DNA of 64,000 nucleotides. Origin: Castellaniella sp. MT123 (GTDB lineage Bacteria; Pseudomonadota; Gammaproteobacteria; Burkholderiales; Burkholderiaceae_B). The notes under the pieces are model-generated. The model saw only the letters and a program-made list of their open reading frames with translations. It ran no database searches and was not told where the DNA came from. Below, in pieces: positions 1 to 64,000 of this stretch. A program made the position numbers and the translations under genes. The DNA is taken from assembly GCF_039614765.1 (NCBI RefSeq), contig NZ_CP154879.1, positions 1,364,001-1,428,000 on the forward strand, read 5' to 3'. Numbering within the stretch: the first letter of the stretch is position 1; the number at the start of each line of letters is the position of its first letter.

Positions 1-1
1 G

Positions 2-364
2 TCCGAAGGCTTCGTCGAACCCACCATCGTCGACACCCGGCGCGACTCGAAACTGGCCATCGAAGAAATCTTCGGTCCCATCCTGAGCGTGATCACCGTC
101 GACAGCTTCGAGGAAGCCATCGCGGTCGCCAATGACACCGACTATGGATTGGCCGCCTCGATTTTCTCGGCCAACGGCAAACGGGTGATCCGAGGCGCCC
201 GGATGCTGCGCGCCGGCACCGTCACCGTCAACAGCTTCGGCGAGGGCGACATCTCGACGCCATTCGGCGGCTATAAGCAGTCGGGTTTCGGCGGCCGCGA
301 CAACTCCATCCACGCGCACGACCAATACACCCAGCTCAAGACGATCTGGATCGATCTGTCCTGA
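2..364 (+). CDS. Aldehyde dehydrogenase, C-terminal fragment (PuuC-like)
   Basis: The window opens inside this gene; only the last 120 codons are present, reading in frame from base 2 to a TGA at 362-364. The fragment shows the ALDH hallmark EEIFGP followed by the conserved C-terminal FGGYKQSGFGGRD and ends in QLKTIWIDLS, a tail typical of gamma-glutamyl-gamma-aminobutyraldehyde dehydrogenase (PuuC) and related NAD(P)-dependent amine-aldehyde dehydrogenases. The catalytic Cys and Glu lie upstream of the window, so substrate cannot be judged. Polyamine-type ABC importers further along the window are compatible with an amine-aldehyde substrate, but that link is inference. Betaine aldehyde dehydrogenase is an alternative. 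Confidence 0.85.
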   Translation, partial: SEGFVEPTIVDTRRDSKLAIEEIFGPILSVITVDSFEEAIAVANDTDYGLAASIFSANGKRVIRGARMLRAGTVTVNSFGEGDISTPFGGYKQSGFGGRDNSIHAHDQYTQLKTIWIDLS

Positions 365-459
365 CGCTGCGATACGTACCGCAGCCCGTCATCCTTGGCC
401 CTCTGGGAATCGCACCGCCATCCAGGCACTGACCGGGTGGCGGTGCGCCGCGTCTGTTC

Positions 460-473
460 TTGACCCCCATCAA
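460..473. promoter_or_regulatory. FNR/Anr-type box upstream of nrdD
   Basis: TTGACCCCCATCAA matches the FNR/Anr consensus TTGAY-N4-RTCAA in every defined position. Its centre is about 95 bp before the nrdD ATG. If it acts as a class II site at -41.5, transcription would start near base 508, just at the first NrdR box. This fits oxygen-controlled expression of a strictly anaerobic reductase. Confidence 0.75.
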
Positions 474-506
474 GGCTATCAGAAAAAGGCTCTGGATCGC
501 TTGATG

Positions 507-553
507 ACACTATATATTGTGTTTAATATTCACGAATACACAATATATAGAGG
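507..553. promoter_or_regulatory. Two tandem NrdR boxes
   Basis: Box 1 (507-522) is ACACTATATATTGTGT and box 2 (538-553) is ACACAATATATAGAGG; both fit the NrdR consensus acaCwAtATaTwGwgt. Their starts are 31 bp apart, three helical turns, the spacing known for cooperative NrdR repression of ribonucleotide reductase operons. Box 2 runs into the nrdD ribosome-binding site. The inner halves also form a perfect 13-bp inverted repeat (510-522 with 538-550). Confidence 0.88.
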
Positions 554-561
554 AATTCCGG

Positions 562-2346
562 ATGACTTCCATCCAGCCCCAGAGCCCGGCCGAGCGCCCC
601 ATTCCCCACGTGGACGTCATCCGTTCCATCGACGAATACCTGCGCCAGCAGGACTGGCGCGTGAACGCCAACGCCAACCAGGGGTACTCGCTGGGCGGGC
701 TGATCCTGAACACCTCGGGCAAGATGATCGCCAATTACTGGCTCAGTCACGTCTACCCGGAAACCGTCGGCCAGGCTCACCGCCAGGGCGACCTGCACAT
801 CCACGACCTGGACATGCTGTCGGGCTACTGCGCCGGCTGGTCGCTGCGCACGCTGCTCAACGAAGGCCTGAACGGCGTGCCCGGCAAAGTCGAATCCGCC
901 GCGCCGCGCCACATGTCCAGCGCGGTCGGCCAGATCGTCAATTTCCTGGGCACGCTGCAGAACGAATGGGCCGGCGCCCAGGCCTTCAGTTCCTTCGACA
1001 CCTACATGGCGCCCTTTATCCGCAAGGACGCCATGACGTACGACCAGGTGCGCCAGTGCATCCAGGAACTGATCTACAACCTGAACGTCCCCTCCCGCTG
1101 GGGAACGCAGACGCCGTTCACCAACCTGACCTTCGACTGGGTCTGCCCGGAAGACCTGCGCGAGCAGGTGCCCGTGATCGGTGGCGAAGAAATGCCCTTC
1201 GCCTACGGCGATCTGCAGGCCGAGATGGACATGATCAATCAGGCCTACATCGAGGTCATGATGGCGGGCGATGCGCACGGACGGGCTTTCACCTTCCCCA
1301 TCCCGACCTACAACATCACGCCGGACTTCGACTGGCACAGCCCCAACGCCGAACGGCTGTTCGAGATGACGGCGAAATACGGCCTGCCCTACTTCCAGAA
1401 CTTCATCAATTCGGAACTGAAGCCCAACATGATCCGGTCCATGTGCTGCCGCCTGCAGCTGGATCTGCGCGAACTGCTCAAGCGCGGCAACGGCCTGTTC
1501 GGCTCGGCCGAGCAGACCGGATCCCTGGGTGTGGTCACCATCAACTGCGCCCGCCTGGGCTACCTGCACCCGAACGACGAACCCGGTCTGCTCGCCAGGC
1601 TGGACGAACTGCTGGCCCTGGGGCGCGACAGTCTGGAAATCAAACGCCGGGTCATCCAGCAGCACATGGACGACGGCCTGTTCCCCTATACCCGCCGCTA
1701 CCTGGGGACCCTGCGCAACCATTTTTCCACGCTGGGGGTCAACGGCGTCAATGAAATGATCCGCAACTTCACCGGCGACGAACATGATCTGACCACCCCC
1801 TGGGGCCATGCCTTCGCCGTGCGCCTGCTGGACCATGTCCGCGCCCGCATGATCGAATTCCAGGAAGCCACCGGCCACCTATACAACCTGGAAGCCACCC
1901 CGGCCGAAGGCACGACCTATCGCTTCGCCAAGGAAGACCGTGCCCGCTGGCCGGATATCCTGCAGGCGGGCACGCCCGACATGCCCTACTACACCAATTC
2001 GTCGCAGTTGCCGGTGGGATTCACCGACGACCCCTTCGAGGCCCTGGAACGCCAGGATGAGCTGCAACGCAAGTACACCGGCGGTACGGTACTGCATCTG
2101 TATATGACCGAACCGCTGTCGTCGGCCGAGGCCTGCCGCACCCTGGTGCGCCGCACGCTCAGCCGCTTCTCGCTGCCCTACATCACGATCACGCCGACCT
2201 TTTCCATCTGCCCGAAGCACGGCTACCTGCCGGGCCGGCACGACTTCTGCCCGACCTGCGACGATGAACTGCTGGCACGCAAACGGGTCACTGCCTCGAC
2301 AGCCGCCCCGGTCACCGAGGGCATCGCGGCCGCCAGCCCGGCCTGA
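562..2346 (+). CDS. nrdD: Anaerobic ribonucleoside-triphosphate reductase, catalytic body without the glycyl-radical domain
   Basis: Class III ribonucleotide reductase large subunit, which reduces ribonucleotides to deoxyribonucleotides without oxygen. The ATG at 562 follows AGGA and is preferred over an in-frame ATG at 517 that lies inside the NrdR region. The 594-residue protein has the SMCCRLQLD segment with the expected thiyl-radical cysteine, and near the C-terminus a zinc motif, CPKHGY followed by CPTC. Family members normally continue directly into a glycyl-radical domain with the motif RV-x-GYxRP. Here the reading frame stops about 30 residues after the zinc motif and the radical domain is encoded by the next gene (2426-2608). 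Preceded by FNR and NrdR boxes. Confidence 0.93.
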   Translation: MTSIQPQSPAERPIPHVDVIRSIDEYLRQQDWRVNANANQGYSLGGLILNTSGKMIANYWLSHVYPETVGQAHRQGDLHIHDLDMLSGYCAGWSLRTLLNEGLNGVPGKVESAAPRHMSSAVGQIVNFLGTLQNEWAGAQAFSSFDTYMAPFIRKDAMTYDQVRQCIQELIYNLNVPSRWGTQTPFTNLTFDWVCPEDLREQVPVIGGEEMPFAYGDLQAEMDMINQAYIEVMMAGDAHGRAFTFPIPTYNITPDFDWHSPNAERLFEMTAKYGLPYFQNFINSELKPNMIRSMCCRLQLDLRELLKRGNGLFGSAEQTGSLGVVTINCARLGYLHPNDEPGLLARLDELLALGRDSLEIKRRVIQQHMDDGLFPYTRRYLGTLRNHFSTLGVNGVNEMIRNFTGDEHDLTTPWGHAFAVRLLDHVRARMIEFQEATGHLYNLEATPAEGTTYRFAKEDRARWPDILQAGTPDMPYYTNSSQLPVGFTDDPFEALERQDELQRKYTGGTVLHLYMTEPLSSAEACRTLVRRTLSRFSLPYITITPTFSICPKHGYLPGRHDFCPTCDDELLARKRVTASTAAPVTEGIAAASPA

Positions 2347-2371
2347 GCGCCGGCCCACCCTTTTCACCCGT

Positions 2372-2398
2372 CCGGGCCTGCCGGGCCCGGCATTTTTT
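2372..2398 (+). terminator. Stem-loop with T-run between nrdD body and radical-domain gene
   Basis: CCGGGCC (2372-2378) pairs perfectly with GGCCCGG (2384-2390) around a 5-nt loop and is followed by CA and six T (2393-2398). It looks like an intrinsic terminator, yet it sits 27 bp before the start of the radical-domain gene that nrdD should need. It may be a partial terminator or a processing/stability element setting subunit ratio. Confidence 0.6.
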
Positions 2399-2425
2399 CA
2401 CTCACCATCCTTTCAGGAGCACATC

Positions 2426-2608
2426 ATGACCCACACCCCCATCACACTGAACGACGCCGAACGCCAGCCCTGCGAGATCTGGACCCGCGTCATGGGCTAC
2501 CACCGGCCCATGTCGTCCTTCAATATCGGCAAGAAGGGCGAATTTCACGAGCGCCGCTTCTTCGTCGAACGGCGCACGGGGCAAGCCCCGGCTCGACACG
2601 CCGCATAA
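2426..2608 (+). CDS. Stand-alone glycyl-radical domain of anaerobic ribonucleotide reductase
   Basis: Sixty residues, starting at an ATG 7 nt after an AGGAG ribosome-binding site. The segment WTRVMGYHRP contains the glycyl-radical motif that in one-piece NrdD proteins lies at the extreme C-terminus, and the following FNIGKKGEFHERRFF matches the family end. Gly24 of this peptide is the expected radical site that NrdG would activate. The product probably docks into the NrdD body as a separate radical subunit, much as the small protein YfiD (GrcA) replaces a damaged radical domain in pyruvate formate-lyase. The gene is too well formed (own start, own RBS, 79-bp spacer) to be a frameshift artefact. 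Confidence 0.88.
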   Translation: MTHTPITLNDAERQPCEIWTRVMGYHRPMSSFNIGKKGEFHERRFFVERRTGQAPARHAA

Positions 2609-2636
2609 GCACAGAGCACTGGTCATTCCACCGCGG

Positions 2637-2654
2637 ACGCCGTCGCGACGGCGT
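2637..2654. repeat. 18-bp perfect palindrome before nrdG
   Basis: ACGCCGTCGCGACGGCGT is a perfect 9+9 inverted repeat in the 93-bp gap between the radical-domain gene and nrdG. It could be an operator or an RNA hairpin. Function unknown. Confidence 0.5.
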
Positions 2655-2701
2655 TCCAGGCCGGGACGAGGCCGGTGCGTAGAACACTCCCCCCAAGCAA
2701 A

Positions 2702-3415
2702 ATGCCAACCACCACACGCATCAAGATCGGCGGCCTGGTGCCCTTCACCGCCACCGACTATCCCGGCCTGCTGGCCGCCGTCATCTTCGTCCAGGGCTGC
2801 CCCTGGCGCTGCGGCTATTGCCACAACCCGCACTTGCAGCCCCGCACCGCCGACAGCCCGCTCGACTGGAATGGCGTCCTGGCCTTCCTGCGGCGCCGGG
2901 TCGGCCTGATCGACGGTGTCGTCTTCAGCGGCGGCGAGCCCACTATGGATCCCGGCCTGGGCGCCGCGATCGACCAGGTCAGGGCCCTGGGTTACCGCAT
3001 TGGCCTGCACACGGGCGGGACCCACCCGCGCCGGCTCGCACAGGTGTTGCCCGCTGTGGACTGGGTGGGTCTGGACATCAAAGCCAGCTTTGAGGACTAC
3101 GAACGGATCACTGGGGTGACCCGCAGCGGCGAACCCGCGCGCGACAGTTTGCGGGCCGTGCTGGACAGCGGAGTGGATTTCGAATGCCGCACAACGGCGC
3201 ACCCCGATCTGATCAGCCAGGACGGCTTGCTGGCGCTGGGCCAGACACTGGCGCAATACGGGGTGCGCCGCTACGCAGTGCAGGTATTCCGGCCCCAAGG
3301 CTGCGCCGACGAGGCTCTGAACGCACATGGCCAGTCCTTGCGGGACTGGCCATGTGCGGCGGTCAGCGACGCACTGGCGGCGCTGTTTCCGTCATTCGAG
3401 CTGCGGCGCGGGTAG
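2702..3415 (+). CDS. nrdG: Anaerobic ribonucleotide reductase activating enzyme, radical SAM
   Basis: Radical S-adenosylmethionine enzyme that installs the glycyl radical on NrdD. It carries the CxxxCxxC cluster motif as CPWRCGYC near residue 33, then FSGGEP (SAM binding). At 237 residues it belongs to the longer NrdG2-type activases rather than the roughly 154-residue E. coli NrdG. The ATG at 2702 begins the conserved part but has no clear ribosome-binding site; a GTG at 2675 with GACGAGG upstream is a plausible alternative that adds nine residues. It follows the two nrdD pieces and completes the class III system. Confidence 0.9.
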   Translation: MPTTTRIKIGGLVPFTATDYPGLLAAVIFVQGCPWRCGYCHNPHLQPRTADSPLDWNGVLAFLRRRVGLIDGVVFSGGEPTMDPGLGAAIDQVRALGYRIGLHTGGTHPRRLAQVLPAVDWVGLDIKASFEDYERITGVTRSGEPARDSLRAVLDSGVDFECRTTAHPDLISQDGLLALGQTLAQYGVRRYAVQVFRPQGCADEALNAHGQSLRDWPCAAVSDALAALFPSFELRRG

Positions 3416-3465
3416 GCGCCGCGATCGCCCCCGCAGGCGGCCCGTGCCGCCACGCGGATCGGCGG

Positions 3466-4059
3466 TCAGCTCTCCATCGCATCGAGCAGCATGCGCACGG
3501 CGTAATCGGCGAAGCTGCGCCGCACGATCAGTTCCCAGGCATCGCCATCTTCCCCCAGCGGGTACAGCAGTACGCTGGTCTTGAAGAAATGCGACTGGGC
3601 ACACCGGCCGAACGGCAAGGCACGGGGGTGCAGATCCAGCGGACAGCCCGCGTTCAGCACATTGCGTACCCCCGGTCCATGCAGCTGGACGACGGAATAG
3701 CCACTGCTCTGGTCCGTGACCGCGAACCAATGGCCCGCCAGCGCGTGTTCGGCCCGGGATGCCAGATCGTCCCCGCTGCCGGCCCCGGTGCGCACCAGCC
3801 ACTCGTCGGGTGCCAGCCACAAGACCGTGATATCGCCATGACGGGTCACCGTATTGGGCACCAGGGGCAGTTCCAGCCCCAGACACGCCTGGACGGCCCC
3901 CAGGGCGGCGGGATCGGATGGGTCCACACGCAGATTGGCCAGGCTGACCAGAGGCTGCTCGCTCAAGGACACCCGATCAGGGGCGCCATGCAACAGGGGC
4001 AGGCCAAAGTCCACATGCAGTCCCGTCAGCGGGCTCTGCTGTTTGTTTTCAGTCAACAT
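3466..4059 (-). CDS. soxG: Sarcosine oxidase gamma subunit
   Basis: Last gene of a soxB-soxD-soxA-soxG operon on the minus strand. The start MLTENKQQSPL at 4059 overlaps the 3' end of soxA by 11 bp, indicating translational coupling; a longer in-frame extension upstream would lie entirely inside soxA and is rejected. The 197-residue product matches the small gamma subunit of heterotetrameric sarcosine oxidase, with an ITVLWLAPDEWLV segment related to the folate-binding aminomethyltransferase fold. The enzyme oxidatively demethylates sarcosine to glycine, passing the methyl carbon to tetrahydrofolate. Confidence 0.93.
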   Translation of the reverse strand: MLTENKQQSPLTGLHVDFGLPLLHGAPDRVSLSEQPLVSLANLRVDPSDPAALGAVQACLGLELPLVPNTVTRHGDITVLWLAPDEWLVRTGAGSGDDLASRAEHALAGHWFAVTDQSSGYSVVQLHGPGVRNVLNAGCPLDLHPRALPFGRCAQSHFFKTSVLLYPLGEDGDAWELIVRRSFADYAVRMLLDAMES

Positions 4060-7048
4060 TTTGACGGGCTCCTTCGGGATCGTAGAACACCGGACTGCAG
4101 ACGCGTGCCGGCATGAATCGGCCATCGGCCGTGGCCACCGTGACTTCATGGCCCATCTGTGCTTGGCCGTCCTTGAGCATGGCAAGCGCAATCGACCGTC
4201 CCAGGATCGGGCTCATGTAGCTGGAGGTCACATGGCCGAACATCGGGGCGATGGTCGCCTGGGTCGGGCCCTGCAGGATCTGGCCGCCTTCAGGCAGCAC
4301 GCAGGCGGGGTCCTTGGCCAGCAGGCCGACAAACTGCTTGCGCCCGGGACCACTGGTATGACTGCGCGACAGCGAACGCTTACCCAGGCAATCCTTGGTC
4401 TTGGCCAGCATGCCGCCCATGCCCAGATCCATCGGGGTGACCGACCCGTCCGTATCCTGGCCGACGATGATGTAACCCTTTTCACCGCGCAGCACGTGCA
4501 TGGTCTCGGTGCCGTAGGGCGTGATGCCGTAGGGCTGGCCAGCTTTCATCAACCGCTCGACGATATGGCGGCCCATGTTGGCCGGCATATAGATTTCGTA
4601 GGACAGCTCGCCGGAAAAGCTCACCCGCAGGACGCGCGCGAACACCCCATCGATGGTGCCTTCCTGGAAACTCATGAAAGGAAAGGCTTCATTGCTGAAA
4701 TCGATGTCCTTGCAGACGGCGGTCAGGACCTTGCGCGCGTGGGGGCCCGCAACGGTCGCCACCGCATACTGGTCGGTCACCGACGTCAGATAGACCCGCA
4801 GATCCGGCCATTCGGTCTGCAGCCAGCGCTCCATCCAGCTCATGATGCGGGCGGCGCCACTGGTGGTGGTGGTCAGCAGAAAATGGTCCTCGGCCAGGCG
4901 AATGCTCACGCCGTCGTCCATGACCATGCCGTTTTCATCCAGCAGCAAGCCATAACGGCAGCGCCCAGGCTGCAGCTTGGTCCAGGAATTGATGTACAGG
5001 CGATTGAGGAACTCGACCGCATCCGGGCCGCGCACATCGATCTTGCCCAGGGTGCTGTAATCCAGGATGCCGACGCTGTTGCGCACGGCCAGGCATTCGC
5101 GCCGCACCGCCGCGTGCATGTCCTCGCCCGGTTTCGGATAGTAGTGGGCGCGCTTCCAGTTGCCCACATCCTCGAAGATGGCGCCTTGTTCCAGATTCCA
5201 GTCGTGCAGGCAGGTGCGGCGGATCGGATCGAACCAGTCGCCCAGTTCCCGCCCCGCCATGGCGCCGAAGCTGACCGGCGTGTAGTTGGGACGGAATGTC
5301 GTGGTCCCGGTTGCCGGAATGCTTTGCTTCAAGGCTTCAGCCAGCACCCCCATGCCGTTGATGTTGCCCAGCTTGCCCTGATCGGTGCCAAAACCCATGG
5401 CGGTATAGCGCTTGACGTGCTCGACCGAGTGGTAGCCCTCGCTGACCGCCAGCAGGATGTCGGAGACGGAGACATCGTTCTGGTAATCGATGAACTGCTT
5501 CGAACCCCGCGTGGCATCCTTGCCTTTGCCAACCGACCACAGCGGCAGCAGCGGCGTGACCTCGACGGAATGGGTGGACCAGTCGGGAAGATCGGCCGGA
5601 CGCGTCGGCGCGGCGCCCTGCACCGCCCGCAGGCCGGCTTGCACGCCACCCACCAGGGCGGCTTGCAAGCTGAAGTCGCCGTTGGCGGCACCCGCGCTGC
5701 TTTGCGGCTGAGCCGCCGCATCCGGCACGAAGCAGGCCCGTTCCTCGCACCAGCGCGGTTTGCCACGCGACTGGGCGTACAGGTGGATCACAGGATTCCA
5801 GCCGCCGGACATGACCAGCAGATCGCAGGCCAACGCATCGATGCCGTCGCGCAAGCTGGCGCCGTGGCCCCGCAGGCGCACACCGGTCACATGCTTGCCG
5901 CCGCGTGCCTCGGCCACCACCGTCTGATGGATGACCCGGACCCCCAGGCGCTCGGCCTCTGTCGGCAGGGTCCCGTGGCTGAGCACGCGCGGATCGACGA
6001 CGGTGACATCGGCGCCATGGCGCTTCAGGTCGATCGCTGTCTGGTAGGCACTGTCGTTGTTGGTGAACACGACCGCGCGGCGGCCGGGCAACACACCATA
6101 GCGGTGGATATAAGCGGAGACGGCACCCGCCAGCATCACGCCCGGAATATCGTTGTTGCCGAATACCAGCGGCCGTTCATGGGCGCCAGTCGCCAGCACC
6201 ACGTGCCGCGCGCGGATCTTCCAGATGCGTTCGCGCACGCCGCTTCGCTGCATGATCGGCAGATGGTCGTGCAGCCGCTCGCAGGCGGTAACCAGATTGT
6301 GATCCTGGTAGCCAAAGGCGGTAGTGCGCTGCAGCACCTGTGTTTCCGGCTGGGCGGCCAATTCCGCCATGCGTTCGGCGACCCAATCCAGCGCGGGTTT
6401 GTCGTCGATGACTTCCTGGGCGCGCAACAGGCTGCCCCCCGCCTCGCCACCATCGTCCACCAGAATGACCCGGGCACCGGTGCGGCCTGCCGCGCAGGCA
6501 GCCGCCAGCCCCGCCGGCCCCGCCCCCACCACCAGCACATCGCAGTGCGCATAGCGTTTCTCGTAGCGATCGGGATCCTGGGTGTCGGGCACCGAGCCCA
6601 GACCCGCGGCGTCACGGATCCGTTCCTCGTATTTGCCCCACCAGCTGCGCGGCCACATGAAGGTCTTGTAATAGAACCCCGCCGGGATGAAGCGCGCAAA
6701 GCGCTGCATGATCGCCATGCGGTCATGCTCGATGTCCGGCTTGGCATTGACGCTGGTCGCGCGCAAGCCTTCATAGAGTTCGACCTCGGTCGCACGCGCG
6801 TTGGGCACCGTATACGCGCCGCTTTCCAGCTGCACCAGCGCATTGGGCTCTTCGACCCCGGCGGTCATGATGCCGCGCGGGCGGTGGTACTTGAAACTGC
6901 GCGCCACGAAATGCACGCCATTGGCCAGCAGGGCCGACGCCAGCGTGTCTCCTTGCAGGCCGGTATAGGCCTTGCCATTGAACGTGAAGTGCACGGGCGC
7001 GCCGCGCCGTACACGCCCGCCCTGGGGCAAACGACTATCCTGATTCAT
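4049..7048 (-). CDS. soxA: Sarcosine oxidase alpha subunit
   Basis: 999 residues, the normal length for the alpha subunit. Domains in order: an N-terminal ferredoxin-like domain (PVHFTFNGKAYTG, about residues 18-100), a dinucleotide-binding oxidoreductase domain with VVGAGPAGLAAACAAG near residue 172, and a C-terminal aminomethyltransferase-like (GCV_T) domain that binds tetrahydrofolate and captures the C1 unit as 5,10-methylene-THF. The start overlaps soxD by 4 bp (7045-7048) and the end overlaps soxG. The antisense strand carries a 1075-codon open frame that is a shadow of this GC-rich gene. Confidence 0.96.
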   Translation of the reverse strand: MNQDSRLPQGGRVRRGAPVHFTFNGKAYTGLQGDTLASALLANGVHFVARSFKYHRPRGIMTAGVEEPNALVQLESGAYTVPNARATEVELYEGLRATSVNAKPDIEHDRMAIMQRFARFIPAGFYYKTFMWPRSWWGKYEERIRDAAGLGSVPDTQDPDRYEKRYAHCDVLVVGAGPAGLAAACAAGRTGARVILVDDGGEAGGSLLRAQEVIDDKPALDWVAERMAELAAQPETQVLQRTTAFGYQDHNLVTACERLHDHLPIMQRSGVRERIWKIRARHVVLATGAHERPLVFGNNDIPGVMLAGAVSAYIHRYGVLPGRRAVVFTNNDSAYQTAIDLKRHGADVTVVDPRVLSHGTLPTEAERLGVRVIHQTVVAEARGGKHVTGVRLRGHGASLRDGIDALACDLLVMSGGWNPVIHLYAQSRGKPRWCEERACFVPDAAAQPQSSAGAANGDFSLQAALVGGVQAGLRAVQGAAPTRPADLPDWSTHSVEVTPLLPLWSVGKGKDATRGSKQFIDYQNDVSVSDILLAVSEGYHSVEHVKRYTAMGFGTDQGKLGNINGMGVLAEALKQSIPATGTTTFRPNYTPVSFGAMAGRELGDWFDPIRRTCLHDWNLEQGAIFEDVGNWKRAHYYPKPGEDMHAAVRRECLAVRNSVGILDYSTLGKIDVRGPDAVEFLNRLYINSWTKLQPGRCRYGLLLDENGMVMDDGVSIRLAEDHFLLTTTTSGAARIMSWMERWLQTEWPDLRVYLTSVTDQYAVATVAGPHARKVLTAVCKDIDFSNEAFPFMSFQEGTIDGVFARVLRVSFSGELSYEIYMPANMGRHIVERLMKAGQPYGITPYGTETMHVLRGEKGYIIVGQDTDGSVTPMDLGMGGMLAKTKDCLGKRSLSRSHTSGPGRKQFVGLLAKDPACVLPEGGQILQGPTQATIAPMFGHVTSSYMSPILGRSIALAMLKDGQAQMGHEVTVATADGRFMPARVCSPVFYDPEGARQNVD

Positions 7049-7344
7049 ACGGCCTCCCGGATCGGTTCGGCGGTTTCGTGACTCTGACCATCGAAGGTCT
7101 CGTAGCCCTGGATGTCATAGGTCCGCGTATCGCGTTCAGCCATGAACCAGCGGCGGCAACCCTGGGCATGAACCCACTGCTCGCGAAACAGCCCGAACGT
7201 ATTGCGGCGCATGAACACGTAATCACCCCATTCGCGATCATCCATCGAGGCGTTGTCCACGGGACGCACGATCCCGGCTTCCCCGCCATAGCTGAATTCG
7301 CTTTCGGCGCGATCCCCGCACCACGGGCATTTGATCTGCAACAT
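7045..7344 (-). CDS. soxD: Sarcosine oxidase delta subunit
   Basis: Ninety-nine residues starting MLQIKCPWCG. The CPWCG motif and the downstream HAQGC supply the Cys3His zinc site of the SoxD family. It lies 10 bp downstream of soxB and overlaps soxA by 4 bp, the canonical soxBDAG order. The delta subunit is structural and stabilises the heterotetramer. Confidence 0.95.
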   Translation of the reverse strand: MLQIKCPWCGDRAESEFSYGGEAGIVRPVDNASMDDREWGDYVFMRRNTFGLFREQWVHAQGCRRWFMAERDTRTYDIQGYETFDGQSHETAEPIREAV

Positions 7345-7354
7345 GATGTCTCCT

Positions 7355-8602
7355 TCAGTGGGCCACGGCGGCTGCGCCGTGCTCGTCGATCAGATGGCCG
7401 CTATAGAAGCGGTCGACGGAGAAGGCCTTGTTCAGTGGATGCGGCTCGTCGTGCGCAACCGTGTGCGCAAAGACCCAGCCCGAGCCCGGCGTGGCCTTGA
7501 ACCCCCCGGTTCCCCACCCGCAATTGAAATACAGCCCCTTGATCCCGGTCTTGGTGATGATCGGGCACGCATCAGGCGACACGTCCACGATGCCCCCCCA
7601 TTGACGGTTCATGCGCACGCGGCTCAGGGACGGGAACATCTCGACGATGGCCTGCAGCGTGTGTTCGATGCTCTGGAAGCTGCCACGCTGGCCGTAACCC
7701 AGGTACTGGTCGATGCCGGCGCCGATCACCAGGTCGCCCTTGTCGGACTGGCTGATGTAGGCGTGCACGGCATTGGACATGATGACGGTATGGACGCAGG
7801 GCTTGACCGGCTCGGAAACCAGCGCCTGCAAAGGATGGCTCTCGATGGGCAGACGCACGCCGGCCATCTCGGCCAGCACGCTGGAATGCCCCGCCACCAC
7901 GACGGCGACTTTCTTGGCCTTGATGAAGCCTTTGCCCGTCTCCACGCCTTCGACCACGCCGTCTTTCTTCCGGATATTGAGGACCGGACAATTCTGGATG
8001 ATATGCACCCCAAGCCGGTCCGCCGCGCGGGCAAAGCCCCAAGCCACGGCATCGTGGCGGGCCACGCCGCCGCGCCGCTGGAACGAACCGCCCAGCACGG
8101 GATAGCGGCTGTTCAGATTGATGTTGGGCACGATCTCCTGGACCTGCGCCGGCGTCAGCCATTCACCATCGACCCCGTTGTAGCGGTTGGCATTGATGCG
8201 CCGCTGGGTGTCGCGCACTTCCTGCAGATTGTGAGCCAGGTTCATGACGCCGCGCTGGCTGAACATGACGTTGTAGTTCAGGTCCTGCGACAGGCCTTCC
8301 CAAAGCTGCATCGCCTTTTCATAAAGCTGGGCCGATTCATCCCAGAGATAGTTCGAGCGGACGATGGTGGTGTTGCGCGCGGTGTTCCCACCGCCCAGCC
8401 AGCCTTTTTCCAGCACGGCCACATTGTGGATGCCATGCACTTTGGCCAGATAGTAGGCGGTGGCCAGGCCGTGTCCGCCCGCGCCGATCACGACGACATC
8501 GTATTCCCGCTTGGGTTCGGGGCTATGCCACGCCCTTCCCCAGTTTTCATTGTGGCTCAGCCCGTTGCGAATCAGGCTGAAGATCGAGTAGCGATTACTC
8601 AT
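7355..8602 (-). CDS. soxB: Sarcosine oxidase beta subunit, FAD/FMN
   Basis: 415 residues from ATG at 8602, which has GGAG upstream; an in-frame ATG nine codons earlier lacks context. The Rossmann motif [19 protein letters not shown] lies at about residues 36-54. This subunit oxidises sarcosine with non-covalent FAD and covalent FMN and delivers product to the alpha subunit. It is the first gene of the sox operon; the 126-bp upstream region holds a 7-bp inverted repeat and the upstream neighbour is an AraC-type regulator in the same orientation. Confidence 0.95.
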
Positions 8603-8626
8603 GGTCTCCTCGCTTGTATGATGGCG

Positions 8627-8650
8627 CACCCATGTTTGGCGTCATGGGTG
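8627..8650. promoter_or_regulatory. Inverted repeat in the sox operon promoter region
   Basis: CACCCAT (8627-8633) and ATGGGTG (8644-8650) form a perfect 7-bp inverted repeat with 10 bp between, 25-48 bp upstream of the soxB start. It is a candidate operator or 5'-UTR hairpin for the sarcosine oxidase operon. Confidence 0.4.
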
Positions 8651-8728
8651 TAGTACATCAAATGCGGGCTCGACTCGATAGAATTATTTCGCCGTACTCA
8701 TGGAAGATTCCGGCTAGGAATCCCCAGC

Positions 8729-9781
8729 TCAGAAGAACTCGCTGCGCCCGGGAAATACCTCGCTGATGTAATCGGCCACCGGGTCGGGTGGCGAAAGCAG
8801 CGTATCGGGCAGCTGGGCACGGCCGCGCCACGCGCTGGGCGGCATCTTGAAGGCCGCGCGAAATTCGCGCCCCAGATGGGACGCATCGGCAAAACCGCAT
8901 TCCGACGCAATGGCGGCAATGGTTTTCTTGGTATGAGTCAACAGCCAGGCCGCCAGGCGCAGCCGCATGCCGCGCGCATAGGCCTGAGGCCCCTGCCCGG
9001 TGGCTTCCTTGAAGAGCCGTTCCAGGTGGCGCACGGAAATACCCAGCTTGCCGGCCAGTTCATCCAGGCTCAGTGCCCGTCCGACGTGCTGCTCCATCAG
9101 CAGGACGGCGCGCCGCACGGCGGGATGCGTCGTCGGCTGGATGCCGGGCGGCAACGGCTGGGCGGCGCTGGCCCGGCCGGCATCCTCGACCTGCAGGATG
9201 CGCAGGGCCTTCTGCACGATGGACTGATCGATGTGACGTCGCAGGATTTCGGCGGCGACATCGATCGACGCCCGCCCCCCCGAACACGTGATGCGGCGCC
9301 GGTCGAAAACATACAGACGGTCGGCCACAACCTGTGCCGGATCGATTCCAGGGAAGCGTTCCAGAAAATCCCAATAATGGAACCAGCTGATGCAGATGCG
9401 ATGCTGATCCAGCACGCCAGCCTGCATCAGGGTGAACACCCCCGTGCACAAGCCCACCAGATGGACGTCTTTGCGCGCCGCTTCGCGGATGAACTCGAGC
9501 ATCCCGGGACTGACCGGCGGACGCTGCAGCAGGCCACCGACGACCACCACATAATCGAAGCGGGCGGGATCGCCCAGCGGTTCGGAGGGCACCACCTGGA
9601 TGCCACTGCTGGAGCGGACCGGCGTCAGGGTTTCATCGACCACCTGCCAGGCGCACCGCATCGGGCGGCTGTGGTCGCCCTCATCGCCAGACAGGCGCAG
9701 CACATCCAGCATGCCGGAAAAGGCGGTCAGGGTGAAATGCGGCAGCAAAATGAAGCCAAAACGCACCGGTCCAGTACTCAT
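8729..9781 (-). CDS. GlxA-family AraC-type regulator with DJ-1/GATase-like domain
   Basis: About 350 residues. The N-terminal half is a GATase-1/DJ-1-like domain (VRFGFILLPHFTLTAF, then VGLCTGVFTLMQAGVL around the nucleophile-elbow cysteine). The C-terminal part is an AraC double helix-turn-helix (ALSLDELAGKLGISVRHLERLF and IAAIASECGFADASHLGREF). Regulators of this architecture (GbdR, SouR, CdhR) respond to glycine betaine, sarcosine and carnitine metabolites, and its position directly upstream of soxBDAG points to control of sarcosine use. Start chosen at MSTGPVRFG (9781), preceded by GGAGAGG; ATGs at 9799 and 9820 are alternatives. Confidence 0.87.
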   Translation of the reverse strand: MSTGPVRFGFILLPHFTLTAFSGMLDVLRLSGDEGDHSRPMRCAWQVVDETLTPVRSSSGIQVVPSEPLGDPARFDYVVVVGGLLQRPPVSPGMLEFIREAARKDVHLVGLCTGVFTLMQAGVLDQHRICISWFHYWDFLERFPGIDPAQVVADRLYVFDRRRITCSGGRASIDVAAEILRRHIDQSIVQKALRILQVEDAGRASAAQPLPPGIQPTTHPAVRRAVLLMEQHVGRALSLDELAGKLGISVRHLERLFKEATGQGPQAYARGMRLRLAAWLLTHTKKTIAAIASECGFADASHLGREFRAAFKMPPSAWRGRAQLPDTLLSPPDPVADYISEVFPGRSEFF

Positions 9782-9918
9782 ATGATCTTGCCTCTCCATG
9801 CCCGACGATTCAGGCGCCATGACGTTTCCATTCTAGGCGGATACGCGCCCTCATGATGTAGTGGGCACCGATACAGGGCCGGCGCGCCCCGCCAGCCACT
9901 CGACCCAGGAGACACATC

Positions 9919-10806
9919 ATGCAGCACCCATCATCGCCCATCCCACCCGCCGCCAGCGCACTGTTCTGCCTGACGGTGTCCTGCCCCAGCAAGGCCGGCC
10001 AAGTCGCAGCCATCGTCTCGTTCCTGGACCAGCGACAAGGCTACATCGACGAATTCACCGTCTTCGACGAAAAAAGCACGCAGCAATTCTTTGTGCGCTG
10101 CGTCTTCCACACCGATGGCCCCCAAGCGCTGGACATCGCCTCCCTGAACCGCGATTTCACCGAATTGGCCCAGCGTTTTTCCATGCGCTGGACCATCCAC
10201 GACATGGCGCGCCGCCCCAGGGTACTGATTCTGGTGTCGAAGCTGGAACACTGCCTGGCGGACCTGCTGTTTCGCACCCGGATGGGCGAACTGCCGATGG
10301 ACATCGCGGCCATCGCGTCGAATCACGACACCCTGCGCAGCCATGCCGAGGCCGCCGGCATCGCATTCCACCATCTGCCCGTCACCGACGACACCCGGCC
10401 GCAACAGGAAGCCGCCATCCTGGATCTGGCGCGCACGACCGGTTCCGAACTGGTCGTTCTGGCCCGATACATGCAAATCCTGCGTCCCGAAACCAGCAAA
10501 GCGCTGGCGGGCCGCGCCATCAACATCCATCATTCCTTCCTGCCGGGCTTCAAGGGCGCCCGCCCTTACCATCAGGCTTACGAACGCGGCGTCAAGGTGA
10601 TCGGCGCCACGGCCCACTTCGTGACCGACGATCTGGATGAAGGCCCGATCATCACCCAGTCCGTCGAACCGGTCGATCATGCGCAAACCCCCGATCAGTT
10701 GCTGGCCACCGGCCGCAACCTGGAATGCCGCGCGTTGGCCCAGGCTGTGCGCGACTATCTGGAACGGCGGGTCTTCATCAGCGGGCATCGGACAGTGGTG
10801 CTGTAA
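9919..10806 (+). CDS. purU: Formyltetrahydrofolate deformylase
   Basis: Hydrolyses 10-formyl-THF to formate and free THF. The 295 residues comprise an N-terminal ACT domain (ALFCLTVSCPSKAGQVAAIV, residues 13-90) and a C-terminal formyltransferase-fold catalytic domain with NIHHSFLPGFKGARPY and GATAHFV, which carry the expected Asn, His and later Asp catalytic residues. PurU commonly accompanies sarcosine or glycine betaine demethylation genes, where it recycles THF loaded with methyl-derived C1 units. A degraded copy of its last 27 codons is found at 17698-17779. Confidence 0.95.
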   Translation: MQHPSSPIPPAASALFCLTVSCPSKAGQVAAIVSFLDQRQGYIDEFTVFDEKSTQQFFVRCVFHTDGPQALDIASLNRDFTELAQRFSMRWTIHDMARRPRVLILVSKLEHCLADLLFRTRMGELPMDIAAIASNHDTLRSHAEAAGIAFHHLPVTDDTRPQQEAAILDLARTTGSELVVLARYMQILRPETSKALAGRAINIHHSFLPGFKGARPYHQAYERGVKVIGATAHFVTDDLDEGPIITQSVEPVDHAQTPDQLLATGRNLECRALAQAVRDYLERRVFISGHRTVVL

Positions 10807-10825
10807 AGCGATCCCGATCCGCATC

Positions 10826-10849
10826 GGGCGGCGCTCGCGGGCGCCGCCC
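10826..10849. terminator. GC-rich hairpin between convergent purU and creatininase
   Basis: GGGCGGCGC (10826-10834) and GCGCCGCCC (10841-10849) form a perfect 9-bp stem with a 6-nt loop in the 65-bp gap between convergent genes. There is no T-run, so it may be a Rho-assisted bidirectional terminator or an mRNA end stabiliser. Confidence 0.45.
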
Positions 10850-10871
10850 GGGTTCCGGACGCGGCGGCAAC

Positions 10872-11639
10872 TCAGTCGAACGCGGTCCGCAACGCGTCTG
10901 TGATGCCTTGTACGCAGACCGTCAAGATCAACTGGCCGTGTTCCGCGCTGGCCCGGCTGGCCGACGACAGGCAACCCGACTCCGGGGTCCATTCCGGCTT
11001 GATCGGGAAAAAGTCGTAGGGCGGGAACGTCGCCGGCGGATGATCCCGCACCTGACTCATGTCGACCAGATGCGGATGCAGATGCAGCATCAGGGACGTT
11101 TCCAGCACCCCGCCATGCTCGACGGCCCAACCCGGAAAATCCCCCTGGTAGATCGCATCGATCGTCGTCTGGTCGATAAAGTCCCAGTAGGACAGAATGA
11201 TGCTGCGGAAATCCCGGATGCCGTCCCAACGCAGTTCACGCAGTGCCAAGTCGACGCCCTCGGTGATGAACGCGGAGTTCTCGTAATGACCATTGACCAG
11301 GACGACCTTACGGACCCCGTGGCGCGCCAGTTCCTTCAGCACATCACGGATGATGCTGGTGACGGTCAGCCCATCCAGACTGGTCGTCCCCGGCATGTGA
11401 TTGCCACCGCCGCTTTTTTGCTGCGACTTGTAGCCGTAGGCGATGGCCGGCGCCACCAGCGCCCCCATGTGCGCCGCCACGCGCTCCGAGATGGCGGTCG
11501 GCAGCAGGACATCCGGATTCATGCTCATGTGGGGGCCATGCTGCTCCAGCGCGCCGACGGGTATCAGCACGACAGCCCCAGCTTTGACTTTTTCCGCGTA
11601 GGCTGGCCAGGCCAGCTCCGCAATACGAACGTGATTCAT
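10872..11639 (-). CDS. Creatininase (creatinine amidohydrolase)
   Basis: Interconverts creatinine and creatine (EC 3.5.2.10). The 255 residues contain LEQHGPHMSMNPDV, supplying Glu32, His34 and Asp43, and NGHYEN with His118 and Glu120; these match the metal ligands of Pseudomonas putida creatininase with an offset of two. GGGNHMPGTTSLDG and EHGGVLETSLML are also family hallmarks. It starts 3 bp after the NCS1 permease gene, so the two form an operon. With creatinase at 25889 and sarcosine oxidase at 3466 it gives a complete creatinine-to-glycine route. Confidence 0.93.
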   Translation of the reverse strand: MNHVRIAELAWPAYAEKVKAGAVVLIPVGALEQHGPHMSMNPDVLLPTAISERVAAHMGALVAPAIAYGYKSQQKSGGGNHMPGTTSLDGLTVTSIIRDVLKELARHGVRKVVLVNGHYENSAFITEGVDLALRELRWDGIRDFRSIILSYWDFIDQTTIDAIYQGDFPGWAVEHGGVLETSLMLHLHPHLVDMSQVRDHPPATFPPYDFFPIKPEWTPESGCLSSASRASAEHGQLILTVCVQGITDALRTAFD

Positions 11640-11642
11640 GTT

Positions 11643-13022
11643 CTACCTCTTGAAGGCCAGACGCGTGCGTCCCATGTTGAAACCCAACGTCAGGACCAGA
11701 TAGCTGACCGCCGTCACGCCGATCGTCGGGAAGGATGCTGTCCAGATCGCCGCGGCGTCTGTCAGGCCGTAATGCAGCAGGTAGAACGCGCCCAACCCCA
11801 GCGCCATCGAAACCCAGCCGGAAACGTTCCAGTCACCCAGCCGGCTCTTGGTGGAACCATCGGGATAATTCCCGGCAAACAGGTCCTCATCCCGAACCTG
11901 GCATCTGCGCACGATGAAATAGTCGACAACCACCAGCGTCCACAACGGAATGAAGACTCCGCCGACGATGCCGAGAAAAAACTCGAAATACTCGATGAAC
12001 TTGTCAAAGGCCAGCGGCAGGAAGCACATGACAAACTGCAGGACCGCGATAAACAGCAGGTAGCGCTTGGGCGATTCGCTGCGCGTGGCACCCACCAATC
12101 CCATGCCGGCCCCATACAACACGGTCACGTTGGTGCTGACAGTGGCGAAAAACACCACCAGAAAGGCAACGGTACCCAGCCCCAGGGAAGCAATGGTGGA
12201 ACTGGGATCCGAGTTGTTCGGATCGAAGACGCCGGTGTCCAGGACGACGCCGATCACACCGATGGCACCGACGATCATGAACCAGCCTTGGCCCAGATTG
12301 ACCCCCAGCCAGCTGCCCGCTGTGGCGGCACCCGGCCCCTTGGCAAAACGGGCAAAGTCGCCGATCATCGCCCAGCCCCAGCAGAACCCGAAAGCCAGAT
12401 CGAAATAAAACGCCGGCGTATGCTGAGCCTCCGGCAAAGTCAGGCTGGCAATTTTGGCGTAGTCCCAGTGCTGCAGGACGACGATGGTTTCCCAGACACC
12501 CAGGACGACCAGCAGGACGACCGAGATCCATTCCAGATACTTGATGGCCTGATGTCCCACGACGACGATCACGCCCTGAACGACCGCGGTCACCAGGATG
12601 CCCAGAATCAACGGCATCATGGAACCGGGCTGCCCATACGTCGGCCAATCCCACATGGCATGGAAGACGTAGGTCAGTGAAATAGCCGCGATGAAAGTAT
12701 TGATGCTGGGCCAGCCGATCATGCCCAGAAATTCCCCGATGCCGGCCCAGCGCGAACCCTGGACGCCCAAAGCGGGAACCGTGCAGGTCACCGTCGATGC
12801 GCCATGTTTCCAGGAAATCCAGCCGATCATGGCCCAGGGAATCATCATCAGCGGCAAATAAATGAAGGCATATTGCCAGACGAAACTCATGCCGATGGCC
12901 GCCGCCATTCCGCCGAAATACCAGGATCCGGTGTTGACCCCGGACCCGAACCAGGTCACGACCTGGTCAAAAAAGCCATACTCGCGCTTGTCATGCGGAA
13001 TTCTGGCGGTGCCGTATTCCAT
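11643..13022 (-). CDS. NCS1-family permease, likely creatinine/creatine uptake
   Basis: A 459-residue polytopic membrane protein with about 12 predicted membrane segments and the NCS1 (cytosine/purine/allantoin permease, CodB-like) pattern: FFDQVVTWFGSGVNTGSWYFG near the N-terminus and GWAMIGDFARFAKG in the middle. NCS1 carriers import nucleobases, hydantoins and related cyclic ureides by cation symport. Because it is the first gene of a two-gene operon with creatininase and is preceded by a regulatory block shared with creatinase, creatinine is the most likely substrate; this is inferred from context only. Confidence 0.88.
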   Translation of the reverse strand: MEYGTARIPHDKREYGFFDQVVTWFGSGVNTGSWYFGGMAAAIGMSFVWQYAFIYLPLMMIPWAMIGWISWKHGASTVTCTVPALGVQGSRWAGIGEFLGMIGWPSINTFIAAISLTYVFHAMWDWPTYGQPGSMMPLILGILVTAVVQGVIVVVGHQAIKYLEWISVVLLVVLGVWETIVVLQHWDYAKIASLTLPEAQHTPAFYFDLAFGFCWGWAMIGDFARFAKGPGAATAGSWLGVNLGQGWFMIVGAIGVIGVVLDTGVFDPNNSDPSSTIASLGLGTVAFLVVFFATVSTNVTVLYGAGMGLVGATRSESPKRYLLFIAVLQFVMCFLPLAFDKFIEYFEFFLGIVGGVFIPLWTLVVVDYFIVRRCQVRDEDLFAGNYPDGSTKSRLGDWNVSGWVSMALGLGAFYLLHYGLTDAAAIWTASFPTIGVTAVSYLVLTLGFNMGRTRLAFKR

Positions 13023-13120
13023 GTAGTGTCTCCTCGAAGGTGCGCCGGCCCCCCGTTATGTCCCGGGAGTGTACCGGCTCTGGTGATTGAGCGGCGGCGT
13101 TTTTTCCGCATCCGCCCAAT

Positions 13121-13185
13121 CCATCTTAGAGACAGGAAGCCTGGCGGCTTTTTTCAGAAACGACCTTTACTTGCCAGAAAGCGAA
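13121..13185 (-). promoter_or_regulatory. Shared creatine-regulon promoter/operator block, copy 1
   Basis: This 65-bp block upstream of the NCS1 permease-creatininase operon closely matches 27209-27273 upstream of creatinase. CCATCTTAGAGAC is identical, followed by 14 unrelated bases of equal length, then a 38-bp part with 33 matches including CTTTTTTCAGAA and CGACCTTTA. Read toward the gene on the minus strand, TAAGAT (13123-13128) resembles a -10 element, with the conserved 38 bp around and upstream of -35, the arrangement expected for an AraC-type activator site. Confidence 0.75.
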
Positions 13186-13210
13186 ACCATGCCTAAAGCC
13201 GCACGCGCGC

Positions 13211-14302
13211 TCAGGCCCGGGAACCCAGAATGCGGGTCTCCTGCACATCCCAGCTGACATGAACCCAGCCATCGTCCTCCACCGGCAATCTCGCGCGCCC
13301 GGCATAGGGGACCTGCGCCTGCAATTCCAGGCCGGTTTCCGTTTGAAGATGGATCGTCATGATGGCACCGACGAATTCTTCTCCGATCACGCGACACCGC
13401 AAACGATTCTGGCCTGCACCGCCCGGCCCGGCGAAGCGCATGTCCTCGGCACCGACATACAAGGTGACCGGATCCCCTTTGGCAACACGCCCGCCAGCCG
13501 CCACAGGCGTTTCCAGGACCCCATGATCAGATCGGACAATGATTTTGTCACCGGCGATATCGGCCACCTTGCCTTCGATGATGTTCTTGCCGCCAATGAA
13601 TTCCGCCACAAACCGGTTGCATGGCATGGAATAGATTTCCTGGGGGGTACCCACCTGTTCGATATGGCCCTGGCTCATGATCACCACCCGATCGGCCATC
13701 GCGAAGGCTTCGGAATGACTATGGGTGACATACACGAAGGTGATGCCGATCTCCTTTTGCAGCTCGGTCAGTACGCCTTGCATGCGCACCTTCAGGTTTG
13801 CATCCAGAGCGCTCAGCGGCTCGTCGAGCAACAGGATGGGGGGCTCGGTCACCAGGGATCTGGCCAGCGCAACCCGCTGGCGCTGGCCGCCCGACAACTG
13901 ACTGATATCCCGATTCGCAAACTCGGCGAGCCCCATGCGATCCAGCCATTTCCCGGCCCGGCGCCTGCGCTCGGCCTTCTGGACGCCGCGCATCCGAAGA
14001 CCGAATTCAACATTCTCGGTGACGCTCAGAAAGGGGAATAGCGCGAGGTTCTGCCACACCAGGGGCGTGTCGCGATCCCAGGTACTGAGCTCGTTGATGC
14101 GTTCTCCGTTGAGGCGAATTTCGCCTTGCGTGGGCTGATCCAGACCGGCCAGCATCCGCAGGGTCGTTGTCTTGCCGCAGCCGCTCGAGCCCATGATTGC
14201 CAGGAATTCGCCTTCACTGATGTTCAGGTTGATCGATTCGACGGCGGTAAAGCCCCCAAATGACTTGCTGACATTATCCAGTTCCACCAAAGGACGATTC
14301 AT
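13211..14302 (-). CDS. ABC importer ATPase, PotA-like (cluster 1)
   Basis: 363 residues from ATG at 14302; open frame further upstream lies in the permease gene and is rejected. Walker A is GSSGCGKTTT, the signature is LSGGQRQRVALARSL and Walker B is ILLLDEP, followed by a C-terminal TOBE-like regulatory region. It energises the importer encoded by the three genes upstream (binding protein, two permeases), 4 bp after the last permease. The family transports spermidine/putrescine, iron or related cations and amines; the substrate here is unknown, though the position suggests a methylamine or guanidino compound. Confidence 0.92.
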   Translation of the reverse strand: MNRPLVELDNVSKSFGGFTAVESINLNISEGEFLAIMGSSGCGKTTTLRMLAGLDQPTQGEIRLNGERINELSTWDRDTPLVWQNLALFPFLSVTENVEFGLRMRGVQKAERRRRAGKWLDRMGLAEFANRDISQLSGGQRQRVALARSLVTEPPILLLDEPLSALDANLKVRMQGVLTELQKEIGITFVYVTHSHSEAFAMADRVVIMSQGHIEQVGTPQEIYSMPCNRFVAEFIGGKNIIEGKVADIAGDKIIVRSDHGVLETPVAAGGRVAKGDPVTLYVGAEDMRFAGPGGAGQNRLRCRVIGEEFVGAIMTIHLQTETGLELQAQVPYAGRARLPVEDDGWVHVSWDVQETRILGSRA

Positions 14303-14306
14303 GTTT

Positions 14307-15131
14307 TCACTCCCCTTTGGCCGTGGCCAAAATTTTTCGAGTCTTGTTTTTCCCATGCCGCAGCAACAGAATCTGCGCCAGGACAACCAGCATGATGGTG
14401 ACTGTGAATACGATGGAACCGATCGCGTTGATCGTCGGGCTGACGCGCCCCTGCAAGGTCGTGAGGATGCTGACGGGGACCGTGGGGTCCAGCCCCGACA
14501 CGAACCAGGCAACGGCATACTCGTCGAACGACACCGCCATGGTCACAAACAGCGCCGCACCGATACTGGGCAGGGAAAAAGGCAGAATCACGTGCCATAA
14601 CGCACGCCACTGGCTGGCACCCAGGTTCCAGGCCGCCGCCTCCATGTCGGCGGGCATCAGTGCCAGGCGCATCCGGATCACCGCCATCGCAAACGGGGCG
14701 CACATGACGATGTGGCTGATCATGACCGCCTGGATATTGCCCGACAGACTGACACGCGACAGAAATGCCAGCATCGCCAATCCCATGATGACCACCGGGA
14801 TGGTCGGCGGCAACAGCGCCAGCGTCAGATAGACCGATTTTCCGAAGAACCGATAGCGATGATCGGTATACGCGGCGCAAAACCCCAGCACAGTGGACAC
14901 CACCGCAACGGTGAAACCGACTTTTGCGCTGTTTCCAAACGCCAGCCAGATATCGGCGTCGGAGATGATGTCCCGATACCACTGAAAGCTGAAATCGCCC
15001 AGAGGCAAGGTCGGAAAGCGATCCGCGTTGAATGAAAAGACAAAGCTGGCCGCGATGGGAGTAAAGATGAATACGAATATCCCAAAGGCATAGCAATAAA
15101 GCGTCAGATTGATCCATCGGTTTTCGTTCAT
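14307..15131 (-). CDS. ABC importer permease, PotC-like (cluster 1)
   Basis: 274 residues beginning MNENRWINLTLYCY at 15131, overlapping the preceding permease by ATGA. Six membrane segments are predicted, and the EAA loop appears as DMEAAAWNLGASQWRALWHVILP, the site that contacts the ATPase. It forms the second half of the transmembrane channel with its neighbour. Confidence 0.92.
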   Translation of the reverse strand: MNENRWINLTLYCYAFGIFVFIFTPIAASFVFSFNADRFPTLPLGDFSFQWYRDIISDADIWLAFGNSAKVGFTVAVVSTVLGFCAAYTDHRYRFFGKSVYLTLALLPPTIPVVIMGLAMLAFLSRVSLSGNIQAVMISHIVMCAPFAMAVIRMRLALMPADMEAAAWNLGASQWRALWHVILPFSLPSIGAALFVTMAVSFDEYAVAWFVSGLDPTVPVSILTTLQGRVSPTINAIGSIVFTVTIMLVVLAQILLLRHGKNKTRKILATAKGE

Positions 15132-16060
15132 TTCGGCCTCCGGTAGGCGAACCAGATTGCCGCCAGGGCAACCGCCAGCAAAGTTATGACCATCGTCACC
15201 GCCACCACGGCCGCCTGTGGCCATTGCTGGCCGGACTTGACGGTGTCGATGATCACGGTGCTCAGTACGGTTCTCAGGCCCCCTCCCAAATACAAAGGAC
15301 TGACAAAATCGCCAAACGTCAGGATGAAACAGAACAGCGCCGCGATCATGATGCCGATTCTGGCGGACGGGATGATGACGTGCCAGATCGTGCCAAGACG
15401 GCCACACCCCAGGTTATGGGACGCTTCCACCAGATTACGGTCCACGTAGATCAGGCTGAGCAACTGCAGCAAGGTCACCAGCGGCAGGCACAGGGTGGCA
15501 TAGCCGATCAAGGTGCCCCCCAGGGTATTGAGCATCGCCACCGGCGGCAGGGATAGCCATTTCAGGAGCATATTGACAACCCCTGAATCCGCCAGGACGA
15601 CTTGCCAGGCATAAACACGCACCAGGTAACTGGTGAAAAACGGGATGATCAGCAACAGCAGTGCAAACTGTCGTGCGGAACCCCGAAATTTGAAGGCGAT
15701 CGCATAAGCGCATGGAAAAGCAATCGCACTGATGACGATCGCGGTGAAAATCGCCATCCCGAAGGTCAGAGCGTATGCGTCGTAAAAATAGCCGCGCGTA
15801 TAGATGAACGCCCAATTGGCGAACGTAAAATCCGGCTTCAGTCGGAAGAACTCGACCGACCAGAAGGTAATGACCAGCAGGAACACCACCGGGAAGACCA
15901 GAAAGAGCAGCTGCCACACGAGCGGCGGCAGGCTCAGGGAAAAGGCATATAGCCTCTGTTTTGGAACGAAATGCCCGGCACGCGGCGACTTCCGTCGCAA
16001 CTTGCGCACGTCTGCCGCGGCGCCAGGGGATCGCATTGAACTCTGATGCGGGATTATCAC
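15128..16060 (-). CDS. ABC importer permease, PotB-like (cluster 1)
   Basis: 310 residues if translation starts at the GTG at 16060, which follows a strong AGGAGG with 5-nt spacing; an ATG at 16087 lies upstream of that site and is less likely. Six hydrophobic segments and an EAA loop (LVEASHNLGCGRLGTIWHVIIP) identify a binding-protein-dependent permease. It overlaps the next permease by 4 bp. A long stem-loop separates it from the binding-protein gene. Confidence 0.9.
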   Translation of the reverse strand: MIIPHQSSMRSPGAAADVRKLRRKSPRAGHFVPKQRLYAFSLSLPPLVWQLLFLVFPVVFLLVITFWSVEFFRLKPDFTFANWAFIYTRGYFYDAYALTFGMAIFTAIVISAIAFPCAYAIAFKFRGSARQFALLLLIIPFFTSYLVRVYAWQVVLADSGVVNMLLKWLSLPPVAMLNTLGGTLIGYATLCLPLVTLLQLLSLIYVDRNLVEASHNLGCGRLGTIWHVIIPSARIGIMIAALFCFILTFGDFVSPLYLGGGLRTVLSTVIIDTVKSGQQWPQAAVVAVTMVITLLAVALAAIWFAYRRPK

Positions 16061-16147
16061 CGAAACCTCCTGTGCCACGAGGCCCAATCAGGCCCTGTGC
16101 GGGCTTTCTGTTTTTGAGCCAGGGACCGACTCCGAAACCGCAAGCCG

Positions 16148-16201
16148 CTGACCAGGCTCGTGCCCACCCCAGATTGCATCGGGCACGACCGGCCTGGTCA
16201 G
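16148..16201 (-). other. Long stem-loop between binding-protein and permease genes
   Basis: CTGACCAGGC (16148-16157) plus TCGTGCCC (16158-16165) pair with GGGCACGA (16181-16188) and GCCTGGTCAG (16192-16201), giving 18 bp of stem interrupted by one 3-nt bulge around a 15-nt loop. Such elements after a binding-protein gene often stabilise the upstream mRNA or attenuate read-through, so that the binding protein exceeds the membrane subunits. Confidence 0.65.
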
Positions 16202-16208
16202 GGATTGC

Positions 16209-17345
16209 TCAAGCGCTCTTGTACTTCTGCCAAAAATTATTCCAGTCCTGCAACGATTGCTGGACCGGAAGCTGCCGATCGTGGATGCGGCCTTCCCGGA
16301 TGATGTTCATCACGTTGTACTCATCCATCAGCATGCCCCCACGTTCTGCCGCCACGTGATTGACCTTTGCCAGGAGCTTCCATCCCTCTTGATTCGGGAT
16401 CAAGGCCGGGTAAGCCTTCATGGTCGCTGCCTTGACCTGCCCTTCCGGGGTGGACATATATTGCAGGAACTTGGTGGCCAAGCCGACCTTCTGGCTGCCC
16501 TTGCCGATGCACAGGCATTCGTCCCATTGCAGGCCGCCTTCCTTGGGCACGACCGTCTTGAACGAACCGCCGTCCCGCGCCAGCAGGCCGGTAATCCAGT
16601 CGCCGATGCCCAGCATGGCGTGGACCTGCTCGGTTTTCAACGCGGAAAGCGTGCCGCCATAGCCAAAGAACCCAGCGATCTGCGGACGCAGGCTCATGGT
16701 TCTGTCCTGCACCTTTTGCCAGGCGGCGGCATCGATATCGTAAGGCTTGGAATCCCCGTTCAGCAGGCTCATCTGACCGAGATTGGGCAAATGCCAGTCG
16801 AAATGCGCAACCTTGCCTTTGAGCTTCTTGTCCCAGAACATCTCGTAGGAGCTTGCCTGCTCGTCGGTAATATATTTGGTATTGAACGAAACCCCCAGGA
16901 ATCCGAAACGCATGAGCAACGCATACATGTCGTTCTCATGCCATAGCATGGGAAATCTACGGAATTCCGGAAAATAATCGTTAAAGGGATAGTCCGCCGG
17001 ATTCAGCTTTTCGATATAACCCGCGGTCCGGAGCTGCTGGACATATTCACCGTCCGCAAGAATGACGTCGTAAGTACCCGGCGGCGACTGCGAGATCAGC
17101 GCCAGCATCTCGTCCCCACCGGTATAGTACTTGGCGCGGATCTTGACGCCATGCTTGTCCACAAAATCCCCGACCACCTCGCGCTCGGCGAAACCATTCC
17201 AGGTCAGCATCGTCAACTGCTCGAGCGCCAACGCGCTGCGCAGCGGAAGCGCACTGGTGACGGCAGCGGCGCCCACCAGACCTCCAAGTTTCGTGACAAA
17301 ACGTCGACGCGATGCAAAATCGCTGCGTTTCAAGGGAAGTTTCAT
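16209..17345 (-). CDS. Periplasmic polyamine-type solute-binding protein (cluster 1)
   Basis: 378 residues from ATG at 17345 with AGGAGG upstream. The N-terminus has a Tat-like twin-arginine signal (SRRRFVTK followed by a hydrophobic stretch ending SALA), so export in folded form is likely. The mature part resembles PotD/spermidine-putrescine binding proteins (LTMLTWNGFAEREVV, YDVILADGEYVQQL). It is the first gene of cluster 1 and is followed by a stem-loop. The 440 bp upstream hold its promoter region and recombination remnants. Confidence 0.9.
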   Translation of the reverse strand: MKLPLKRSDFASRRRFVTKLGGLVGAAAVTSALPLRSALALEQLTMLTWNGFAEREVVGDFVDKHGVKIRAKYYTGGDEMLALISQSPPGTYDVILADGEYVQQLRTAGYIEKLNPADYPFNDYFPEFRRFPMLWHENDMYALLMRFGFLGVSFNTKYITDEQASSYEMFWDKKLKGKVAHFDWHLPNLGQMSLLNGDSKPYDIDAAAWQKVQDRTMSLRPQIAGFFGYGGTLSALKTEQVHAMLGIGDWITGLLARDGGSFKTVVPKEGGLQWDECLCIGKGSQKVGLATKFLQYMSTPEGQVKAATMKAYPALIPNQEGWKLLAKVNHVAAERGGMLMDEYNVMNIIREGRIHDRQLPVQQSLQDWNNFWQKYKSA

Positions 17346-17616
17346 GTTCCATTCCTCCTCAGTCGTACCTGGCCATATCCGATATTGATTGGCGCTATTG
17401 GAAACAACGAAAGGGACAGTCGCCCTTTCAGGATTTACTTCCGTACAAATGTCATGCGCTGTGGGTTGGACAACGGGCCTGGCCATCACCAGGACGCCTG
17501 AAAGCATCGAACCGGCACACCGCGAGGGAACCTGGGCCAGCCACTCCTTTGTCTCCGTCTTATTTATGTCATTGTTTCAGGTTGCCTGTAACGACGATCC
17601 TACGGGTTCCGACCGT
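17346..17616. other. Upstream region of importer cluster 1
   Basis: No convincing gene. From about 17537 the sequence shows patchy similarity to 22204-22283 (for example CAGCCAC and TTGTCTCCGT in both), suggesting that the duplicated alr-downstream flank extends beyond the perfect 67-bp core. The bases nearest 17345 should contain the cluster 1 promoter; I cannot place it. Confidence 0.4.
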
Positions 17617-17683
17617 GGGGCTCGTTGTCGGAAACGACATCAAATTGTCTGAAAGCGAACCGGCGCCTACCGGATGCGGCGCG
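17617..17683. repeat. 67-bp perfect direct repeat, copy 1 (alr 3'-end remnant)
   Basis: Identical over 67 bp to 22284-22350. The right end of both copies encodes, on the minus strand, the last residues of alanine racemase (RRIR and stop). In this copy a further GLT-coding stretch (17684-17690) is present but 10 bp found in the intact gene are missing, so it is a broken alr tail. It lies on one side of ABC cluster 2. Confidence 0.9.
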
Positions 17684-17697
17684 TCAGCCCCAGGCAC

Positions 17698-17779
17698 CGG
17701 ACGCCGCGCGCTGGCCCGGGCCGCGCGCGACTATCCGGAGCGACGGTTCTTCACCAGCGGGGATCGAACGGTGGTGCTG
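17698..17779 (+). pseudogene. Remnant of a purU 3' end
   Basis: The + strand encodes RRALARAARDYPERRFF and SGDRTVVL, aligning with the C-terminus of PurU encoded at 10725-10803. The nucleotide alignment is ungapped over about 80 bp with around 80 percent identity by eye, and no upstream part of the gene exists here. It abuts the alr-tail remnant, forming a chimeric scar next to the 3' end of ABC cluster 2. Confidence 0.8.
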
Positions 17780-17786
17780 CCAGTAC

Positions 17787-18605
17787 TTACATGGATGACT
17801 TCGGCCGCTGCCGCGTCAGCAGGGTCAGTGCGATGAACAGCAGAATGGACAAGCCCAGCAGCAGGGTGGCAGCCGCCATGATCGTCGGATTGATCTGGTC
17901 CCGGATACCCGAAAACATCTGGACGGGAAGGGTCCGTTGCTCAGCCGCGGTCATGAACAGCGCCACCACAACCTCATCGAACGAGATCGCGAAGGCGAAG
18001 ATCCCACCCGACACAACCCCGGGGAGGATGCTGGGCAAGGTCACGCGAAAGAACGTCGACAAGGGAGACGCGCCCAGGCTCAGCGCCGCCCGCGTCAGAT
18101 TGGTGTCATACGTGGACAAGGTCGCCGTCACCGTGATGACGACGAATGGCGCAGCCAGCGCCGTGTGTGCGAGAACCAGGCCCGTGCGCGTGTTCGTCAG
18201 CCCGAACTGCCCGAAGAACAGATAGCTGCCCACCGCGACAATAACCACCGGGACGATCATGGGTGAAATCAGCAATGCCATGATCAACCGGCGCGCCGGG
18301 AAATCGGGCCGCGAAATTCCCAGCGCCGCCAGCGTGCCCAGCGTCGTCGCCAACACGGTAGTCAGCACCGCCGTGATGGTGCTGTTTACGATGGCATTCA
18401 TCCAGCGGGCGTTGCCGAAGAAATCGGCATACCAGCGCAAGGAATACTCCTGAACGGGCAAGGTGAAGAAAGGATCCTTCGAAAAGGACAGCGGCACGAC
18501 GATGAAAAGCGGTGCAATCAGGAACAGCATCACCGCGACGGCAAACGCGACCACGAAGATGCGCGGTAGGCGCTCCGCGCGCGTTGCATAGGAAGGCAGC
18601 CACAT
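17787..18605 (-). CDS. ABC importer permease, PotC-like (cluster 2)
   Basis: 272 residues starting MWLPSYATRAERLP at 18605, 4 bp after the preceding permease. It has six hydrophobic segments and the EAA loop LTRAALSLGASPLSTFFRVTLP. It is the last gene of cluster 2, whose order is binding protein, ATPase, PotB, PotC, unlike cluster 1. Its stop codon lies only 8 bp from the purU remnant. Confidence 0.91.
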   Translation of the reverse strand: MWLPSYATRAERLPRIFVVAFAVAVMLFLIAPLFIVVPLSFSKDPFFTLPVQEYSLRWYADFFGNARWMNAIVNSTITAVLTTVLATTLGTLAALGISRPDFPARRLIMALLISPMIVPVVIVAVGSYLFFGQFGLTNTRTGLVLAHTALAAPFVVITVTATLSTYDTNLTRAALSLGASPLSTFFRVTLPSILPGVVSGGIFAFAISFDEVVVALFMTAAEQRTLPVQMFSGIRDQINPTIMAAATLLLGLSILLFIALTLLTRQRPKSSM

Positions 18606-18609
18606 GACG

Positions 18610-19845
18610 TTACCCCAGCTTGATTTTGTCGGCGCCCCCGACCAGGCGCAGGAAAGCGACGTAAACCACCAGCGTCGCGACCAGCAAGACAACGCCCAGC
18701 CCCGAGGCCAGGCCCCAGTTGAGATCACGATTGATGAAGTCGGCAATAAAATTGGACACCATCTGGTCGCGCGACCCTCCCACCAAAGCCGGTGTGATGT
18801 AGTAGCCCAGGGACAGGATAAACGTCATGAGGCATCCGGCAACCACGCCAGGCAAGGTCTGCGGGGCATAGATGCGCCAAAACGCGGCAAGAGGTGGCGC
18901 CCCCAGCGAACGAGCGGCTCGCAATTGAGTGGTCGAAATCGAGCGCATGACACTATAGATCGGCAAAATCGTGAAAGGCAGCTGGATATGGGTCATCGCC
19001 GTGACCGTACCGACCCGCGTGAAGATCAACTGCACTTTTTCGCTGACCAGATGCAGGGAGAGCAACACGTCATTGATGACGCCGTTCGACTGGAGCAGCA
19101 CGACCCAGGCCGTCGTACGCACCAGCAGCGAGGTCCATAGCGGCAGCAGCACCATCAACATCATGACGGCGGCGATCCCCCGGGGTGCGATCGTCAGTAC
19201 ATAGGCCACTGGATAACCCAGAATCAAGGTCAGAAGAGTGACTAACGCGGCGATGTAAAAGGTCCGCCCAAGGATGTCGACAAATACCGCCTGATCGCCA
19301 GCCACCCGGCCGACTGAGGCATCCAGGTTTTGCTGCAGGTCCAGTGCACGTAACAGATAATAAGGGGTGAACGCTGAACCGCTGCGCTTGATGATGGTCC
19401 AGACGGCTGGCGACGCCCAGTCCTTGCTGAGCCCTAGAAATCTTTCCTTATATGGCCCCGACTCAACTCTTTCAACCATCCGCGCTGCTGTTAATACACG
19501 GCTACGCATTCCTGAAATTTCATAATTGAGACGCTTGCCAAGCAGTGCCGCGGTGCTATCATTTTGGGCCGCCCTGAGATCGACAGCGAGCGCATCGTAG
19601 ATTGGTTCATCAGACACGGAAACCCCATCCCAGCTTTCTAAAGCTACCAAAGTGCGGGGCAATACTTGGCGGACCTCGGGATTGGCAACGGCCGTCGTCA
19701 GCAAGTACAAGATCGGAACGACAAAAACGATCATCAGAAATGCGATCAAGGGCAGTGCCAATGATAGCGCGGCACGGCGGGCAGGCTGTTCGGCGCGCCG
19801 CACTGCCTTTGAGACATCGATGTTCGCAATCACAGCGGCTGTCAT
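18610..19845 (-). CDS. ABC importer permease, PotB-like with large extracytoplasmic insertion (cluster 2)
   Basis: 411 residues from ATG at 19845, about 100 more than typical PotB proteins. Between the first membrane segment (about 30-52) and the second (about 195-215) lies a soluble segment of about 135 residues, charged and helix-like (for example LRAAQNDSTAALLGKRLNYE), which should face the periplasm. The DNA coding for it is visibly lower in GC than its surroundings. The EAA loop is LRAARSLGAPPLAAFWRIYAP. Longer PotB-type permeases of this kind occur in other proteobacteria. Confidence 0.9.
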   Translation of the reverse strand: MTAAVIANIDVSKAVRRAEQPARRAALSLALPLIAFLMIVFVVPILYLLTTAVANPEVRQVLPRTLVALESWDGVSVSDEPIYDALAVDLRAAQNDSTAALLGKRLNYEISGMRSRVLTAARMVERVESGPYKERFLGLSKDWASPAVWTIIKRSGSAFTPYYLLRALDLQQNLDASVGRVAGDQAVFVDILGRTFYIAALVTLLTLILGYPVAYVLTIAPRGIAAVMMLMVLLPLWTSLLVRTTAWVVLLQSNGVINDVLLSLHLVSEKVQLIFTRVGTVTAMTHIQLPFTILPIYSVMRSISTTQLRAARSLGAPPLAAFWRIYAPQTLPGVVAGCLMTFILSLGYYITPALVGGSRDQMVSNFIADFINRDLNWGLASGLGVVLLVATLVVYVAFLRLVGGADKIKLG

Positions 19846-19849
19846 GTCT

Positions 19850-20974
19850 TTATGCCTCCAGCAGCTGGCAATCGGCAATCCCACAGTCGAGGGCGACCGG
19901 CTCTCCAGGCACAAAATGGCGAGCTTCACGCGCGGGGATGCGGGCGGTCAGCATCTGGCTGCCGAAGGCCTTAATCGACAAGCGCATGTGATCACCCAGG
20001 AAGAAGACTTCATGAGCCTCTCCGATAATCCGGTTGCCTTTCCCGCACGGCTCGCCGCTGGCTAGTGTCAAGCTTTCCGGTCGGACGGACAGACTGACGT
20101 CATCAGTCGCACCCGACAGTCCATGTCCCATCCCCTTCAGGATCGTACCGTCGGGCATTCGCACCACCGCCAGATCCCCTTCGTGCGCGACCAGGGAACA
20201 TGACAAGGTATTGTTTTCACCGATGAACGAGGCGACGAAGCGATTCGACGGCTGCTTGTAGAGCATCTCCGGTTCCGCCAATTGCTGGATGCGGCCATCA
20301 TGGAAGACCGCGATCCGATCCGACATAGTCAGCGCCTCGGACTGGTCATGCGTGACGTATACCATCGTGATACCCAGAGAGACCTGGAGCCTTTTGATCT
20401 CGATCTGCATATGCTCGCGCAACTGTTTGTCGAGGGCGCCCAACGGCTCATCCATCAATACCAATGAGGGCTCGAACACCAAGGCCCGCGCCAGCGCCAC
20501 CCGTTGCTGCTGTCCTCCGGAAAGCTGCGCCGGCTTGCGATCCCCAAAATTCCCGAGGCCGACACGGCCAAGTGCCTGCCGCACCGTCGCAGCAGCGTCG
20601 GCGCCCTTGATGCCGCGATAGCGCAAGGGAAACGCGACGTTCTCCGCCACAGTCATATGTGGAAAAAGCGCATAGTTCTGGAACACGAAGCCAATATTGC
20701 GCTTCTCCGGCGGCAGCCGTTCGACGGGCTTCCCGTCGAGCAGGATGCGCCCGAGCGTCGGTCGCTCAAACCCCCCTAGCATCATCAATGTCGTCGTCTT
20801 GCCAGAGCCCGAAGGCCCCAGCATGGTCAGAAATTCTCCTCGGCGCACGGACAGATTCAGTCCGGAGACGACGAAATTGACACCATCATAGGATTTCTTG
20901 ACTTCCTCGAACCGGACCAGCGCTTCAGCCGACCTGCTCGGCGCCGTCGATCGCATTTCCCCGGGATGACCCAT
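19850..20974 (-). CDS. ABC importer ATPase, PotA-like (cluster 2)
   Basis: 374 residues from ATG at 20974, preceded by GGAGG; upstream in-frame codons are rejected. Walker A is GPSGSGKTTT, signature LSGGQQQRVALARAL, Walker B LVLMDEP, and a TOBE domain follows (NTLSCSLVAHEG region). It lies between the binding-protein gene and the two permeases. Only family-level similarity to the cluster 1 ATPase is visible, so the clusters are not a recent tandem duplication. Confidence 0.92.
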   Translation of the reverse strand: MGHPGEMRSTAPSRSAEALVRFEEVKKSYDGVNFVVSGLNLSVRRGEFLTMLGPSGSGKTTTLMMLGGFERPTLGRILLDGKPVERLPPEKRNIGFVFQNYALFPHMTVAENVAFPLRYRGIKGADAAATVRQALGRVGLGNFGDRKPAQLSGGQQQRVALARALVFEPSLVLMDEPLGALDKQLREHMQIEIKRLQVSLGITMVYVTHDQSEALTMSDRIAVFHDGRIQQLAEPEMLYKQPSNRFVASFIGENNTLSCSLVAHEGDLAVVRMPDGTILKGMGHGLSGATDDVSLSVRPESLTLASGEPCGKGNRIIGEAHEVFFLGDHMRLSIKAFGSQMLTARIPAREARHFVPGEPVALDCGIADCQLLEA

Positions 20975-20999
20975 AGCTAGCCTCCATCGATCAACAGCA

Positions 21000-22052
21000 T
21001 CACTGTGCAATCCACGTTGTGAAGCGACGGCGGATTTCATCCCCATGATCAGCCCAGAAACCGTTATCGAGCGTCAGGGCGCCGGTCATGTTCCGGGGAC
21101 TCGTGGGCAGATTTGGAGCGACATCCCTGAGCACGAACCGCGCCGCAGACTTACGCACCGGACCATAAGGAATATATTGCGAAACACCGGCGAGCTCTTT
21201 GGGCTCGATCGCATATTTGATGAAGGCCAGGGCGCCCGCCTGATTCTTCGCCCCCTTCGGGATGACCCAATAATTGGAATCGAGAATCTCATGATCCCAC
21301 ACGATCTTGAAATTCTTGCCTTCCTTGTTGGCGTTATAGATACGCCCATTCCATGCCGTCGTCATGACCACTTCGCCGGAAGCCAGCAACTGCGGCGCCT
21401 GGGCACCGGCTTCCCACCACACGATGCTGCTCTTGATCGTATCGAGCTTCGCGAACGCCCGATCGACGCCCTCTGGTGTGGATAATGTTTTGTAGACCTG
21501 ATCAGGCGCGACGCCATCGGCAAGCAAGGCAAATTCGAGGTTGGTCGCCGGATTCTTCCACAGACCGCGCTTGCCTGGGAATTTGGTCGTATCGAACAGA
21601 TCCTTGATGGCCGTCGGTCCATTGGCCAGCCGGGCACCGTCATACGCCAGGGTGGTCGCGTAAACGATGGTCCCAACCCCGCACTTGGACGTGGTGCCAT
21701 CAAGCCAGTCGTCCTTCGGACCGATCTGCGCCCAGTCGATCTTCTCGAAAATGCCCTCGTCGCATCCCTGCAGCAGCGTTGGCGCATCCACGTCGACGGC
21801 GTTGAGCGTGACATTGCCAGATTCGATCATGGCCTTGATCTTGGCAATCTCGCCGCCGTATTCCTGCTCGATGATCTTGATGCCGGCCTTGGCGGTGTAC
21901 GGTTCGAAGACCGCCTTTCGCCAAGCCTGTTGATATGCGCCGCCGAAGCTCATGACTGCCAGCTCTTCCTGCGCCAGCGCGGGCTTCGCACCGACTGCGG
22001 CCAGCGCCGCCAACGAAATGACCAATAGACTGCCCGTAAAGCGATGTTTCAT
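21000..22052 (-). CDS. Periplasmic polyamine-type solute-binding protein (cluster 2)
   Basis: 350 residues from ATG at 22052, with GGGAG upstream (a GTG two codons earlier is too close to that site). A Sec signal peptide ends at about residue 29 (AKPALAQEE). The mature protein resembles PotD-like proteins (LAVMSFGGAYQQAWRKAVFEPY). It is the first gene of cluster 2. The substrate is unknown; polyamines, or another small cationic metabolite linked to this catabolic locus, are possible. Confidence 0.9.
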   Translation of the reverse strand: MKHRFTGSLLVISLAALAAVGAKPALAQEELAVMSFGGAYQQAWRKAVFEPYTAKAGIKIIEQEYGGEIAKIKAMIESGNVTLNAVDVDAPTLLQGCDEGIFEKIDWAQIGPKDDWLDGTTSKCGVGTIVYATTLAYDGARLANGPTAIKDLFDTTKFPGKRGLWKNPATNLEFALLADGVAPDQVYKTLSTPEGVDRAFAKLDTIKSSIVWWEAGAQAPQLLASGEVVMTTAWNGRIYNANKEGKNFKIVWDHEILDSNYWVIPKGAKNQAGALAFIKYAIEPKELAGVSQYIPYGPVRKSAARFVLRDVAPNLPTSPRNMTGALTLDNGFWADHGDEIRRRFTTWIAQ

Positions 22053-22283
22053 CTTCACACTCCCTAACAGCAGTTAACATGAGCACCGGCCGACCGGCGC
22101 ACCATGCGGATACGCCCGCCACGGAGATGGCTCGGCGCCATCATCCGAATCAGACGGAGGATTTTTGTCAGTGAATCAATCCGCTAAAGCAGCGCGGGAA
22201 AATCGGGAATCAGCCACAGTTGTCTCCGTGTCTTTTGAATCGTTTTAATTATCTGTAGGAACCATCCTAAGGGCTCCGGTTGC
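22053..22283. other. Upstream region of importer cluster 2
   Basis: 231 bp between the cluster 2 binding-protein start and the perfect repeat. It should contain the cluster 2 promoter; no convincing -35/-10 pair was identified. The right half (from about 22204) has patchy similarity to 17537-17616. Confidence 0.35.
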
Positions 22284-22350
22284 GGGGCTCGTTGTCGGAA
22301 ACGACATCAAATTGTCTGAAAGCGAACCGGCGCCTACCGGATGCGGCGCG
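22284..22350. repeat. 67-bp perfect direct repeat, copy 2 (at the intact alr 3' end)
   Basis: Identical to 17617-17683. Here it comprises the end of the functional alr gene (stop at 22334) plus 50 bp downstream. The two copies bracket ABC cluster 2 with about 4.6 kb between them. Confidence 0.9.
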
Positions 22351-23446
22351 GGACACGATGCGTCAGCCCCGCCAGCAGATCATTGGCGATCGTGCTGGAC
22401 GACCAGGCGACCTCATCCACCGAGGGCCCGCCATCCCCCCACAAGATGACCGGCGACCCGATGTCCGCGGCTGGCACGGGATCCAGGTCCACCGACAGCA
22501 TGTCCATGGAAACCCGGCCCACCAGCCGGGTCCGGACACCGGACACTGTCACCGGGGTGCCGGTAATGGCGTGGCGGGGATAACCATCGGCATAGCCACA
22601 GGCAACGATCCCGACCCGCATATCGTGATCTGTCCGGAATGCGTGACCATAGCCGATCGCCTCGCCCGCTGGCAGCACATGGACGCTGATCAGTTCAGAG
22701 CCAAGCGTCATAGCCGGAAGCAGCCCCAGGGAGTCGGCATCCCGCCCCACATACGGAGACGCCCCATACAGGCAAATCCCCGGCCGCGCCCACTGGTCTT
22801 CCCCCGGCACCCGGGCGGCCAGGCCTGGCGCAAGGACCGCCGCCGAATTGCAGACACTGACCGGTCCGGGCAGTCCTGCGGCGACACGGCTGAAGCATTC
22901 CAGCTGCGCCCGTGTCACGGCCAGGTCGTCATCGGCTCGGGCAAAATGCGTCATCTTGCCGACCAACCCCAGGACGCCGGCGCTTTGCAGCGCCCGCGCC
23001 CGGTCGAATGCCCCACGGTATTCCCCTGGCTGAAATCCCAGCCGGTGCATGCCCGAATTGAGCATGACATGGGCGTCGATGGCGGCCGGGCGTGGATACG
23101 CCGCCAGCATGTCCATCTGAGCATGACAGTGGACAACCGTACCGATCCTGTAATGGTCCAGCACATCCAGGTCGCGCGGCTTGAAGAAGCCCTCCAGCAG
23201 CAGGATGGGCCGCTGCCAGCCCAGCTCGCGGCACTGCACCGCCTCGTCGAGATCCAGCAGCGCCAGACCATCGGCGGCGGCGAAACCGCGTACGGCGGCT
23301 TCCAGGCCATGGCCATAGGCATTGGCCTTGATGACCGCCCAGATGCGTGCGGGCGCGGGCGCGTCGTCCGCCAGACGGCGGGCCACGCGGTTCAGATTGT
23401 GCGCCAGCGCGCCCACATCGATCGTTGCCAGAATAGGACGTGGCAT
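22334..23446 (-). CDS. alr: Alanine racemase
   Basis: PLP-dependent racemase converting L- to D-alanine for peptidoglycan, or for catabolism if DadX-like. 370 residues from ATG at 23446 with AGGA upstream. The N-terminal barrel has AVIKANAYGHG with the PLP lysine; the second catalytic tyrosine lies in AIGYGHAFRTDHD; GRVSMDMLSVDL is also family-specific. Neighbours are folE2 upstream and ABC cluster 2 downstream, so its link with the creatine locus may be accidental. Confidence 0.95.
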   Translation of the reverse strand: MPRPILATIDVGALAHNLNRVARRLADDAPAPARIWAVIKANAYGHGLEAAVRGFAAADGLALLDLDEAVQCRELGWQRPILLLEGFFKPRDLDVLDHYRIGTVVHCHAQMDMLAAYPRPAAIDAHVMLNSGMHRLGFQPGEYRGAFDRARALQSAGVLGLVGKMTHFARADDDLAVTRAQLECFSRVAAGLPGPVSVCNSAAVLAPGLAARVPGEDQWARPGICLYGASPYVGRDADSLGLLPAMTLGSELISVHVLPAGEAIGYGHAFRTDHDMRVGIVACGYADGYPRHAITGTPVTVSGVRTRLVGRVSMDMLSVDLDPVPAADIGSPVILWGDGGPSVDEVAWSSSTIANDLLAGLTHRVPRRIR

Positions 23447-23558
23447 GACATCCTCGCAAAAAGTGCGGGACAACCCCGGTGCCCCGCAACCCGCACTCCC
23501 GGAGGCTTTCCGGATTCTCCAGACGCCAGACTGGGCAACCAGCCCGCCCAGTCCTCGG

Positions 23559-24380
23559 TCATCGAACGTTCGCGCTGTTCACCATGGCATACGCCGAGTG
23601 ATTGTGGATCGACTCGAAGTTTTCAGCCTCCACCTCGTAGGATGCCACGTCCGGCAGCCTCTGCAACAGGACAGCCACGTCGCGTACCAGGTCTTCGACG
23701 AACTTGGGATTCTCATAGGCATGCTCGGTGACGAATTTTTCATCCTCACGCTTGAGCAGGCTCCATAGCTGACCGGAGGCCTGCGCCTCCACCCCGCGGA
23801 TCAACGCATCCAGCTGGGCTGCCACAGGGGTGTCGTAGTCCAGGCGGACCTGCACATGCGAGCGCTGGTTGTGCGCCCCATACTCGGAGATCGCTTTGGA
23901 GCAAGGGCACAGGCTGGTCACAGGCACCTGGACGCACTGCGAAAAACGCGCTGGTGCCCCCCGCGAGGCGTGGGCCATCCAGAGGACCTGATAATCCATG
24001 AGGCTGTGCAAGCCGGACACCGGCGCCGCCTTTTCCAGGAAATAGGGAAAACTGGCGGTCAAGTCGGTGCTCTCCACACCCAGCCGGTCGCACACAGCCT
24101 GCGCCATGCGGCAGAAGCCATCCGGGGACATCGGCGTGTCACGCCAGGCTTCCAGCACCTCAATGAAGCGCGACATGTGGGTACCCTTGTCCTCGGCGGG
24201 CAAGGCCACGGTCATTTCCCAATGCGCAACGACTTGCTGCGGCTGGCCGGCCGACATGGCCAGCCGCAGCGGATAACATACCCCTCTGACACCGACCCTT
24301 TGAATAGGGACCCCGCGAGTATCCGGACCGCTCTGCACGTCCGGCATCGAGACCGCCATAGGATCGAAAAGAGTATTCAT
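23559..24380 (-). CDS. folE2: GTP cyclohydrolase FolE2 (type IB)
   Basis: 273 residues. Catalyses the first step of tetrahydrofolate synthesis, GTP to dihydroneopterin triphosphate, with the metal-flexible type IB enzyme. The family signature is VTSLCPCSKAISEYGAHNQRS, containing the metal-binding cysteine; ESIHNHSAYA closes the active site near the C-terminus. It lies 39 bp after the MFS gene and probably forms an operon with creatinase and the carrier. Extra folate synthesis would match the THF demand of sarcosine oxidase, GlyA and PurU. Confidence 0.94.
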   Translation of the reverse strand: MNTLFDPMAVSMPDVQSGPDTRGVPIQRVGVRGVCYPLRLAMSAGQPQQVVAHWEMTVALPAEDKGTHMSRFIEVLEAWRDTPMSPDGFCRMAQAVCDRLGVESTDLTASFPYFLEKAAPVSGLHSLMDYQVLWMAHASRGAPARFSQCVQVPVTSLCPCSKAISEYGAHNQRSHVQVRLDYDTPVAAQLDALIRGVEAQASGQLWSLLKREDEKFVTEHAYENPKFVEDLVRDVAVLLQRLPDVASYEVEAENFESIHNHSAYAMVNSANVR

Positions 24381-24419
24381 GTGCTTTCTGCTCAGTCCAC
24401 GAATCGTCGAAACGAATCC

Positions 24420-25745
24420 CTAATCCGCGAGCGGGTCACGCGAGGTCTCCTTGCTCATCGCCATCGCGACCAGCGCAATGCCCGCCGCCGCCACGAGATA
24501 CCAGGCAGGGGCCAGCTTGTTGCCCGTCAGATGGATCAACCAGGTCGCAATGAACGGTGCAGTCCCGCCAAAAATCGCATTGGCCAAATTGAAGCTAAGT
24601 GCAAAGCCGCTGTAGCGCACCCGGGTTGGAAAGATCTCCGATAAAAAACACGGCAAAGTCCCGTCGTTCATGGTCAACATGGCGCCAAACACGATCTGGA
24701 TCAGGACCATGCCCAGAAAGCCCACGGACGCCAGACTGCTGAACAGCGGCACCGTCAACCCGATGAAGGCGATCGACGCCAGAATCAGCATCGTCTTGCG
24801 GCCCCAACGATCGGACAGGATGCCCATCAGGAAGATGAAACCGATATAGGAAATCAATGCGATCGTCGTCGCCATAAAGGACTCTGTTTCGCCAACCCCC
24901 AGCTCAACAGCCAAATACGTGGGCATGTAGCTCAAAATGATGTAAAAGCCCACGGCATTGAGCATGGTGACGCCGATCGCGATCACCAGGGCGCGGCGAT
25001 GCCGGGACAACAGCAGGCTGACCGGCGCATGGGACACTTCACGCGATTCTTCCATTTCACGGAACTTGGGCGAATCTTCGAGATGGATCCGGATATAGCG
25101 GCCGATGTAGCCCAGAGGCGCCGCCAGCAGAAACGGCAGGCGCCAGCCATAGGACTGCATCTGCTCCGGGGTCAGAAACAAATGCATGCCAGAGACCATC
25201 AGCGATCCCAACAGCAAACCGGCGGCCGTACTGGCCGGGACGATGCTGGCGTACAGGCCGCGCTTGTGAGCGGGCGCGTATTCGACCAGAAACGCCGAGG
25301 CGCCCGCATACTCGCCCGAGGCGGAAAATCCCTGCACCAAGCGCAAACCCAGCAACAGAACGGGTGCCCAGACGCCGATCTGATTGAAGTCCGGCAAAAG
25401 GGCAATGGCGAACGTTGCCAGGGACATTATGATGATCGACAGTGACAACGCATGCTTGCGGCCGATCTTGTCCCCATAGTGGCCCCAGAACACGCCACCG
25501 ATGGGCCGGACGATGAAGGACAGCGCAAAGACCCCGAACGTCGCCATCAAGCCGGCGGTCGGTGAAACATCGGGGAAAAAAACGGCTGCGATGATGGTTG
25601 CCAGATAGGCATAGGACGCGTAATCGAACCATTCGACAAAGTTACCGATAAAGCCGGCAGCGGCAACCTTGCTAATGACGCGGCGCTCACCAACGCCAGG
25701 CATGATGCCCGCGTGGACGGTGGCAGAATTCATTGCTGTCTCCAT
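24420..25745 (-). CDS. MFS metabolite:H+ symporter (MHS family), likely creatine or sarcosine uptake
   Basis: 441 residues with 12 predicted membrane segments. The start region GFIGNFVEWFDYASYAYLA and RPIGGVFWGHYGDKIGRK are hallmarks of the metabolite:H+ symporter family (ProP, ShiA, KgtP), which takes up zwitterions and organic acids. It lies between creatinase and folE2 in one orientation, 143 bp after creatinase. Creatine is the likeliest substrate by context only. ATG at 25733 is an alternative start. Confidence 0.9.
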   Translation of the reverse strand: METAMNSATVHAGIMPGVGERRVISKVAAAGFIGNFVEWFDYASYAYLATIIAAVFFPDVSPTAGLMATFGVFALSFIVRPIGGVFWGHYGDKIGRKHALSLSIIIMSLATFAIALLPDFNQIGVWAPVLLLGLRLVQGFSASGEYAGASAFLVEYAPAHKRGLYASIVPASTAAGLLLGSLMVSGMHLFLTPEQMQSYGWRLPFLLAAPLGYIGRYIRIHLEDSPKFREMEESREVSHAPVSLLLSRHRRALVIAIGVTMLNAVGFYIILSYMPTYLAVELGVGETESFMATTIALISYIGFIFLMGILSDRWGRKTMLILASIAFIGLTVPLFSSLASVGFLGMVLIQIVFGAMLTMNDGTLPCFLSEIFPTRVRYSGFALSFNLANAIFGGTAPFIATWLIHLTGNKLAPAWYLVAAAGIALVAMAMSKETSRDPLAD

Positions 25746-25888
25746 GGGCCGTCCTTCCAGCCGATCCTTTCCGGACCGTACCGAGTGGACGTGCTCCTTT
25801 ATTGGTATAGCGGCAAATCATGTAAATCCGTGGGGCATGAGGCGCCGATCCGAAGCATACCGGGAACGGCCCCTCATGCAACAGCGGA

Positions 25889-27142
25889 TCAGCGCTTCAC
25901 GATGTTGTGTTCCGGACCGTACGGGAACTTGGTGATGTTCTCGGCCCCGTCGGCCGTCACGACCAGGATATCGTGCTCGCGGTAGCCGCCGGCGCCCGGC
26001 AGACCTTCGGGCAACATCAGCATCGGTTCCATCGAGACCACCATGTTGGGCACCAACACCGTCTCGATATCCTCGCGCAGTTCCAGTCCGGCCTCACGCC
26101 CGTAATAGTGGGACAAGACACCGAACGAATGGCCGTAACCGAAGGTACGGTATTTCAGGACATCATGCCGATGGAAGATCTCGTTCAGTTCCGACGCGAT
26201 GTCGCAGCAGCGGGCGCCCGGGCGGATCAGTTTCTGACCGGCCTCGTGCACTTCGACGTTGATCTCCCAGATGCGGCGGTGGGCATCCGAGCACTCCTCG
26301 GCGAACAATGTGCGCTCCAGTGCCGTGTAGTAGCCCGAGATCATCGGGAAGCAATTCAGGCTCAGGATGTCGCCACGCTGGATCCGGCGCGACGTCACCG
26401 GATTGTGGGCGCCATCGGTGTTGAGGCCGGACTGGAACCACGTCCAGGTGTCCATCAGCTCGGCATCCGGGTAAGTGCGGGCGATCTCGCGCACCATGGC
26501 CTGTGTCGATGCCAGCGCCACTTCGTGCTCGGGCACGCCCACGGCAATGGCGTCACGGCAGGCGGCGCCGCCGATGTCGGCGATCCGGGCGCCATGCTTG
26601 ATCAAGGCGATTTCCTCGTCGGATTTGACCATGCGCAGCCGCATGCAGGCCTTGCCGATGTCCACCAGTTCGCTACCCGGCAGGGCGGCGCGCAGTTTGT
26701 CCAGGTTTTCCGCCGTGACGTGATCGAGTTCCACCCCGACCCGCTTCTTGCCCTTCAGCAGAGTCTGGACCGCATGGAAATAGTTGTCACGCTGCCAATC
26801 CGTGTAGACGATGTTGTCGCCGAAGCTGCGGCGCCCCGGCTGGCCGGCGTCGATATTGGCGCTGATGGTCGTGTGCTTGTCTTGCGTGAGCGCCAGCCCA
26901 TAAAAGCGCCCGAAGTGGCAAAATAGAAAGTCGGCGTAGTAATTGATGTTGTGGTACGAGGTAAACAGGACGGCATCGATGTCGTTGGCAGCCATGTGCG
27001 CGCGCACAGAATCGACGCGCCGCTGCATTTCGGCAGCCGAAAAGGTCGGCTTGGCGCGCGGGCCGTTGGGGATCTGCAGCAGGCGCGTTTCGCGCATCTG
27101 CTGGGCTGCTGTGGCGGCATTGGAAAATTGCAGACTGCTCAT
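25889..27142 (-). CDS. Creatinase (creatine amidinohydrolase)
   Basis: Hydrolyses creatine to sarcosine and urea (EC 3.5.3.3). 417 residues from ATG at 27142 with AGGAGA upstream. It has the pita-bread (M24 peptidase) fold. Long stretches such as FTSYHNINYYADFL, DTWTWFQSGLNTDGAHNPVT and YRTFGYGHSFG match the P. putida enzyme closely; His246 corresponds to its catalytic His232. C-terminal MVVSMEPMLMLPEGLPGAGG is also conserved. The close similarity argues for creatinase rather than a generic Xaa-Pro peptidase. Product sarcosine feeds soxBDAG in this window. Confidence 0.94.
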   Translation of the reverse strand: MSSLQFSNAATAAQQMRETRLLQIPNGPRAKPTFSAAEMQRRVDSVRAHMAANDIDAVLFTSYHNINYYADFLFCHFGRFYGLALTQDKHTTISANIDAGQPGRRSFGDNIVYTDWQRDNYFHAVQTLLKGKKRVGVELDHVTAENLDKLRAALPGSELVDIGKACMRLRMVKSDEEIALIKHGARIADIGGAACRDAIAVGVPEHEVALASTQAMVREIARTYPDAELMDTWTWFQSGLNTDGAHNPVTSRRIQRGDILSLNCFPMISGYYTALERTLFAEECSDAHRRIWEINVEVHEAGQKLIRPGARCCDIASELNEIFHRHDVLKYRTFGYGHSFGVLSHYYGREAGLELREDIETVLVPNMVVSMEPMLMLPEGLPGAGGYREHDILVVTADGAENITKFPYGPEHNIVKR

Positions 27143-27208
27143 GGGGATGTCTCCTGTGATTGGCATCGGCTTTTGAAATGACCACGCGGTTGTCCGCGTT
27201 CGTGCAGA

Positions 27209-27273
27209 CCATCTTAGAGACCGCGCGCCGCATGCCTTTTTTCAGAAGCGACCTTTAATTGCCTGGAAACGAA
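27209..27273 (-). promoter_or_regulatory. Shared creatine-regulon promoter/operator block, copy 2
   Basis: Matches 13121-13185 over 65 bp: 13 identical bases, 14 variable bases, then 33 of 38 identical. It lies 67 bp upstream of the creatinase ATG in the divergent gap with the AraC-type regulator at 27359. TAAGAT on the minus strand (27211-27216) is a candidate -10. Confidence 0.75.
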
Positions 27274-27358
27274 GATCCGCGCCGAACAAGACGGATCGAC
27301 AATAAAAACACCCTTTCAATCTGAAAGCGGAAGCACTTTTTGGACGGAGACAAGCAGG

Positions 27359-28402
27359 ATGGATGTCCCTTCGGTTCAGGACGCCTCGCATGGGCGCCCA
27401 GTCCCGGACACGCAGCACTACGGTTTTTTGCTGGTTCCCGGATTTACGTTTATCGGTTTTTCCTGCGCGTTGGAACCCCTGCGCATGGCCAACCTGGCTA
27501 GCGGGTGTCCGCTGTTCCAGTGGTCCACGATCAGTCTGGATGGCGCACCGGTCCAGGCCAGCAACGGGATCCCCATCCAGCCTGACCACGCGCTGGACGA
27601 CGCGCCCCCATTCGATACCCTCTTCGTCTGCGGCTCCAACCCGATCCCAGCCCGCATCGACTCGCATTGCCTGAACTGGTTGCGCCATCGTGCGCGCCAG
27701 GGAACGGTCCTGGGCGGTATCTGCACGGGTAGCTACTGGCTGGCACGGGCGGGCCTGCTGAACGGCTACCGTTGCACTCTGCACTGGGAAGACACCGAAC
27801 GGCTGCTGACCGACTTTCCGGAAATCATCGTCTCCAAACGCATTTACGAAATCGATCGGGACCGCTATACCTGCAGCGGCGGGATCGCGCCCGTGGACCT
27901 GATGGTCGCGCTCATCGGCCAGCGGACCGGCAGCCACGAGATCGCCGCCAAGGTCTCCGAACTGATGGTCTGCGAACGGATCCGCTCCACCCAGGATCCC
28001 CAGCGGATCCCACTGCGCCAGCAACTGGGTACGGGCCAACCCAAACTGACCGAGGTCGTGACCCTGATGGAAAACAACCTCGAAGAGCCCCTGACCAAGG
28101 AAGAACTGGCCCAGTTCATCCAGGTCTCGGTGCGCCAGCTCGAACGCCTGTTTCAAGAACATCTGAAATGCACGCCCAATACCTACTACCTGGAATTGCG
28201 GCTGCGGCGGGCGCGGCAGCTGCTGCTGGGCTCGGAACAATCCATCATCGACGTGGCGGCCGCCTGCGGTTTCGTGTCGGTGACCCATTTCACCCACCGC
28301 TATCGGGACTACTTCGGCACAACACCGGGCCGCGAGCGCCGGATCGGCCATCCGGCGCATGATCCGGCGCCGGCCGGCCGGCCGCCTGCCCGGGTATCCT
28401 GA
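27359..28402 (+). CDS. GlxA/GbdR-type AraC regulator, probable creatine-locus activator
   Basis: 347 residues: an N-terminal DJ-1/GATase-like domain (YGFLLVPGFTFIGFSCALEPL, LGGICTGSYWLARAGLL with the elbow cysteine) and a C-terminal AraC-type DNA-binding domain (LTKEELAQFIQVSVRQLERLF, IIDVAAACGFVSVTHFTHRY). The architecture is that of GbdR and SouR, activators of glycine betaine and sarcosine catabolism. Divergent from creatinase, with the shared 65-bp block in the gap, it is the best candidate to bind that block and to control creatininase as well. Confidence 0.88.
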   Translation: MDVPSVQDASHGRPVPDTQHYGFLLVPGFTFIGFSCALEPLRMANLASGCPLFQWSTISLDGAPVQASNGIPIQPDHALDDAPPFDTLFVCGSNPIPARIDSHCLNWLRHRARQGTVLGGICTGSYWLARAGLLNGYRCTLHWEDTERLLTDFPEIIVSKRIYEIDRDRYTCSGGIAPVDLMVALIGQRTGSHEIAAKVSELMVCERIRSTQDPQRIPLRQQLGTGQPKLTEVVTLMENNLEEPLTKEELAQFIQVSVRQLERLFQEHLKCTPNTYYLELRLRRARQLLLGSEQSIIDVAAACGFVSVTHFTHRYRDYFGTTPGRERRIGHPAHDPAPAGRPPARVS

Positions 28403-28466
28403 CCAGCCGCCAAACCCCATCCGCCACGGCACTCGCGTCCCAGTACTATGGCGCGAACATACAAGC

Positions 28467-28490
28467 GGAAAACACAGTTTTCCCTAGAAT
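28467..28490 (+). promoter_or_regulatory. Inverted repeat and possible -10 upstream of glyA
   Basis: GGAAAA (28467-28472) and TTTTCC (28478-28483) form a 6-bp inverted repeat directly before TAGAAT (28485-28490), which resembles a sigma-70 -10 element; no good -35 is visible at the right distance, suggesting activator dependence. It lies about 110 bp before the glyA start. Confidence 0.4.
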
Positions 28491-28601
28491 AAGCATCGAG
28501 CGAGACAGCCGGAGGACCCGGCGGATTCCGCCGACCCCGGCCAGCCTCGCAAGCGCGTCGAATGCGCTCACGACAATACCTGACTCACCACAGGAGACAC
28601 C

Positions 28602-29876
28602 ATGTTTTCAGACAATCAACGGATCCAGGGCTTTGACGATACGCTGTGGGCGGCCATCGAAGCCGAACACCAGCGCCAGGAACAGCACATCGAACTGATC
28701 GCCTCGGAAAACTACACCAGCCCCCGGGTCATGCAGGCCCAGGGAACCAAACTGACCAATAAATACGCCGAGGGCTACCCGGGCAAACGCTACTACGGCG
28801 GCTGCGAATATGTCGACGTGGTCGAGCAGTTGGCCATCGACCGCACCTGCGAACTGTTCGGTGCCGATTGGGCCAATGTGCAGCCCCATTCGGGCTCCCA
28901 GGCCAACGCGGCGGTCTATCTGGCCTTGCTGCAACCCGGCGACACGCTGCTGGGCATGAGCCTGGCTCACGGCGGACACCTGACCCACGGCGCCAAGGTC
29001 AGCTCCTCGGGCCGCTTGTACAACGCCGTGCAGTACGGCCTGGACGAAAACGACCGGATCGATTACGACGAGGTCGAGCGCCTGGCCCTGGAGCACAAGC
29101 CGAAGATGATCGTGGCGGGGTTTTCCGCCTATTCGCAGATCCTCGATTTCCCGCGTTTTCGCCAGATCGCCGATCGGGTGGGCGCCCTGTTCATGGTGGA
29201 CATGGCGCATTTCGCGGGCTTGGTCGCCGCAGGCCTGTACCCCAGTCCGGTCCCCCACGCCGACATTGTCACGACCACGACACACAAGACCTTGCGCGGT
29301 CCCCGGGGCGGTCTCATCATGGGCCGGGCCAACCCCGACATCCAGAAGAAAATCCAGTCGGCCGTGTTCCCCGGCGCGCAGGGCGGCCCGCTGATGCACG
29401 TCATCGCAGCCAAGGCAGTCGCCCTGAAAGAAGCCATGCAGCCGGAATTCCGCGAATACCAGCAGCGGGTGCTGGACAATGCCAAAGCAATGGCCGAGGT
29501 CTTCGTCGCCCGGGGCCTGCGCATCGTCTCGGGAGGCACCCACGATCACTTGTTCCTGGTGGACCTGTCGGCCAAGGGCATCACCGGCAAGGCCGCGGAT
29601 GCGGCTTTAGGCGCCGCCCACATCACGGTCAACAAGAACGCGGTACCCAATGATCCACAGCCGCCGTTCGTCACCAGCGGCATCCGGGTCGGCTCGCCGG
29701 CGATCACGACCCGCGGTTTCCGGATCGAACAGGCACGCGAGCTGGCTGGCTGGATGTGCGACATCCTGGACGACCTGGACAATCAGAAAACCATTGCCCG
29801 GGTTCGCGACCAGGTGATCGAACTGTGCCAGCGATTCCCGGTGTATCGCACCAGCGTCGAGACTGTCGCGGCATGA
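28602..29876 (+). CDS. glyA: Serine hydroxymethyltransferase
   Basis: 424 residues from ATG after AGGAG. PLP enzyme joining glycine and 5,10-methylene-THF to serine plus THF. Hallmarks: [27 protein letters not shown], and [14 protein letters not shown] with the PLP lysine. Sarcosine oxidase yields exactly one glycine and one 5,10-methylene-THF, so this enzyme could turn both products into serine. It may be the only copy in the genome; the window cannot tell. Confidence 0.97.
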
Positions 29877-29883
29877 TGTCGTC

Positions 29884-31143
29884 ATGACCCCCAACCCGGC
29901 CGCCACCACGGACGAGCCCCACAGCGTCCGCACGCAGGCGCTCTTGTGCCTGGCTCTGTTCGCGGCGGCCTACACGGCGCAGACGGTCTCTCCGGTGATG
30001 CTGTTCTACACCATCGATCTGCGCCTGTCCACGACAGATCTGACCCTGTTCTTCACGGTCTATGCCGCGGGTCTGATGCTCGCCTTCCTGATCGGAGGCC
30101 CCCGATCGGATCGTCACGGCCGCAAGGCCGTCGTCCTGCCCTCGGCGGGCCTGCTCCTGCTGGCCGTGCTGGCCTTGATGGGCGCGACAGTCGGGGGCAA
30201 GCCGATGATCCTGGCCGCGCGATTCATCCAGGGCGTTGCCAGCGGCGCCATCTTCACCGTCGGTACCGTGTGGCTGCGCGAAATGGCGGGTACCCGCAAC
30301 GCCACGCGTGCCTCGATGCTGGCCAGTGGCGTCATGGCGTTCGGCTTCGCCATCGGGCCGTTCGTCTCGGGCGTGCTGGTCCAATGGCTGCCCTGGCCGC
30401 GGCTGTTGTCGTTCATGATCGCGCTGGCCATGGTGGGGGGCGCCATCCTCATCCTTCGAGCCTTGCCGGAAACCCTGACCGAGGGCCGGGCTTCCCGAGT
30501 GCAAATCGGCCTGCCGCCGGGAACCGCCACGGGGTTCTTCTGCTACCTGATCCCCTGTGGACTGCTGGTCTACACCTTCACGATGCTGTCGCTGATCGCT
30601 TTTCCCATCCAGTTGGGCAAGGCGGGATTCGCACAGATCTATTTCATCCTGGGGCTCAGCGCCTTGATCGTGCAGGGGTTTGCCGCATTGGCCACACTCT
30701 GGGCGATGCGGCTGGGGCCGACTCAAGCCGGCTGGATAGCGGGCCTGTGCGGCGCGATTGGCTGCGCCCTGGGTTATCTGTCGGTTCAACCTGGCGGCTG
30801 GCTCTGGGTCCTTCCGGCCTCGGCCGCCATCGGCCTGGCCAACGGCCTGTCCATGGCTTCGGGGGTGGCGGTGTCGGACCGCCTGGCACCCGCCGGTCAG
30901 CGGGGAGCCTTGATTTCGATGTTCTATGTCGTCGTCTACCTGGGCTATTCCAGCCCGACGCTGTTGTCGCTGATCTGGGGCAAACAGACGATGGAACGCG
31001 GCGACACCCTGATCGTCCTGGGTGCCTTTGCCCTGGCCATGACCGTCGTCATCACCACGGTCGGCCGGCGGGCCATCCGCAGCCACCCGGCCAACGCGCC
31101 CGCGAACCATGCGACGGCTGCGGCGACCTCGTCAGATGCCTGA
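29884..31143 (+). CDS. MFS transporter
   Basis: 419 residues, 12 predicted membrane segments, starting 7 bp after the glyA stop, so probably co-transcribed. The motif GGPRSDRHGRKAVVLPSAG between segments 2 and 3 is the classic MFS A motif. It looks more like a drug/metabolite exporter of the 12-segment type than an importer. The substrate is unknown. Its 3' end overlaps the convergent ubiT by 12 bp. Confidence 0.85.
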   Translation: MTPNPAATTDEPHSVRTQALLCLALFAAAYTAQTVSPVMLFYTIDLRLSTTDLTLFFTVYAAGLMLAFLIGGPRSDRHGRKAVVLPSAGLLLLAVLALMGATVGGKPMILAARFIQGVASGAIFTVGTVWLREMAGTRNATRASMLASGVMAFGFAIGPFVSGVLVQWLPWPRLLSFMIALAMVGGAILILRALPETLTEGRASRVQIGLPPGTATGFFCYLIPCGLLVYTFTMLSLIAFPIQLGKAGFAQIYFILGLSALIVQGFAALATLWAMRLGPTQAGWIAGLCGAIGCALGYLSVQPGGWLWVLPASAAIGLANGLSMASGVAVSDRLAPAGQRGALISMFYVVVYLGYSSPTLLSLIWGKQTMERGDTLIVLGAFALAMTVVITTVGRRAIRSHPANAPANHATAAATSSDA

Positions 31144-31662
31144 ATTGACGCCTGAGGAATGCCGTTGAGGGCGGGACTGGACCAACGCCCCCACCCGCCG
31201 GCGCAACCCCGCCAGCGCATCGCGCAGGACGACCTTGGGATGAAAGACCGCCATATCGATGGAATCCAGGGTGTTCTTCACCATCAGCCCCAGTTCGGTA
31301 TCGCCTTCGATGACCAGACGGCGGCTGAAGAAGAGCGTGTCCGGATCTTCCAGACGCTGCAGCAGGCGGTAGAAATCCCAGGCGTCGGCCCGGATGGTCA
31401 GGTCCGGTTCGGCATTGCCATGCTGCGCGGCACGAAACGCACCGGCGCGCCAGGTGTAATCGAAGCGCACATGAGCATCGACGACGTGGATACGCAGGGA
31501 CCGACCTTCCAGCATGTGCAGGGTGTCGGGATGCAGATGGCGTGCCAGCATCAGGTTCAGGCCGGCAACGAACAGGATGGAGCCCGGATAGCGGGGCAGG
31601 CGCTCGAGCGCCTGGGCCAGCGGTTCGGGGACGCGATAGGTGGAAGTCGAAGGATTCTGCAT
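31132..31662 (-). CDS. ubiT: UbiT, SCP2-domain accessory factor for anaerobic ubiquinone synthesis
   Basis: 176 residues with an SCP2 sterol-carrier-like lipid-binding fold (LRIHVVDAHVRFDYTW, then ADLTIRADAWDFYRLL-like segment and RLVIEGDTELGLMVKNTLD). In E. coli, UbiT with UbiU and UbiV carries out O2-independent hydroxylation of the ubiquinone ring. Here it is the third gene of ubiU-ubiV-ubiT on the minus strand. Its end overlaps the convergent MFS gene. Confidence 0.88.
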   Translation of the reverse strand: MQNPSTSTYRVPEPLAQALERLPRYPGSILFVAGLNLMLARHLHPDTLHMLEGRSLRIHVVDAHVRFDYTWRAGAFRAAQHGNAEPDLTIRADAWDFYRLLQRLEDPDTLFFSRRLVIEGDTELGLMVKNTLDSIDMAVFHPKVVLRDALAGLRRRVGALVQSRPQRHSSGVNSGI

Positions 31663-31689
31663 AACCTTGCCTTATCAAAAAAAAAGGAT

Positions 31690-32655
31690 TCAGCCCACGC
31701 GAGCCCGGATGCCCGGCACGGATGCCTGGGCCACCGCACCCTGCGGCAACACCATGTCCAGACCCGGGCGGCCATGCCAGTAGCCGTTGCAGGGACCAGC
31801 CGGCATCAGGGGTACCAGGCGCTCATGGGCATCCTCAGCGGATTCCTGTCCATCGAGCACCGCGCGAAACGCCGCGACGACCTGATCCATGTGCTGCGAT
31901 TGTGGACTGAGGCGCAGCACGTCGACGCCCAGGTCCCGCAGTTCGTCCAGCTCGTGGATCAGGGTATGGACCAGCGCCGACTGGGTCTGGATGCCGTTGA
32001 TCGTCAGGAAAGCCTGAGATTCTTTGGTTTCCAGCAGCAGACCATCGGGATGATCCATGCAGACGTACTGGCAGTTGTCCTTGGGGAAGTTGCGGTTACG
32101 CGCCGTAAAACACCGGGCGGAAAACGCCAGCGGCATGCGGCCATAGGCGAAGACTTCCGTCTGCAGACCGGCGGGCCGGTCCTGCTGCAGCTGCGTCAGG
32201 CCAGCCCGGCCCATTTCCAGGGGCATGACCCAGCGGGTGGCCCCCTGCGCGACGATCACGTCCAACGTGGGTTTGCTATAGATGTTCAGAAACGGACCCG
32301 CAATGAAATCGAGCCCCCACGCTGCGCCTGCGGCTTGCTGCCCCCTCACGAGATGCACAGCCCCCATGTCGTTGGCTTCGATGCCGTAGCGGCCGTTTTC
32401 CGTGATCTTGCGCAGGGTGTTCAGGTCATTGCCCGATTCCAGCAGCACCTGGGTGGACAGGATCGGAGTCTTGCCGGCCTGGGCCAGCATGTCGGCGACC
32501 TCGATCCAGTCGGGCAAGCGCAGTTCGTGACGCCGAGAACAGACGGTTTCGCCCAGATAGACGATGTCCACCGGCCAGTCGCGGACCGCCGCGTAGAATT
32601 CCAGCGTCGTCACGCGCGGCCAGTAGTACTGCAGTGGGCCCAAAGCTAGTTTCAT
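31690..32655 (-). CDS. ubiV: UbiV, O2-independent ubiquinone hydroxylation (U32 family)
   Basis: 321 residues from ATG at 32655. U32 peptidase-like protein with the four cysteines expected to hold a [4Fe-4S] cluster: one in GETVCSRRH near the N-terminus and three in ARCFTARNRNFPKDNCQYVC. With UbiU it inserts hydroxyl groups into ubiquinone precursors without oxygen, using prephenate as donor in E. coli. It lies 71 bp after ubiU. Confidence 0.93.
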   Translation of the reverse strand: MKLALGPLQYYWPRVTTLEFYAAVRDWPVDIVYLGETVCSRRHELRLPDWIEVADMLAQAGKTPILSTQVLLESGNDLNTLRKITENGRYGIEANDMGAVHLVRGQQAAGAAWGLDFIAGPFLNIYSKPTLDVIVAQGATRWVMPLEMGRAGLTQLQQDRPAGLQTEVFAYGRMPLAFSARCFTARNRNFPKDNCQYVCMDHPDGLLLETKESQAFLTINGIQTQSALVHTLIHELDELRDLGVDVLRLSPQSQHMDQVVAAFRAVLDGQESAEDAHERLVPLMPAGPCNGYWHGRPGLDMVLPQGAVAQASVPGIRARVG

Positions 32656-32726
32656 GATGGTTTTCCTGATGTGGCATGCACCGCCGCCGGCCTGGGCCGG
32701 CGCGATCCGCAGGGCAATGACGGCAA

Positions 32727-33779
32727 TTATTTCCAGGGGCGGTGATAGGCCCCCAGCGTGTGCTGCTGACCCTCGGCGACCTTGTTCAGTTCGGCCATCC
32801 AGGACGGATGCACGGAATAACGCGCGGAGTTGGAGCGCGCCTGGTCGATGGCCTGGCGCCAGACCCGGGTGACCTGGGCGACATAGGCAGGGCTGCGCTG
32901 GCGGCCTTCGATCTTGATGGCGCGCACACCCATGGCCATGAGTTTCGGCAGCAGTTCCAGCGTATTGAGGCTGGTGGGTTCTTCCAGGGCGTAGTAGTTT
33001 TCGCCTGCCACGTCGAAGCGGCCCTTGCACAGCGTGGGGTAGCCGGCGTTTTCACCCTGATCATAACGATCGATCAGTACGCCGTTCAGGCGTGATTCCA
33101 GGCCGGCGTCGGTCTGCTGCCAGCGCACGTGTTTCGCCGGTGAACAGACCCCATGAGTGTTGGGCGATTCGCCGGTGGCGTAGGACGACAGCGCGCAACG
33201 GCCTTCGACCATGACGCACAAACTGCCAAAACCGAAGACCTCGATCTCGACGGGCGCGTTTTCGCAGACCTGCTGCACCTGGGCCACGGACAGCACACGT
33301 GGCAACACAACCCGCGCGATCCCGAAACGTTCGTGATAGAAGTGGATGGCCTCGTAGTTGGTGGCCGACCCCTGGACGGACAGGTGCAGACGCAGATCGG
33401 GATATCGGGCGTGGGCATAGGCCATGAGCCCCGGATCAGCCATGATGACCGCATCGACACCAGAATCGGCGGCGCGGTCCACGGATTCCTGCCACAGGCG
33501 CCAGGCATCGGGCTGCGGATAGGTGTTCAGCGCCAGGAAGACCTTGCGGCCACGGTCATGCGCATAACGGATGCCCTGGGCGATGGCGGTGGCGTCGAAG
33601 TTCAGGCCGGCGAAATTGCGCGCGTTGGTGGCGTCCCGGAAACCCAGATAGACGCAATCGGCGCCCTCGTCGACGGCGGACTTCAGGGCAGGCAGGCTGC
33701 CGGCCGGACAAACGAGTTCGAAGCTGGACAGGCCGTGATGGGGCACAACGCCGGGACGGATGGAAGGAGTCGAAGACAT
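32727..33779 (-). CDS. ubiU: UbiU, O2-independent ubiquinone hydroxylation (U32 family)
   Basis: 350 residues. U32 family with cluster cysteines in FGSLCVMVEGRC, HGVCSPAKH and YPTLCKGRF. The N-terminus SFELVCPAGSLPALKSAVDEGAD is typical; the first 18 residues may be an extension. It is the first gene of ubiUVT. An FNR-type box 154-167 bp upstream fits induction when oxygen is low. Confidence 0.93.
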   Translation of the reverse strand: MSSTPSIRPGVVPHHGLSSFELVCPAGSLPALKSAVDEGADCVYLGFRDATNARNFAGLNFDATAIAQGIRYAHDRGRKVFLALNTYPQPDAWRLWQESVDRAADSGVDAVIMADPGLMAYAHARYPDLRLHLSVQGSATNYEAIHFYHERFGIARVVLPRVLSVAQVQQVCENAPVEIEVFGFGSLCVMVEGRCALSSYATGESPNTHGVCSPAKHVRWQQTDAGLESRLNGVLIDRYDQGENAGYPTLCKGRFDVAGENYYALEEPTSLNTLELLPKLMAMGVRAIKIEGRQRSPAYVAQVTRVWRQAIDQARSNSARYSVHPSWMAELNKVAEGQQHTLGAYHRPWK

Positions 33780-33932
33780 GGGGGCGATCCTGGGCGATCC
33801 TGGCGGGGCACACCGCCGGGCCCTGCCTTGGCACTATCTGGGAATGCGACGATCCGGTCCGATCTCGGGATGACGTCTGGCCGCCGGGTCGAAGCGACTT
33901 TCGCACTATGCACCCCCGCACGACGCCCCGCC

Positions 33933-33946
33933 TTAATCCGGATCAA
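33933..33946. promoter_or_regulatory. FNR/Anr-type box between ubiU and the DUF2249 gene
   Basis: TTAATCCGGATCAA fits TTGAT-N4-ATCAA with one mismatch. It sits in the 276-bp divergent gap, 154 bp from the ubiU start and 110 bp from the DUF2249 start, and could serve either or both directions. Confidence 0.6.
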
Positions 33947-34055
33947 GGCCGGGCCAGATTGAACACAGCACGGAAACGGTACCGCGTACGCGGTTTTCCA
34001 CCCTGCGGGTAGGGTCGATCGTGTAAGGTAGCGCCTTGACCTGCGAGGTACACCC

Positions 34056-34277
34056 ATGAGCCATCCCGACATCACCCTGGACGTGCGCGGCCTGCCGCCG
34101 CCGGAACCGCTGGAACACTGCCTGGAGGCGCTGGCCGATCTGTTACCTGGCCAGCGGTTATGCATGTTGATCGACCGTGAACCGTATCCGCTGTACGCCA
34201 TGCTGGACCGCGACGGGTTCCAGCACGAATGCACCTTCGAGGAAACCTATTTCCAGGTCACCATCTGGATCGACTGA
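34056..34277 (+). CDS. DUF2249 small protein
   Basis: 73 residues starting MSHPDITLDVRGLPPPEPLE, with the TusA-like fold pattern of DUF2249 (LDVRGLPPPEP, then a LLPGQRLCMLIDREPYPLY strand-helix). Such proteins often sit beside nitrogen-oxide and anaerobic respiration genes. It ends 2 bp before the next gene, so the two form an operon divergent from ubiUVT. The function is not established. Confidence 0.82.
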   Translation: MSHPDITLDVRGLPPPEPLEHCLEALADLLPGQRLCMLIDREPYPLYAMLDRDGFQHECTFEETYFQVTIWID

Positions 34278-34279
34278 CC

Positions 34280-35638
34280 ATGCAGCGCGCACTGGATTTC
34301 GACAAGACACCCGCTCTGGGCGTACCCCTGCCCTTCTTCCTGAACGTGCCGCTGTTCGGGGCGCTGGCCGGCGTACTGGCCACCTGGGTGGGCCCTCAGG
34401 CCTTCGCGTCACGCTGGGATGCCGCGACCCTGGCCCTGACGCACCTGTGGACCCTGGGCATTCTGGGTAGCGCCATGCTGGGTGCCCTGATCCAGATCCT
34501 GGCGGTCGCCTGCAACGTCCCCGTGACACCGGCGCGGGCCGTGGCGAATAGCGCCCATGCGCTGCTGACGCTGGGAACCCTGGCTCTGGCGGCCGGCTTT
34601 CTCTGGTGGTCCCCAACGGCCTGGCTGACAGCCGTCGGGTTGCTGGGACTTGCCTTCGCCCTGTATCTGGCGGCGGTCGGTCGGGCGCTCTGGCGCCACC
34701 GCAAACAGGTCTACAAAGGGGCGCGCGAGATCCTCGTCCCGGTGCGCGGCGCACTGGCGGCCCTGGCTCTGGCGGTGCTGATCGGACTGATCATGGCGGG
34801 CGCGCTGGGACTGGGGCTGGGGCTGCCGGACTGGGTGGGCAGCCACATTCTGTGGGGGCTGCTGGGCTGGGGGGGCTTGCTGCTGATGGGCATGTCCTTT
34901 CAATTATTGCCGATCTTCCAGATGATCGAACTCTATCCAAAACCGCTAACCCGCTGGCTGCCGCTGCTGATCCCCGCGCTGCTGCTGGCCTGGAGCGCGC
35001 TGGATGCCTCCACCGGGCTGCCGCATCTGATGCGCGAAACGGTGGAACTGCTGCTGACAGGGGCCTACGTGACCTGGATCGGCACATCGTTGCAGCGGCT
35101 GTGGACCCGCAAGCGTCCCACCGCGGAACCGACGACCCTGTTCTGGTTCACCGGCTTGATCTGCCTGCTGGCCTGTGCGCCGGCCTGGGTCTGGCTGCGT
35201 CACGGTCAGTCCACGCAGGCCGCGATGGTGCTGGGTATCCTGCTGATCGTGGGCGGGCTGGGATCGGTGGTGCACGGCATGCTGTACAAGATCGTGCCCT
35301 TCCTGCTGTGGAAGCACGCACAGGACGCCATCGTCATCCCCGACCGAGACCCGGCCCAGGTCCGTGTCTACCTGAAGGTGCTGCCGAAGATGGCCGCCTA
35401 TATCCCGGAACGCCCGGCACAGACGCAATGGGTGATCTACGTCCTGATGGTGGTTTCCTGGGTGCTGGCAGCCACGGGCTGGCGGCCCGCCGCAACGATC
35501 GCGGGGCCGCTCCTGGTCCTGTCGGCCGCGCTGCAGGCCTGGAACCTGGCGCGGGCGCTGATGCTGTACCGCAAAACATTGCGGGCCATGGCGGCCCTGC
35601 CGATCGCGGCGGCGGGGGGCCGACGCGACGTCTCCTGA
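34280..35638 (+). CDS. NnrS-like polytopic membrane protein
   Basis: 452 residues with about 12 hydrophobic segments. Histidines in or near membrane segments (THLWTLGILG, SHILWGLLGWG, LVHGMLYKIVPFLLWKHAQD-like region) could bind heme or metal as in NnrS and heme-copper relatives, and FQLLPIFQM is a recognisable internal motif. NnrS proteins protect against nitrosative stress in denitrifiers. I assign it to this group from architecture and the DUF2249/FNR context rather than from a strong motif; other heme-copper-like membrane proteins remain possible. Confidence 0.6.
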   Translation: MQRALDFDKTPALGVPLPFFLNVPLFGALAGVLATWVGPQAFASRWDAATLALTHLWTLGILGSAMLGALIQILAVACNVPVTPARAVANSAHALLTLGTLALAAGFLWWSPTAWLTAVGLLGLAFALYLAAVGRALWRHRKQVYKGAREILVPVRGALAALALAVLIGLIMAGALGLGLGLPDWVGSHILWGLLGWGGLLLMGMSFQLLPIFQMIELYPKPLTRWLPLLIPALLLAWSALDASTGLPHLMRETVELLLTGAYVTWIGTSLQRLWTRKRPTAEPTTLFWFTGLICLLACAPAWVWLRHGQSTQAAMVLGILLIVGGLGSVVHGMLYKIVPFLLWKHAQDAIVIPDRDPAQVRVYLKVLPKMAAYIPERPAQTQWVIYVLMVVSWVLAATGWRPAATIAGPLLVLSAALQAWNLARALMLYRKTLRAMAALPIAAAGGRRDVS

Positions 35639-35646
35639 TCCCGGGG

Positions 35647-36249
35647 TCAGTCGTTCCCGATCTCCGCCAGAGCCCGAATCAGTTCCGCCATGTTCGACAC
35701 ACCCAGCTTTTCCATCGCCTGAGCCCGCTGCACCTCGACATAGCGCACCGACACCCCCTGATCCGCCGCAATGTCCCGGTTCGTCAGGCCCGCCTCGACC
35801 CCGCGCACGACGGCCCGCTCCCGCGCGCTGAGCGCCTGGTAGAGCGCCCGCAGGCGGCGGCGCCGGTCGGCCTGCCTCGACCGATCCAGGGCGCGATCGA
35901 TCGCCGGCATCAGGGTGTCCAGCAGCACGGGCTTTTCCAGGAAATCCACCGCGCCATTCCGAAAGGCCCCGGTCGCCATGGACACGTCCGCATGCCCGGT
36001 CAGGATGATCACGGACAAGGGGCTGCCCAGCTGTCGCAAGTGTGTCTGCACGGCCGGCCCATCCCATTCGGGCATGCGCATGTCCAGCAGGACCACCCCG
36101 GCCGCGTACAGGTCGGCGCCATCCAGGAAGGCGCGGCCATCCGGCCAGTCCAGGCAGCGCAGGCCTACCGTCTCGAGCATGTAGCGGCACGCGCGACGCA
36201 CCGACGCGTCATCGTCCACGATATGAATCACGGCATGGGGCTCGGTCAT
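35647..36249 (-). CDS. FixJ/TtrR-type response regulator
   Basis: 200 residues from ATG at 36249, overlapping the kinase stop by 4 bp. The receiver domain has HIVDDDASVR (acidic pocket), VVLLDMRMPEWDG (phosphoacceptor Asp) and FLEKP (Lys); the C-terminus is a LuxR-type helix-turn-helix (LSARERAVVRGVEAGLTNRDIA). The receiver plus LuxR layout is that of FixJ, DctR and TtrR. Likely target: the divergent cytochrome operon. Confidence 0.9.
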   Translation of the reverse strand: MTEPHAVIHIVDDDASVRRACRYMLETVGLRCLDWPDGRAFLDGADLYAAGVVLLDMRMPEWDGPAVQTHLRQLGSPLSVIILTGHADVSMATGAFRNGAVDFLEKPVLLDTLMPAIDRALDRSRQADRRRRLRALYQALSARERAVVRGVEAGLTNRDIAADQGVSVRYVEVQRAQAMEKLGVSNMAELIRALAEIGND

Positions 36250-38069
36250 GGCAGGGAATCCGGGGGGATGGACGGCAGCTCCAGCAGCACCAGGGCGCCG
36301 GTCACGCCGTCGGCACGATTGCCGATCTGGATCCGCCCTTTCAGGGAGAGCATGATACGCTGCGCGATCAGCAGCCCCAGGCCGAGCCCATCGGGCCGCG
36401 TCGTGCGAAACGGCACGAAGGGAAACCGCACATGCTCGGCATCGAAGCCCGGCCCGTCGTCGGCGACCTCGATTCGCAGAACGCCTTCCTCGGCCGCAGC
36501 CCGCACAGAGATGCACCGCGCACCGGCCTGCACGGCATTGATCAGGACATTGGCCAGCACTTGCTCGAATGCCCGGGGAACGTCGCCGGCCACAAGGGCC
36601 TGGGGGATGTCCGCCTCGATACGCACCCCCTGGCGGTCCGCCTGCAACCGTACCATGCCGACCACCTGTTCCACCAGGGCGCCCAGCGCTTGTCTTTCCG
36701 ACACGGGCTCCGGCCGTTCCGGCTTGGCCCATCCGCGCAGGTTGTGGATGACCCGATCGCAGCGCAGGACATCGTCCCGGATATGTCCCAGCACGGGAAG
36801 CAGGGGATGGTCCCGGTCCTCGGCCCGCAGCCGATAAGCGGCCGCCTCGACGTATTGCAGAATGGCGGCCAGCGGCTGCTTGACCTCGTGGGCGATGCCC
36901 GCCGCCATCTCGCCCAACAAGGCGATCCGGTCCGCCTGGGCCAGCGCCTGCTCATACTGGTGCAGTTGCTCATGCGCCAGATGCAGACGCTGGCGCTGGC
37001 GCCGCGCCACGCGCGCCAGCCACAGGCTATTGCCCAGCAACAACAGTCCGAGGCCCAGCACCGAAACCAGCCAGGGCCAGTAGTGCCACAGCAGACGTCG
37101 CAGCTGGCCCCAGACATCGGCATCGGACACATACCCAATCCGGTGCAGGCGTCGCTCCACGTCGGCGGCCGATACCGGCAAAGACCATCGGGGCAGGCCG
37201 GCGGGCGGCGAGTCACCCAGCAGGACGCCACCCAGGGCCGCCGCCAGACCATCCGGGACCGTATCCAGAGCGGCCAGCGACCAGCCAGGCAACAGACGCG
37301 TGCTGGATGCGCAGGGAGCCGCCTCCGCGGGAGCGGCCGGACCGGGAAATGTGTCCGAAGCACCCCAGGCTGGTTCCAGGAGGCGCAGGCGCATGCCCTT
37401 CAGGCGACCGGAGGCCGACAGTTCCTCGTACAGACACACCGGCACGATGGCGGCGTCCACCTGGCCCGCGGCCAGCTGCAGCAGCGGCCGGTCGGCGGGA
37501 AACCCGGAAAAGACAGGAACGTAGTCCCGTTGCGGCGCAAGACCCTCGCGATCGAGCAGTTCCACCCCCAGCAGATATCCGCCCAGCGCCTCCGGGTGCA
37601 CGGCGCCCACCCGCCGCCCCTTCAGATCCGCTAGCGACAACGGACCATCCTCACGCACCCAGATGGCCGAACCGATTTGCTCCAGAAATTGGAGGTCGCC
37701 GCCGCCCGAAGGTTTGAGCGTCGCCAGCCAGCGCACTGGCCGGCGGGGATCCAGCGCGCGGAACTGGACCGGATTGGCCAGCAGGAAATCCAGACCCTCC
37801 AGGGTCCCCGGCCGCAAGGCCTGATCAGGCACGATCGGGAGCAGATCGAAATGCTCGCCGGGCAGGCGCTGTTCCAACCAATCCCGCCAGGAGCTCCAGG
37901 CCCGCAGCGCCTTTTCCGGACCGCGCGGCGCCAGGATCCCGATCCGCCAGGCATGCAGGGACGCCGCCTCCCCTTCCCCGGCCGCCCGGGCGCCAGCCGT
38001 CAGCAGGACCAGCCCGGCCAGCAGCACGACACGCGACAGCCGCCCCATCACACGCACGATTTGCTCCAT
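36246..38069 (-). CDS. TtrS-like sensor histidine kinase with PhnD-type periplasmic sensor
   Basis: 607 residues. After a signal/membrane segment (about 10-30) comes a periplasmic PhnD/phosphonate-binding-like domain (about 40-300; WRIGILAPRGPEKALRAW, DFLLANPVQF, LKGRRVGAVHPEALGGYLLG), then a membrane segment near 335-355 and a kinase core with H-box MAAGIAHEVKQPLAAI and G-box VADDGPGFD. The layout is that of TtrS, the tetrathionate sensor. A thiosulfate/tetrathionate-active TsdA gene is divergent, so the ligand is probably a sulfur oxyanion. Confidence 0.87.
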   Translation of the reverse strand: MEQIVRVMGRLSRVVLLAGLVLLTAGARAAGEGEAASLHAWRIGILAPRGPEKALRAWSSWRDWLEQRLPGEHFDLLPIVPDQALRPGTLEGLDFLLANPVQFRALDPRRPVRWLATLKPSGGGDLQFLEQIGSAIWVREDGPLSLADLKGRRVGAVHPEALGGYLLGVELLDREGLAPQRDYVPVFSGFPADRPLLQLAAGQVDAAIVPVCLYEELSASGRLKGMRLRLLEPAWGASDTFPGPAAPAEAAPCASSTRLLPGWSLAALDTVPDGLAAALGGVLLGDSPPAGLPRWSLPVSAADVERRLHRIGYVSDADVWGQLRRLLWHYWPWLVSVLGLGLLLLGNSLWLARVARRQRQRLHLAHEQLHQYEQALAQADRIALLGEMAAGIAHEVKQPLAAILQYVEAAAYRLRAEDRDHPLLPVLGHIRDDVLRCDRVIHNLRGWAKPERPEPVSERQALGALVEQVVGMVRLQADRQGVRIEADIPQALVAGDVPRAFEQVLANVLINAVQAGARCISVRAAAEEGVLRIEVADDGPGFDAEHVRFPFVPFRTTRPDGLGLGLLIAQRIMLSLKGRIQIGNRADGVTGALVLLELPSIPPDSLP

Positions 38070-38198
38070 ATCAATAGATCCCTACTAGCAGTACGGTTTT
38101 CCACATAGCGCGGTCCGATGCCAACCCGCACAATCAAATCGGGCCGGCATCGGCAACGAGACGATCCTCCGGCCCCGCGACACGAGAAGGAAACAGCA

Positions 38199-39566
38199 AT
38201 GTCCAAAAGACGCATCACACCCCTGCGCGCTCTGCTCATGGCCGCCGGATTGACCGCCGGACTGGTCATCGCGGCCACCTGGGGACTGGCGTGGCAGCGC
38301 CGCCCCGAACCGCCCGCCCACACGGACCTGGCGCTCGACGATCCCGCTCTGATCCGGCAAGGCGAGTATATTGCCAGAACCGCGGACTGCATCGCCTGCC
38401 ACACGGCACCCGGCGGCAAGCCGTACGCCGGCGGCCTGGCCATGCAAACGCCGGCCGGCGCGATCTACTCGACCAACATCACGCCCGATCCCGACACCGG
38501 GATCGGCGCCTACGACTACGAGGCGTTCCGCAACGCGGTCAAGCATGGCATCCGCCGGGACGGGGCGGCGCTCTACCCCGCCATGCCCTATCCGTCCTAC
38601 GCCATCATGCCGGAGGCGGATCTGCGCGCCCTGTACGCCTACTTCATGAAGGCCGTGGCGCCACAGCGCCAGGCCAATGCGAAATCCACGATTCCCTGGC
38701 CACTGAACATGCGCTGGCCGCTGATCTGGTGGCAGGCGCTGTTCGCGCCCACCCGTACCTTTCAGCCCGCTCCCGAGCTGGACGCCAACCTGAACCGCGG
38801 CAAATACCTCGTCGAAGGCCCGGGACACTGCGGCGCCTGTCATACGCCGCGCGGCATCGGCTTCCAGGAAACGGCACTGAACCTGCAGGACGGCGACACA
38901 TTCCTGTCCGGCGCCCTGATCGATGGCTGGCGCGCCAAAAGCTTGCGCGGCGAGGCGCAAGGCCTGCATTCCTGGAGCCAGGCGGAAATCATCGAGTTTC
39001 TCGCCTCGGGACGCACCAACCGGGTAGCCGCCTTCGGCGCCATGGCCGACGTGGTCAGCCACAGCACACGACACATGACGGCCGAGGACCTGGGCAGCAT
39101 GGCCGCCTATCTGAAGCAATTGCCGCCCGCCCCCGGCAAACTGGCGGCTTTTGCGCCCAAGCGGGACACGTTGACCGAGTCGCTGCTGGACGGGACAGAG
39201 CGCGTCCGGGGCGCCCTGCTCTATCGGGAGCACTGCATGAGCTGCCACCGGCCTGATGGCCAGGGCGTGCCGCGCATCTTCCCGGCGCTGGATGGCAATT
39301 CCGCGATCTTCGCCCACAATCCCCAGTCCACCATCCAGGTGACACTGGAAGGCGGTCGCATGCCGCTCGATCCCCGCGCCGACAAAATGGCGTTCGCCAT
39401 GCCCGGCTTCAGCCACCTGTCCGATCAGGACATCAGCGAGGTGCTGAGCTTCGTGCGCAGCGGCTGGACCAATCAGGCGCCCGCCGTTACGCCTGAACAG
39501 GTGCGCGAGATCCGCGCATTCCTGGCCACGAAGGCGCCCCACATCCAGACAGGAGAACATCAATGA
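38199..39566 (+). CDS. Triheme cytochrome c, probable electron partner of TsdA
   Basis: 455 residues from ATG at 38199 with AAGGA upstream. One N-terminal membrane anchor (about 8-30) and three heme motifs: CIACH (64-68), CGACH (211-215) and CMSCH (346-350). The layout resembles the cytochrome subunit of membrane alcohol/gluconate dehydrogenases, but no dehydrogenase flavoprotein or quinoprotein gene is present; instead it overlaps tsdA by ATGA. It probably takes TsdA electrons to the respiratory chain, playing the part of TsdB, which elsewhere is usually a diheme protein. Confidence 0.85.
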   Translation: MSKRRITPLRALLMAAGLTAGLVIAATWGLAWQRRPEPPAHTDLALDDPALIRQGEYIARTADCIACHTAPGGKPYAGGLAMQTPAGAIYSTNITPDPDTGIGAYDYEAFRNAVKHGIRRDGAALYPAMPYPSYAIMPEADLRALYAYFMKAVAPQRQANAKSTIPWPLNMRWPLIWWQALFAPTRTFQPAPELDANLNRGKYLVEGPGHCGACHTPRGIGFQETALNLQDGDTFLSGALIDGWRAKSLRGEAQGLHSWSQAEIIEFLASGRTNRVAAFGAMADVVSHSTRHMTAEDLGSMAAYLKQLPPAPGKLAAFAPKRDTLTESLLDGTERVRGALLYREHCMSCHRPDGQGVPRIFPALDGNSAIFAHNPQSTIQVTLEGGRMPLDPRADKMAFAMPGFSHLSDQDISEVLSFVRSGWTNQAPAVTPEQVREIRAFLATKAPHIQTGEHQ

Positions 39567-40468
39567 GTCACCATCGCTCCCTGCGCCTGTGCCTGACCGG
39601 GCTGGCGCTGGCCCTGGGTCTGAGCGCGGGCGCGCTGGCCCAGTCCACCGGTGCGGTTGCCCCGCAGACTTATGCGGTCAAGGACAAGAACGGCCAGCTG
39701 CTGCCCGCCTACACCATCCCGGAAGACAGCGAAATGCTGAAGCATCCCGACGCCGAACAGATCCTCTACGGACAGCGCCTGCTCAACGAAACGCAGCGCC
39801 TGCTGCCCGACCGCGTCGGTGCCGCCATGAACTGCAACAGCTGCCATGTGGTACAGGGCAAGAAGCCGCTGGGCGCACCCTTCATCAACACCTACAACAG
39901 CTTTCCGCAATACAACCCGCGATCCGAACGCGTCATGACGCTGGAGGAACGGATCAACGGCTGCATGATCCGGTCAATGAACGGCAAGAAGCTGCCGCAG
40001 GATTCCCGCGAGATGCAGGCCATGGTGGCCTACATGAAATGGCTGGCCCAGGACGTGCCGCACGGCGCCCAGGTACAAATCCAGAGCAGCCGCCCGATCG
40101 ATATGAGCATCAAACCCGACCCCGTACGGGGCCGCACCATCTATGGCGCACAGTGCGCATCCTGCCACGGCGCCAACGGCGAAGGCCGCAAGGATGCGCG
40201 CGGCAACATCGTGTTCCCGCCACTCTGGGGCGACGAGTCCTTCAACATCGGCGCGGGACTGGCGCGGACTTACAAGGCCGCGTCCTTCATCTACGACAAC
40301 ATGCCCATGGGCGTGCACACGAAAGGCGCCTGGGGCGAGGGCCGCACACTAAGCCTGCAGGACGCGGTGGACGTCGCCGAATTCTTCACCCATATGCCGC
40401 GCCCAGATTTTCCGATGAAGGACAAGGACTGGCCATCGGGGAAGAAACCGAAGGATGCACGATATTAG
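39563..40468 (+). CDS. tsdA: Thiosulfate dehydrogenase / tetrathionate reductase, diheme cytochrome c
   Basis: 301 residues with a Sec signal (cleavage near ALAQS, residue 27). Two heme motifs, CNSCH (91-95) and CASCH (198-202). Cys134 in INGCMIRSMNG matches the unusual heme 1 cysteine ligand of TsdA, and NMPMG (246-250) supplies the heme 2 methionine. TsdA interconverts thiosulfate and tetrathionate in the periplasm. It is co-transcribed with the triheme cytochrome and divergent from the TtrSR-like pair. Confidence 0.9.
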   Translation: MSHHRSLRLCLTGLALALGLSAGALAQSTGAVAPQTYAVKDKNGQLLPAYTIPEDSEMLKHPDAEQILYGQRLLNETQRLLPDRVGAAMNCNSCHVVQGKKPLGAPFINTYNSFPQYNPRSERVMTLEERINGCMIRSMNGKKLPQDSREMQAMVAYMKWLAQDVPHGAQVQIQSSRPIDMSIKPDPVRGRTIYGAQCASCHGANGEGRKDARGNIVFPPLWGDESFNIGAGLARTYKAASFIYDNMPMGVHTKGAWGEGRTLSLQDAVDVAEFFTHMPRPDFPMKDKDWPSGKKPKDARY

Positions 40469-40476
40469 GACGGGGT

Positions 40477-41175
40477 TCACCCCCTGTACGACCTGAGGCC
40501 TTCGGCGTTCAGGACGGTGAATTCGCGTCCGCGCACCCGGATCAGGCCACGCTCGCTCAGTTCACGCAGGATCCGGGAAAAGTGCTCGGGTGTGAGATTC
40601 AGCCGGGACGCGATCACCGATTTGCTGATCTCGATGCGGAAAGGCGTGTCCTCCTCGCCGCGCCATTGGCGAAACAGGAAAGAAATCAGCCGCTGAGCGC
40701 CGGTGTGCAGGGTGTAGGCCTCCACGTCGCCCATCAGGCTGTAGAGCCGCCGGCTCAGGCCCGCCAGCATCTTGCGGGCCACCCCTGGATGGCGGTCGAT
40801 CTGCGCGAACAGCGCGTCACGCCCGACATGCAACAACAAGGTATCGCGTAGCGCTTCGGCGGTGACAATGTAGTTCTCTCCCATGAACATCAGAGCCTCG
40901 CCGAACCCATCGCCCGGTCCGATCAGGCGCACCACCCGCTCGACCCCGGATGCCGAAATGAACACGAGCTTCACCTGGCCATACACCACGACGTGAAAGC
41001 CCAGGCAGGGTTCGCCCCGGCGGAAGATGATCTCGCCGCGCATGGCAATGACCTCGGTCGTGCCCTTGGCGATCGGATCCAGGTCGGCAGCCGGCAATTC
41101 GTTGAACAACGGCACCTGCCCCAGCAGATCGCGGATCCGCAGATGACGCGACCCTTCGTCGCTGGCCAGATGCAC
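40477..41175 (-). CDS. Crp/Fnr-family regulator without Fe-S cysteines (Dnr/Anr-like)
   Basis: 232 residues from GTG at 41175, preceded by GGAGAG; the longer open frame upstream runs through the divergent gene and is rejected. It has a cyclic-nucleotide-binding-like N-terminal barrel (LFNELPAADLDPIAKGT, RGEIIFRRGEPCLGFHVVVYG) and a C-terminal winged helix (SKSVIASRLNLTPEHFSRILREL). Only one cysteine is visible, so it cannot carry the FNR four-Cys cluster; it is more like Dnr/NarR-type regulators, which sense NO or other signals. It converges on tsdA with 8 bp between. Confidence 0.86.
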   Translation of the reverse strand: MHLASDEGSRHLRIRDLLGQVPLFNELPAADLDPIAKGTTEVIAMRGEIIFRRGEPCLGFHVVVYGQVKLVFISASGVERVVRLIGPGDGFGEALMFMGENYIVTAEALRDTLLLHVGRDALFAQIDRHPGVARKMLAGLSRRLYSLMGDVEAYTLHTGAQRLISFLFRQWRGEEDTPFRIEISKSVIASRLNLTPEHFSRILRELSERGLIRVRGREFTVLNAEGLRSYRG

Positions 41176-41208
41176 GTGTCTGCTCTCCGGATTGCTAGAA
41201 TTCACATC

Positions 41209-41586
41209 ATGATCCGTGCGCTGTTTACCATCCTGGGCACGATTTCCCTGGCGCTGGGCGTGCTGGGGATCTTCCTGCCCCTGCTGCCCACGACGCCCTT
41301 CCTGTTGCTGGCGGCCTTCTGCTACCTGCGCGGCTCGGCGCGCCTGCATACCTGGCTGATGTCCCATCGCATTCTCGGTCCGTATATCCGCGACTTCCAA
41401 TCGGGGCGCGGTATCCCCCTGCGCAGCAAATGCATTGCTTTGGCCCTGATGTGGCCGTCGCTGGCCCTGTCGGCCTGGATCATGCCGGTACTTTGGGCAC
41501 GCTGGCTGCTGCTGATCCCCGGCATCGGGGTCACGATCTATCTATGGCGCCTGCCGACCCGCGCCCGCGACGACGACATCAAATGA
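41209..41586 (+). CDS. DUF454 (YbaN-family) inner-membrane protein
   Basis: 125 residues with three to four hydrophobic segments and the family signature GVLGIFLPLLPTTPFLLLAAFCYLRGS-like region (positions 17-44). It starts 33 bp from the divergent Crp/Fnr gene and overlaps the convergent hemN by 8 bp. DUF454 proteins often accompany heme and anaerobic genes; no function is established. Confidence 0.87.
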   Translation: MIRALFTILGTISLALGVLGIFLPLLPTTPFLLLAAFCYLRGSARLHTWLMSHRILGPYIRDFQSGRGIPLRSKCIALALMWPSLALSAWIMPVLWARWLLLIPGIGVTIYLWRLPTRARDDDIK

Positions 41587-43036
41587 GCTTCGAGTAGGTC
41601 GCCACCCGCGGCCGGCGCACGTACTGGTCGAACACCATGGCGAATGCCCGCACGAACAGGCGGCCCTTCGGCAGAACCTGCAGGCCCTGCCCATCGAGGG
41701 CCAACAGGCCGGCCTCGACGTACGGCTGCAACTGCGCCAGTTCGTTGGCGAAACAGGACTCGAACGATTGTCCATGACGCGCCTGGAACGCCGCGAAATC
41801 CAGCGGCATGCTGCACATGATGGTCATGATCACCTCGCGGCGAACGGCATCGTCAGGGCTCAGATCGAAGCCCTTGGCTGTGGGCAGCTGGCCGCGCGCC
41901 AGGATGTCGCGGTAGGCATTCAGGGAATGGTGGTTCTGCACGTAGGCATCGCCGATCTTGCCGATCGCCGAAATCCCGAATCCGACCAGATCGCATTCCG
42001 CTCGCGTCGTATAGCCCTGGAAATTACGGTGCAAACCGTGTTTCAGGCGAGCGCGGTTCAATTCGTCATCAGGCTTGGCGAAATGATCCAGACCGATGTA
42101 GACGTAACCGGCCGCCAGCAGCCGACGCGCCGACATCAGGAAGATCTGCAGTCGCGTCTCGGCGGACGGCAGGTCTTCGGTACGGATCAGCCGCTGCGAC
42201 TTGAAGCGGTCGGGCAGATGCGCATAGTTGTACAGCGCGATCCGGTCGGGCGACAGTTCGATCAACTGATCCAATGTGCGGCTGAAGCTCTCGAGCGTCT
42301 GTTTGGGCAGGCCGTAGATCAGGTCCGCATTGATGGATTCAAAGCCGTTGTCGCGGCTGGCCTGCAGAGCCGTACGCACCATATCATAGGGCTGGATCCG
42401 GTTGACAGCCGCCTGCACGTCGGGATTGAAATCCTGCACGCCGAAACTGGTGCGGTTGAAGCCCAGGCCGGCCAGCATGGCCAGGGAATCCGGCGTCACC
42501 GTGCGCGGGTCGATCTCGACACCCAGTTCCGCATCGGGGGTGAACTCGAAATGACGGCGGATATGATCCATCAGGTTGGTGAGTTCGGCCGCGCTCAGGA
42601 AGGTCGGCGTTCCGCCGCCCAGATGCAGCTGCACGGTCCGCCGCTGGTTTCCCAGATGCGGGCTGACCATGTCCATTTCCTGGAACAGAATGTCCAGGTA
42701 TTCGGCCGAACGGCTGTGATCTTGCGTGATGATCTTGTTACAGGCGCAGAAATAGCACAGGGATTCGCAGAACGGCAGGTGGACATACACCGACAGCGGC
42801 GCGGCATGATCCGACGCGGTGCGGCGGGCCAGATGGTCCAGATAGGATGTGGCCGGATAATCGCGCTGAAAACGGTCGGCCGTCGGGTACGAGGTGTAAC
42901 GGGGACCCGATTGGTCGAAACGCCGGATCAGCGATTCGGAAATTTCCAGGTCCGGAAAGGCAATCGTCCGCGGATCGCCAGAAGCGTCGGGTGTTCCCGT
43001 GTGGCTGGCCACGTCGGATGTTGCTTGGGTTGTCAT
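41579..43036 (-). CDS. hemN: Oxygen-independent coproporphyrinogen III oxidase
   Basis: 485 residues from ATG at 43036 with AGGAG upstream. Radical SAM enzyme of anaerobic heme synthesis, converting coproporphyrinogen III to protoporphyrinogen IX. The cluster motif CESLCYFCAC (CxxxCxxCxC) follows YVHLPF, the HemN-specific pattern; QLHLGGGTPTFL and GLDHFAKPDDEL are also typical and separate it from HemW. An FNR-type box lies 111-124 bp upstream. Confidence 0.95.
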   Translation of the reverse strand: MTTQATSDVASHTGTPDASGDPRTIAFPDLEISESLIRRFDQSGPRYTSYPTADRFQRDYPATSYLDHLARRTASDHAAPLSVYVHLPFCESLCYFCACNKIITQDHSRSAEYLDILFQEMDMVSPHLGNQRRTVQLHLGGGTPTFLSAAELTNLMDHIRRHFEFTPDAELGVEIDPRTVTPDSLAMLAGLGFNRTSFGVQDFNPDVQAAVNRIQPYDMVRTALQASRDNGFESINADLIYGLPKQTLESFSRTLDQLIELSPDRIALYNYAHLPDRFKSQRLIRTEDLPSAETRLQIFLMSARRLLAAGYVYIGLDHFAKPDDELNRARLKHGLHRNFQGYTTRAECDLVGFGISAIGKIGDAYVQNHHSLNAYRDILARGQLPTAKGFDLSPDDAVRREVIMTIMCSMPLDFAAFQARHGQSFESCFANELAQLQPYVEAGLLALDGQGLQVLPKGRLFVRAFAMVFDQYVRRPRVATYSKLI

Positions 43037-43146
43037 GCCATGAGCTCCTGAGGCAAAACAGCACCCGGACCCTTCTGGTTCCGGATGCAATTGGCCTCAT
43101 TGTCCAGTATCAAAAGCCATTGTCACGCGAAAAGCAGCCATCAAGC

Positions 43147-43160
43147 TTGATTCATGTCAA
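43147..43160. promoter_or_regulatory. FNR/Anr-type box upstream of hemN
   Basis: TTGATTCATGTCAA matches TTGAT-N4-RTCAA exactly. It is 111 bp before hemN and 54 bp before the divergent mrpAB start. GATACT on the minus strand (43106-43111) is a plausible -10 for hemN. HemN is a classic FNR/Anr target. Confidence 0.75.
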
Positions 43161-43213
43161 GTCTCTGACTTCGCGTATCATAAACGACTGGTCGCTCCTC
43201 AGAATCCCGCCGC

Positions 43214-46126
43214 GTGTCCCTGCTCCTGACTCTGATCCTCACCATCCCGTTCGCCGGCAGCCTGTGCGCCGCGCTGCTGCCTGCGACCGCGCGGCGTGCG
43301 GGGGCCTGGATCGCCGGCGGCAGCGCCCTGGCCTGCCTGCTGCTGACACTGGCACTGACACCAGAGGTCGCACACCTCGGGCTGATCAAGCTCAGCTTAC
43401 CCTGGATCCCGTCCCAGGGGGTGGACCTGACGTTGCGCATGGATGGCTACGCCTGGCTGTTCGCCGTCATCATCTCGTCCATGGGCGCCCTGATCGCCCT
43501 ATATGCCCACTATTACCTGTCAGCCCAGGATCCGGCACCCCGGTTCTTCGCCTTCCTGCTCAGTTTCATGGGGGCCATGCTGGGCGTGGTGCTGGCGGGC
43601 AATCTGATCCAGTTGCTGGTGTTCTGGGAACTGACCAGCCTGTCGTCCTTTATGTTGATCGGCTACTGGCACCACCGCATGGATGCCCGGCGCGGCGCGC
43701 GCATGGCACTGCTGGTCACCGGGGCGGGCGGCTTCTGCCTGCTGGCCAGCATGCTGATCATCGGCCACATCGTCGGCAGCTACGACCTCGACGACGTCCT
43801 GGCCGCCGCGAGCCAGATCCGCGGACACCGCTGGTATCCCATCCTGCTGGTGCTGCTGGCCGTGGGCGCGTTGACCAAAAGCGCGCAATTCCCCTTCCAT
43901 TTCTGGCTGCCCAACGCCATGGCCGCGCCCACGCCAGTGTCGGCCTATCTGCACTCGGCCACCATGGTGAAGGCGGGCGTCTTCCTGTTGGCGCGGTTCT
44001 GGCCGATCTTTTCCGGCACCGACTGGTGGACCTGGATCATCGGCAGCGCCGGCCTGTGTTCCCTGCTGCTGGGTGCCTATGCCGCCACATTCCAGCGAGA
44101 CATCAAGAGCGTGCTCGCCTATTCGACGATCAGCCATCTGGGCCTGATCACGCTGCTGCTGGGGATGAACAGCCGCCTGGCGCTGGTCGCCGCCATTTTC
44201 CACATGATCAACCATGCCACCTTCAAGGCCTCGCTCTTCATGGCCGCCGGCATCGTCGATCACGAAACCGGCACACGCGACCTGACCCGCTTGTCCGGCC
44301 TGCGCACGGCGATGCCGCTGACCGCCACCCTGGCGATGGTATCGGCTGCCGCCATGGCCGGCGTGCCACTGCTCAATGGCTTCATCTCGAAGGAAATGTT
44401 CTTTGCCGAGACCATCTTCACCTCCGGCCACTGGCTCACGCGCTGGGGCTTGCCGGCCGCAGCCGTGGTGGCGAGCGCCTTCAGTGTGGCCTATTCGCTA
44501 CGCCTGATCATGCAGGTGTTCTTCGGCCCGCCAGCGCACGATCTGCCGCGGACGCCGCACGACCCGACCCGCATGATGCTGATCCCCAGCGCGATCCTCG
44601 TCGTCATCTGCCTGGCCGTGGGCATGCTGCCGGGCCTGACCCTGGGCCCGGTCCTGGACATGGTTATGCGCGGCCTGCTCGGGCCGGGTCTGCCGGCCTT
44701 CGACCTGCAGGTATGGCACGGACTGAACCTGCCCCTGCTCATGAGCATGATCGCCATGGTCGGCGGGGTCGGCATCTATCTGGCGCTGCGCGAACGCGAC
44801 CGCAGGGCGCCCGGCCAGGTCCCGATCATCTATCGGCTCGACGGCCGCCGGAGCTTCGAGAACGCCCTGGAAGCCATCGACAGCGGCACCTTGTGGCTGC
44901 TGGGCCGGTTGCAGACCCAGCGGCTGCAGCCCCAGGTGCTGCTGCTGGTCTTGTGCACGCTGGGCGTGGCCCTGCTGCCGCTCGTCGACGGCGGCTGGTG
45001 GCCACAAGCCAGCACGCGCGACACCCCGCTGCAATGGTCCTTCGGCCTGATGTGGCTGGCCGGTGGCGCCTGCGCCATCGCCGCGGCCTATCAGGCCAAA
45101 TACCACCGCACAGCCTCGCTGATGCTGGCCGGCGCATCGGGCCTGATCACCTGCGTCACATTTGCCTGGCTGTCGGCCCCGGATCTCGCCCTGACCCAGC
45201 TGGCGGTCGAAGTCGTCACCACCGTCCTGATCCTGCTGGGCCTGCGCTGGCTGCCGCCGCGCATCGAGGAATACCCCGGCGCCACATGGCATCGCACCCA
45301 ATGGCGCCGGTGGCGCGATTTCACCGTGGCGGTGGCCGGCGGCGCGGGCCTCGCGGTCCTGGCCTACGTCATGATGATCCGTCCTGCCGCATACCAGAGC
45401 ATTTCCAGCTTTTTCGTCAAACAGGCGGTGCCGCTGGGGGGTGGCGCGAACGTCGTCAACGTGATCCTGGTGGACTTCCGGGCCTTTGACACCTTCGGTG
45501 AAATCACGGTGCTGGCTGTCGTCGCCCTCAGCGTCTATGCGCTGCTGCGACGCTTTCGGCCACCGGCGGAGGCGCTGGCGATGTCCTCGCGCCCATACAG
45601 TGCCCAGTCCGACTCGCGGGACCTGGAATCGGACACGCAGGCCACCCTGCCCGACGGCCTGATGAAGGTTCCCGCCGTCCTGGTGCGCCTGCTGCTGCCC
45701 GCCTCCACCCTGATCTCGCTGTATTTCCTGCTGCGCGGCCACAACCTGCCCGGCGGCGGTTTCGTGGGTGGCCTGGTCATGGCTACCGGCATCATCCTGC
45801 AATACATGGTGGGCGGCATCCTCTGGGTCGAGGCCCGGCCCCTGATCCGCCCGCAGGCCTGGATCGCCCTGGGCCTGCTGGTCGCGGGTATCGCCGCCAT
45901 GTCCGTCTGGTGGGTGGGGCGCCCCTTGCTGTCGGCCTACACCCTGGACCTGATGCTGCCTGTCGTCGGCGAGCTGCACCTGTCCAGCGTGTTGCTGTTC
46001 GACCTGGGGGTCTACATGCTCGTGGTTGGCGCGACCATCCTGTTCCTGATCGCGCTCGCCCACCAGTCCCTGCGCTTTCACCGCAACATCACAGAGCCGG
46101 CCGACGGCCCGCACACGGAGACCTGA
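43214..46126 (+). CDS. mrpA: Mrp/Pha cation:H+ antiporter, fused subunits A and B
   Basis: 970 residues from GTG at 43214. The first 500 or so residues form a NuoL-like proton-pumping domain (TLILTIPFAGSLCAALLP start; MINHATFKASLFMAAGIVDHETGTRD); the C-terminal part is the MrpB-like domain (ASTLISLYFLLRGHNLPGGGF). A single gene for A and B is usual in proteobacterial group 2 Mrp operons. It is the first of six genes (AB, C, D, E, F, G) with overlapping ends. The complex exchanges Na+ or K+ for H+ for pH and salt homeostasis. Confidence 0.94.
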   Translation: MSLLLTLILTIPFAGSLCAALLPATARRAGAWIAGGSALACLLLTLALTPEVAHLGLIKLSLPWIPSQGVDLTLRMDGYAWLFAVIISSMGALIALYAHYYLSAQDPAPRFFAFLLSFMGAMLGVVLAGNLIQLLVFWELTSLSSFMLIGYWHHRMDARRGARMALLVTGAGGFCLLASMLIIGHIVGSYDLDDVLAAASQIRGHRWYPILLVLLAVGALTKSAQFPFHFWLPNAMAAPTPVSAYLHSATMVKAGVFLLARFWPIFSGTDWWTWIIGSAGLCSLLLGAYAATFQRDIKSVLAYSTISHLGLITLLLGMNSRLALVAAIFHMINHATFKASLFMAAGIVDHETGTRDLTRLSGLRTAMPLTATLAMVSAAAMAGVPLLNGFISKEMFFAETIFTSGHWLTRWGLPAAAVVASAFSVAYSLRLIMQVFFGPPAHDLPRTPHDPTRMMLIPSAILVVICLAVGMLPGLTLGPVLDMVMRGLLGPGLPAFDLQVWHGLNLPLLMSMIAMVGGVGIYLALRERDRRAPGQVPIIYRLDGRRSFENALEAIDSGTLWLLGRLQTQRLQPQVLLLVLCTLGVALLPLVDGGWWPQASTRDTPLQWSFGLMWLAGGACAIAAAYQAKYHRTASLMLAGASGLITCVTFAWLSAPDLALTQLAVEVVTTVLILLGLRWLPPRIEEYPGATWHRTQWRRWRDFTVAVAGGAGLAVLAYVMMIRPAAYQSISSFFVKQAVPLGGGANVVNVILVDFRAFDTFGEITVLAVVALSVYALLRRFRPPAEALAMSSRPYSAQSDSRDLESDTQATLPDGLMKVPAVLVRLLLPASTLISLYFLLRGHNLPGGGFVGGLVMATGIILQYMVGGILWVEARPLIRPQAWIALGLLVAGIAAMSVWWVGRPLLSAYTLDLMLPVVGELHLSSVLLFDLGVYMLVVGATILFLIALAHQSLRFHRNITEPADGPHTET

Positions 46127-46128
46127 CC

Positions 46129-46470
46129 ATGGAATGGATTCTGGCCCTGGGGATCGGCGTGCTGGCGGGATCGGGTATCTGGCTGCTGCTGCGGCCGCGC
46201 ACCTTCCAGTTCATCATGGGGCTGACCCTGATGACCTACGCCGTCAATCTGTTCATCTTCGCCATGGGCCGCCTGCGGCTGGACGCCCCACCGGTCATCG
46301 ACCCGCACTGGGCGGACCCGGCCCGCTATGCCGACCCGCTACCCCAGGCCCTGGTCCTGACCGCCATCGTCATCGGGTTTGCGACCACCGCCCTGTTCCT
46401 GGTGGTGCTGCTGGCCTCGCGCGGCATGAGCGACACCGACCACGTCGACGGCGAGGAGCACCGCCCATGA
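46129..46470 (+). CDS. mrpC: Mrp antiporter subunit C (NuoK-like)
   Basis: 113 residues with three membrane segments (MEWILALGIGVLAGSGIWLLL start; GLTLMTYAVNLFIFAMG). It resembles NuoK of complex I. It starts 2 bp after mrpAB and overlaps mrpD by ATGA. Confidence 0.93.
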   Translation: MEWILALGIGVLAGSGIWLLLRPRTFQFIMGLTLMTYAVNLFIFAMGRLRLDAPPVIDPHWADPARYADPLPQALVLTAIVIGFATTALFLVVLLASRGMSDTDHVDGEEHRP

Positions 46471-48089
46471 TGCCCTGGCTTCAGCACCTGCCGGTCCTGC
46501 CGATCCTCGTGCCGCTGCTGACCAGTGCGCTGATGCTGCTGACCCGCGACAGCCAGCGGCGCTTGCGTGTCGGGCTGGGAACGGCCGCGATCCTGCTGCA
46601 GATCCTGATCGCGCTGATGCTGATCCGTGCCACGCAAGGCATCGGCGCCCCGGCCTGGCCCGACGGTATCGGCGTCTATCGCCTGGGCAACTGGCCCGCG
46701 CCTTTCGGCATTGTCCTGGTCGCCGACCGCCTCTCCGCCCTGATGCTGGGGCTGACCGCCGTGCTGGGCCTGTGCGCCTGGATCTACGCCACGGCCCGCT
46801 GGGACCGGGCGGGCAGCCACTTCCACCCGCTGTTCCAGCTGCTGCTGATGGGCCTTAACGGCGCGTTCCTGGCCGGCGACCTGTTCAACCTGTTCGTCTT
46901 CTTCGAGATCCTGCTGACGGCATCCTACGGCCTGATGCTGCACGGCTCGGGCAAGCGCCGCGTCGGCGCCGCCCTGCACTACATCGGCGTCAACCTGATC
47001 GCCTCATTCCTGCTGCTGATCGCCATCGCCCTGATCTACGGGCTGACCGGCACGCTGAACCTGGCCGATCTGTCAAAACAAGCCCTGACCCTGGCGGGGG
47101 CGGACCGGCAGCTCTTTGACAGCGCGGCCGCCATCCTGGGCGTCGCCTTCCTCATCAAGGCCGCCGCCTGGCCGCTGAACTTCTGGCTACCCAACACTTA
47201 CACCGAAGCCGCCGCACCGGTGGCGGCACTGTTTACCATCATGACCAAGGTCGGGATCTACGCCTTGCTGCGCATCGGATCCCTGCTGCTGCCGGCTGGC
47301 GCGCCGGCGGCCTTCGGCGGCGCCTGGATGTTTCCAGCCGGCATCGCGACACTGGCGTTCGGCACCTTGGGCATGCTGGCCAGCACCCAGCCCCGGCGAA
47401 TTGCCGCCTATGCGGTCATCACTTCATCGGGCACCCTGTTCGCGGCGCTGGGCATGCCCGGCGTCACGGTGACCGGCCCGGCCCTGTACTACCTGCTCAG
47501 TTCCGTCCTGGGCCTGGGCGCGTTCTTCCTGCTGCTGGAACTCACCGAGCGCAGCCAGTCCTTCGGGGCGGACATGCTGGCCATCACCCAGGAAGCCTTC
47601 GAAGGCGACGAACCCGAGGCCGCCAGCCTGTCGGAGCAGGTGGTCGGAACACCGCTGCCCGCCACCATGGCATTCCTGGGCCTGAGCTTTTTCGCCTGCT
47701 CCCTGCTGATCGTCGGCCTGCCGCCTCTGTCCGGCTTCGTGGCGAAATTCTCGCTGCTGTCCGCCGCGCTACAAACCGCCGAACAGGGCGCACCCACGTT
47801 CAATGTCTGGCTGCTGGTGACGGCCATGCTGACCTCGGGCGTCGCCTGCCTGATGGCGCTGGGACGCTGCGGCGTGCGGCTCTTCTGGGTTCCCGAACAG
47901 CTGCACGTCCCGACCCTGAGGATCAATGAAATGGCCCCCATCCTGATCCTGCTGGCCGCCTGCGCGCTGTTGACGGTTCAGGCCGGTCCCGTCATGGATT
48001 ATCTAGAGGATACCGCGCACTATCTGGACCAGCCCGCACGCTACATCCAGGCCGTGCTGGCACCCGCCTTCCCAGGAAGCCAGCCATGA
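46467..48089 (+). CDS. mrpD: Mrp antiporter subunit D (NuoN/M-like)
   Basis: 540 residues with about 14 membrane segments. The proton-channel motif FLIKAAAWPLNFWLPNTYTE contains the conserved lysine of antiporter-like subunits, and GDLFNLFVFFEILLTASYG carries the conserved membrane glutamate. It overlaps mrpC and mrpE by 4 bp on each side. Confidence 0.94.
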   Translation: MMPWLQHLPVLPILVPLLTSALMLLTRDSQRRLRVGLGTAAILLQILIALMLIRATQGIGAPAWPDGIGVYRLGNWPAPFGIVLVADRLSALMLGLTAVLGLCAWIYATARWDRAGSHFHPLFQLLLMGLNGAFLAGDLFNLFVFFEILLTASYGLMLHGSGKRRVGAALHYIGVNLIASFLLLIAIALIYGLTGTLNLADLSKQALTLAGADRQLFDSAAAILGVAFLIKAAAWPLNFWLPNTYTEAAAPVAALFTIMTKVGIYALLRIGSLLLPAGAPAAFGGAWMFPAGIATLAFGTLGMLASTQPRRIAAYAVITSSGTLFAALGMPGVTVTGPALYYLLSSVLGLGAFFLLLELTERSQSFGADMLAITQEAFEGDEPEAASLSEQVVGTPLPATMAFLGLSFFACSLLIVGLPPLSGFVAKFSLLSAALQTAEQGAPTFNVWLLVTAMLTSGVACLMALGRCGVRLFWVPEQLHVPTLRINEMAPILILLAACALLTVQAGPVMDYLEDTAHYLDQPARYIQAVLAPAFPGSQP

Positions 48090-48574
48090 AGCGTCTGCTC
48101 GGTTTCCTGCCGCTGCCCTGCCTGCTGCTGGCCTTGTGGCTGATCCTGAACGACAGTCTGTCGGCCGGTCACATCGCGCTGGGCCTGGCCATCGCACTGA
48201 TTCTCAGCCTGTTGACCCCGATCCTGCGTCCCGTCCGCGCGCGCCTGTCCCACCCACTCACAGCGCTGCGGCTGGTCGGCCACGTGGCAGTCGACATCGC
48301 GCATTCGAACTGGTTGGTCGGCCTGCGCATCCTGCGCGGCGACACCGCGAACGCCCGGCCCGGATTCCTGGACATTCCGCTACGCATCCGCGACCCCCAC
48401 GGACTGGCCGCACTGGCCGGCATCGTGACCTTCACCCCAGGCACAGTCTGGGCCGGACACGATCCGGCGCACAACATCCTGACCCTGCACGTCCTGGACC
48501 TGCACGACCCCGCAGGCCTGACGCACACCATCCAGGACCGTTATGAACGCCCGCTGATGGAGATCTTCGAATGA
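48086..48574 (+). CDS. mrpE: Mrp antiporter subunit E
   Basis: 162 residues, with membrane segments near the N-terminus (LPCLLLALWLILNDSLSAGHI) and a soluble C-terminal part containing ITFTPGTVW-like VTFTPGTVWAGHDP, an MrpE hallmark. Overlaps mrpD and mrpF by 4 bp. Confidence 0.92.
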   Translation: MKRLLGFLPLPCLLLALWLILNDSLSAGHIALGLAIALILSLLTPILRPVRARLSHPLTALRLVGHVAVDIAHSNWLVGLRILRGDTANARPGFLDIPLRIRDPHGLAALAGIVTFTPGTVWAGHDPAHNILTLHVLDLHDPAGLTHTIQDRYERPLMEIFE

Positions 48575-48855
48575 GCGCTTTGATACTGGACTGGGCCGCC
48601 GGCTTCGCCCTGTTGTGTTTCGTCCTGGGCCTGGCCTGCGCGGCAGTCCGCCTGATCCGGGGCCCCCGGGCGGAGGACCGCATCCTGGCCCTGGACACGC
48701 TCTACATCAACGGCATGCTGATCCTGCTGGTGCTGGGCCTGCGGTTCGAGGCCGGACTCTATTTCGACGTGGCGCTGCTGATCGCGCTGTTCGGCTTCGT
48801 CGGCTCCACGGCCCTGGCGAAATTCCTGTTGCGCGGCGAGGTCATCGAACCATGA
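48571..48855 (+). CDS. mrpF: Mrp antiporter subunit F
   Basis: 94 residues, three membrane segments; CAAVRLIRGPRAEDRILALDTL is the characteristic MrpF cytoplasmic loop. Overlaps mrpE and mrpG by 4 bp. Confidence 0.92.
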   Translation: MSALILDWAAGFALLCFVLGLACAAVRLIRGPRAEDRILALDTLYINGMLILLVLGLRFEAGLYFDVALLIALFGFVGSTALAKFLLRGEVIEP

Positions 48856-49157
48856 ACGAACTGCCCTTGTGGGCCGCCATCCTGGTCGCCCTGTTGCTCG
48901 TCCTGGCCGGGATCGTGACATTGACCGGCTCGATAGGCCTGCTGCGCCTGCGCACCTTCTACGAGCGCATGCATGCGCCGACGATGGGGACGACGATGGG
49001 CGCCTTCTGCATCGCACTGGCGGCGACGCTGGTCGCCAGCCTGCTGCAGGAACGGCCCATCTTCCACGAATGGCTGATCTGCCTGTTCCTGTTCATGACG
49101 GCCCCGGTGACGGCCATCCTGCTCATGCAAAGCGCCATTCAGCGCCGCAAACCTTGA
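48852..49157 (+). CDS. mrpG: Mrp antiporter subunit G
   Basis: 101 residues from ATG at 48852. Signature segments LTGSIGLLRLRTFYERMHAPT and MTAPVTAILLMQSAI identify MrpG. Last gene of the antiporter operon; no clear terminator follows within the 121-bp gap. Confidence 0.92.
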   Translation: MNELPLWAAILVALLLVLAGIVTLTGSIGLLRLRTFYERMHAPTMGTTMGAFCIALAATLVASLLQERPIFHEWLICLFLFMTAPVTAILLMQSAIQRRKP

Positions 49158-49278
49158 TGGAAAAGCGCGCTTGAGCATATTTGTAACATATTGCTAAGGG
49201 GAAACCCGTACACTGATTGTTATCAGTACCCTTCACCGGGCCGGGATTACGCCCGGAATCACTCAAGGAGAGCCCATT

Positions 49279-49677
49279 ATGCGTCAAGCATTACAGATGT
49301 CTTTGCGTGCCACCCTGCTGGCGGCCGGCCTTGGCTGCACCGTCCTGTTCATGCCGGCCGCCCAGGCCGCTGCCCCGCAAACCCAATATCAGCGGGACGT
49401 GGAACACTGCAACTCCACGCCTGGCATCGACAAGAAAGCCTGCCTGCACGAAGCCGGCGCAGCGGCGCAGGCCGCCCGCCAGGACGCACTGACCAGCCCC
49501 CCGACGCAGACGGAGGACAAGAATCGCACCCTGCGTTGCAATGGCCTGCCGGCCGGTCAGCGCGAGGATTGCATGAAACTGATGGAAAGCGCCAATACCC
49601 GTGAGCAAGGCTCGGTCCAGTCGGGCGGAATCCTGCGCGAAACCACGATCACCATCCCGGCCACGACCGGTTCGTGA
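49279..49677 (+). CDS. Small secreted cysteine-containing protein, unknown function
   Basis: 132 residues with a Sec signal peptide (hydrophobic stretch to about residue 30, cleavage near AQAA). The mature part has four cysteines in two similar units: CNSTPGIDKKAC and CNGLPAGQREDC. The spacing suggests a tandem helical hairpin with two disulfides. Gln/Ala/Thr-rich elsewhere. AAGGAGA lies 9 bp before the ATG. Exported and periplasmic or secreted; no family recognised. It converges on kup with a 4-bp gap. Confidence 0.75.
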   Translation: MRQALQMSLRATLLAAGLGCTVLFMPAAQAAAPQTQYQRDVEHCNSTPGIDKKACLHEAGAAAQAARQDALTSPPTQTEDKNRTLRCNGLPAGQREDCMKLMESANTREQGSVQSGGILRETTITIPATTGS

Positions 49678-49681
49678 TCGC

Positions 49682-51574
49682 TCACAGTTCCATCTGCATG
49701 CCCATCTCCACCACCCGGTTCGGAGGAATCTTGTAGAACCGGGTGGTGCGGCTGGCATTGCGCGCCATGAAGGCGAACAGGTGCCGCCGCCAGCTCTGAT
49801 GCCACGGCAGGCGGCGCACCACGATGACGGTCTGACGAGACAGAAAATACGAAGTCTGCATCGGTTCCAGATTCAGTTCCGGAACTTCGTGGCCGATCTG
49901 CTCCACGACCTGCGGTACGTTCGGTTCTTGCTTGAAACCCCACCGCGCAATGGCCTGCCAGCTGCTGCGGCTGACCCGCTCGACCCTCAGCCGCTCGTTG
50001 AACGGCACATAAGGCTCGTCCGCCACCTCGATGGTCAGAAACAGCGCCTGTTCGTGCAGCACCTTATTGTGTTTCAGATTGTGTAACAAGGCGGGCGGCA
50101 CCGTACCCACGATCATGCTCATGAAGACCGCTGTTCCCGGCACCCGCGTCGGCGGGTAGGCTTCCAGCGATTCCATGAAGCTGACCAGCGACTGATGGTC
50201 CCCGGCCAGGTTGTCGTGGATCCGCTGGCGGCCCTGCTTCCAGGTCACCATCAGCGTCAGCAGGACAATCCCCACCACCAGCGGCAGCCAGCCACCCTCG
50301 TGCAGCTTGAGCGTATTCGACAAGAACAGCAGCACGTCGATCACCAGAAACAACACGATCAGCGCCAGCCAGGCTACGCGCCGCGCGCCGCGTGAACTGC
50401 GCGGCAGTACCGCAAAGGCCAGCACGGACGTCATCAGCATGGTCCCGGTGACGGCGAACCCGTAAGCATGCGCCAACCGGTCCGATGACCCGAAGGCCAG
50501 GATCAGCACCAGCACGGCAATCAACAGCAGCCAATTGACCCGGGGCAGATAAATCTGACCTTCTTCCTTGGCCGAGGTGTGCTGGATCACCATACGCGGC
50601 CAGTAGCCCAACTGGACCGCCTGGCGGGTCATGGAGAACGCACCCGAAATAACCGACTGCGACGCGATCACCGTCGCCACCGTCGCCAAGCCGACCAGCG
50701 GGATCAGCCCCCAATCCGGGGCCAGCAGGAAAAACGGGTTGCGGATCGCAGAGGGATCGCTGAGCAGCAGGGCCCCCTGGCCGAAATAGCACAGCACCAG
50801 CGCGGGTAGAACCATGGCAAACCAGGCGCGGCGGATGGTGGGCCAGCCAAAATGCCCCATGTCCGCGTACAGAGCTTCCGCCCCGGTCAGGGCCAGTACC
50901 AGCGCTCCCAGCGCCAGGAAGGTCTGCCAGGGTGCATCGCCGATGAAACGCAGCGCCCAGACAGGATTGATCGCCTGCAACACTTGCGGCTGCTCGAACA
51001 CACGCCAGGCCCCGAGGATGCCCAGCGTCAGGAACCAGAGAAACATGACCGGACCAAAGAGCCTGCCCACCGTGCCGGTCCCCCGCGACTGGACCATGAA
51101 GAGCGCAACCAGCACCACCACCGAAATCGGCACGACCCAGGCATCGAGTCGATGCGACACGATCCCGATGCCTTCGACCGCCGACAGCACGGAAATGGCC
51201 GGCGTGATCATGCTGTCGCCATAGAACAGACTGGCCCCGATCAGGCCCAGGAACGCCAAACGCCAGCGCGTGCGCTCCGGTCGCCCTCGCATGGCCAGTT
51301 CCATCAACGCCAGGGTTCCACCCTCTCCGCGGTTGTCGGCACGCAGGATACAGGTGACATATTTCACCGACACCACCACGATCAACATCCAGAAAAGAAT
51401 CGACAGCATGCCCAGCACGTGTTCGATATCCGGTTGCCCGGTCATCGACAGGGCGACCTTCATGGTGTACAGCGGGCTCGTGCCGATGTCGCCGTAGACG
51501 ACGCCCAGTGCACCGATCAGCATGGCCGCCTGCGGGCCTTTCAAGTCCGTATCTTTCTGAGTGCTCATGGTCAT
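49682..51574 (-). CDS. kup: Kup-family K+:H+ symporter
   Basis: About 630 residues. Low-affinity potassium uptake. Family signatures: ALGVVYGDIGTSPLYT near the N-terminus, GEGGTLALMEL, and FYGDSMITPAISVLSAVEG; 12 membrane segments and a C-terminal cytoplasmic domain (YKIPPNRVVEMGMQMEL end). Start chosen at 51574, whose ATGA overlaps the kinase stop; ATG at 51568 is two codons further in. Coupling to a two-component system is unusual for kup and suggests sensor-controlled K+ uptake. Confidence 0.94.
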   Translation of the reverse strand: MTMSTQKDTDLKGPQAAMLIGALGVVYGDIGTSPLYTMKVALSMTGQPDIEHVLGMLSILFWMLIVVVSVKYVTCILRADNRGEGGTLALMELAMRGRPERTRWRLAFLGLIGASLFYGDSMITPAISVLSAVEGIGIVSHRLDAWVVPISVVVLVALFMVQSRGTGTVGRLFGPVMFLWFLTLGILGAWRVFEQPQVLQAINPVWALRFIGDAPWQTFLALGALVLALTGAEALYADMGHFGWPTIRRAWFAMVLPALVLCYFGQGALLLSDPSAIRNPFFLLAPDWGLIPLVGLATVATVIASQSVISGAFSMTRQAVQLGYWPRMVIQHTSAKEEGQIYLPRVNWLLLIAVLVLILAFGSSDRLAHAYGFAVTGTMLMTSVLAFAVLPRSSRGARRVAWLALIVLFLVIDVLLFLSNTLKLHEGGWLPLVVGIVLLTLMVTWKQGRQRIHDNLAGDHQSLVSFMESLEAYPPTRVPGTAVFMSMIVGTVPPALLHNLKHNKVLHEQALFLTIEVADEPYVPFNERLRVERVSRSSWQAIARWGFKQEPNVPQVVEQIGHEVPELNLEPMQTSYFLSRQTVIVVRRLPWHQSWRRHLFAFMARNASRTTRFYKIPPNRVVEMGMQMEL

Positions 51575-52698
51575 TCGGCCCGTGTCAGGCAAGCCCCCCG
51601 CCAGGGGCCGGGAAAAATCAGGGTGATCCGCGTCCCCGCGAAGGCGGGGCGGCTGATGACTTTCCACCAGGCGCCATGCGCCCGGGCGATCTCGCGCACG
51701 ATCGCCAGACCCAGGCCGGATCCTCCCGGGCCCGCATCGGCCGCCCGATAGAAAGCCTCGAAGACCCGCTCGATGTCGTCCACCTGGATGCCGGAGCCGT
51801 CGTCCTCGACGGAAAACGACGGCGGGTTCGCCATGACGCGCAGCTGAATCAGCCGGGCGCCCACGCCGTAGCGCAGGGCATTATCGATCAGATTGCCCAA
51901 CAGTTCGCCCAGCAGGACCGGATCGCCGTCCACCCAGACCGGTTCGTCGGGCGCGGCCAATTGCAGGTCGATCGATCGATCGCGCGCCCGGTCCAGCCAT
52001 TCGGATCCGGCCTGGCGCATCCATTCGCACAGGTCCAGACGCACGAAACTGTCCTGGGGCCGGGAGGCATGGTCCGCGCGGGCCAGCACCAGCAACTGCT
52101 GCCCCATGCGGATCATGTGGTCGGTGACTTTCTTGATCCGACCCGCCCGCACCCGGATGTCATCGGGCAGATCCTGGCCCAGCATCAGCTCGGATTCGAG
52201 CTTCAGCCCGGCCAGAGGGGTGCGCAACTGATGGGCGGCATGGCCGACGAAGCGGCGCTGCGCCTGGACGGAATCGTCCAGCCGCACGAGCAGATCGTTG
52301 AAATGCAGCACCAGGGGGGCGACCTCGCTGGGCAACCCGGCCAGGTCCAGCGGCTGAAGGTCCTCGATCGACCGCTGGCGGATCTGATCCGCCAGCCGAT
52401 TGATGGAGCTGAGCTCGTGGCGGATCCCGGAAATCAGCACCCAGACGAACAGCACCACCAGCAAGCCCTGCGTCAGCAGCATCACCCAGAACAGATCGCG
52501 CAGCAACCAGGACTGGGGGTTGATGACCCCGGTCATGAACCAGGTCGCCAGCAGATCGATTGCGACCAGGATGAAGAAGGCCGGCAGCAGACGCCGGACC
52601 AGCCGGCGCGCGAGGGAGTCCTGGGGCATCAGATGTTCGAACAGCCCCAGCGCGCGGCGATCCTGGCGGGGATCGGATGCGACGGACCTATTGGGCAC
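51571..52698 (-). CDS. Two-component sensor histidine kinase (TctE/QseC-like)
   Basis: 375 residues if started at the GTG at 52698, which overlaps the response-regulator stop by 11 bp; ATG at 52629 would give 352 residues. Two membrane segments (LLPAFFILVAIDLLATWF and LFWVMLLTQGLLVVLFVWVLI) are separated by a very short periplasmic loop, so sensing may occur within the membrane. H-box is HAAHQLRTPLAGL, then GELLGNLIDNALRYG (N-box) and VEDDGSGIQ (G-box). Operon order: regulator, kinase, kup. Confidence 0.88.
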   Translation of the reverse strand: MPNRSVASDPRQDRRALGLFEHLMPQDSLARRLVRRLLPAFFILVAIDLLATWFMTGVINPQSWLLRDLFWVMLLTQGLLVVLFVWVLISGIRHELSSINRLADQIRQRSIEDLQPLDLAGLPSEVAPLVLHFNDLLVRLDDSVQAQRRFVGHAAHQLRTPLAGLKLESELMLGQDLPDDIRVRAGRIKKVTDHMIRMGQQLLVLARADHASRPQDSFVRLDLCEWMRQAGSEWLDRARDRSIDLQLAAPDEPVWVDGDPVLLGELLGNLIDNALRYGVGARLIQLRVMANPPSFSVEDDGSGIQVDDIERVFEAFYRAADAGPGGSGLGLAIVREIARAHGAWWKVISRPAFAGTRITLIFPGPWRGACLTRAE

Positions 52699-53362
52699 GT
52701 TCAATGTCGAGCAGATAGCCGAAGCCGCGCACGGTCTGAATGCTGGCCCCGGTCCCGTCAAGACGCTTGCGCAGACGATAGACATAGACCTCGACCGCAT
52801 TTTCGCTGAAGTCGGCATCCCAGGCCGACAGGGAACTGACGATCTGCTGTTTGGTGACGACCCGGCCTGGCCGGGCCATCAGCATTTCGAGAACGGACAA
52901 TTCGCGCACGGACAACGCAAGCCGTTTGCCGTCGACACGGATCTGCCGACCCACGGTATCGAAGGCCAACGGCCCGCATTCGAGAATGGTCTGGGCCTGG
53001 CCTGAATGACGGCGCGCCAGCGCGCGCACCCGTGCGGCCAGTTCGGCGAGTTCGAAGGGTTTGGTGACGTAGTCATCGGCGCCGGCGTCCAGGCCGGCGA
53101 CCCGGTCTTCCAGGCCGTCGCGCGCTGTCAGGATCAGGACCGGCTCCTGGAAGCCATTGGCGCGCAGACGCTGCAGGACTTCCAGACCGCTGAGGCCCGG
53201 CAGATTGAGATCCAGCAGCAGCAGGCCGTAGGCCTGACCGGCAACCGCGCCCTCGACCCGGTCGCCCGTCTGCAGCCAGTCGACGGCATAGCCCTGGCCG
53301 CTGAGGAATTCCTGGACTGCGTGGCCCAGTGTGGTGTCGTCTTCGATGACTAGAACTCGCAT
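52688..53362 (-). CDS. OmpR-family response regulator (TctD/QseB-like)
   Basis: 224 residues: receiver domain (MRVLVIEDDTTLG, LLLLDLNLPGLSG with the phosphoacceptor Asp, VTKPF with Lys) and a winged-helix DNA-binding domain (LSVRELSVLEMLMARPGRVVTK; VEVYVYRLRKRLDG). It partners the kinase that follows and probably controls kup, being in one operon with it. Confidence 0.94.
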   Translation of the reverse strand: MRVLVIEDDTTLGHAVQEFLSGQGYAVDWLQTGDRVEGAVAGQAYGLLLLDLNLPGLSGLEVLQRLRANGFQEPVLILTARDGLEDRVAGLDAGADDYVTKPFELAELAARVRALARRHSGQAQTILECGPLAFDTVGRQIRVDGKRLALSVRELSVLEMLMARPGRVVTKQQIVSSLSAWDADFSENAVEVYVYRLRKRLDGTGASIQTVRGFGYLLDIERAQ

Positions 53363-53447
53363 GGGGTGATTCTAGCCTGAAGACGTCATGACAAGTCACT
53401 GGTGCGCGCCGCTCGTTACATAGCTGACAGGCGCTTGAAACGCGGCC

Positions 53448-53966
53448 TCAACGGGCCGGGGAAGCCGTGCCAGCGGTGTGCGCGGACGCATTGGTGGCGG
53501 TCGGCACGGCCGCTGTTCCCACGTCCTGCGGCACGGGCCCGGACACAGGCGTGGGGGCTGGCTGCGTCACGAATCCCAGCCGCTTCATACCGGCGCGCCG
53601 TGCCGCCCCCATGACCTGCGCGAGTTCGCCATAGCGCGTATCCACGTCGGCACGGATGCGGACCTCCGGCTGTGGATCAGCGCCGGCTTCGGCTGTGAAC
53701 CGGGACTCCAGCTCGTCCAGTGCCACCGGCTGCTCGTTCCAGAACAGGGCACCGGCGGCATCGATCGCCAGATCGATGATCTCGGGTCGCTGTTCCACCG
53801 GCTGAGCCGTCACCTGAGGCACGTTGATCCGGATCGAATGGCTGAGCAGGGGCGCCGTGATGATGAAGATCACCAGCAGCACCAGCATCACATCGATGAG
53901 CGGCACCATGTTGATTTCCGACAGGGTCGTGCCGGTTCCCTTGGAATCGAAGCTGCCGAATGCCAT
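53448..53966 (-). CDS. exbD: ExbD, TonB-system energiser
   Basis: 172 residues from ATG at 53966. One membrane segment (INMVPLIDVMLVLLVIFIITAP) with the essential aspartate, then a periplasmic domain and a Pro/Ala/Thr-rich C-terminal tail. Lies 1 bp after exbB in tonB-exbB-exbD. Confidence 0.93.
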   Translation of the reverse strand: MAFGSFDSKGTGTTLSEINMVPLIDVMLVLLVIFIITAPLLSHSIRINVPQVTAQPVEQRPEIIDLAIDAAGALFWNEQPVALDELESRFTAEAGADPQPEVRIRADVDTRYGELAQVMGAARRAGMKRLGFVTQPAPTPVSGPVPQDVGTAAVPTATNASAHTAGTASPAR

Positions 53967-53967
53967 G

Positions 53968-54861
53968 TCAGTTTCCCCGGGTGCTGGCCAGGCTGATGTG
54001 GCGGCCTTGGCGTTCGTGAGCGCCATCGTCCACCTGTTGCCCGGTCGTCAAAAAGGTGAACAGGTCATGGGCAAAGGCGTCGATTTGCGCCAGATAGACC
54101 CGGTTCAGGCGGACAAAGGCGTTGTAGGCCAGCACCGCCGGAATCGCCACCGCCAGCCCCAGGCCGGTCATGATCAGGGCCTCGCCCACCGGCCCGGCGA
54201 TGCGGTTGATGGTGACCCCATCAGCCATGCTGATGCTCAGCAGGGCATGGTAGACCCCCCAGACCGTCCCGAAAAGTCCGACGAACGGCGCGGTGGACCC
54301 CACCGAGGCCAGCACCGTCAGGCCGTTTTCCAGCCGCGCGGTTTCCTCGTCGATCACCTTGCGGATCGTGCGTGTCACGAAGGCCGCCGTCGAACCGCTT
54401 TCCTCAAGCTTCAGCGCGCCATACTTCGCGTGATGCTTCTGCGCATGGATGGCGTGGCTGGCCAGACGGGCAAACGGTTCGTCAGCCCCATGGGTGGAGA
54501 TCTCATTTTCCACCTGTTCCAGCGAACTGGCCGCCCAGAACTCGGACAGGAATTTCTTCGAACGCTGCCGGATGCGCAGATGCGTGAATCCCTTCATCAG
54601 GATCAGATACCAGCTGGCCAGCGACATCAGCAGCAGAAAGACAAACAGCGACTTGCCCACGGCATCGCTTTGCCCGATGAAATGCAGCACCCCCTGACTG
54701 CCCGCCGCCAGCTCGGCGGCCTGCGCGACGGCTGCGACCGGGGCCACTGCGGCGGCAGCACCGGGGGTCGCCGCGGCGGCATGCACGGCACCCGCCGCCG
54801 TTTCCGGCCCCACCGCCTGTGCCAGCGCCAGCATCGCGCCGCCGATCAGATCGATCATCAT
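53968..54861 (-). CDS. exbB: ExbB, MotA/TolQ/ExbB proton channel
   Basis: 297 residues, longer than E. coli ExbB (244) because of an Ala-rich N-terminal extension that may be a signal sequence (AAAVAPVAAVAQAAELAAGS). Core motifs: LASWYLILMKGFTHLR first membrane segment, and SVGSTAPFVGLFGTVWGVYHAL plus EALIMTGLGLAVAIPAVLAYN, the proton-channel helices. AGGAG precedes the start; a second ATG follows immediately. Confidence 0.93.
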   Translation of the reverse strand: MMIDLIGGAMLALAQAVGPETAAGAVHAAAATPGAAAAVAPVAAVAQAAELAAGSQGVLHFIGQSDAVGKSLFVFLLLMSLASWYLILMKGFTHLRIRQRSKKFLSEFWAASSLEQVENEISTHGADEPFARLASHAIHAQKHHAKYGALKLEESGSTAAFVTRTIRKVIDEETARLENGLTVLASVGSTAPFVGLFGTVWGVYHALLSISMADGVTINRIAGPVGEALIMTGLGLAVAIPAVLAYNAFVRLNRVYLAQIDAFAHDLFTFLTTGQQVDDGAHERQGRHISLASTRGN

Positions 54862-54889
54862 GTTTTTGGACTCCTGTCAGGAAACTGAC

Positions 54890-55741
54890 CTACAAAACGA
54901 AATCGAACGGAATATCCACGAGCGCCTTGTAGGCGATGCCGTTTTCCGTGTAAGGACGAAACCGCGCCTGCCGCATGGCCTGGGCGGCCGCCTCGTCCAG
55001 GCGCTCGTATCCCGACGAGCGCTGGACCTTGACCTGGGCCACGTGGCCTTCAGGGGAAATCAACACACGCAGCACCACCCGCCCCTGCTCGCCGCGCCGC
55101 TGCGAGACACGCGGATAGGCGGGACTCGGACGCTTGCCCAGGTAATCCACCTGGCCGATCACGCGCGGCCGATCCGGGTCCACCGCGCGGCTTTCACCAT
55201 GCGCCTGAGCCGACTGCGGGGCACCACCGGACTGCGCATCCTTCGATGCCTTGCTATCAGCTGGCTGCCCGGCTGTGCCGCTCTGTGGCTGGGCTTCCGG
55301 CTGCGGCTTGGGCGCGGGTCGTGGCTTGGGCCTGGGTTCCGGTTTCGATTTTGGCTTGGGTTCAGGCTGCGGCTTGGGCGGGGGCGCCTCGGTGATCGAT
55401 TCCGGCTCTGGTTCATCCACCACGGGTTCGGGCGGCGCTTCAACCACTGGCTTTACCTCGGGTTCCACCCCAGGTTCGGGCTCGACGACGGGATCCGGCT
55501 CTGTCGGATGGTCGACGGTCCGCGCTTCTGGTGAAGCGCTGGCCGGCTTGGCCGCCGGTGCGGGTTCGACCACGGAGCCAAGTTCCACGAACTGCACATC
55601 CAGCGCATCAGGTTGCCCCAAGGCGACCTGAGCCACGGGCGCGGACAGGATCATCGCCAGCACAGCCGCATGCAACCCCAGCGCCACACCAGCGGCTGCC
55701 AGCTTCAACCAGGGAAAACGCGAAGAAGGACCCAAACCCAT
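54890..55741 (-). CDS. tonB: TonB
   Basis: 283 residues: N-terminal membrane anchor (about 10-33), a long Pro/Glu/Lys-rich periplasm-spanning region with many PEP and PKP repeats (about 55-170), and the C-terminal TonB fold (PSPAYPRVSQRRGEQGRVVLRVLISPEG-like segment starting near residue 195, ending FDFVL). It transmits proton-motive force to outer-membrane receptors for iron complexes. First gene of tonB-exbBD; a Fur-like box lies 38 bp upstream. Confidence 0.94.
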   Translation of the reverse strand: MGLGPSSRFPWLKLAAAGVALGLHAAVLAMILSAPVAQVALGQPDALDVQFVELGSVVEPAPAAKPASASPEARTVDHPTEPDPVVEPEPGVEPEVKPVVEAPPEPVVDEPEPESITEAPPPKPQPEPKPKSKPEPRPKPRPAPKPQPEAQPQSGTAGQPADSKASKDAQSGGAPQSAQAHGESRAVDPDRPRVIGQVDYLGKRPSPAYPRVSQRRGEQGRVVLRVLISPEGHVAQVKVQRSSGYERLDEAAAQAMRQARFRPYTENGIAYKALVDIPFDFVL

Positions 55742-55778
55742 GAATCTAATGCCACTTCAATAAAGGCGGGATGTTATC

Positions 55779-55797
55779 AATAATGAAAACTATTCTC
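55779..55797. promoter_or_regulatory. Fur-like box upstream of tonB
   Basis: AATAATGAAAACTATTCTC matches 14 of 19 positions of the Fur consensus GATAATGATAATCATTATC. It lies 38-56 bp before the tonB start in an AT-rich stretch, as expected for iron-repressed tonB-exbBD. Confidence 0.7.
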
Positions 55798-55955
55798 AAT
55801 GTCGATTGAACGAATCCAATAATTTTCCTCCACTTCCAACTCGAATGTGGAAACAAAGTCACACACTTCTGATGAAACTCAAACACTGAATCGCGAGTCC
55901 CTTGAGTCTGGAGACCGGATTCAATGCCGATCAATCATAAGAGGCCAAAAAAATC

Positions 55956-57122
55956 ATGCCTAGAATGCTAGTAGCCCTGTGGGCGGCGGCCCTATGCGCC
56001 CTGAGCTTCCAGACCGCCGCGCTGGCCGCCGACACCATCCCGCCAGGCATCTACCTGTCCACCGATTTCCCTTCCCTGACGCTGAAAGCGGGCGAGACAT
56101 CCACCATCTCCCTGAACCTGCGCAACCAGGCCATGCCCCCGGAACCACTGACCTTGTCCCTGGATGGGGTGCCCAAGGACTGGAAGGCCACCCTGCTGGG
56201 AGACGGCCGGCCCGTCGAGTCCGCCATGCCGGGCAGCGATCAGACCCTGTCCCTGAAGTTGCGGCTGGACATCCCCAAAGGCGAAGCCCAACAGCAGGGC
56301 ACCCTCACGGTGCATGCCAACAGCAGCCAGCACCACCTGAGCCTGCCCATCGGCATCACCCTGGCGAAACAACTGCCGGCGCAATTGTCGGTCCAACCCG
56401 ACCTGCCCCAGCTGTCCGGCTCGGCCCGCACTTCGTTTGACTACCAGTTGACCATCCGGAACGACAGCGGCCAGGACGTCCTGGCCGCCCTGACCGCCAG
56501 CGCCCCCGGATACTTCGATACCTCGTTCACCGAAGGCTACGGCAGCCAGCAGATCAGCGCGGTGCCCATCAAGGCCGGCGAATCCAAAAACGTGAAGCTG
56601 CACGTGCGCCCACCCGCATCCGCAAAAACGGGCGAGCACGACATCCAGGTCAAGGTCGCGGCCGACGGCGCGCAGGCCGCCACGGACCTGAAGCTGAACA
56701 TCACCGGCCAGCCCGCCCTGGACCTGTCGGGCCGCGACGGCCTGATGAGCGCGGGCGCCCAGATCGGCGGCACCAGCACCATTCCGCTGGAACTGCATAA
56801 CGGTGGCACGGCCGCCGCCCAGGACATCAAGCTGGAAGGCAGGGCGCCGTCAGGCTGGAAGATCGACTTCAAGCCTGAACAGGTGGCCCTGCTGGAACCT
56901 GGCAAGACGACCGAAATCCAGGCCCGCATCACGCCGTCCGCGCAATCGCTGGCTGGCGACTACATGGTGAAGTTGCATGCCAGGTCCGAAGGCCAGTCGG
57001 CCGACGGCGACCTGCGGGTATCGGTCACGACGTCGGGCCTGTGGGGCGTCAGCGGCGCCATCCTGATCGCCGTCGCCCTGCTGATCCTGATCGGTGCCGT
57101 GGCCCGGTACGGCCGCCGCTGA
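55956..57122 (+). CDS. NEW3-domain exported membrane-anchored protein
   Basis: 388 residues: signal peptide (to about 24, LAADT), several Ig-like repeats of the NEW3/APHP type ([49 protein letters not shown]) and a C-terminal membrane anchor ([22 protein letters not shown]). It probably faces the periplasm. It is followed 11 bp later by an ABC ATPase and an ABC-2 permease, so it likely acts as the extracytoplasmic part of that exporter. Substrate unknown. Confidence 0.82.
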
Positions 57123-57133
57123 GCGGGCCTGCC

Positions 57134-58102
57134 ATGAACGGACCCGCTACCACTCCGATGGCAGGAGACACCCCGGCCATCGCCGCCCAGGGGCTGGGCA
57201 AGGACTACGGATCGCGCACCGTCGTGCAGGCGCTGAATTTCGAAGTGCGGCGCGGCGAGGTCTTCGGCCTGCTGGGCCCCAACGGGGCCGGCAAGACCAC
57301 GACCATCCTGATGCTGCTGGGCCTGACCGAGGCCACTCGCGGCCAGGTCCGCGTCCTGGGAGAGGACCCCTGGCGCAATCCCCTGGCCGTCAAACGCCAT
57401 GTCGGCTATATGCCTGATTCCGTGGGGTTCTACGACCACCTGAGCGCCCGCGACAACCTGCGCTACACCGCCCGGCTGCTCGGCATCCCAATGGACGAGC
57501 GCGACGCGCGCATCGAGCAAGCCCTGGGACGCGTCCGGCTGGCCGATCGCATCGACCAGCGTGTGGGGACGTTCTCCCACGGCATGCGCCGCCGCCTGGG
57601 CCTGGCCGAGATCCTGCTGAAGCAAGCCGCCATCGCCGTTCTGGACGAACCGACCTCCGGACTGGATCCGCAATCCACGGAATCGTTCCTGCGCCTGATC
57701 GAATCGCTGCGCGACGATGGCGTCACCGTGCTGCTGTCGTCCCACCTGCTGGACCAGATGCAGCGCATCTGCGACCGGGTCGCACTGTTCAATACGGGGC
57801 GCATCGCCCTGATGGGGCCGGTGCAGGCCCTGGCCCGACAGGTACTGGGCGGCCACAGCCACGAAGTGCACATTCACGCCGATGGCCCCGACATCCAGGC
57901 GGTCCTGGCGGCCGTCCCCGGCGTCGGCAGCGTGCGCCTCGACGCACCCGGCCACTACGTCCTGCAGGCCGAAAGCGACGTGCGCGCCCAGGCCGCACAG
58001 GCTGCCGTGGTGGCCGGCGCGCAGCTGCGCGATCTGACCGTGGACTCCCCCAGCCTGGAGCGCATCTACCGGCAGACCTTCACCAAGGATTCCCCGACAT
58101 GA
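57134..58102 (+). CDS. ABC exporter ATPase (ABC-2 type)
   Basis: 322 residues from ATG at 57134. Walker [11 protein letters not shown], signature [15 protein letters not shown] (a variant of LSGGQ) and Walker [15 protein letters not shown]; a C-terminal regulatory extension follows. Overlaps the permease by ATGA. It resembles NosF and other ATPases of ABC-2 exporters. Confidence 0.9.
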
Positions 58103-59067
58103 GCACACCCCGCCTGGGATCGCCCTGGCACGGCCTGGGCGCCGTCCTGTCCAAGGAACTGGCCGACCATCTGGGCAGCGCCCGCATGCGGCTGCTGGAA
58201 TGGCTGATCGTGCTGACGGCCGCCGCAGCCCTATATAGCGCCATAGAAGGGATTCGCCAGACGACCTCGTCGGATCCCTTCGTCTTCCTGCGCCTGTTCA
58301 CCGACACCCGCGCCCCCCTGCCATCGTTCGCCGCGCTGCTGGGGTTTCTGATTCCGCTGGTCGCCATCGGCCTGGGGTTCGACGCCATCAATAGCGAATA
58401 CAGCCGCCGTACGCTCAGCCGCATCCTGTCGCAGCCCATCTACCGCGACGCCCTGCTGCTGGGCAAATTCCTGGCCGGCCTGGCGGCCCTGGCCATCTGC
58501 CTGGTGTGCCTGTGGCTGCTGGTGATGGGCGCAGGCCTGATCCTGCTGGGCGTGCCCCCCAGCGGCGAGGAAGTCCTGCGGTCCCTGGCCTTCCTGATCG
58601 CAGCGCTGGCCTATGCCGGCGTCTGGCTGGCCGTGGCGCTGCTGTGCTCGATCCTGTTCCGCTCGGCATCCACGTCCGCCCTGGTGGCGCTGGGCCTGTG
58701 GCTGTTCTGCGCCCTGTTGTGGCCGATGCTGGCTCCGGCCCTGGCCCAGGCCATCGCCCCGCCTGATCTGCTGACGCTGATGAGCGGCGGCGTGGACCTG
58801 CATACCGTCGCCTGGCAGCGCAGCCTGCTGCTCCTGTCGCCCGCCACCCTGTTCAGCGATACCGCCATCACCCTGCTGAGCCCCGCCACCCGCACCCTGG
58901 GGCCGGTCTTCCTGTCGCAGCTGCAGGGAGCCCTATTGGGCAGCCCCCTGCCCCTGTCGGAAAGCCTGGCAATCGTGTGGCCGCAGTTCACCGGACTGAT
59001 TGCCGCCGTGGTGGTGCTGTTCACGGCCGGGTATGTGGCGTTTCAGAGGCAGGAGGTGCGGGCGTGA
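58099..59067 (+). CDS. ABC-2 type permease (NosY-like)
   Basis: 322 residues with about six membrane segments ([58 protein letters not shown], and a C-terminal segment). The segment [23 protein letters not shown] is typical of NosY/ABC-2 permeases. Partner of the preceding ATPase and NEW3 protein. No nos genes are in the window, so copper-related function should not be assumed. Confidence 0.88.
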
Positions 59068-59107
59068 ACATGCGCGGATGCAGGCCACCTCAGCGAGGAC
59101 AGGCACC

Positions 59108-59998
59108 TCATTCATCTCCCAACGCCAGATACACCGCCCGCACGACCTCTTCCCCGTACTTCCGCTCCAGCCGCCGCACGACGAAATGACCGCGCGCCAT
59201 GTCCTGAAAATGGTCGATGAACAGCGTGTTGATCAGCGCGCCGCCAGCGGCGCCCAGTGCCGGGACCGCCTGGGCAGCGACCTTTTCGGTGACCTGGATG
59301 CCGAAACGATCGGCAACCACGGTGATCAGGCGAACCATCGCGGGGGCGGCCGCCTGATCCGCCACGACCTGGGCACCCAGATAATCGGCCGCCTGACTGA
59401 CGGCCCTGGCCAGCGCCACGCGCACGGCGTAATAACCGCTTTCGGTGGCATCATCGGCGCCGGCCTTGCCCCCCAGCGCAAAGACCATCAGGCATGCCTT
59501 GCGCGTGTCGTCATCCCGTAGAGATTCACCTTCGCTGCGGGCGATGGCGGCGATGGAACGCATCATCAGTGTGGTGGAGATGGGCAGTTCCACCGCCAGG
59601 CCGGCAACGCCAAAGAAGCCGCCCACTCCGCCACTGAGCGCCGCCCCCCATTGGTGCCAGCGCTCGGCACCGCCCCTGCCAGGGGCATCATCCAGGGTGG
59701 AAATCGCCACATCCGCCGCTTTGCTCAAGGCCATTCTTGTGATGTCCATGATCCGGCCATGCCAGCCGGAAGGCAGCATGTCCAGGCCTTTTTCGATCGG
59801 CGCACCGACCAGATTGGTCATGCGGGCAACCAGGCCAGGATTTTCCAGCAGTTGACGGGCCGTGCGCAGATCGCGCAGATCATCGGCATTCATCGGCATG
59901 TCCATGGGGTCGTTCCATTCTTGTTGATCCATGTGGATATTGTGCACCGGACATGCGGCAAACCCTGTCGCTTCTGCCGTGAAGACCGAGGTCATCAT
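59108..59998 (-). CDS. EcsC-family protein
   Basis: 296 residues (or 274 if translation starts at MDQQEWN, 59932). The core matches the EcsC family: glycine/alanine-rich amphipathic segments such as GGVGGFFGVAGLAVELPISTT and FALGGKAGADDATESGYYAVR. EcsC-like proteins are associated with membranes and exporter clusters; function unclear. It converges on the ABC-2 permease. Confidence 0.83.
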   Translation of the reverse strand: MMTSVFTAEATGFAACPVHNIHMDQQEWNDPMDMPMNADDLRDLRTARQLLENPGLVARMTNLVGAPIEKGLDMLPSGWHGRIMDITRMALSKAADVAISTLDDAPGRGGAERWHQWGAALSGGVGGFFGVAGLAVELPISTTLMMRSIAAIARSEGESLRDDDTRKACLMVFALGGKAGADDATESGYYAVRVALARAVSQAADYLGAQVVADQAAAPAMVRLITVVADRFGIQVTEKVAAQAVPALGAAGGALINTLFIDHFQDMARGHFVVRRLERKYGEEVVRAVYLALGDE

Positions 59999-60108
59999 GT
60001 CCCTTTAACCCTATAACGATCAGGCATATCAGAAAGATCACATCGCATAGTCATGATTTGAAGCATTCCGACTAAGATCGCCGCATTGAGCCTCTTCGAG
60101 ACAACGCC

Positions 60109-61722
60109 ATGCGCGACATGAAAATCAGCACCCGACTGACCCTGGGATTTGGCTTCGTGGTCATCCTGTTGCTTATCCTGTCGGGCATCGGTGCCTGGCG
60201 CATCCTGGATTCGCAACGGGACAATCAGGAACTGAGCCACCGGCTGAAGACCAACGATCTGATCCAGCAACTGACCCGTCAGGTGGGCATCAACGCCAAC
60301 CAGACACAGGCCACGCTGGCGGCCGACCCCGATACGCTGCGCGCGCTGAAGACCTCGATCGCGACCTCCGACACACAGATCCAGAAAATCAGCCAGGAAC
60401 TGGCGGACATGCTGTCTGGCACCGATACGGCCGCGCTGCTACGGCAGGCTGCGAAAGATCGCAAAACCTATCTGGATAGCCGCGATCAGGCGTTCAAGAA
60501 TCTGGACAGCGGCAACTACGGCGAGGCGGATGCGTTCTTCAACCAGCAACTGCCGAAAATGACCGCCGGCTACCTGGGCCGAGTCGACCAGTTGTCCGCC
60601 CGCCAGAGCGAATCCGTCCGGCAGTTGTTCGACCAAAGCGCTCACTCCAGCGAACTGGGCCTGACGGTGCTGGCCATCGCCACACTGCTCGCCCTGATCC
60701 TGTCGCCCCTGTTCGCCTGGCGGGTCACGCGATCGATCATCCAGCCGCTGCGCCACGCGGTGGGCCTGGCCGGCGCCGTCGCGCAACGGGATCTCAGCGT
60801 GCGGATCCAGTCACGCGGACGGGATGAGATCGGTCAACTGCTGTCGGCGCTGGGCGCCATGGCGGACAACCTGCGCCATGCGCTGGGCGAGGTGCACGGC
60901 AGCTCGGATGCGATCGCGTCGGCCTCGGCCCGGATCACGGCGGGCAACCTGGACCTGTCCTCGCGCACCGAGCAGCAGGCCAGTTCCCTGGCCGAAACCG
61001 CCGCCACGATGGAACAGATCACTGCCACCGTGCGCCAAAGCGCGGACAATGCCCAACAGGCCAATACCCTGGCGGAATCGGCCACACGCACCGCCACCGA
61101 TGGCGGCACGATCGTCGCGGAACTGGTCGGCACCATGGGCGAGATCAACGTCAAATCCCAGCAGGTGGCCGACATCATCGGTGTCATCGATTCGATCGCC
61201 TTCCAGACCAACATCCTGGCCCTGAACGCCGCCGTCGAGGCCGCCCGCGCCGGCGAGCAGGGCCGCGGATTCGCCGTGGTCGCCGCCGAGGTGCGCGCCT
61301 TGGCGCAGCGATCCGCGGGGGCTGCGAAGGAAATCAAGGCGTTGATCGACACGTCCGTTGCAGCCACCGCCAAGGGCAACGAGCAGGCCGCACGGGCCGG
61401 CGCCACGATGCGCGACATCGTGGAAAGCATCCGCCGCGTCACTGACATCATGGGCGAGATCAGCGCCGCCAGCCGCGAACAAACCACCGGCATCGAGGAA
61501 ATCAATTCCGCCATGACACAGATGGATGGCGTCACCCGCCAGAACGCCAGTCTGGTGGAAGAATCCGCCACAGCCGCCACAAGTCTGCGCAATCAGGCCG
61601 ATGCGTTAGCGGATCTGGTGGCGACGTTCACGTTGCACGAGTCCGATTCCGAGGCCATGGTTGCGCCAACAGCGGACATCCCCGCACGGCGCGCCGCAGT
61701 CCCGTTGCTGATGGGGACATGA
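60109..61722 (+). CDS. Methyl-accepting chemotaxis protein (4HB sensor)
   Basis: 537 residues: cytoplasmic start, membrane segment 1 (about 10-32), a four-helix-bundle periplasmic sensor (about 35-185), membrane segment 2 (about 187-207), HAMP domain (about 210-262) and signalling domain with the hairpin tip motif [53 protein letters not shown] is a typical methylation helix. There is no C-terminal CheR-binding pentapeptide of the NWETF type. No che genes are nearby. ATG at 60118 is an alternative start. Confidence 0.94.
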
Positions 61723-61786
61723 CGTCCCGCGCCTGGAATCAGGGGATGCTTAGAAAGCAGACATGTCCGTCCAGCGCATCAGGGCT

Positions 61787-62104
61787 TCAATCGTCGTTCT
61801 CGTCATCGCGGTGATGGCGCTTCCAATGACCGTGCGCCCCATACGGTCTCCGCCAATCCCGGTCGCGCTCATGATCCCATCCGGGATAAGCCCTGCCGCC
61901 GACAATGACCACACCAGGGCCATAGACCTCGTCGGGGGCCTCGTAGATCACGGGCGGAGGCGGCGGCGCGTACACCACAGGGGGCGCCACGTACACCGGT
62001 GCCGGGACGCCCAGGTAGACCCCGACGTCGACATCCGCCAGGGCGATGCCGGACACGGAAAAGGCGCAGAGGCCGGTCATCAAAAGCAGGGCTGTACGTT
62101 TCAC
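61787..62104 (-). CDS. Small exported Pro/Tyr-rich protein, unknown function
   Basis: 105 residues with a signal peptide (cleavage near ALADVDV, residue 23). The mature part has a Pro-Val-Tyr-rich stretch (VYVAPPVVYAPPPPPVIYE) and a charged His/Arg/Asp-rich end (HWKRHHRDDENDD). Such exported proteins are common in Burkholderiales and of unknown role. It converges on the chemotaxis receptor gene. Confidence 0.75.
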   Translation of the reverse strand: MKRTALLLMTGLCAFSVSGIALADVDVGVYLGVPAPVYVAPPVVYAPPPPPVIYEAPDEVYGPGVVIVGGRAYPGWDHERDRDWRRPYGAHGHWKRHHRDDENDD

Positions 62105-62660
62105 ATCACTCTCCGGTCAGAAGCCGCAGGTAGCCTGATGGCGATGGCGGAAATGCTAATCCTCTTCCCCGCCCCAGACTGAAACCGCCACGATTCGTTT
62201 GTAACGAGAAACGCGCGTGCGCAGCCATGTCTACCGATTAGCTGCGCGGCCCGTCACAAAGGATGCGACGCAGCTTTCGTGGTGTGTGGGGTCAGGACAA
62301 AGGGGCTCAGCCGACAGACGAAAGCCCCAAGGCCACGCAAGTACCGCGCCCTACCGAGCTATTGATCTCCATGCACCAGGTACGCATCCGCCAGCCACAG
62401 AAACACCAATTGAGCGGCGCTGACCTCGGGGCGCTCACTGACGTAGAGCGGCCAGAGGACGGAAGCATGTCTTCTCACTGCGGCCACTTGCGCTGTATCA
62501 TGACGGCGCAAGTTACATCCTGTTGAAGAAACTGCCACCGGTAGCAGCGGACAGGCTGTGATCCCAAAAGGATCCATCCGAGGCATGGAACGGATGACCG
62601 CGCCTTCTGGTGTGGCTTCGAACTATAGGCCTGGTGGGCACTGAGGAAGAGGTACCGCAA
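62105..62660. other. 556-bp stretch without a convincing gene
   Basis: GC is visibly lower than in the preceding genes. It contains two overlapping inverted repeats, GCTTTCGT (62273-62280) with ACGAAAGC (62318-62325), and GGGGCT (62302-62307) with AGCCCC (62323-62328). Short open frames on both strands have neither ribosome-binding sites nor recognisable products. The region ends with the first copy of the repeated GCCTTCTGG motif. Confidence 0.5.
62602..62610 (+). repeat. GCCTTCTGG motif, copy 1
   Basis: First of four copies of a GCCTTCTGG-YGTGG-like motif (others at 62851-62859, 63078-63086 and 63411-63419). The extended match GCCTTCTGGTGTGGCTTCG here and GGCTTCTGGCGTGGCTACG at 63078 agree at 16 of 19 positions. 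The other three copies follow stop codons of small genes by 1-5 bp. Confidence 0.6.
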
Positions 62661-62849
62661 ATGATGAATGGCTCAGGAATGTTATTTTCGCTTGTAGGCT
62701 ATCTCGTACTGATCGGGATCCCGGCAGCAATCATTTTGGGAAAGGCCGGATACAGCAAGGCTTGGGTCATCTTGGCATTCATTCCGGTAGTGAACCTGAT
62801 CGCGCTTTGGGTGTTTGCGTTTGCAAACTGGCCTGTGCTTCGCAGGTAG
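62661..62849 (+). CDS. Small membrane protein, unknown function
   Basis: 62 residues from ATG at 62661, preceded by GAGGAAGAGG. Two hydrophobic segments: LFSLVGYLVLIGIPAAIILG and WVILAFIPVVNLIALWVFAF, joined by a short KAGYSKA loop. The C-terminus is basic (WPVLRR). Related-looking small proteins of two membrane helices occur widely in accessory regions. The stop is followed after one base by the GCCTTCTGG motif. Confidence 0.65.
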   Translation: MMNGSGMLFSLVGYLVLIGIPAAIILGKAGYSKAWVILAFIPVVNLIALWVFAFANWPVLRR

Positions 62850-62850
62850 C

Positions 62851-62859
62851 GCCTTCTGG
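62851..62859 (+). repeat. GCCTTCTGG motif, copy 2
   Basis: Begins 2 bp after the stop of the 62661-62849 gene; extended sequence GCGCCTTCTGGCTTGGGTTT. Confidence 0.6.
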
Positions 62860-62885
62860 CTTGGGTTTGACGGGCAAGGGGAAAG

Positions 62886-63074
62886 ATGATGAACGAAGCA
62901 GCAACGGCAGGCATGATGGGCGGATTCGCCATCGTATGGGTCATCCTTGGCTTAGTACTCGCGGTTCTGTGGATCGCCCTACCCTTCGCGGTGTTCGGAA
63001 TCAAGAAGCGGCTCGACGCCATCCTGGTGGAACTGAAGCGTATCAACAGCGTCCGGCCGCCTGAGGGTAGGTAG
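62886..63074 (+). CDS. Small single-pass membrane protein, unknown function
   Basis: 62 residues. One hydrophobic segment (GGFAIVWVILGLVLAVLWIA, about 12-36) followed by a charged, helix-forming tail (KKRLDAILVELKRINS) that could form a short coiled coil. GGGGAAAG precedes the start. The stop is followed after three bases by the third copy of the repeated motif. No family recognised. Confidence 0.6.
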   Translation: MMNEAATAGMMGGFAIVWVILGLVLAVLWIALPFAVFGIKKRLDAILVELKRINSVRPPEGR

Positions 63075-63077
63075 AGA

Positions 63078-63086
63078 GGCTTCTGG
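63078..63086 (+). repeat. GCCTTCTGG-type motif, copy 3
   Basis: GGCTTCTGG, 4 bp after the stop of 62886-63074. Together with CCAGTAGCC (63109-63117 region) it can form an imperfect inverted repeat in the following 60-bp gap. Confidence 0.5.
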
Positions 63087-63135
63087 CGTGGCTACGGCCT
63101 CTGACCAGTAGCCGGACCAATGCGAGGAGAGACAG

Positions 63136-63405
63136 ATGGAAGAAAACGACCAAGGCGGCCAAATCCTGGATCTTCTCGGGAGGCACAGTGGCTCCATCAA
63201 CTCCTTGATGGTGGATATCCGCAACGTATCCATGGATGTGATTGTGCTCAGAGCCATGGTCTCCGGGCTGATGGAGCACGCCGAGGACGCTGGCGTGGAT
63301 CTTCGACCTGCATGCATGACCATGCACGACCAGTTGCCAGAAGAGTACCGGGCGGCTTTCGTTGATCGTCTCAGGATGATGTACGGTATCGACCTGACCG
63401 TGTAG
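63136..63405 (+). CDS. Hypothetical soluble protein
   Basis: 89 residues starting MEENDQGGQILDLLG, with GAGGAGAG upstream. Predicted mostly helical and acidic, with internal methionine- and valine-rich helices (VSMDVIVLRAMVSGLMEH). No signal peptide or membrane segment. The stop is followed after five bases by the fourth motif copy. No family recognised. Confidence 0.6.
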   Translation: MEENDQGGQILDLLGRHSGSINSLMVDIRNVSMDVIVLRAMVSGLMEHAEDAGVDLRPACMTMHDQLPEEYRAAFVDRLRMMYGIDLTV

Positions 63406-63410
63406 GACGT

Positions 63411-63419
63411 GCCTTCTGG
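63411..63419 (+). repeat. GCCTTCTGG motif, copy 4
   Basis: Begins 6 bp after the stop of 63136-63405; extended sequence GTGCCTTCTGGTGCGGGGGT. Confidence 0.6.
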
Positions 63420-63575
63420 TGCGGGGGTGGAAGTAGTGGGACGTCTGACAAGCAATTTGACTCCCGGGAGACACATACCCAAGCATGTCCATAACGTGGG
63501 AGGAGGTCACGGCCTGGCCTTGCGGATCGCCACGTCTGATAGCTGCTGGGCAAGCTTGGGGATAGTCTGCGCCCC

Positions 63576-63665
63576 ATGAGGACCCGATTTGAGCATTTGA
63601 CCTACAAGATACTCAAACACGATAGCTTCAACTGGACGAACATCGGACGCTATCGGACCCGCTGA
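63576..63665 (+). CDS. Possible 29-residue peptide gene
   Basis: ATG at 63576 to TGA at 63663-63665. The product is basic and aromatic (MRTRFEHLTYKILKHDSFNW start, GRYRTR end). It ends 7 bp before a strong intrinsic terminator, which supports expression, but there is no clear ribosome-binding site. It could equally be the tail of a decayed gene. Confidence 0.3.
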   Translation: MRTRFEHLTYKILKHDSFNWTNIGRYRTR

Positions 63666-63672
63666 AAGCAAA

Positions 63673-63710
63673 AAACCCGCAAGACTGATTGTCTATGCGG
63701 GTTTCGCTTT
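63673..63710. terminator. Strong intrinsic terminator
   Basis: AAACCCGCA (63673-63681) pairs perfectly with TGCGGGTTT (63696-63704), and the loop itself contains AGAC/GTCT (63682-63685, 63691-63694), giving a 13-bp stem with one bulged base. CTTTT follows on the + strand and a run of A precedes it, so it can act in both directions. Confidence 0.82.
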
Positions 63711-63713
63711 TCG

Positions 63714-64000
63714 ATGTCGGATCACACCGGACTATATTGGACTTCTTAAAACTAAGAAGTGGTCAGGAGAGGCAGCAAACAATCAGAAAACACGCCACTT
63801 TCCAGGTACGCACACTTTCAAAGTACCCAAACTGGTACCCAAAAATAACGGCTTGGGCTAACCTCGCACAACTTCCGCCGCAAGTTCAGGGGTGTACCTT
63901 TTTTGTGCCGCCATCGTGGGGGCTCCCTATCGTCGTTTTCTCATTCCTGGTCGGGGGCGGCTGCTCCGTCCGGTACTGGGCGGGAACCTGACACCGGGAA
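63714..64000. other. Right-end region without a convincing gene
   Basis: AT-richer sequence with a hairpin CTTCTTA (63744-63750) / TAAGAAG (63755-63761) and a near-repeat of GTACCC (AAAGTACCC at about 63818 and TGGTACCC at about 63833). The GTACCC repeats and the adjacent terminator are reminiscent of sequence next to phage-type integrase genes, but no integrase is visible before the window ends. The open frame 63689-63991 has no start context. Confidence 0.35.

Follow-up and report, generated by a model that had tools for sequence, protein, structure and literature searches.

Class III ribonucleotide reductases that have been characterised, as the accessible parts of the literature describe them, carry their oxygen-sensitive glycyl radical on the catalytic chain, so that cleavage by oxygen destroys the enzyme. 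For pyruvate formate-lyase, small glycyl-radical chains made as separate proteins serve as spare parts: YfiD (GrcA) and the phage-borne Y06I of T4. In the portions of PMC8683613 available to us these two are the only validated examples, and others for further enzymes are considered possible. Division of a reductase into two chains by conserved fission is known from NrdJa/NrdJb of Pseudomonas aeruginosa (PMC4520616, PMC9669993, PMC3267527, PMC4009431). That enzyme, as far as the accessible text of these papers goes, is class II and B12-dependent, and the part split off holds zinc-finger and IscU-like domains and no radical. Reductase genes in pieces also occur in phages (nrdD or nrdA of Aeh1, phiAS4 and T4). 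According to the available sections of PMC3653736, most of these breaks are ascribed to introns, inteins and homing endonucleases, the one in phiAS4 is unexplained, and none isolates the radical domain. In the open-access literature that we searched, neither an NrdD radical chain made as a separate protein nor stand-alone NrdD-type radical chains on phages are described, although the split may have been noticed earlier. The NrdDG genes of Cupriavidus metallidurans are given as Rmet_5137 and Rmet_5139 in the part of PMC2864759 that could be consulted, with the intervening number skipped.

The window, the whole stretch of 64,000 nucleotides from Castellaniella sp. MT123 that was analysed, contains a class III system in which the radical loop lies on a chain of its own (Table 1). 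The body, the zinc ribbon, the loop and the NrdG partner are those of fused NrdD (PF13597; Thermotoga maritima 4COI, P. copri 8P23, phage T4 1H78). Both an NRDD catalytic domain and an adjoining NrdG activase are present, and the R-x-x-G-Y loop, found on the second chain and not at the C-terminus of the body, is there in the system as a whole. The body has a single Pfam match (PF13597 NRDD, positions 2-540 of 562, E 9e-172) and aligns with NCBIfam NF006126 over positions 98-660 of 684 (1045 bits, cut-off 548). It lacks the N-terminal region of this model, which we take to be the ATP-cone, and overall activity regulation has possibly been lost in its group. Open frames of about 680 aa are found in many relatives of the body. 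The small gene starts 79 nt from the stop codon of the body (TGA, 2344-2346), in another frame, and matches positions 530-562 of PF13597 (E 4e-7; 29.4 bits, cut-off 26.2). NRDD is its sole Pfam family at E up to 1, with no pyruvate formate-lyase-type radical family among the matches. RefSeq already labels the peptide "nrdD". The pattern that we presume to represent the NrdR box and its consensus matches twice in the 64 kb, where 0.04 matches are expected. Downstream genes on the minus strand (3466-8629) resemble a sarcosine oxidase cluster, as read from the list of open reading frames.

Table 1. Features of the split nrdD locus, in positions of the window.
Feature	Position	Strand	Remarks
NrdR-box-like sites (two), upstream of the operon	507-522; 538-553		First site exact, second with 2 mismatches to ACACNATATATNGTGT
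NrdD body, 594 aa	562-2346	+	Barrel, SMCCR, zinc motif CPKH...CPTC; lacks the radical glycine and the presumed ATP-cone region
Cys-Cys of the SMCCR motif, body residues 295-296	1444-1449	+	Invariant in 36/36 aligned NrdD; candidate thiyl-radical cysteines
Body zinc ribbon C550-H553-C563-C566	2209-2259	+	Invariant in 36/36; predicted to bind zinc
Terminator-like hairpin in the gap between body and small gene	2372-2390	+	8 pairs, then CATTTTTT; a consensus match only
Separate glycyl-radical chain, 60 aa	2426-2608	+	ATG start, upstream Shine-Dalgarno-like CAGGAG
Cys16 of the small chain	2471-2473	+	Present in 81/81 operon copies; 93% among the 93 stand-alone rows
Gly24 of the small chain (WTRVMGYHRP)	2495-2497	+	Predicted radical glycine
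NrdG2 activase (radical SAM)	2702-3415	+	TIGR02495, E 3.9e-58

The first-pass annotation, made from the letters of the sequence, had proposed that the nrdD body ends after its zinc motif and that the motif WTRVMGYHRP is encoded by a gene with its own start and ribosome-binding site. Both proposals hold. Its further description of a separate radical domain stands for the loop and the C-terminal arm, which are on the small gene; the zinc part remains on the body. Its reading of the radical carrier as an exchangeable subunit finds partial support: the chain is separate, and it may be exchanged or used for repair. The mobile stand-alone copies described below, with no body or activase close by, take this idea further, as they are arranged like T4 Y06I and YfiD. 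A second complete nrdD elsewhere in the genome had been named as a finding that would overturn the interpretation. This is excluded for the assembly (one contig, 99.99% complete), since a search of the whole Castellaniella genome gave one body and one small radical domain, with no second NRDD match and no fused copy anywhere; two further matches were both to the barrel of a class I/II reductase.

Alignment with fused NrdD, another check suggested at the outset, agrees with the split. Body and peptide together correspond end to end to the complete protein in 18 fused NrdD from viral contigs, where only about 5 residues separate the last zinc cysteine from the radical loop. The cut falls in this hinge, so nothing of the radical domain has been lost. 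The radical-domain residues E, R, G, Y, R, P, N, G, K, E and R are invariant in all 36 aligned rows. In the body, the cysteines of SMCCR are the candidate thiyl-radical residues by analogy with T. maritima NrdD, whose SCCR cysteine mutants are inactive (PMC4493059, from the part available). The conserved Cys16 before the loop sets the small chain apart from nearly all of these fused NrdD. The idea that it is a fourth zinc ligand was dropped: 17 of the 18 fused proteins (all except L299) have the C-H-C-C of the body without such a cysteine, and it is missing from 7% of the stand-alone rows.

Structure prediction is consistent with this anatomy. With body and small chain joined by an artificial linker, introduced for modelling only, AlphaFold gave a mean pLDDT of 82.8 and a pTM of 0.83; the linker and the fused homologues in the alignment favour docking in this model, which because of those homologues tests compatibility and not binding. 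Radical-chain residues 621-670 have pLDDT values of 77-95 (in blocks of ten), and the linker falls below 50. A first model from a shallow alignment (pLDDT 66.8) was not used. The best Foldseek matches of the linked model are class III reductases, with TMq values of 0.71 against P. copri 8p2s_B and 0.60 against 8p2s_A; target lengths and the accessible part of PMC11226230 indicate that 8p2s_B is probably the chain with an ordered radical domain.

The split is real and common. A scan of the genome collection confirmed at least 585 relatives, and the best 80 of these, mostly from Betaproteobacteria with some from gamma- and alphaproteobacteria, are all split as in the window; as they are the closest relatives, their selection favours sameness. 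In these 81 loci the gap between body and small gene has a median of 24 nt (range -14 to 376), nrdG lies within 400 nt in 79, and the small chain always contains Cys-Glu-[Val/Ile]-Trp-Thr/Ser-Arg. Surveys of broader draws, which the first-pass annotation had called for in Burkholderiales, extend the picture. In the order-wide draw a body was detected in 124 of 399 genomes; by our own tally 99 of these have a separate chain and 12 are single-chain relatives, in another 12 the sole NrdD is of a more distant type, and one has a body fragment without the domain. In the family draw (268 genomes), at least 114 have a match and at least 101 have two or more among the matches listed, a few of the multiple matches stemming from contig breaks. 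The phylum draw gave matches in 58 of 398 genomes, many of them single-chain. Across the order and outside it, the radical chain is conserved as a separate protein that has translation signals of its own. The split is also found on plasmids of Cupriavidus necator H16 (pHG1), Bradyrhizobium and Sulfuricurvum, in two of which RefSeq labels the peptide "nrdD". Body and small chain can be well separated, by 9 kb in G579 and 2.3 kb in G1104 and on different contigs in G1096; the small chain adjoins nrdG in all three.

A tree of the bodies (57 rows, radical columns removed, midpoint root where long branches meet) places the split deep within the family. All 41 split rows and 9 fused ones form a clade of 50 (SH-aLRT 98) nested within fused NrdD; outside it are five fused viral proteins, one from a GenBank phage, a sixth fused viral protein and Geoalkalibacter. 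L309 was removed because of its insertion, and L277, L411, L412, L417, L418 and L419, most of them more distant fused NrdD, gave no usable row. The tree has 6 changes in total, 5 of them forced by well-supported branches. This fits one old split followed by about five re-fusions, the direction being our reading. The fused rows within the clade (G035/G037, Acidiphilium, Actinomyces oris, four genomes of one family, and G645) have linkers that vary in length and sequence, and 8 of the 9 retain the derived CE[VI]WTRVMGY signature, so that they look like re-fusions. Such lineages suggest that separation of the chains is not needed, and their recurrence appears to speak against exchangeability as an essential trait. 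For the radical chains, a tree of 187 rows and 44 columns has 19 label changes of which supported branches force only 1; it is poorly resolved, and capture events therefore cannot be counted from it.

Radical chains without a body are carried by many viruses. A peptide search of viral contigs identified 96 relatives; in 79 of the best 80 the locus sequence contains neither a body nor nrdG, and of 40 of these records that were scanned in full, 39 have no other NRDD match, although viral loci are often fragments and some more distant bodies could be missed. A second search, with an alignment as query, identified 306; 80 loci were read, many on contigs shared with the first scan. The search motif occurs in 72 of them and a one- or two-letter variant in the other 8; among the 72, one has a body and none has nrdG. 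Genes near the viral copies encode portal, neck, head protease, integrase, tail fibre, DNA polymerase and thymidylate synthase proteins. Viral contigs with a split-type body are rare (4 loci in a narrow scan with the body alignment). The viral contig of L155 is 100% identical over 6,536 bp to G1349, a genome with a split operon, and this provides one phage with a known split-nrdD host. Two Allochromatium plasmids also have a radical-chain gene without adjoining nrdG, and the one scanned in full has no body.

Among 50,697 phage records the window peptide had no match at E 0.01. With two viral variants of the peptide, the only matches there were proteins annotated as NrdD, a fused NrdD from an unannotated record and a stand-alone protein of an archaeal virus. 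The last is a protein of 144 aa encoded by ANMV-1 (L234, 3186-3620), with CxxC pairs of its own followed by the radical loop, and is annotated as an anaerobic reductase. Stand-alone copies on mobile elements are hidden behind the labels 'unknown function' in PHROGs (phrog_4132) and 'nrdD' in RefSeq.

Extra stand-alone copies are also found in cellular genomes: G1116, G1141, G1270, G1280 (two) and G1349 from the order draw and G958 from the class draw. Each of the six genomes also encodes, at another place, a split body together with the small chain that belongs to it, and within the stretches read no body or nrdG flanks the extra copies. In five of the six nrdG adjoins the body; in G1116 it is not within the sequence read. 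Among the 399 order-draw genomes, no stand-alone copy was seen in one that lacks a body. The sole genome there with the domain and no body is G1185, where the domain is beside nrdG on a short contig. Random placement over the 399 genomes would put five of five in body-bearing ones with a probability of 0.003, a generous figure because G1270 and G1349 share a genus. The 268 genomes of the family draw had no clear extra copy among the matches listed, and of 30 class-draw loci that were read only L239 (G958) lacks the body, L265 being just a 30-residue match. Three further loci were left out of the count: L388 (G1203), which retains a fragment of nrdG, looks like a second operon in decay, L397 (G1373) is at a contig start, and L399 (G1185) is the peptide-nrdG pair.

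In G958 the copy has RecT in its vicinity, as well as a class I/II-family ribonucleotide reductase of 952 aa; one G1280 copy adjoins a phage tail gene, and the G1116 copy adjoins a gene with DUF3363 and a weak relaxase match. Stand-alone genes in prophage lysis regions, next to endolysin and Rz-like spanin genes, are located at about 5085-5238 in L387, 2412-2618 in L391 and 5057-5278 in L396. L266 includes a prophage-like region (8306-8491 and 10718-13573) in which a stand-alone class III radical chain accompanies RecT and a class I/II-type ribonucleotide reductase of 952 aa; the genome also has a full split nrdD operon.

Comparison of 93 stand-alone rows (83 viral, 10 from genomes or plasmids) with 94 operon rows shows E, R, G, Y, R, P, N, G, K, E and R kept alike in both. 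N, G, K, E and R are each present in 100% of the stand-alone rows; these five and the leading E lie outside the extraction motif, though the scan patterns covered some of them. Without correction, pN/pS comes to 0.20 in the stand-alone set (38 independent pairs, in which L388 (G1203), one of the 93 rows, may be included) and to 0.15 in the operon set (46 pairs). As 58% and 43% of synonymous sites differ, respectively, the true ratios are lower. Judged by these substitution patterns, the stand-alone copies are under purifying selection.

The explanation that we favour, at a probability of roughly 70%, is a two-chain class III ribonucleotide reductase with its radical chain acting in trans, whose mobile copies are spare parts resembling YfiD and Y06I. 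The large chain would provide the barrel, the cysteines and the zinc ribbon, and the 60-residue chain only the radical loop and the C-terminal arm. Since the body lacks a radical glycine and the genome lacks a fused copy, association in trans is the natural reading. The small chain would dock into the barrel without a covalent link, NrdG2 would abstract a hydrogen from Gly24 of this chain, and the radical so formed, predicted to reside on the small chain, would move to a body cysteine in turnover. The arrangement presumably originated long ago, when a fused NrdD was divided at the hinge that joins its zinc ribbon to its radical loop, and most sampled descendants have retained it. A radical chain that acts in trans makes copies of that chain alone useful. 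Most likely, phages, prophages and plasmids give fresh radical chains to the reductase of the host; the chain may be exchanged after oxygen damage, and a phage may gain from carrying one. That mobile radical tips replenish an oxygen-damaged host reductase and so sustain dNTP synthesis during infection is a tentative proposal by analogy, to which we give somewhat less than even odds. Points that weigh against the favoured explanation are the re-fused lineages, the lack of a match to the window peptide among the phage records, and the family draw with no clear extra copy among its listed matches. The likeness to YfiD and Y06I has limits. The radical chain here is of the NrdD family, and the operon copy, as the enzyme's only radical chain, does not replace a fused one. 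A gene apart from the enzyme body, as for YfiD, is found for the mobile copies and not for the operon copy of the window.

If mobile tips do replenish the host enzyme, repair by spare parts would no longer be confined to pyruvate formate-lyase but would include a second glycyl-radical enzyme, one with mobile copies in the hundreds. The vulnerable part of the reductase is here a possibly disposable chain of 60 residues. The locus would offer a natural system for docking and activation of a radical domain in trans. Spare parts for other glycyl-radical enzymes, a question open in the accessible text of PMC8683613, would become directly testable, and the mobile stand-alone copies would point to a phage strategy for securing dNTPs in hosts that live near the limit of oxygen.

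The strongest alternative is a neutral fission in which the two chains are bound tightly for life, the radical chain is never exchanged and the split has no function. The repeated re-fusions agree with it, as does the retention of small chain and nrdG in one operon in nearly all of the 81 loci. It fits less well with a split retained throughout a large clade, and with the uptake of the lone radical chain by many mobile elements that keep it under selection; we consider it unlikely. More doubtful still is the possibility that the mobile chains are inhibitors or decoys occupying the host body or NrdG, or have a role in lysis, and do not serve dNTP supply. The copies in G1141, G1270 and G1349 do adjoin prophage endolysin and Rz-like spanin genes (the spanin matches being weak in two of the three), and an endolysin-like gene is within 2.5 kb in 13 of 80 viral loci. 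Against such a role, the radical glycine is kept together with the invariant N, G, K, E and R, and other copies are near DNA polymerase, thymidylate synthase, or RecT and another ribonucleotide reductase.

Production of a fused protein by frameshift or stop read-through can be rejected as very improbable. In the window the reading frame of the small gene extends without a stop into the body, as it does in 49 of the 81 loci, but it is closed in the other 32, and the small gene is in the frame of the body in 24, about as expected by chance. The stops vary (TGA 13, TAA 4, TAG 2 among 19 checked). The small gene starts with ATG in 80 of 81 loci, and 80 of 81 have a Shine-Dalgarno-like run, a generous figure because the best-scoring start was chosen. 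The starts, the chance-level framing and the varied stops all argue against a hidden fusion. A sequencing error, artefact or pseudogene is refuted by the related loci, all 80 of which share the split, and by the pN/pS of the operon copies, and its likelihood is negligible.

Some viral proteins of this family have additional parts. In L158, L187, L200, L215 and L226 the radical chain has a Cys-rich N-terminal extension of about 40 residues, possibly a zinc module. The viral nrdD frames of L275/L152, L277, L305-L307, L301 and L304 carry in-frame insertions that are one to several hundred residues long and may be inteins. In the translations of L235 (1533-3941), L294, L301 and L304, NrdD is followed by an apparent C-terminal redoxin domain with a CPNCK motif, and it looks as if these viral enzymes bring their own reductant.
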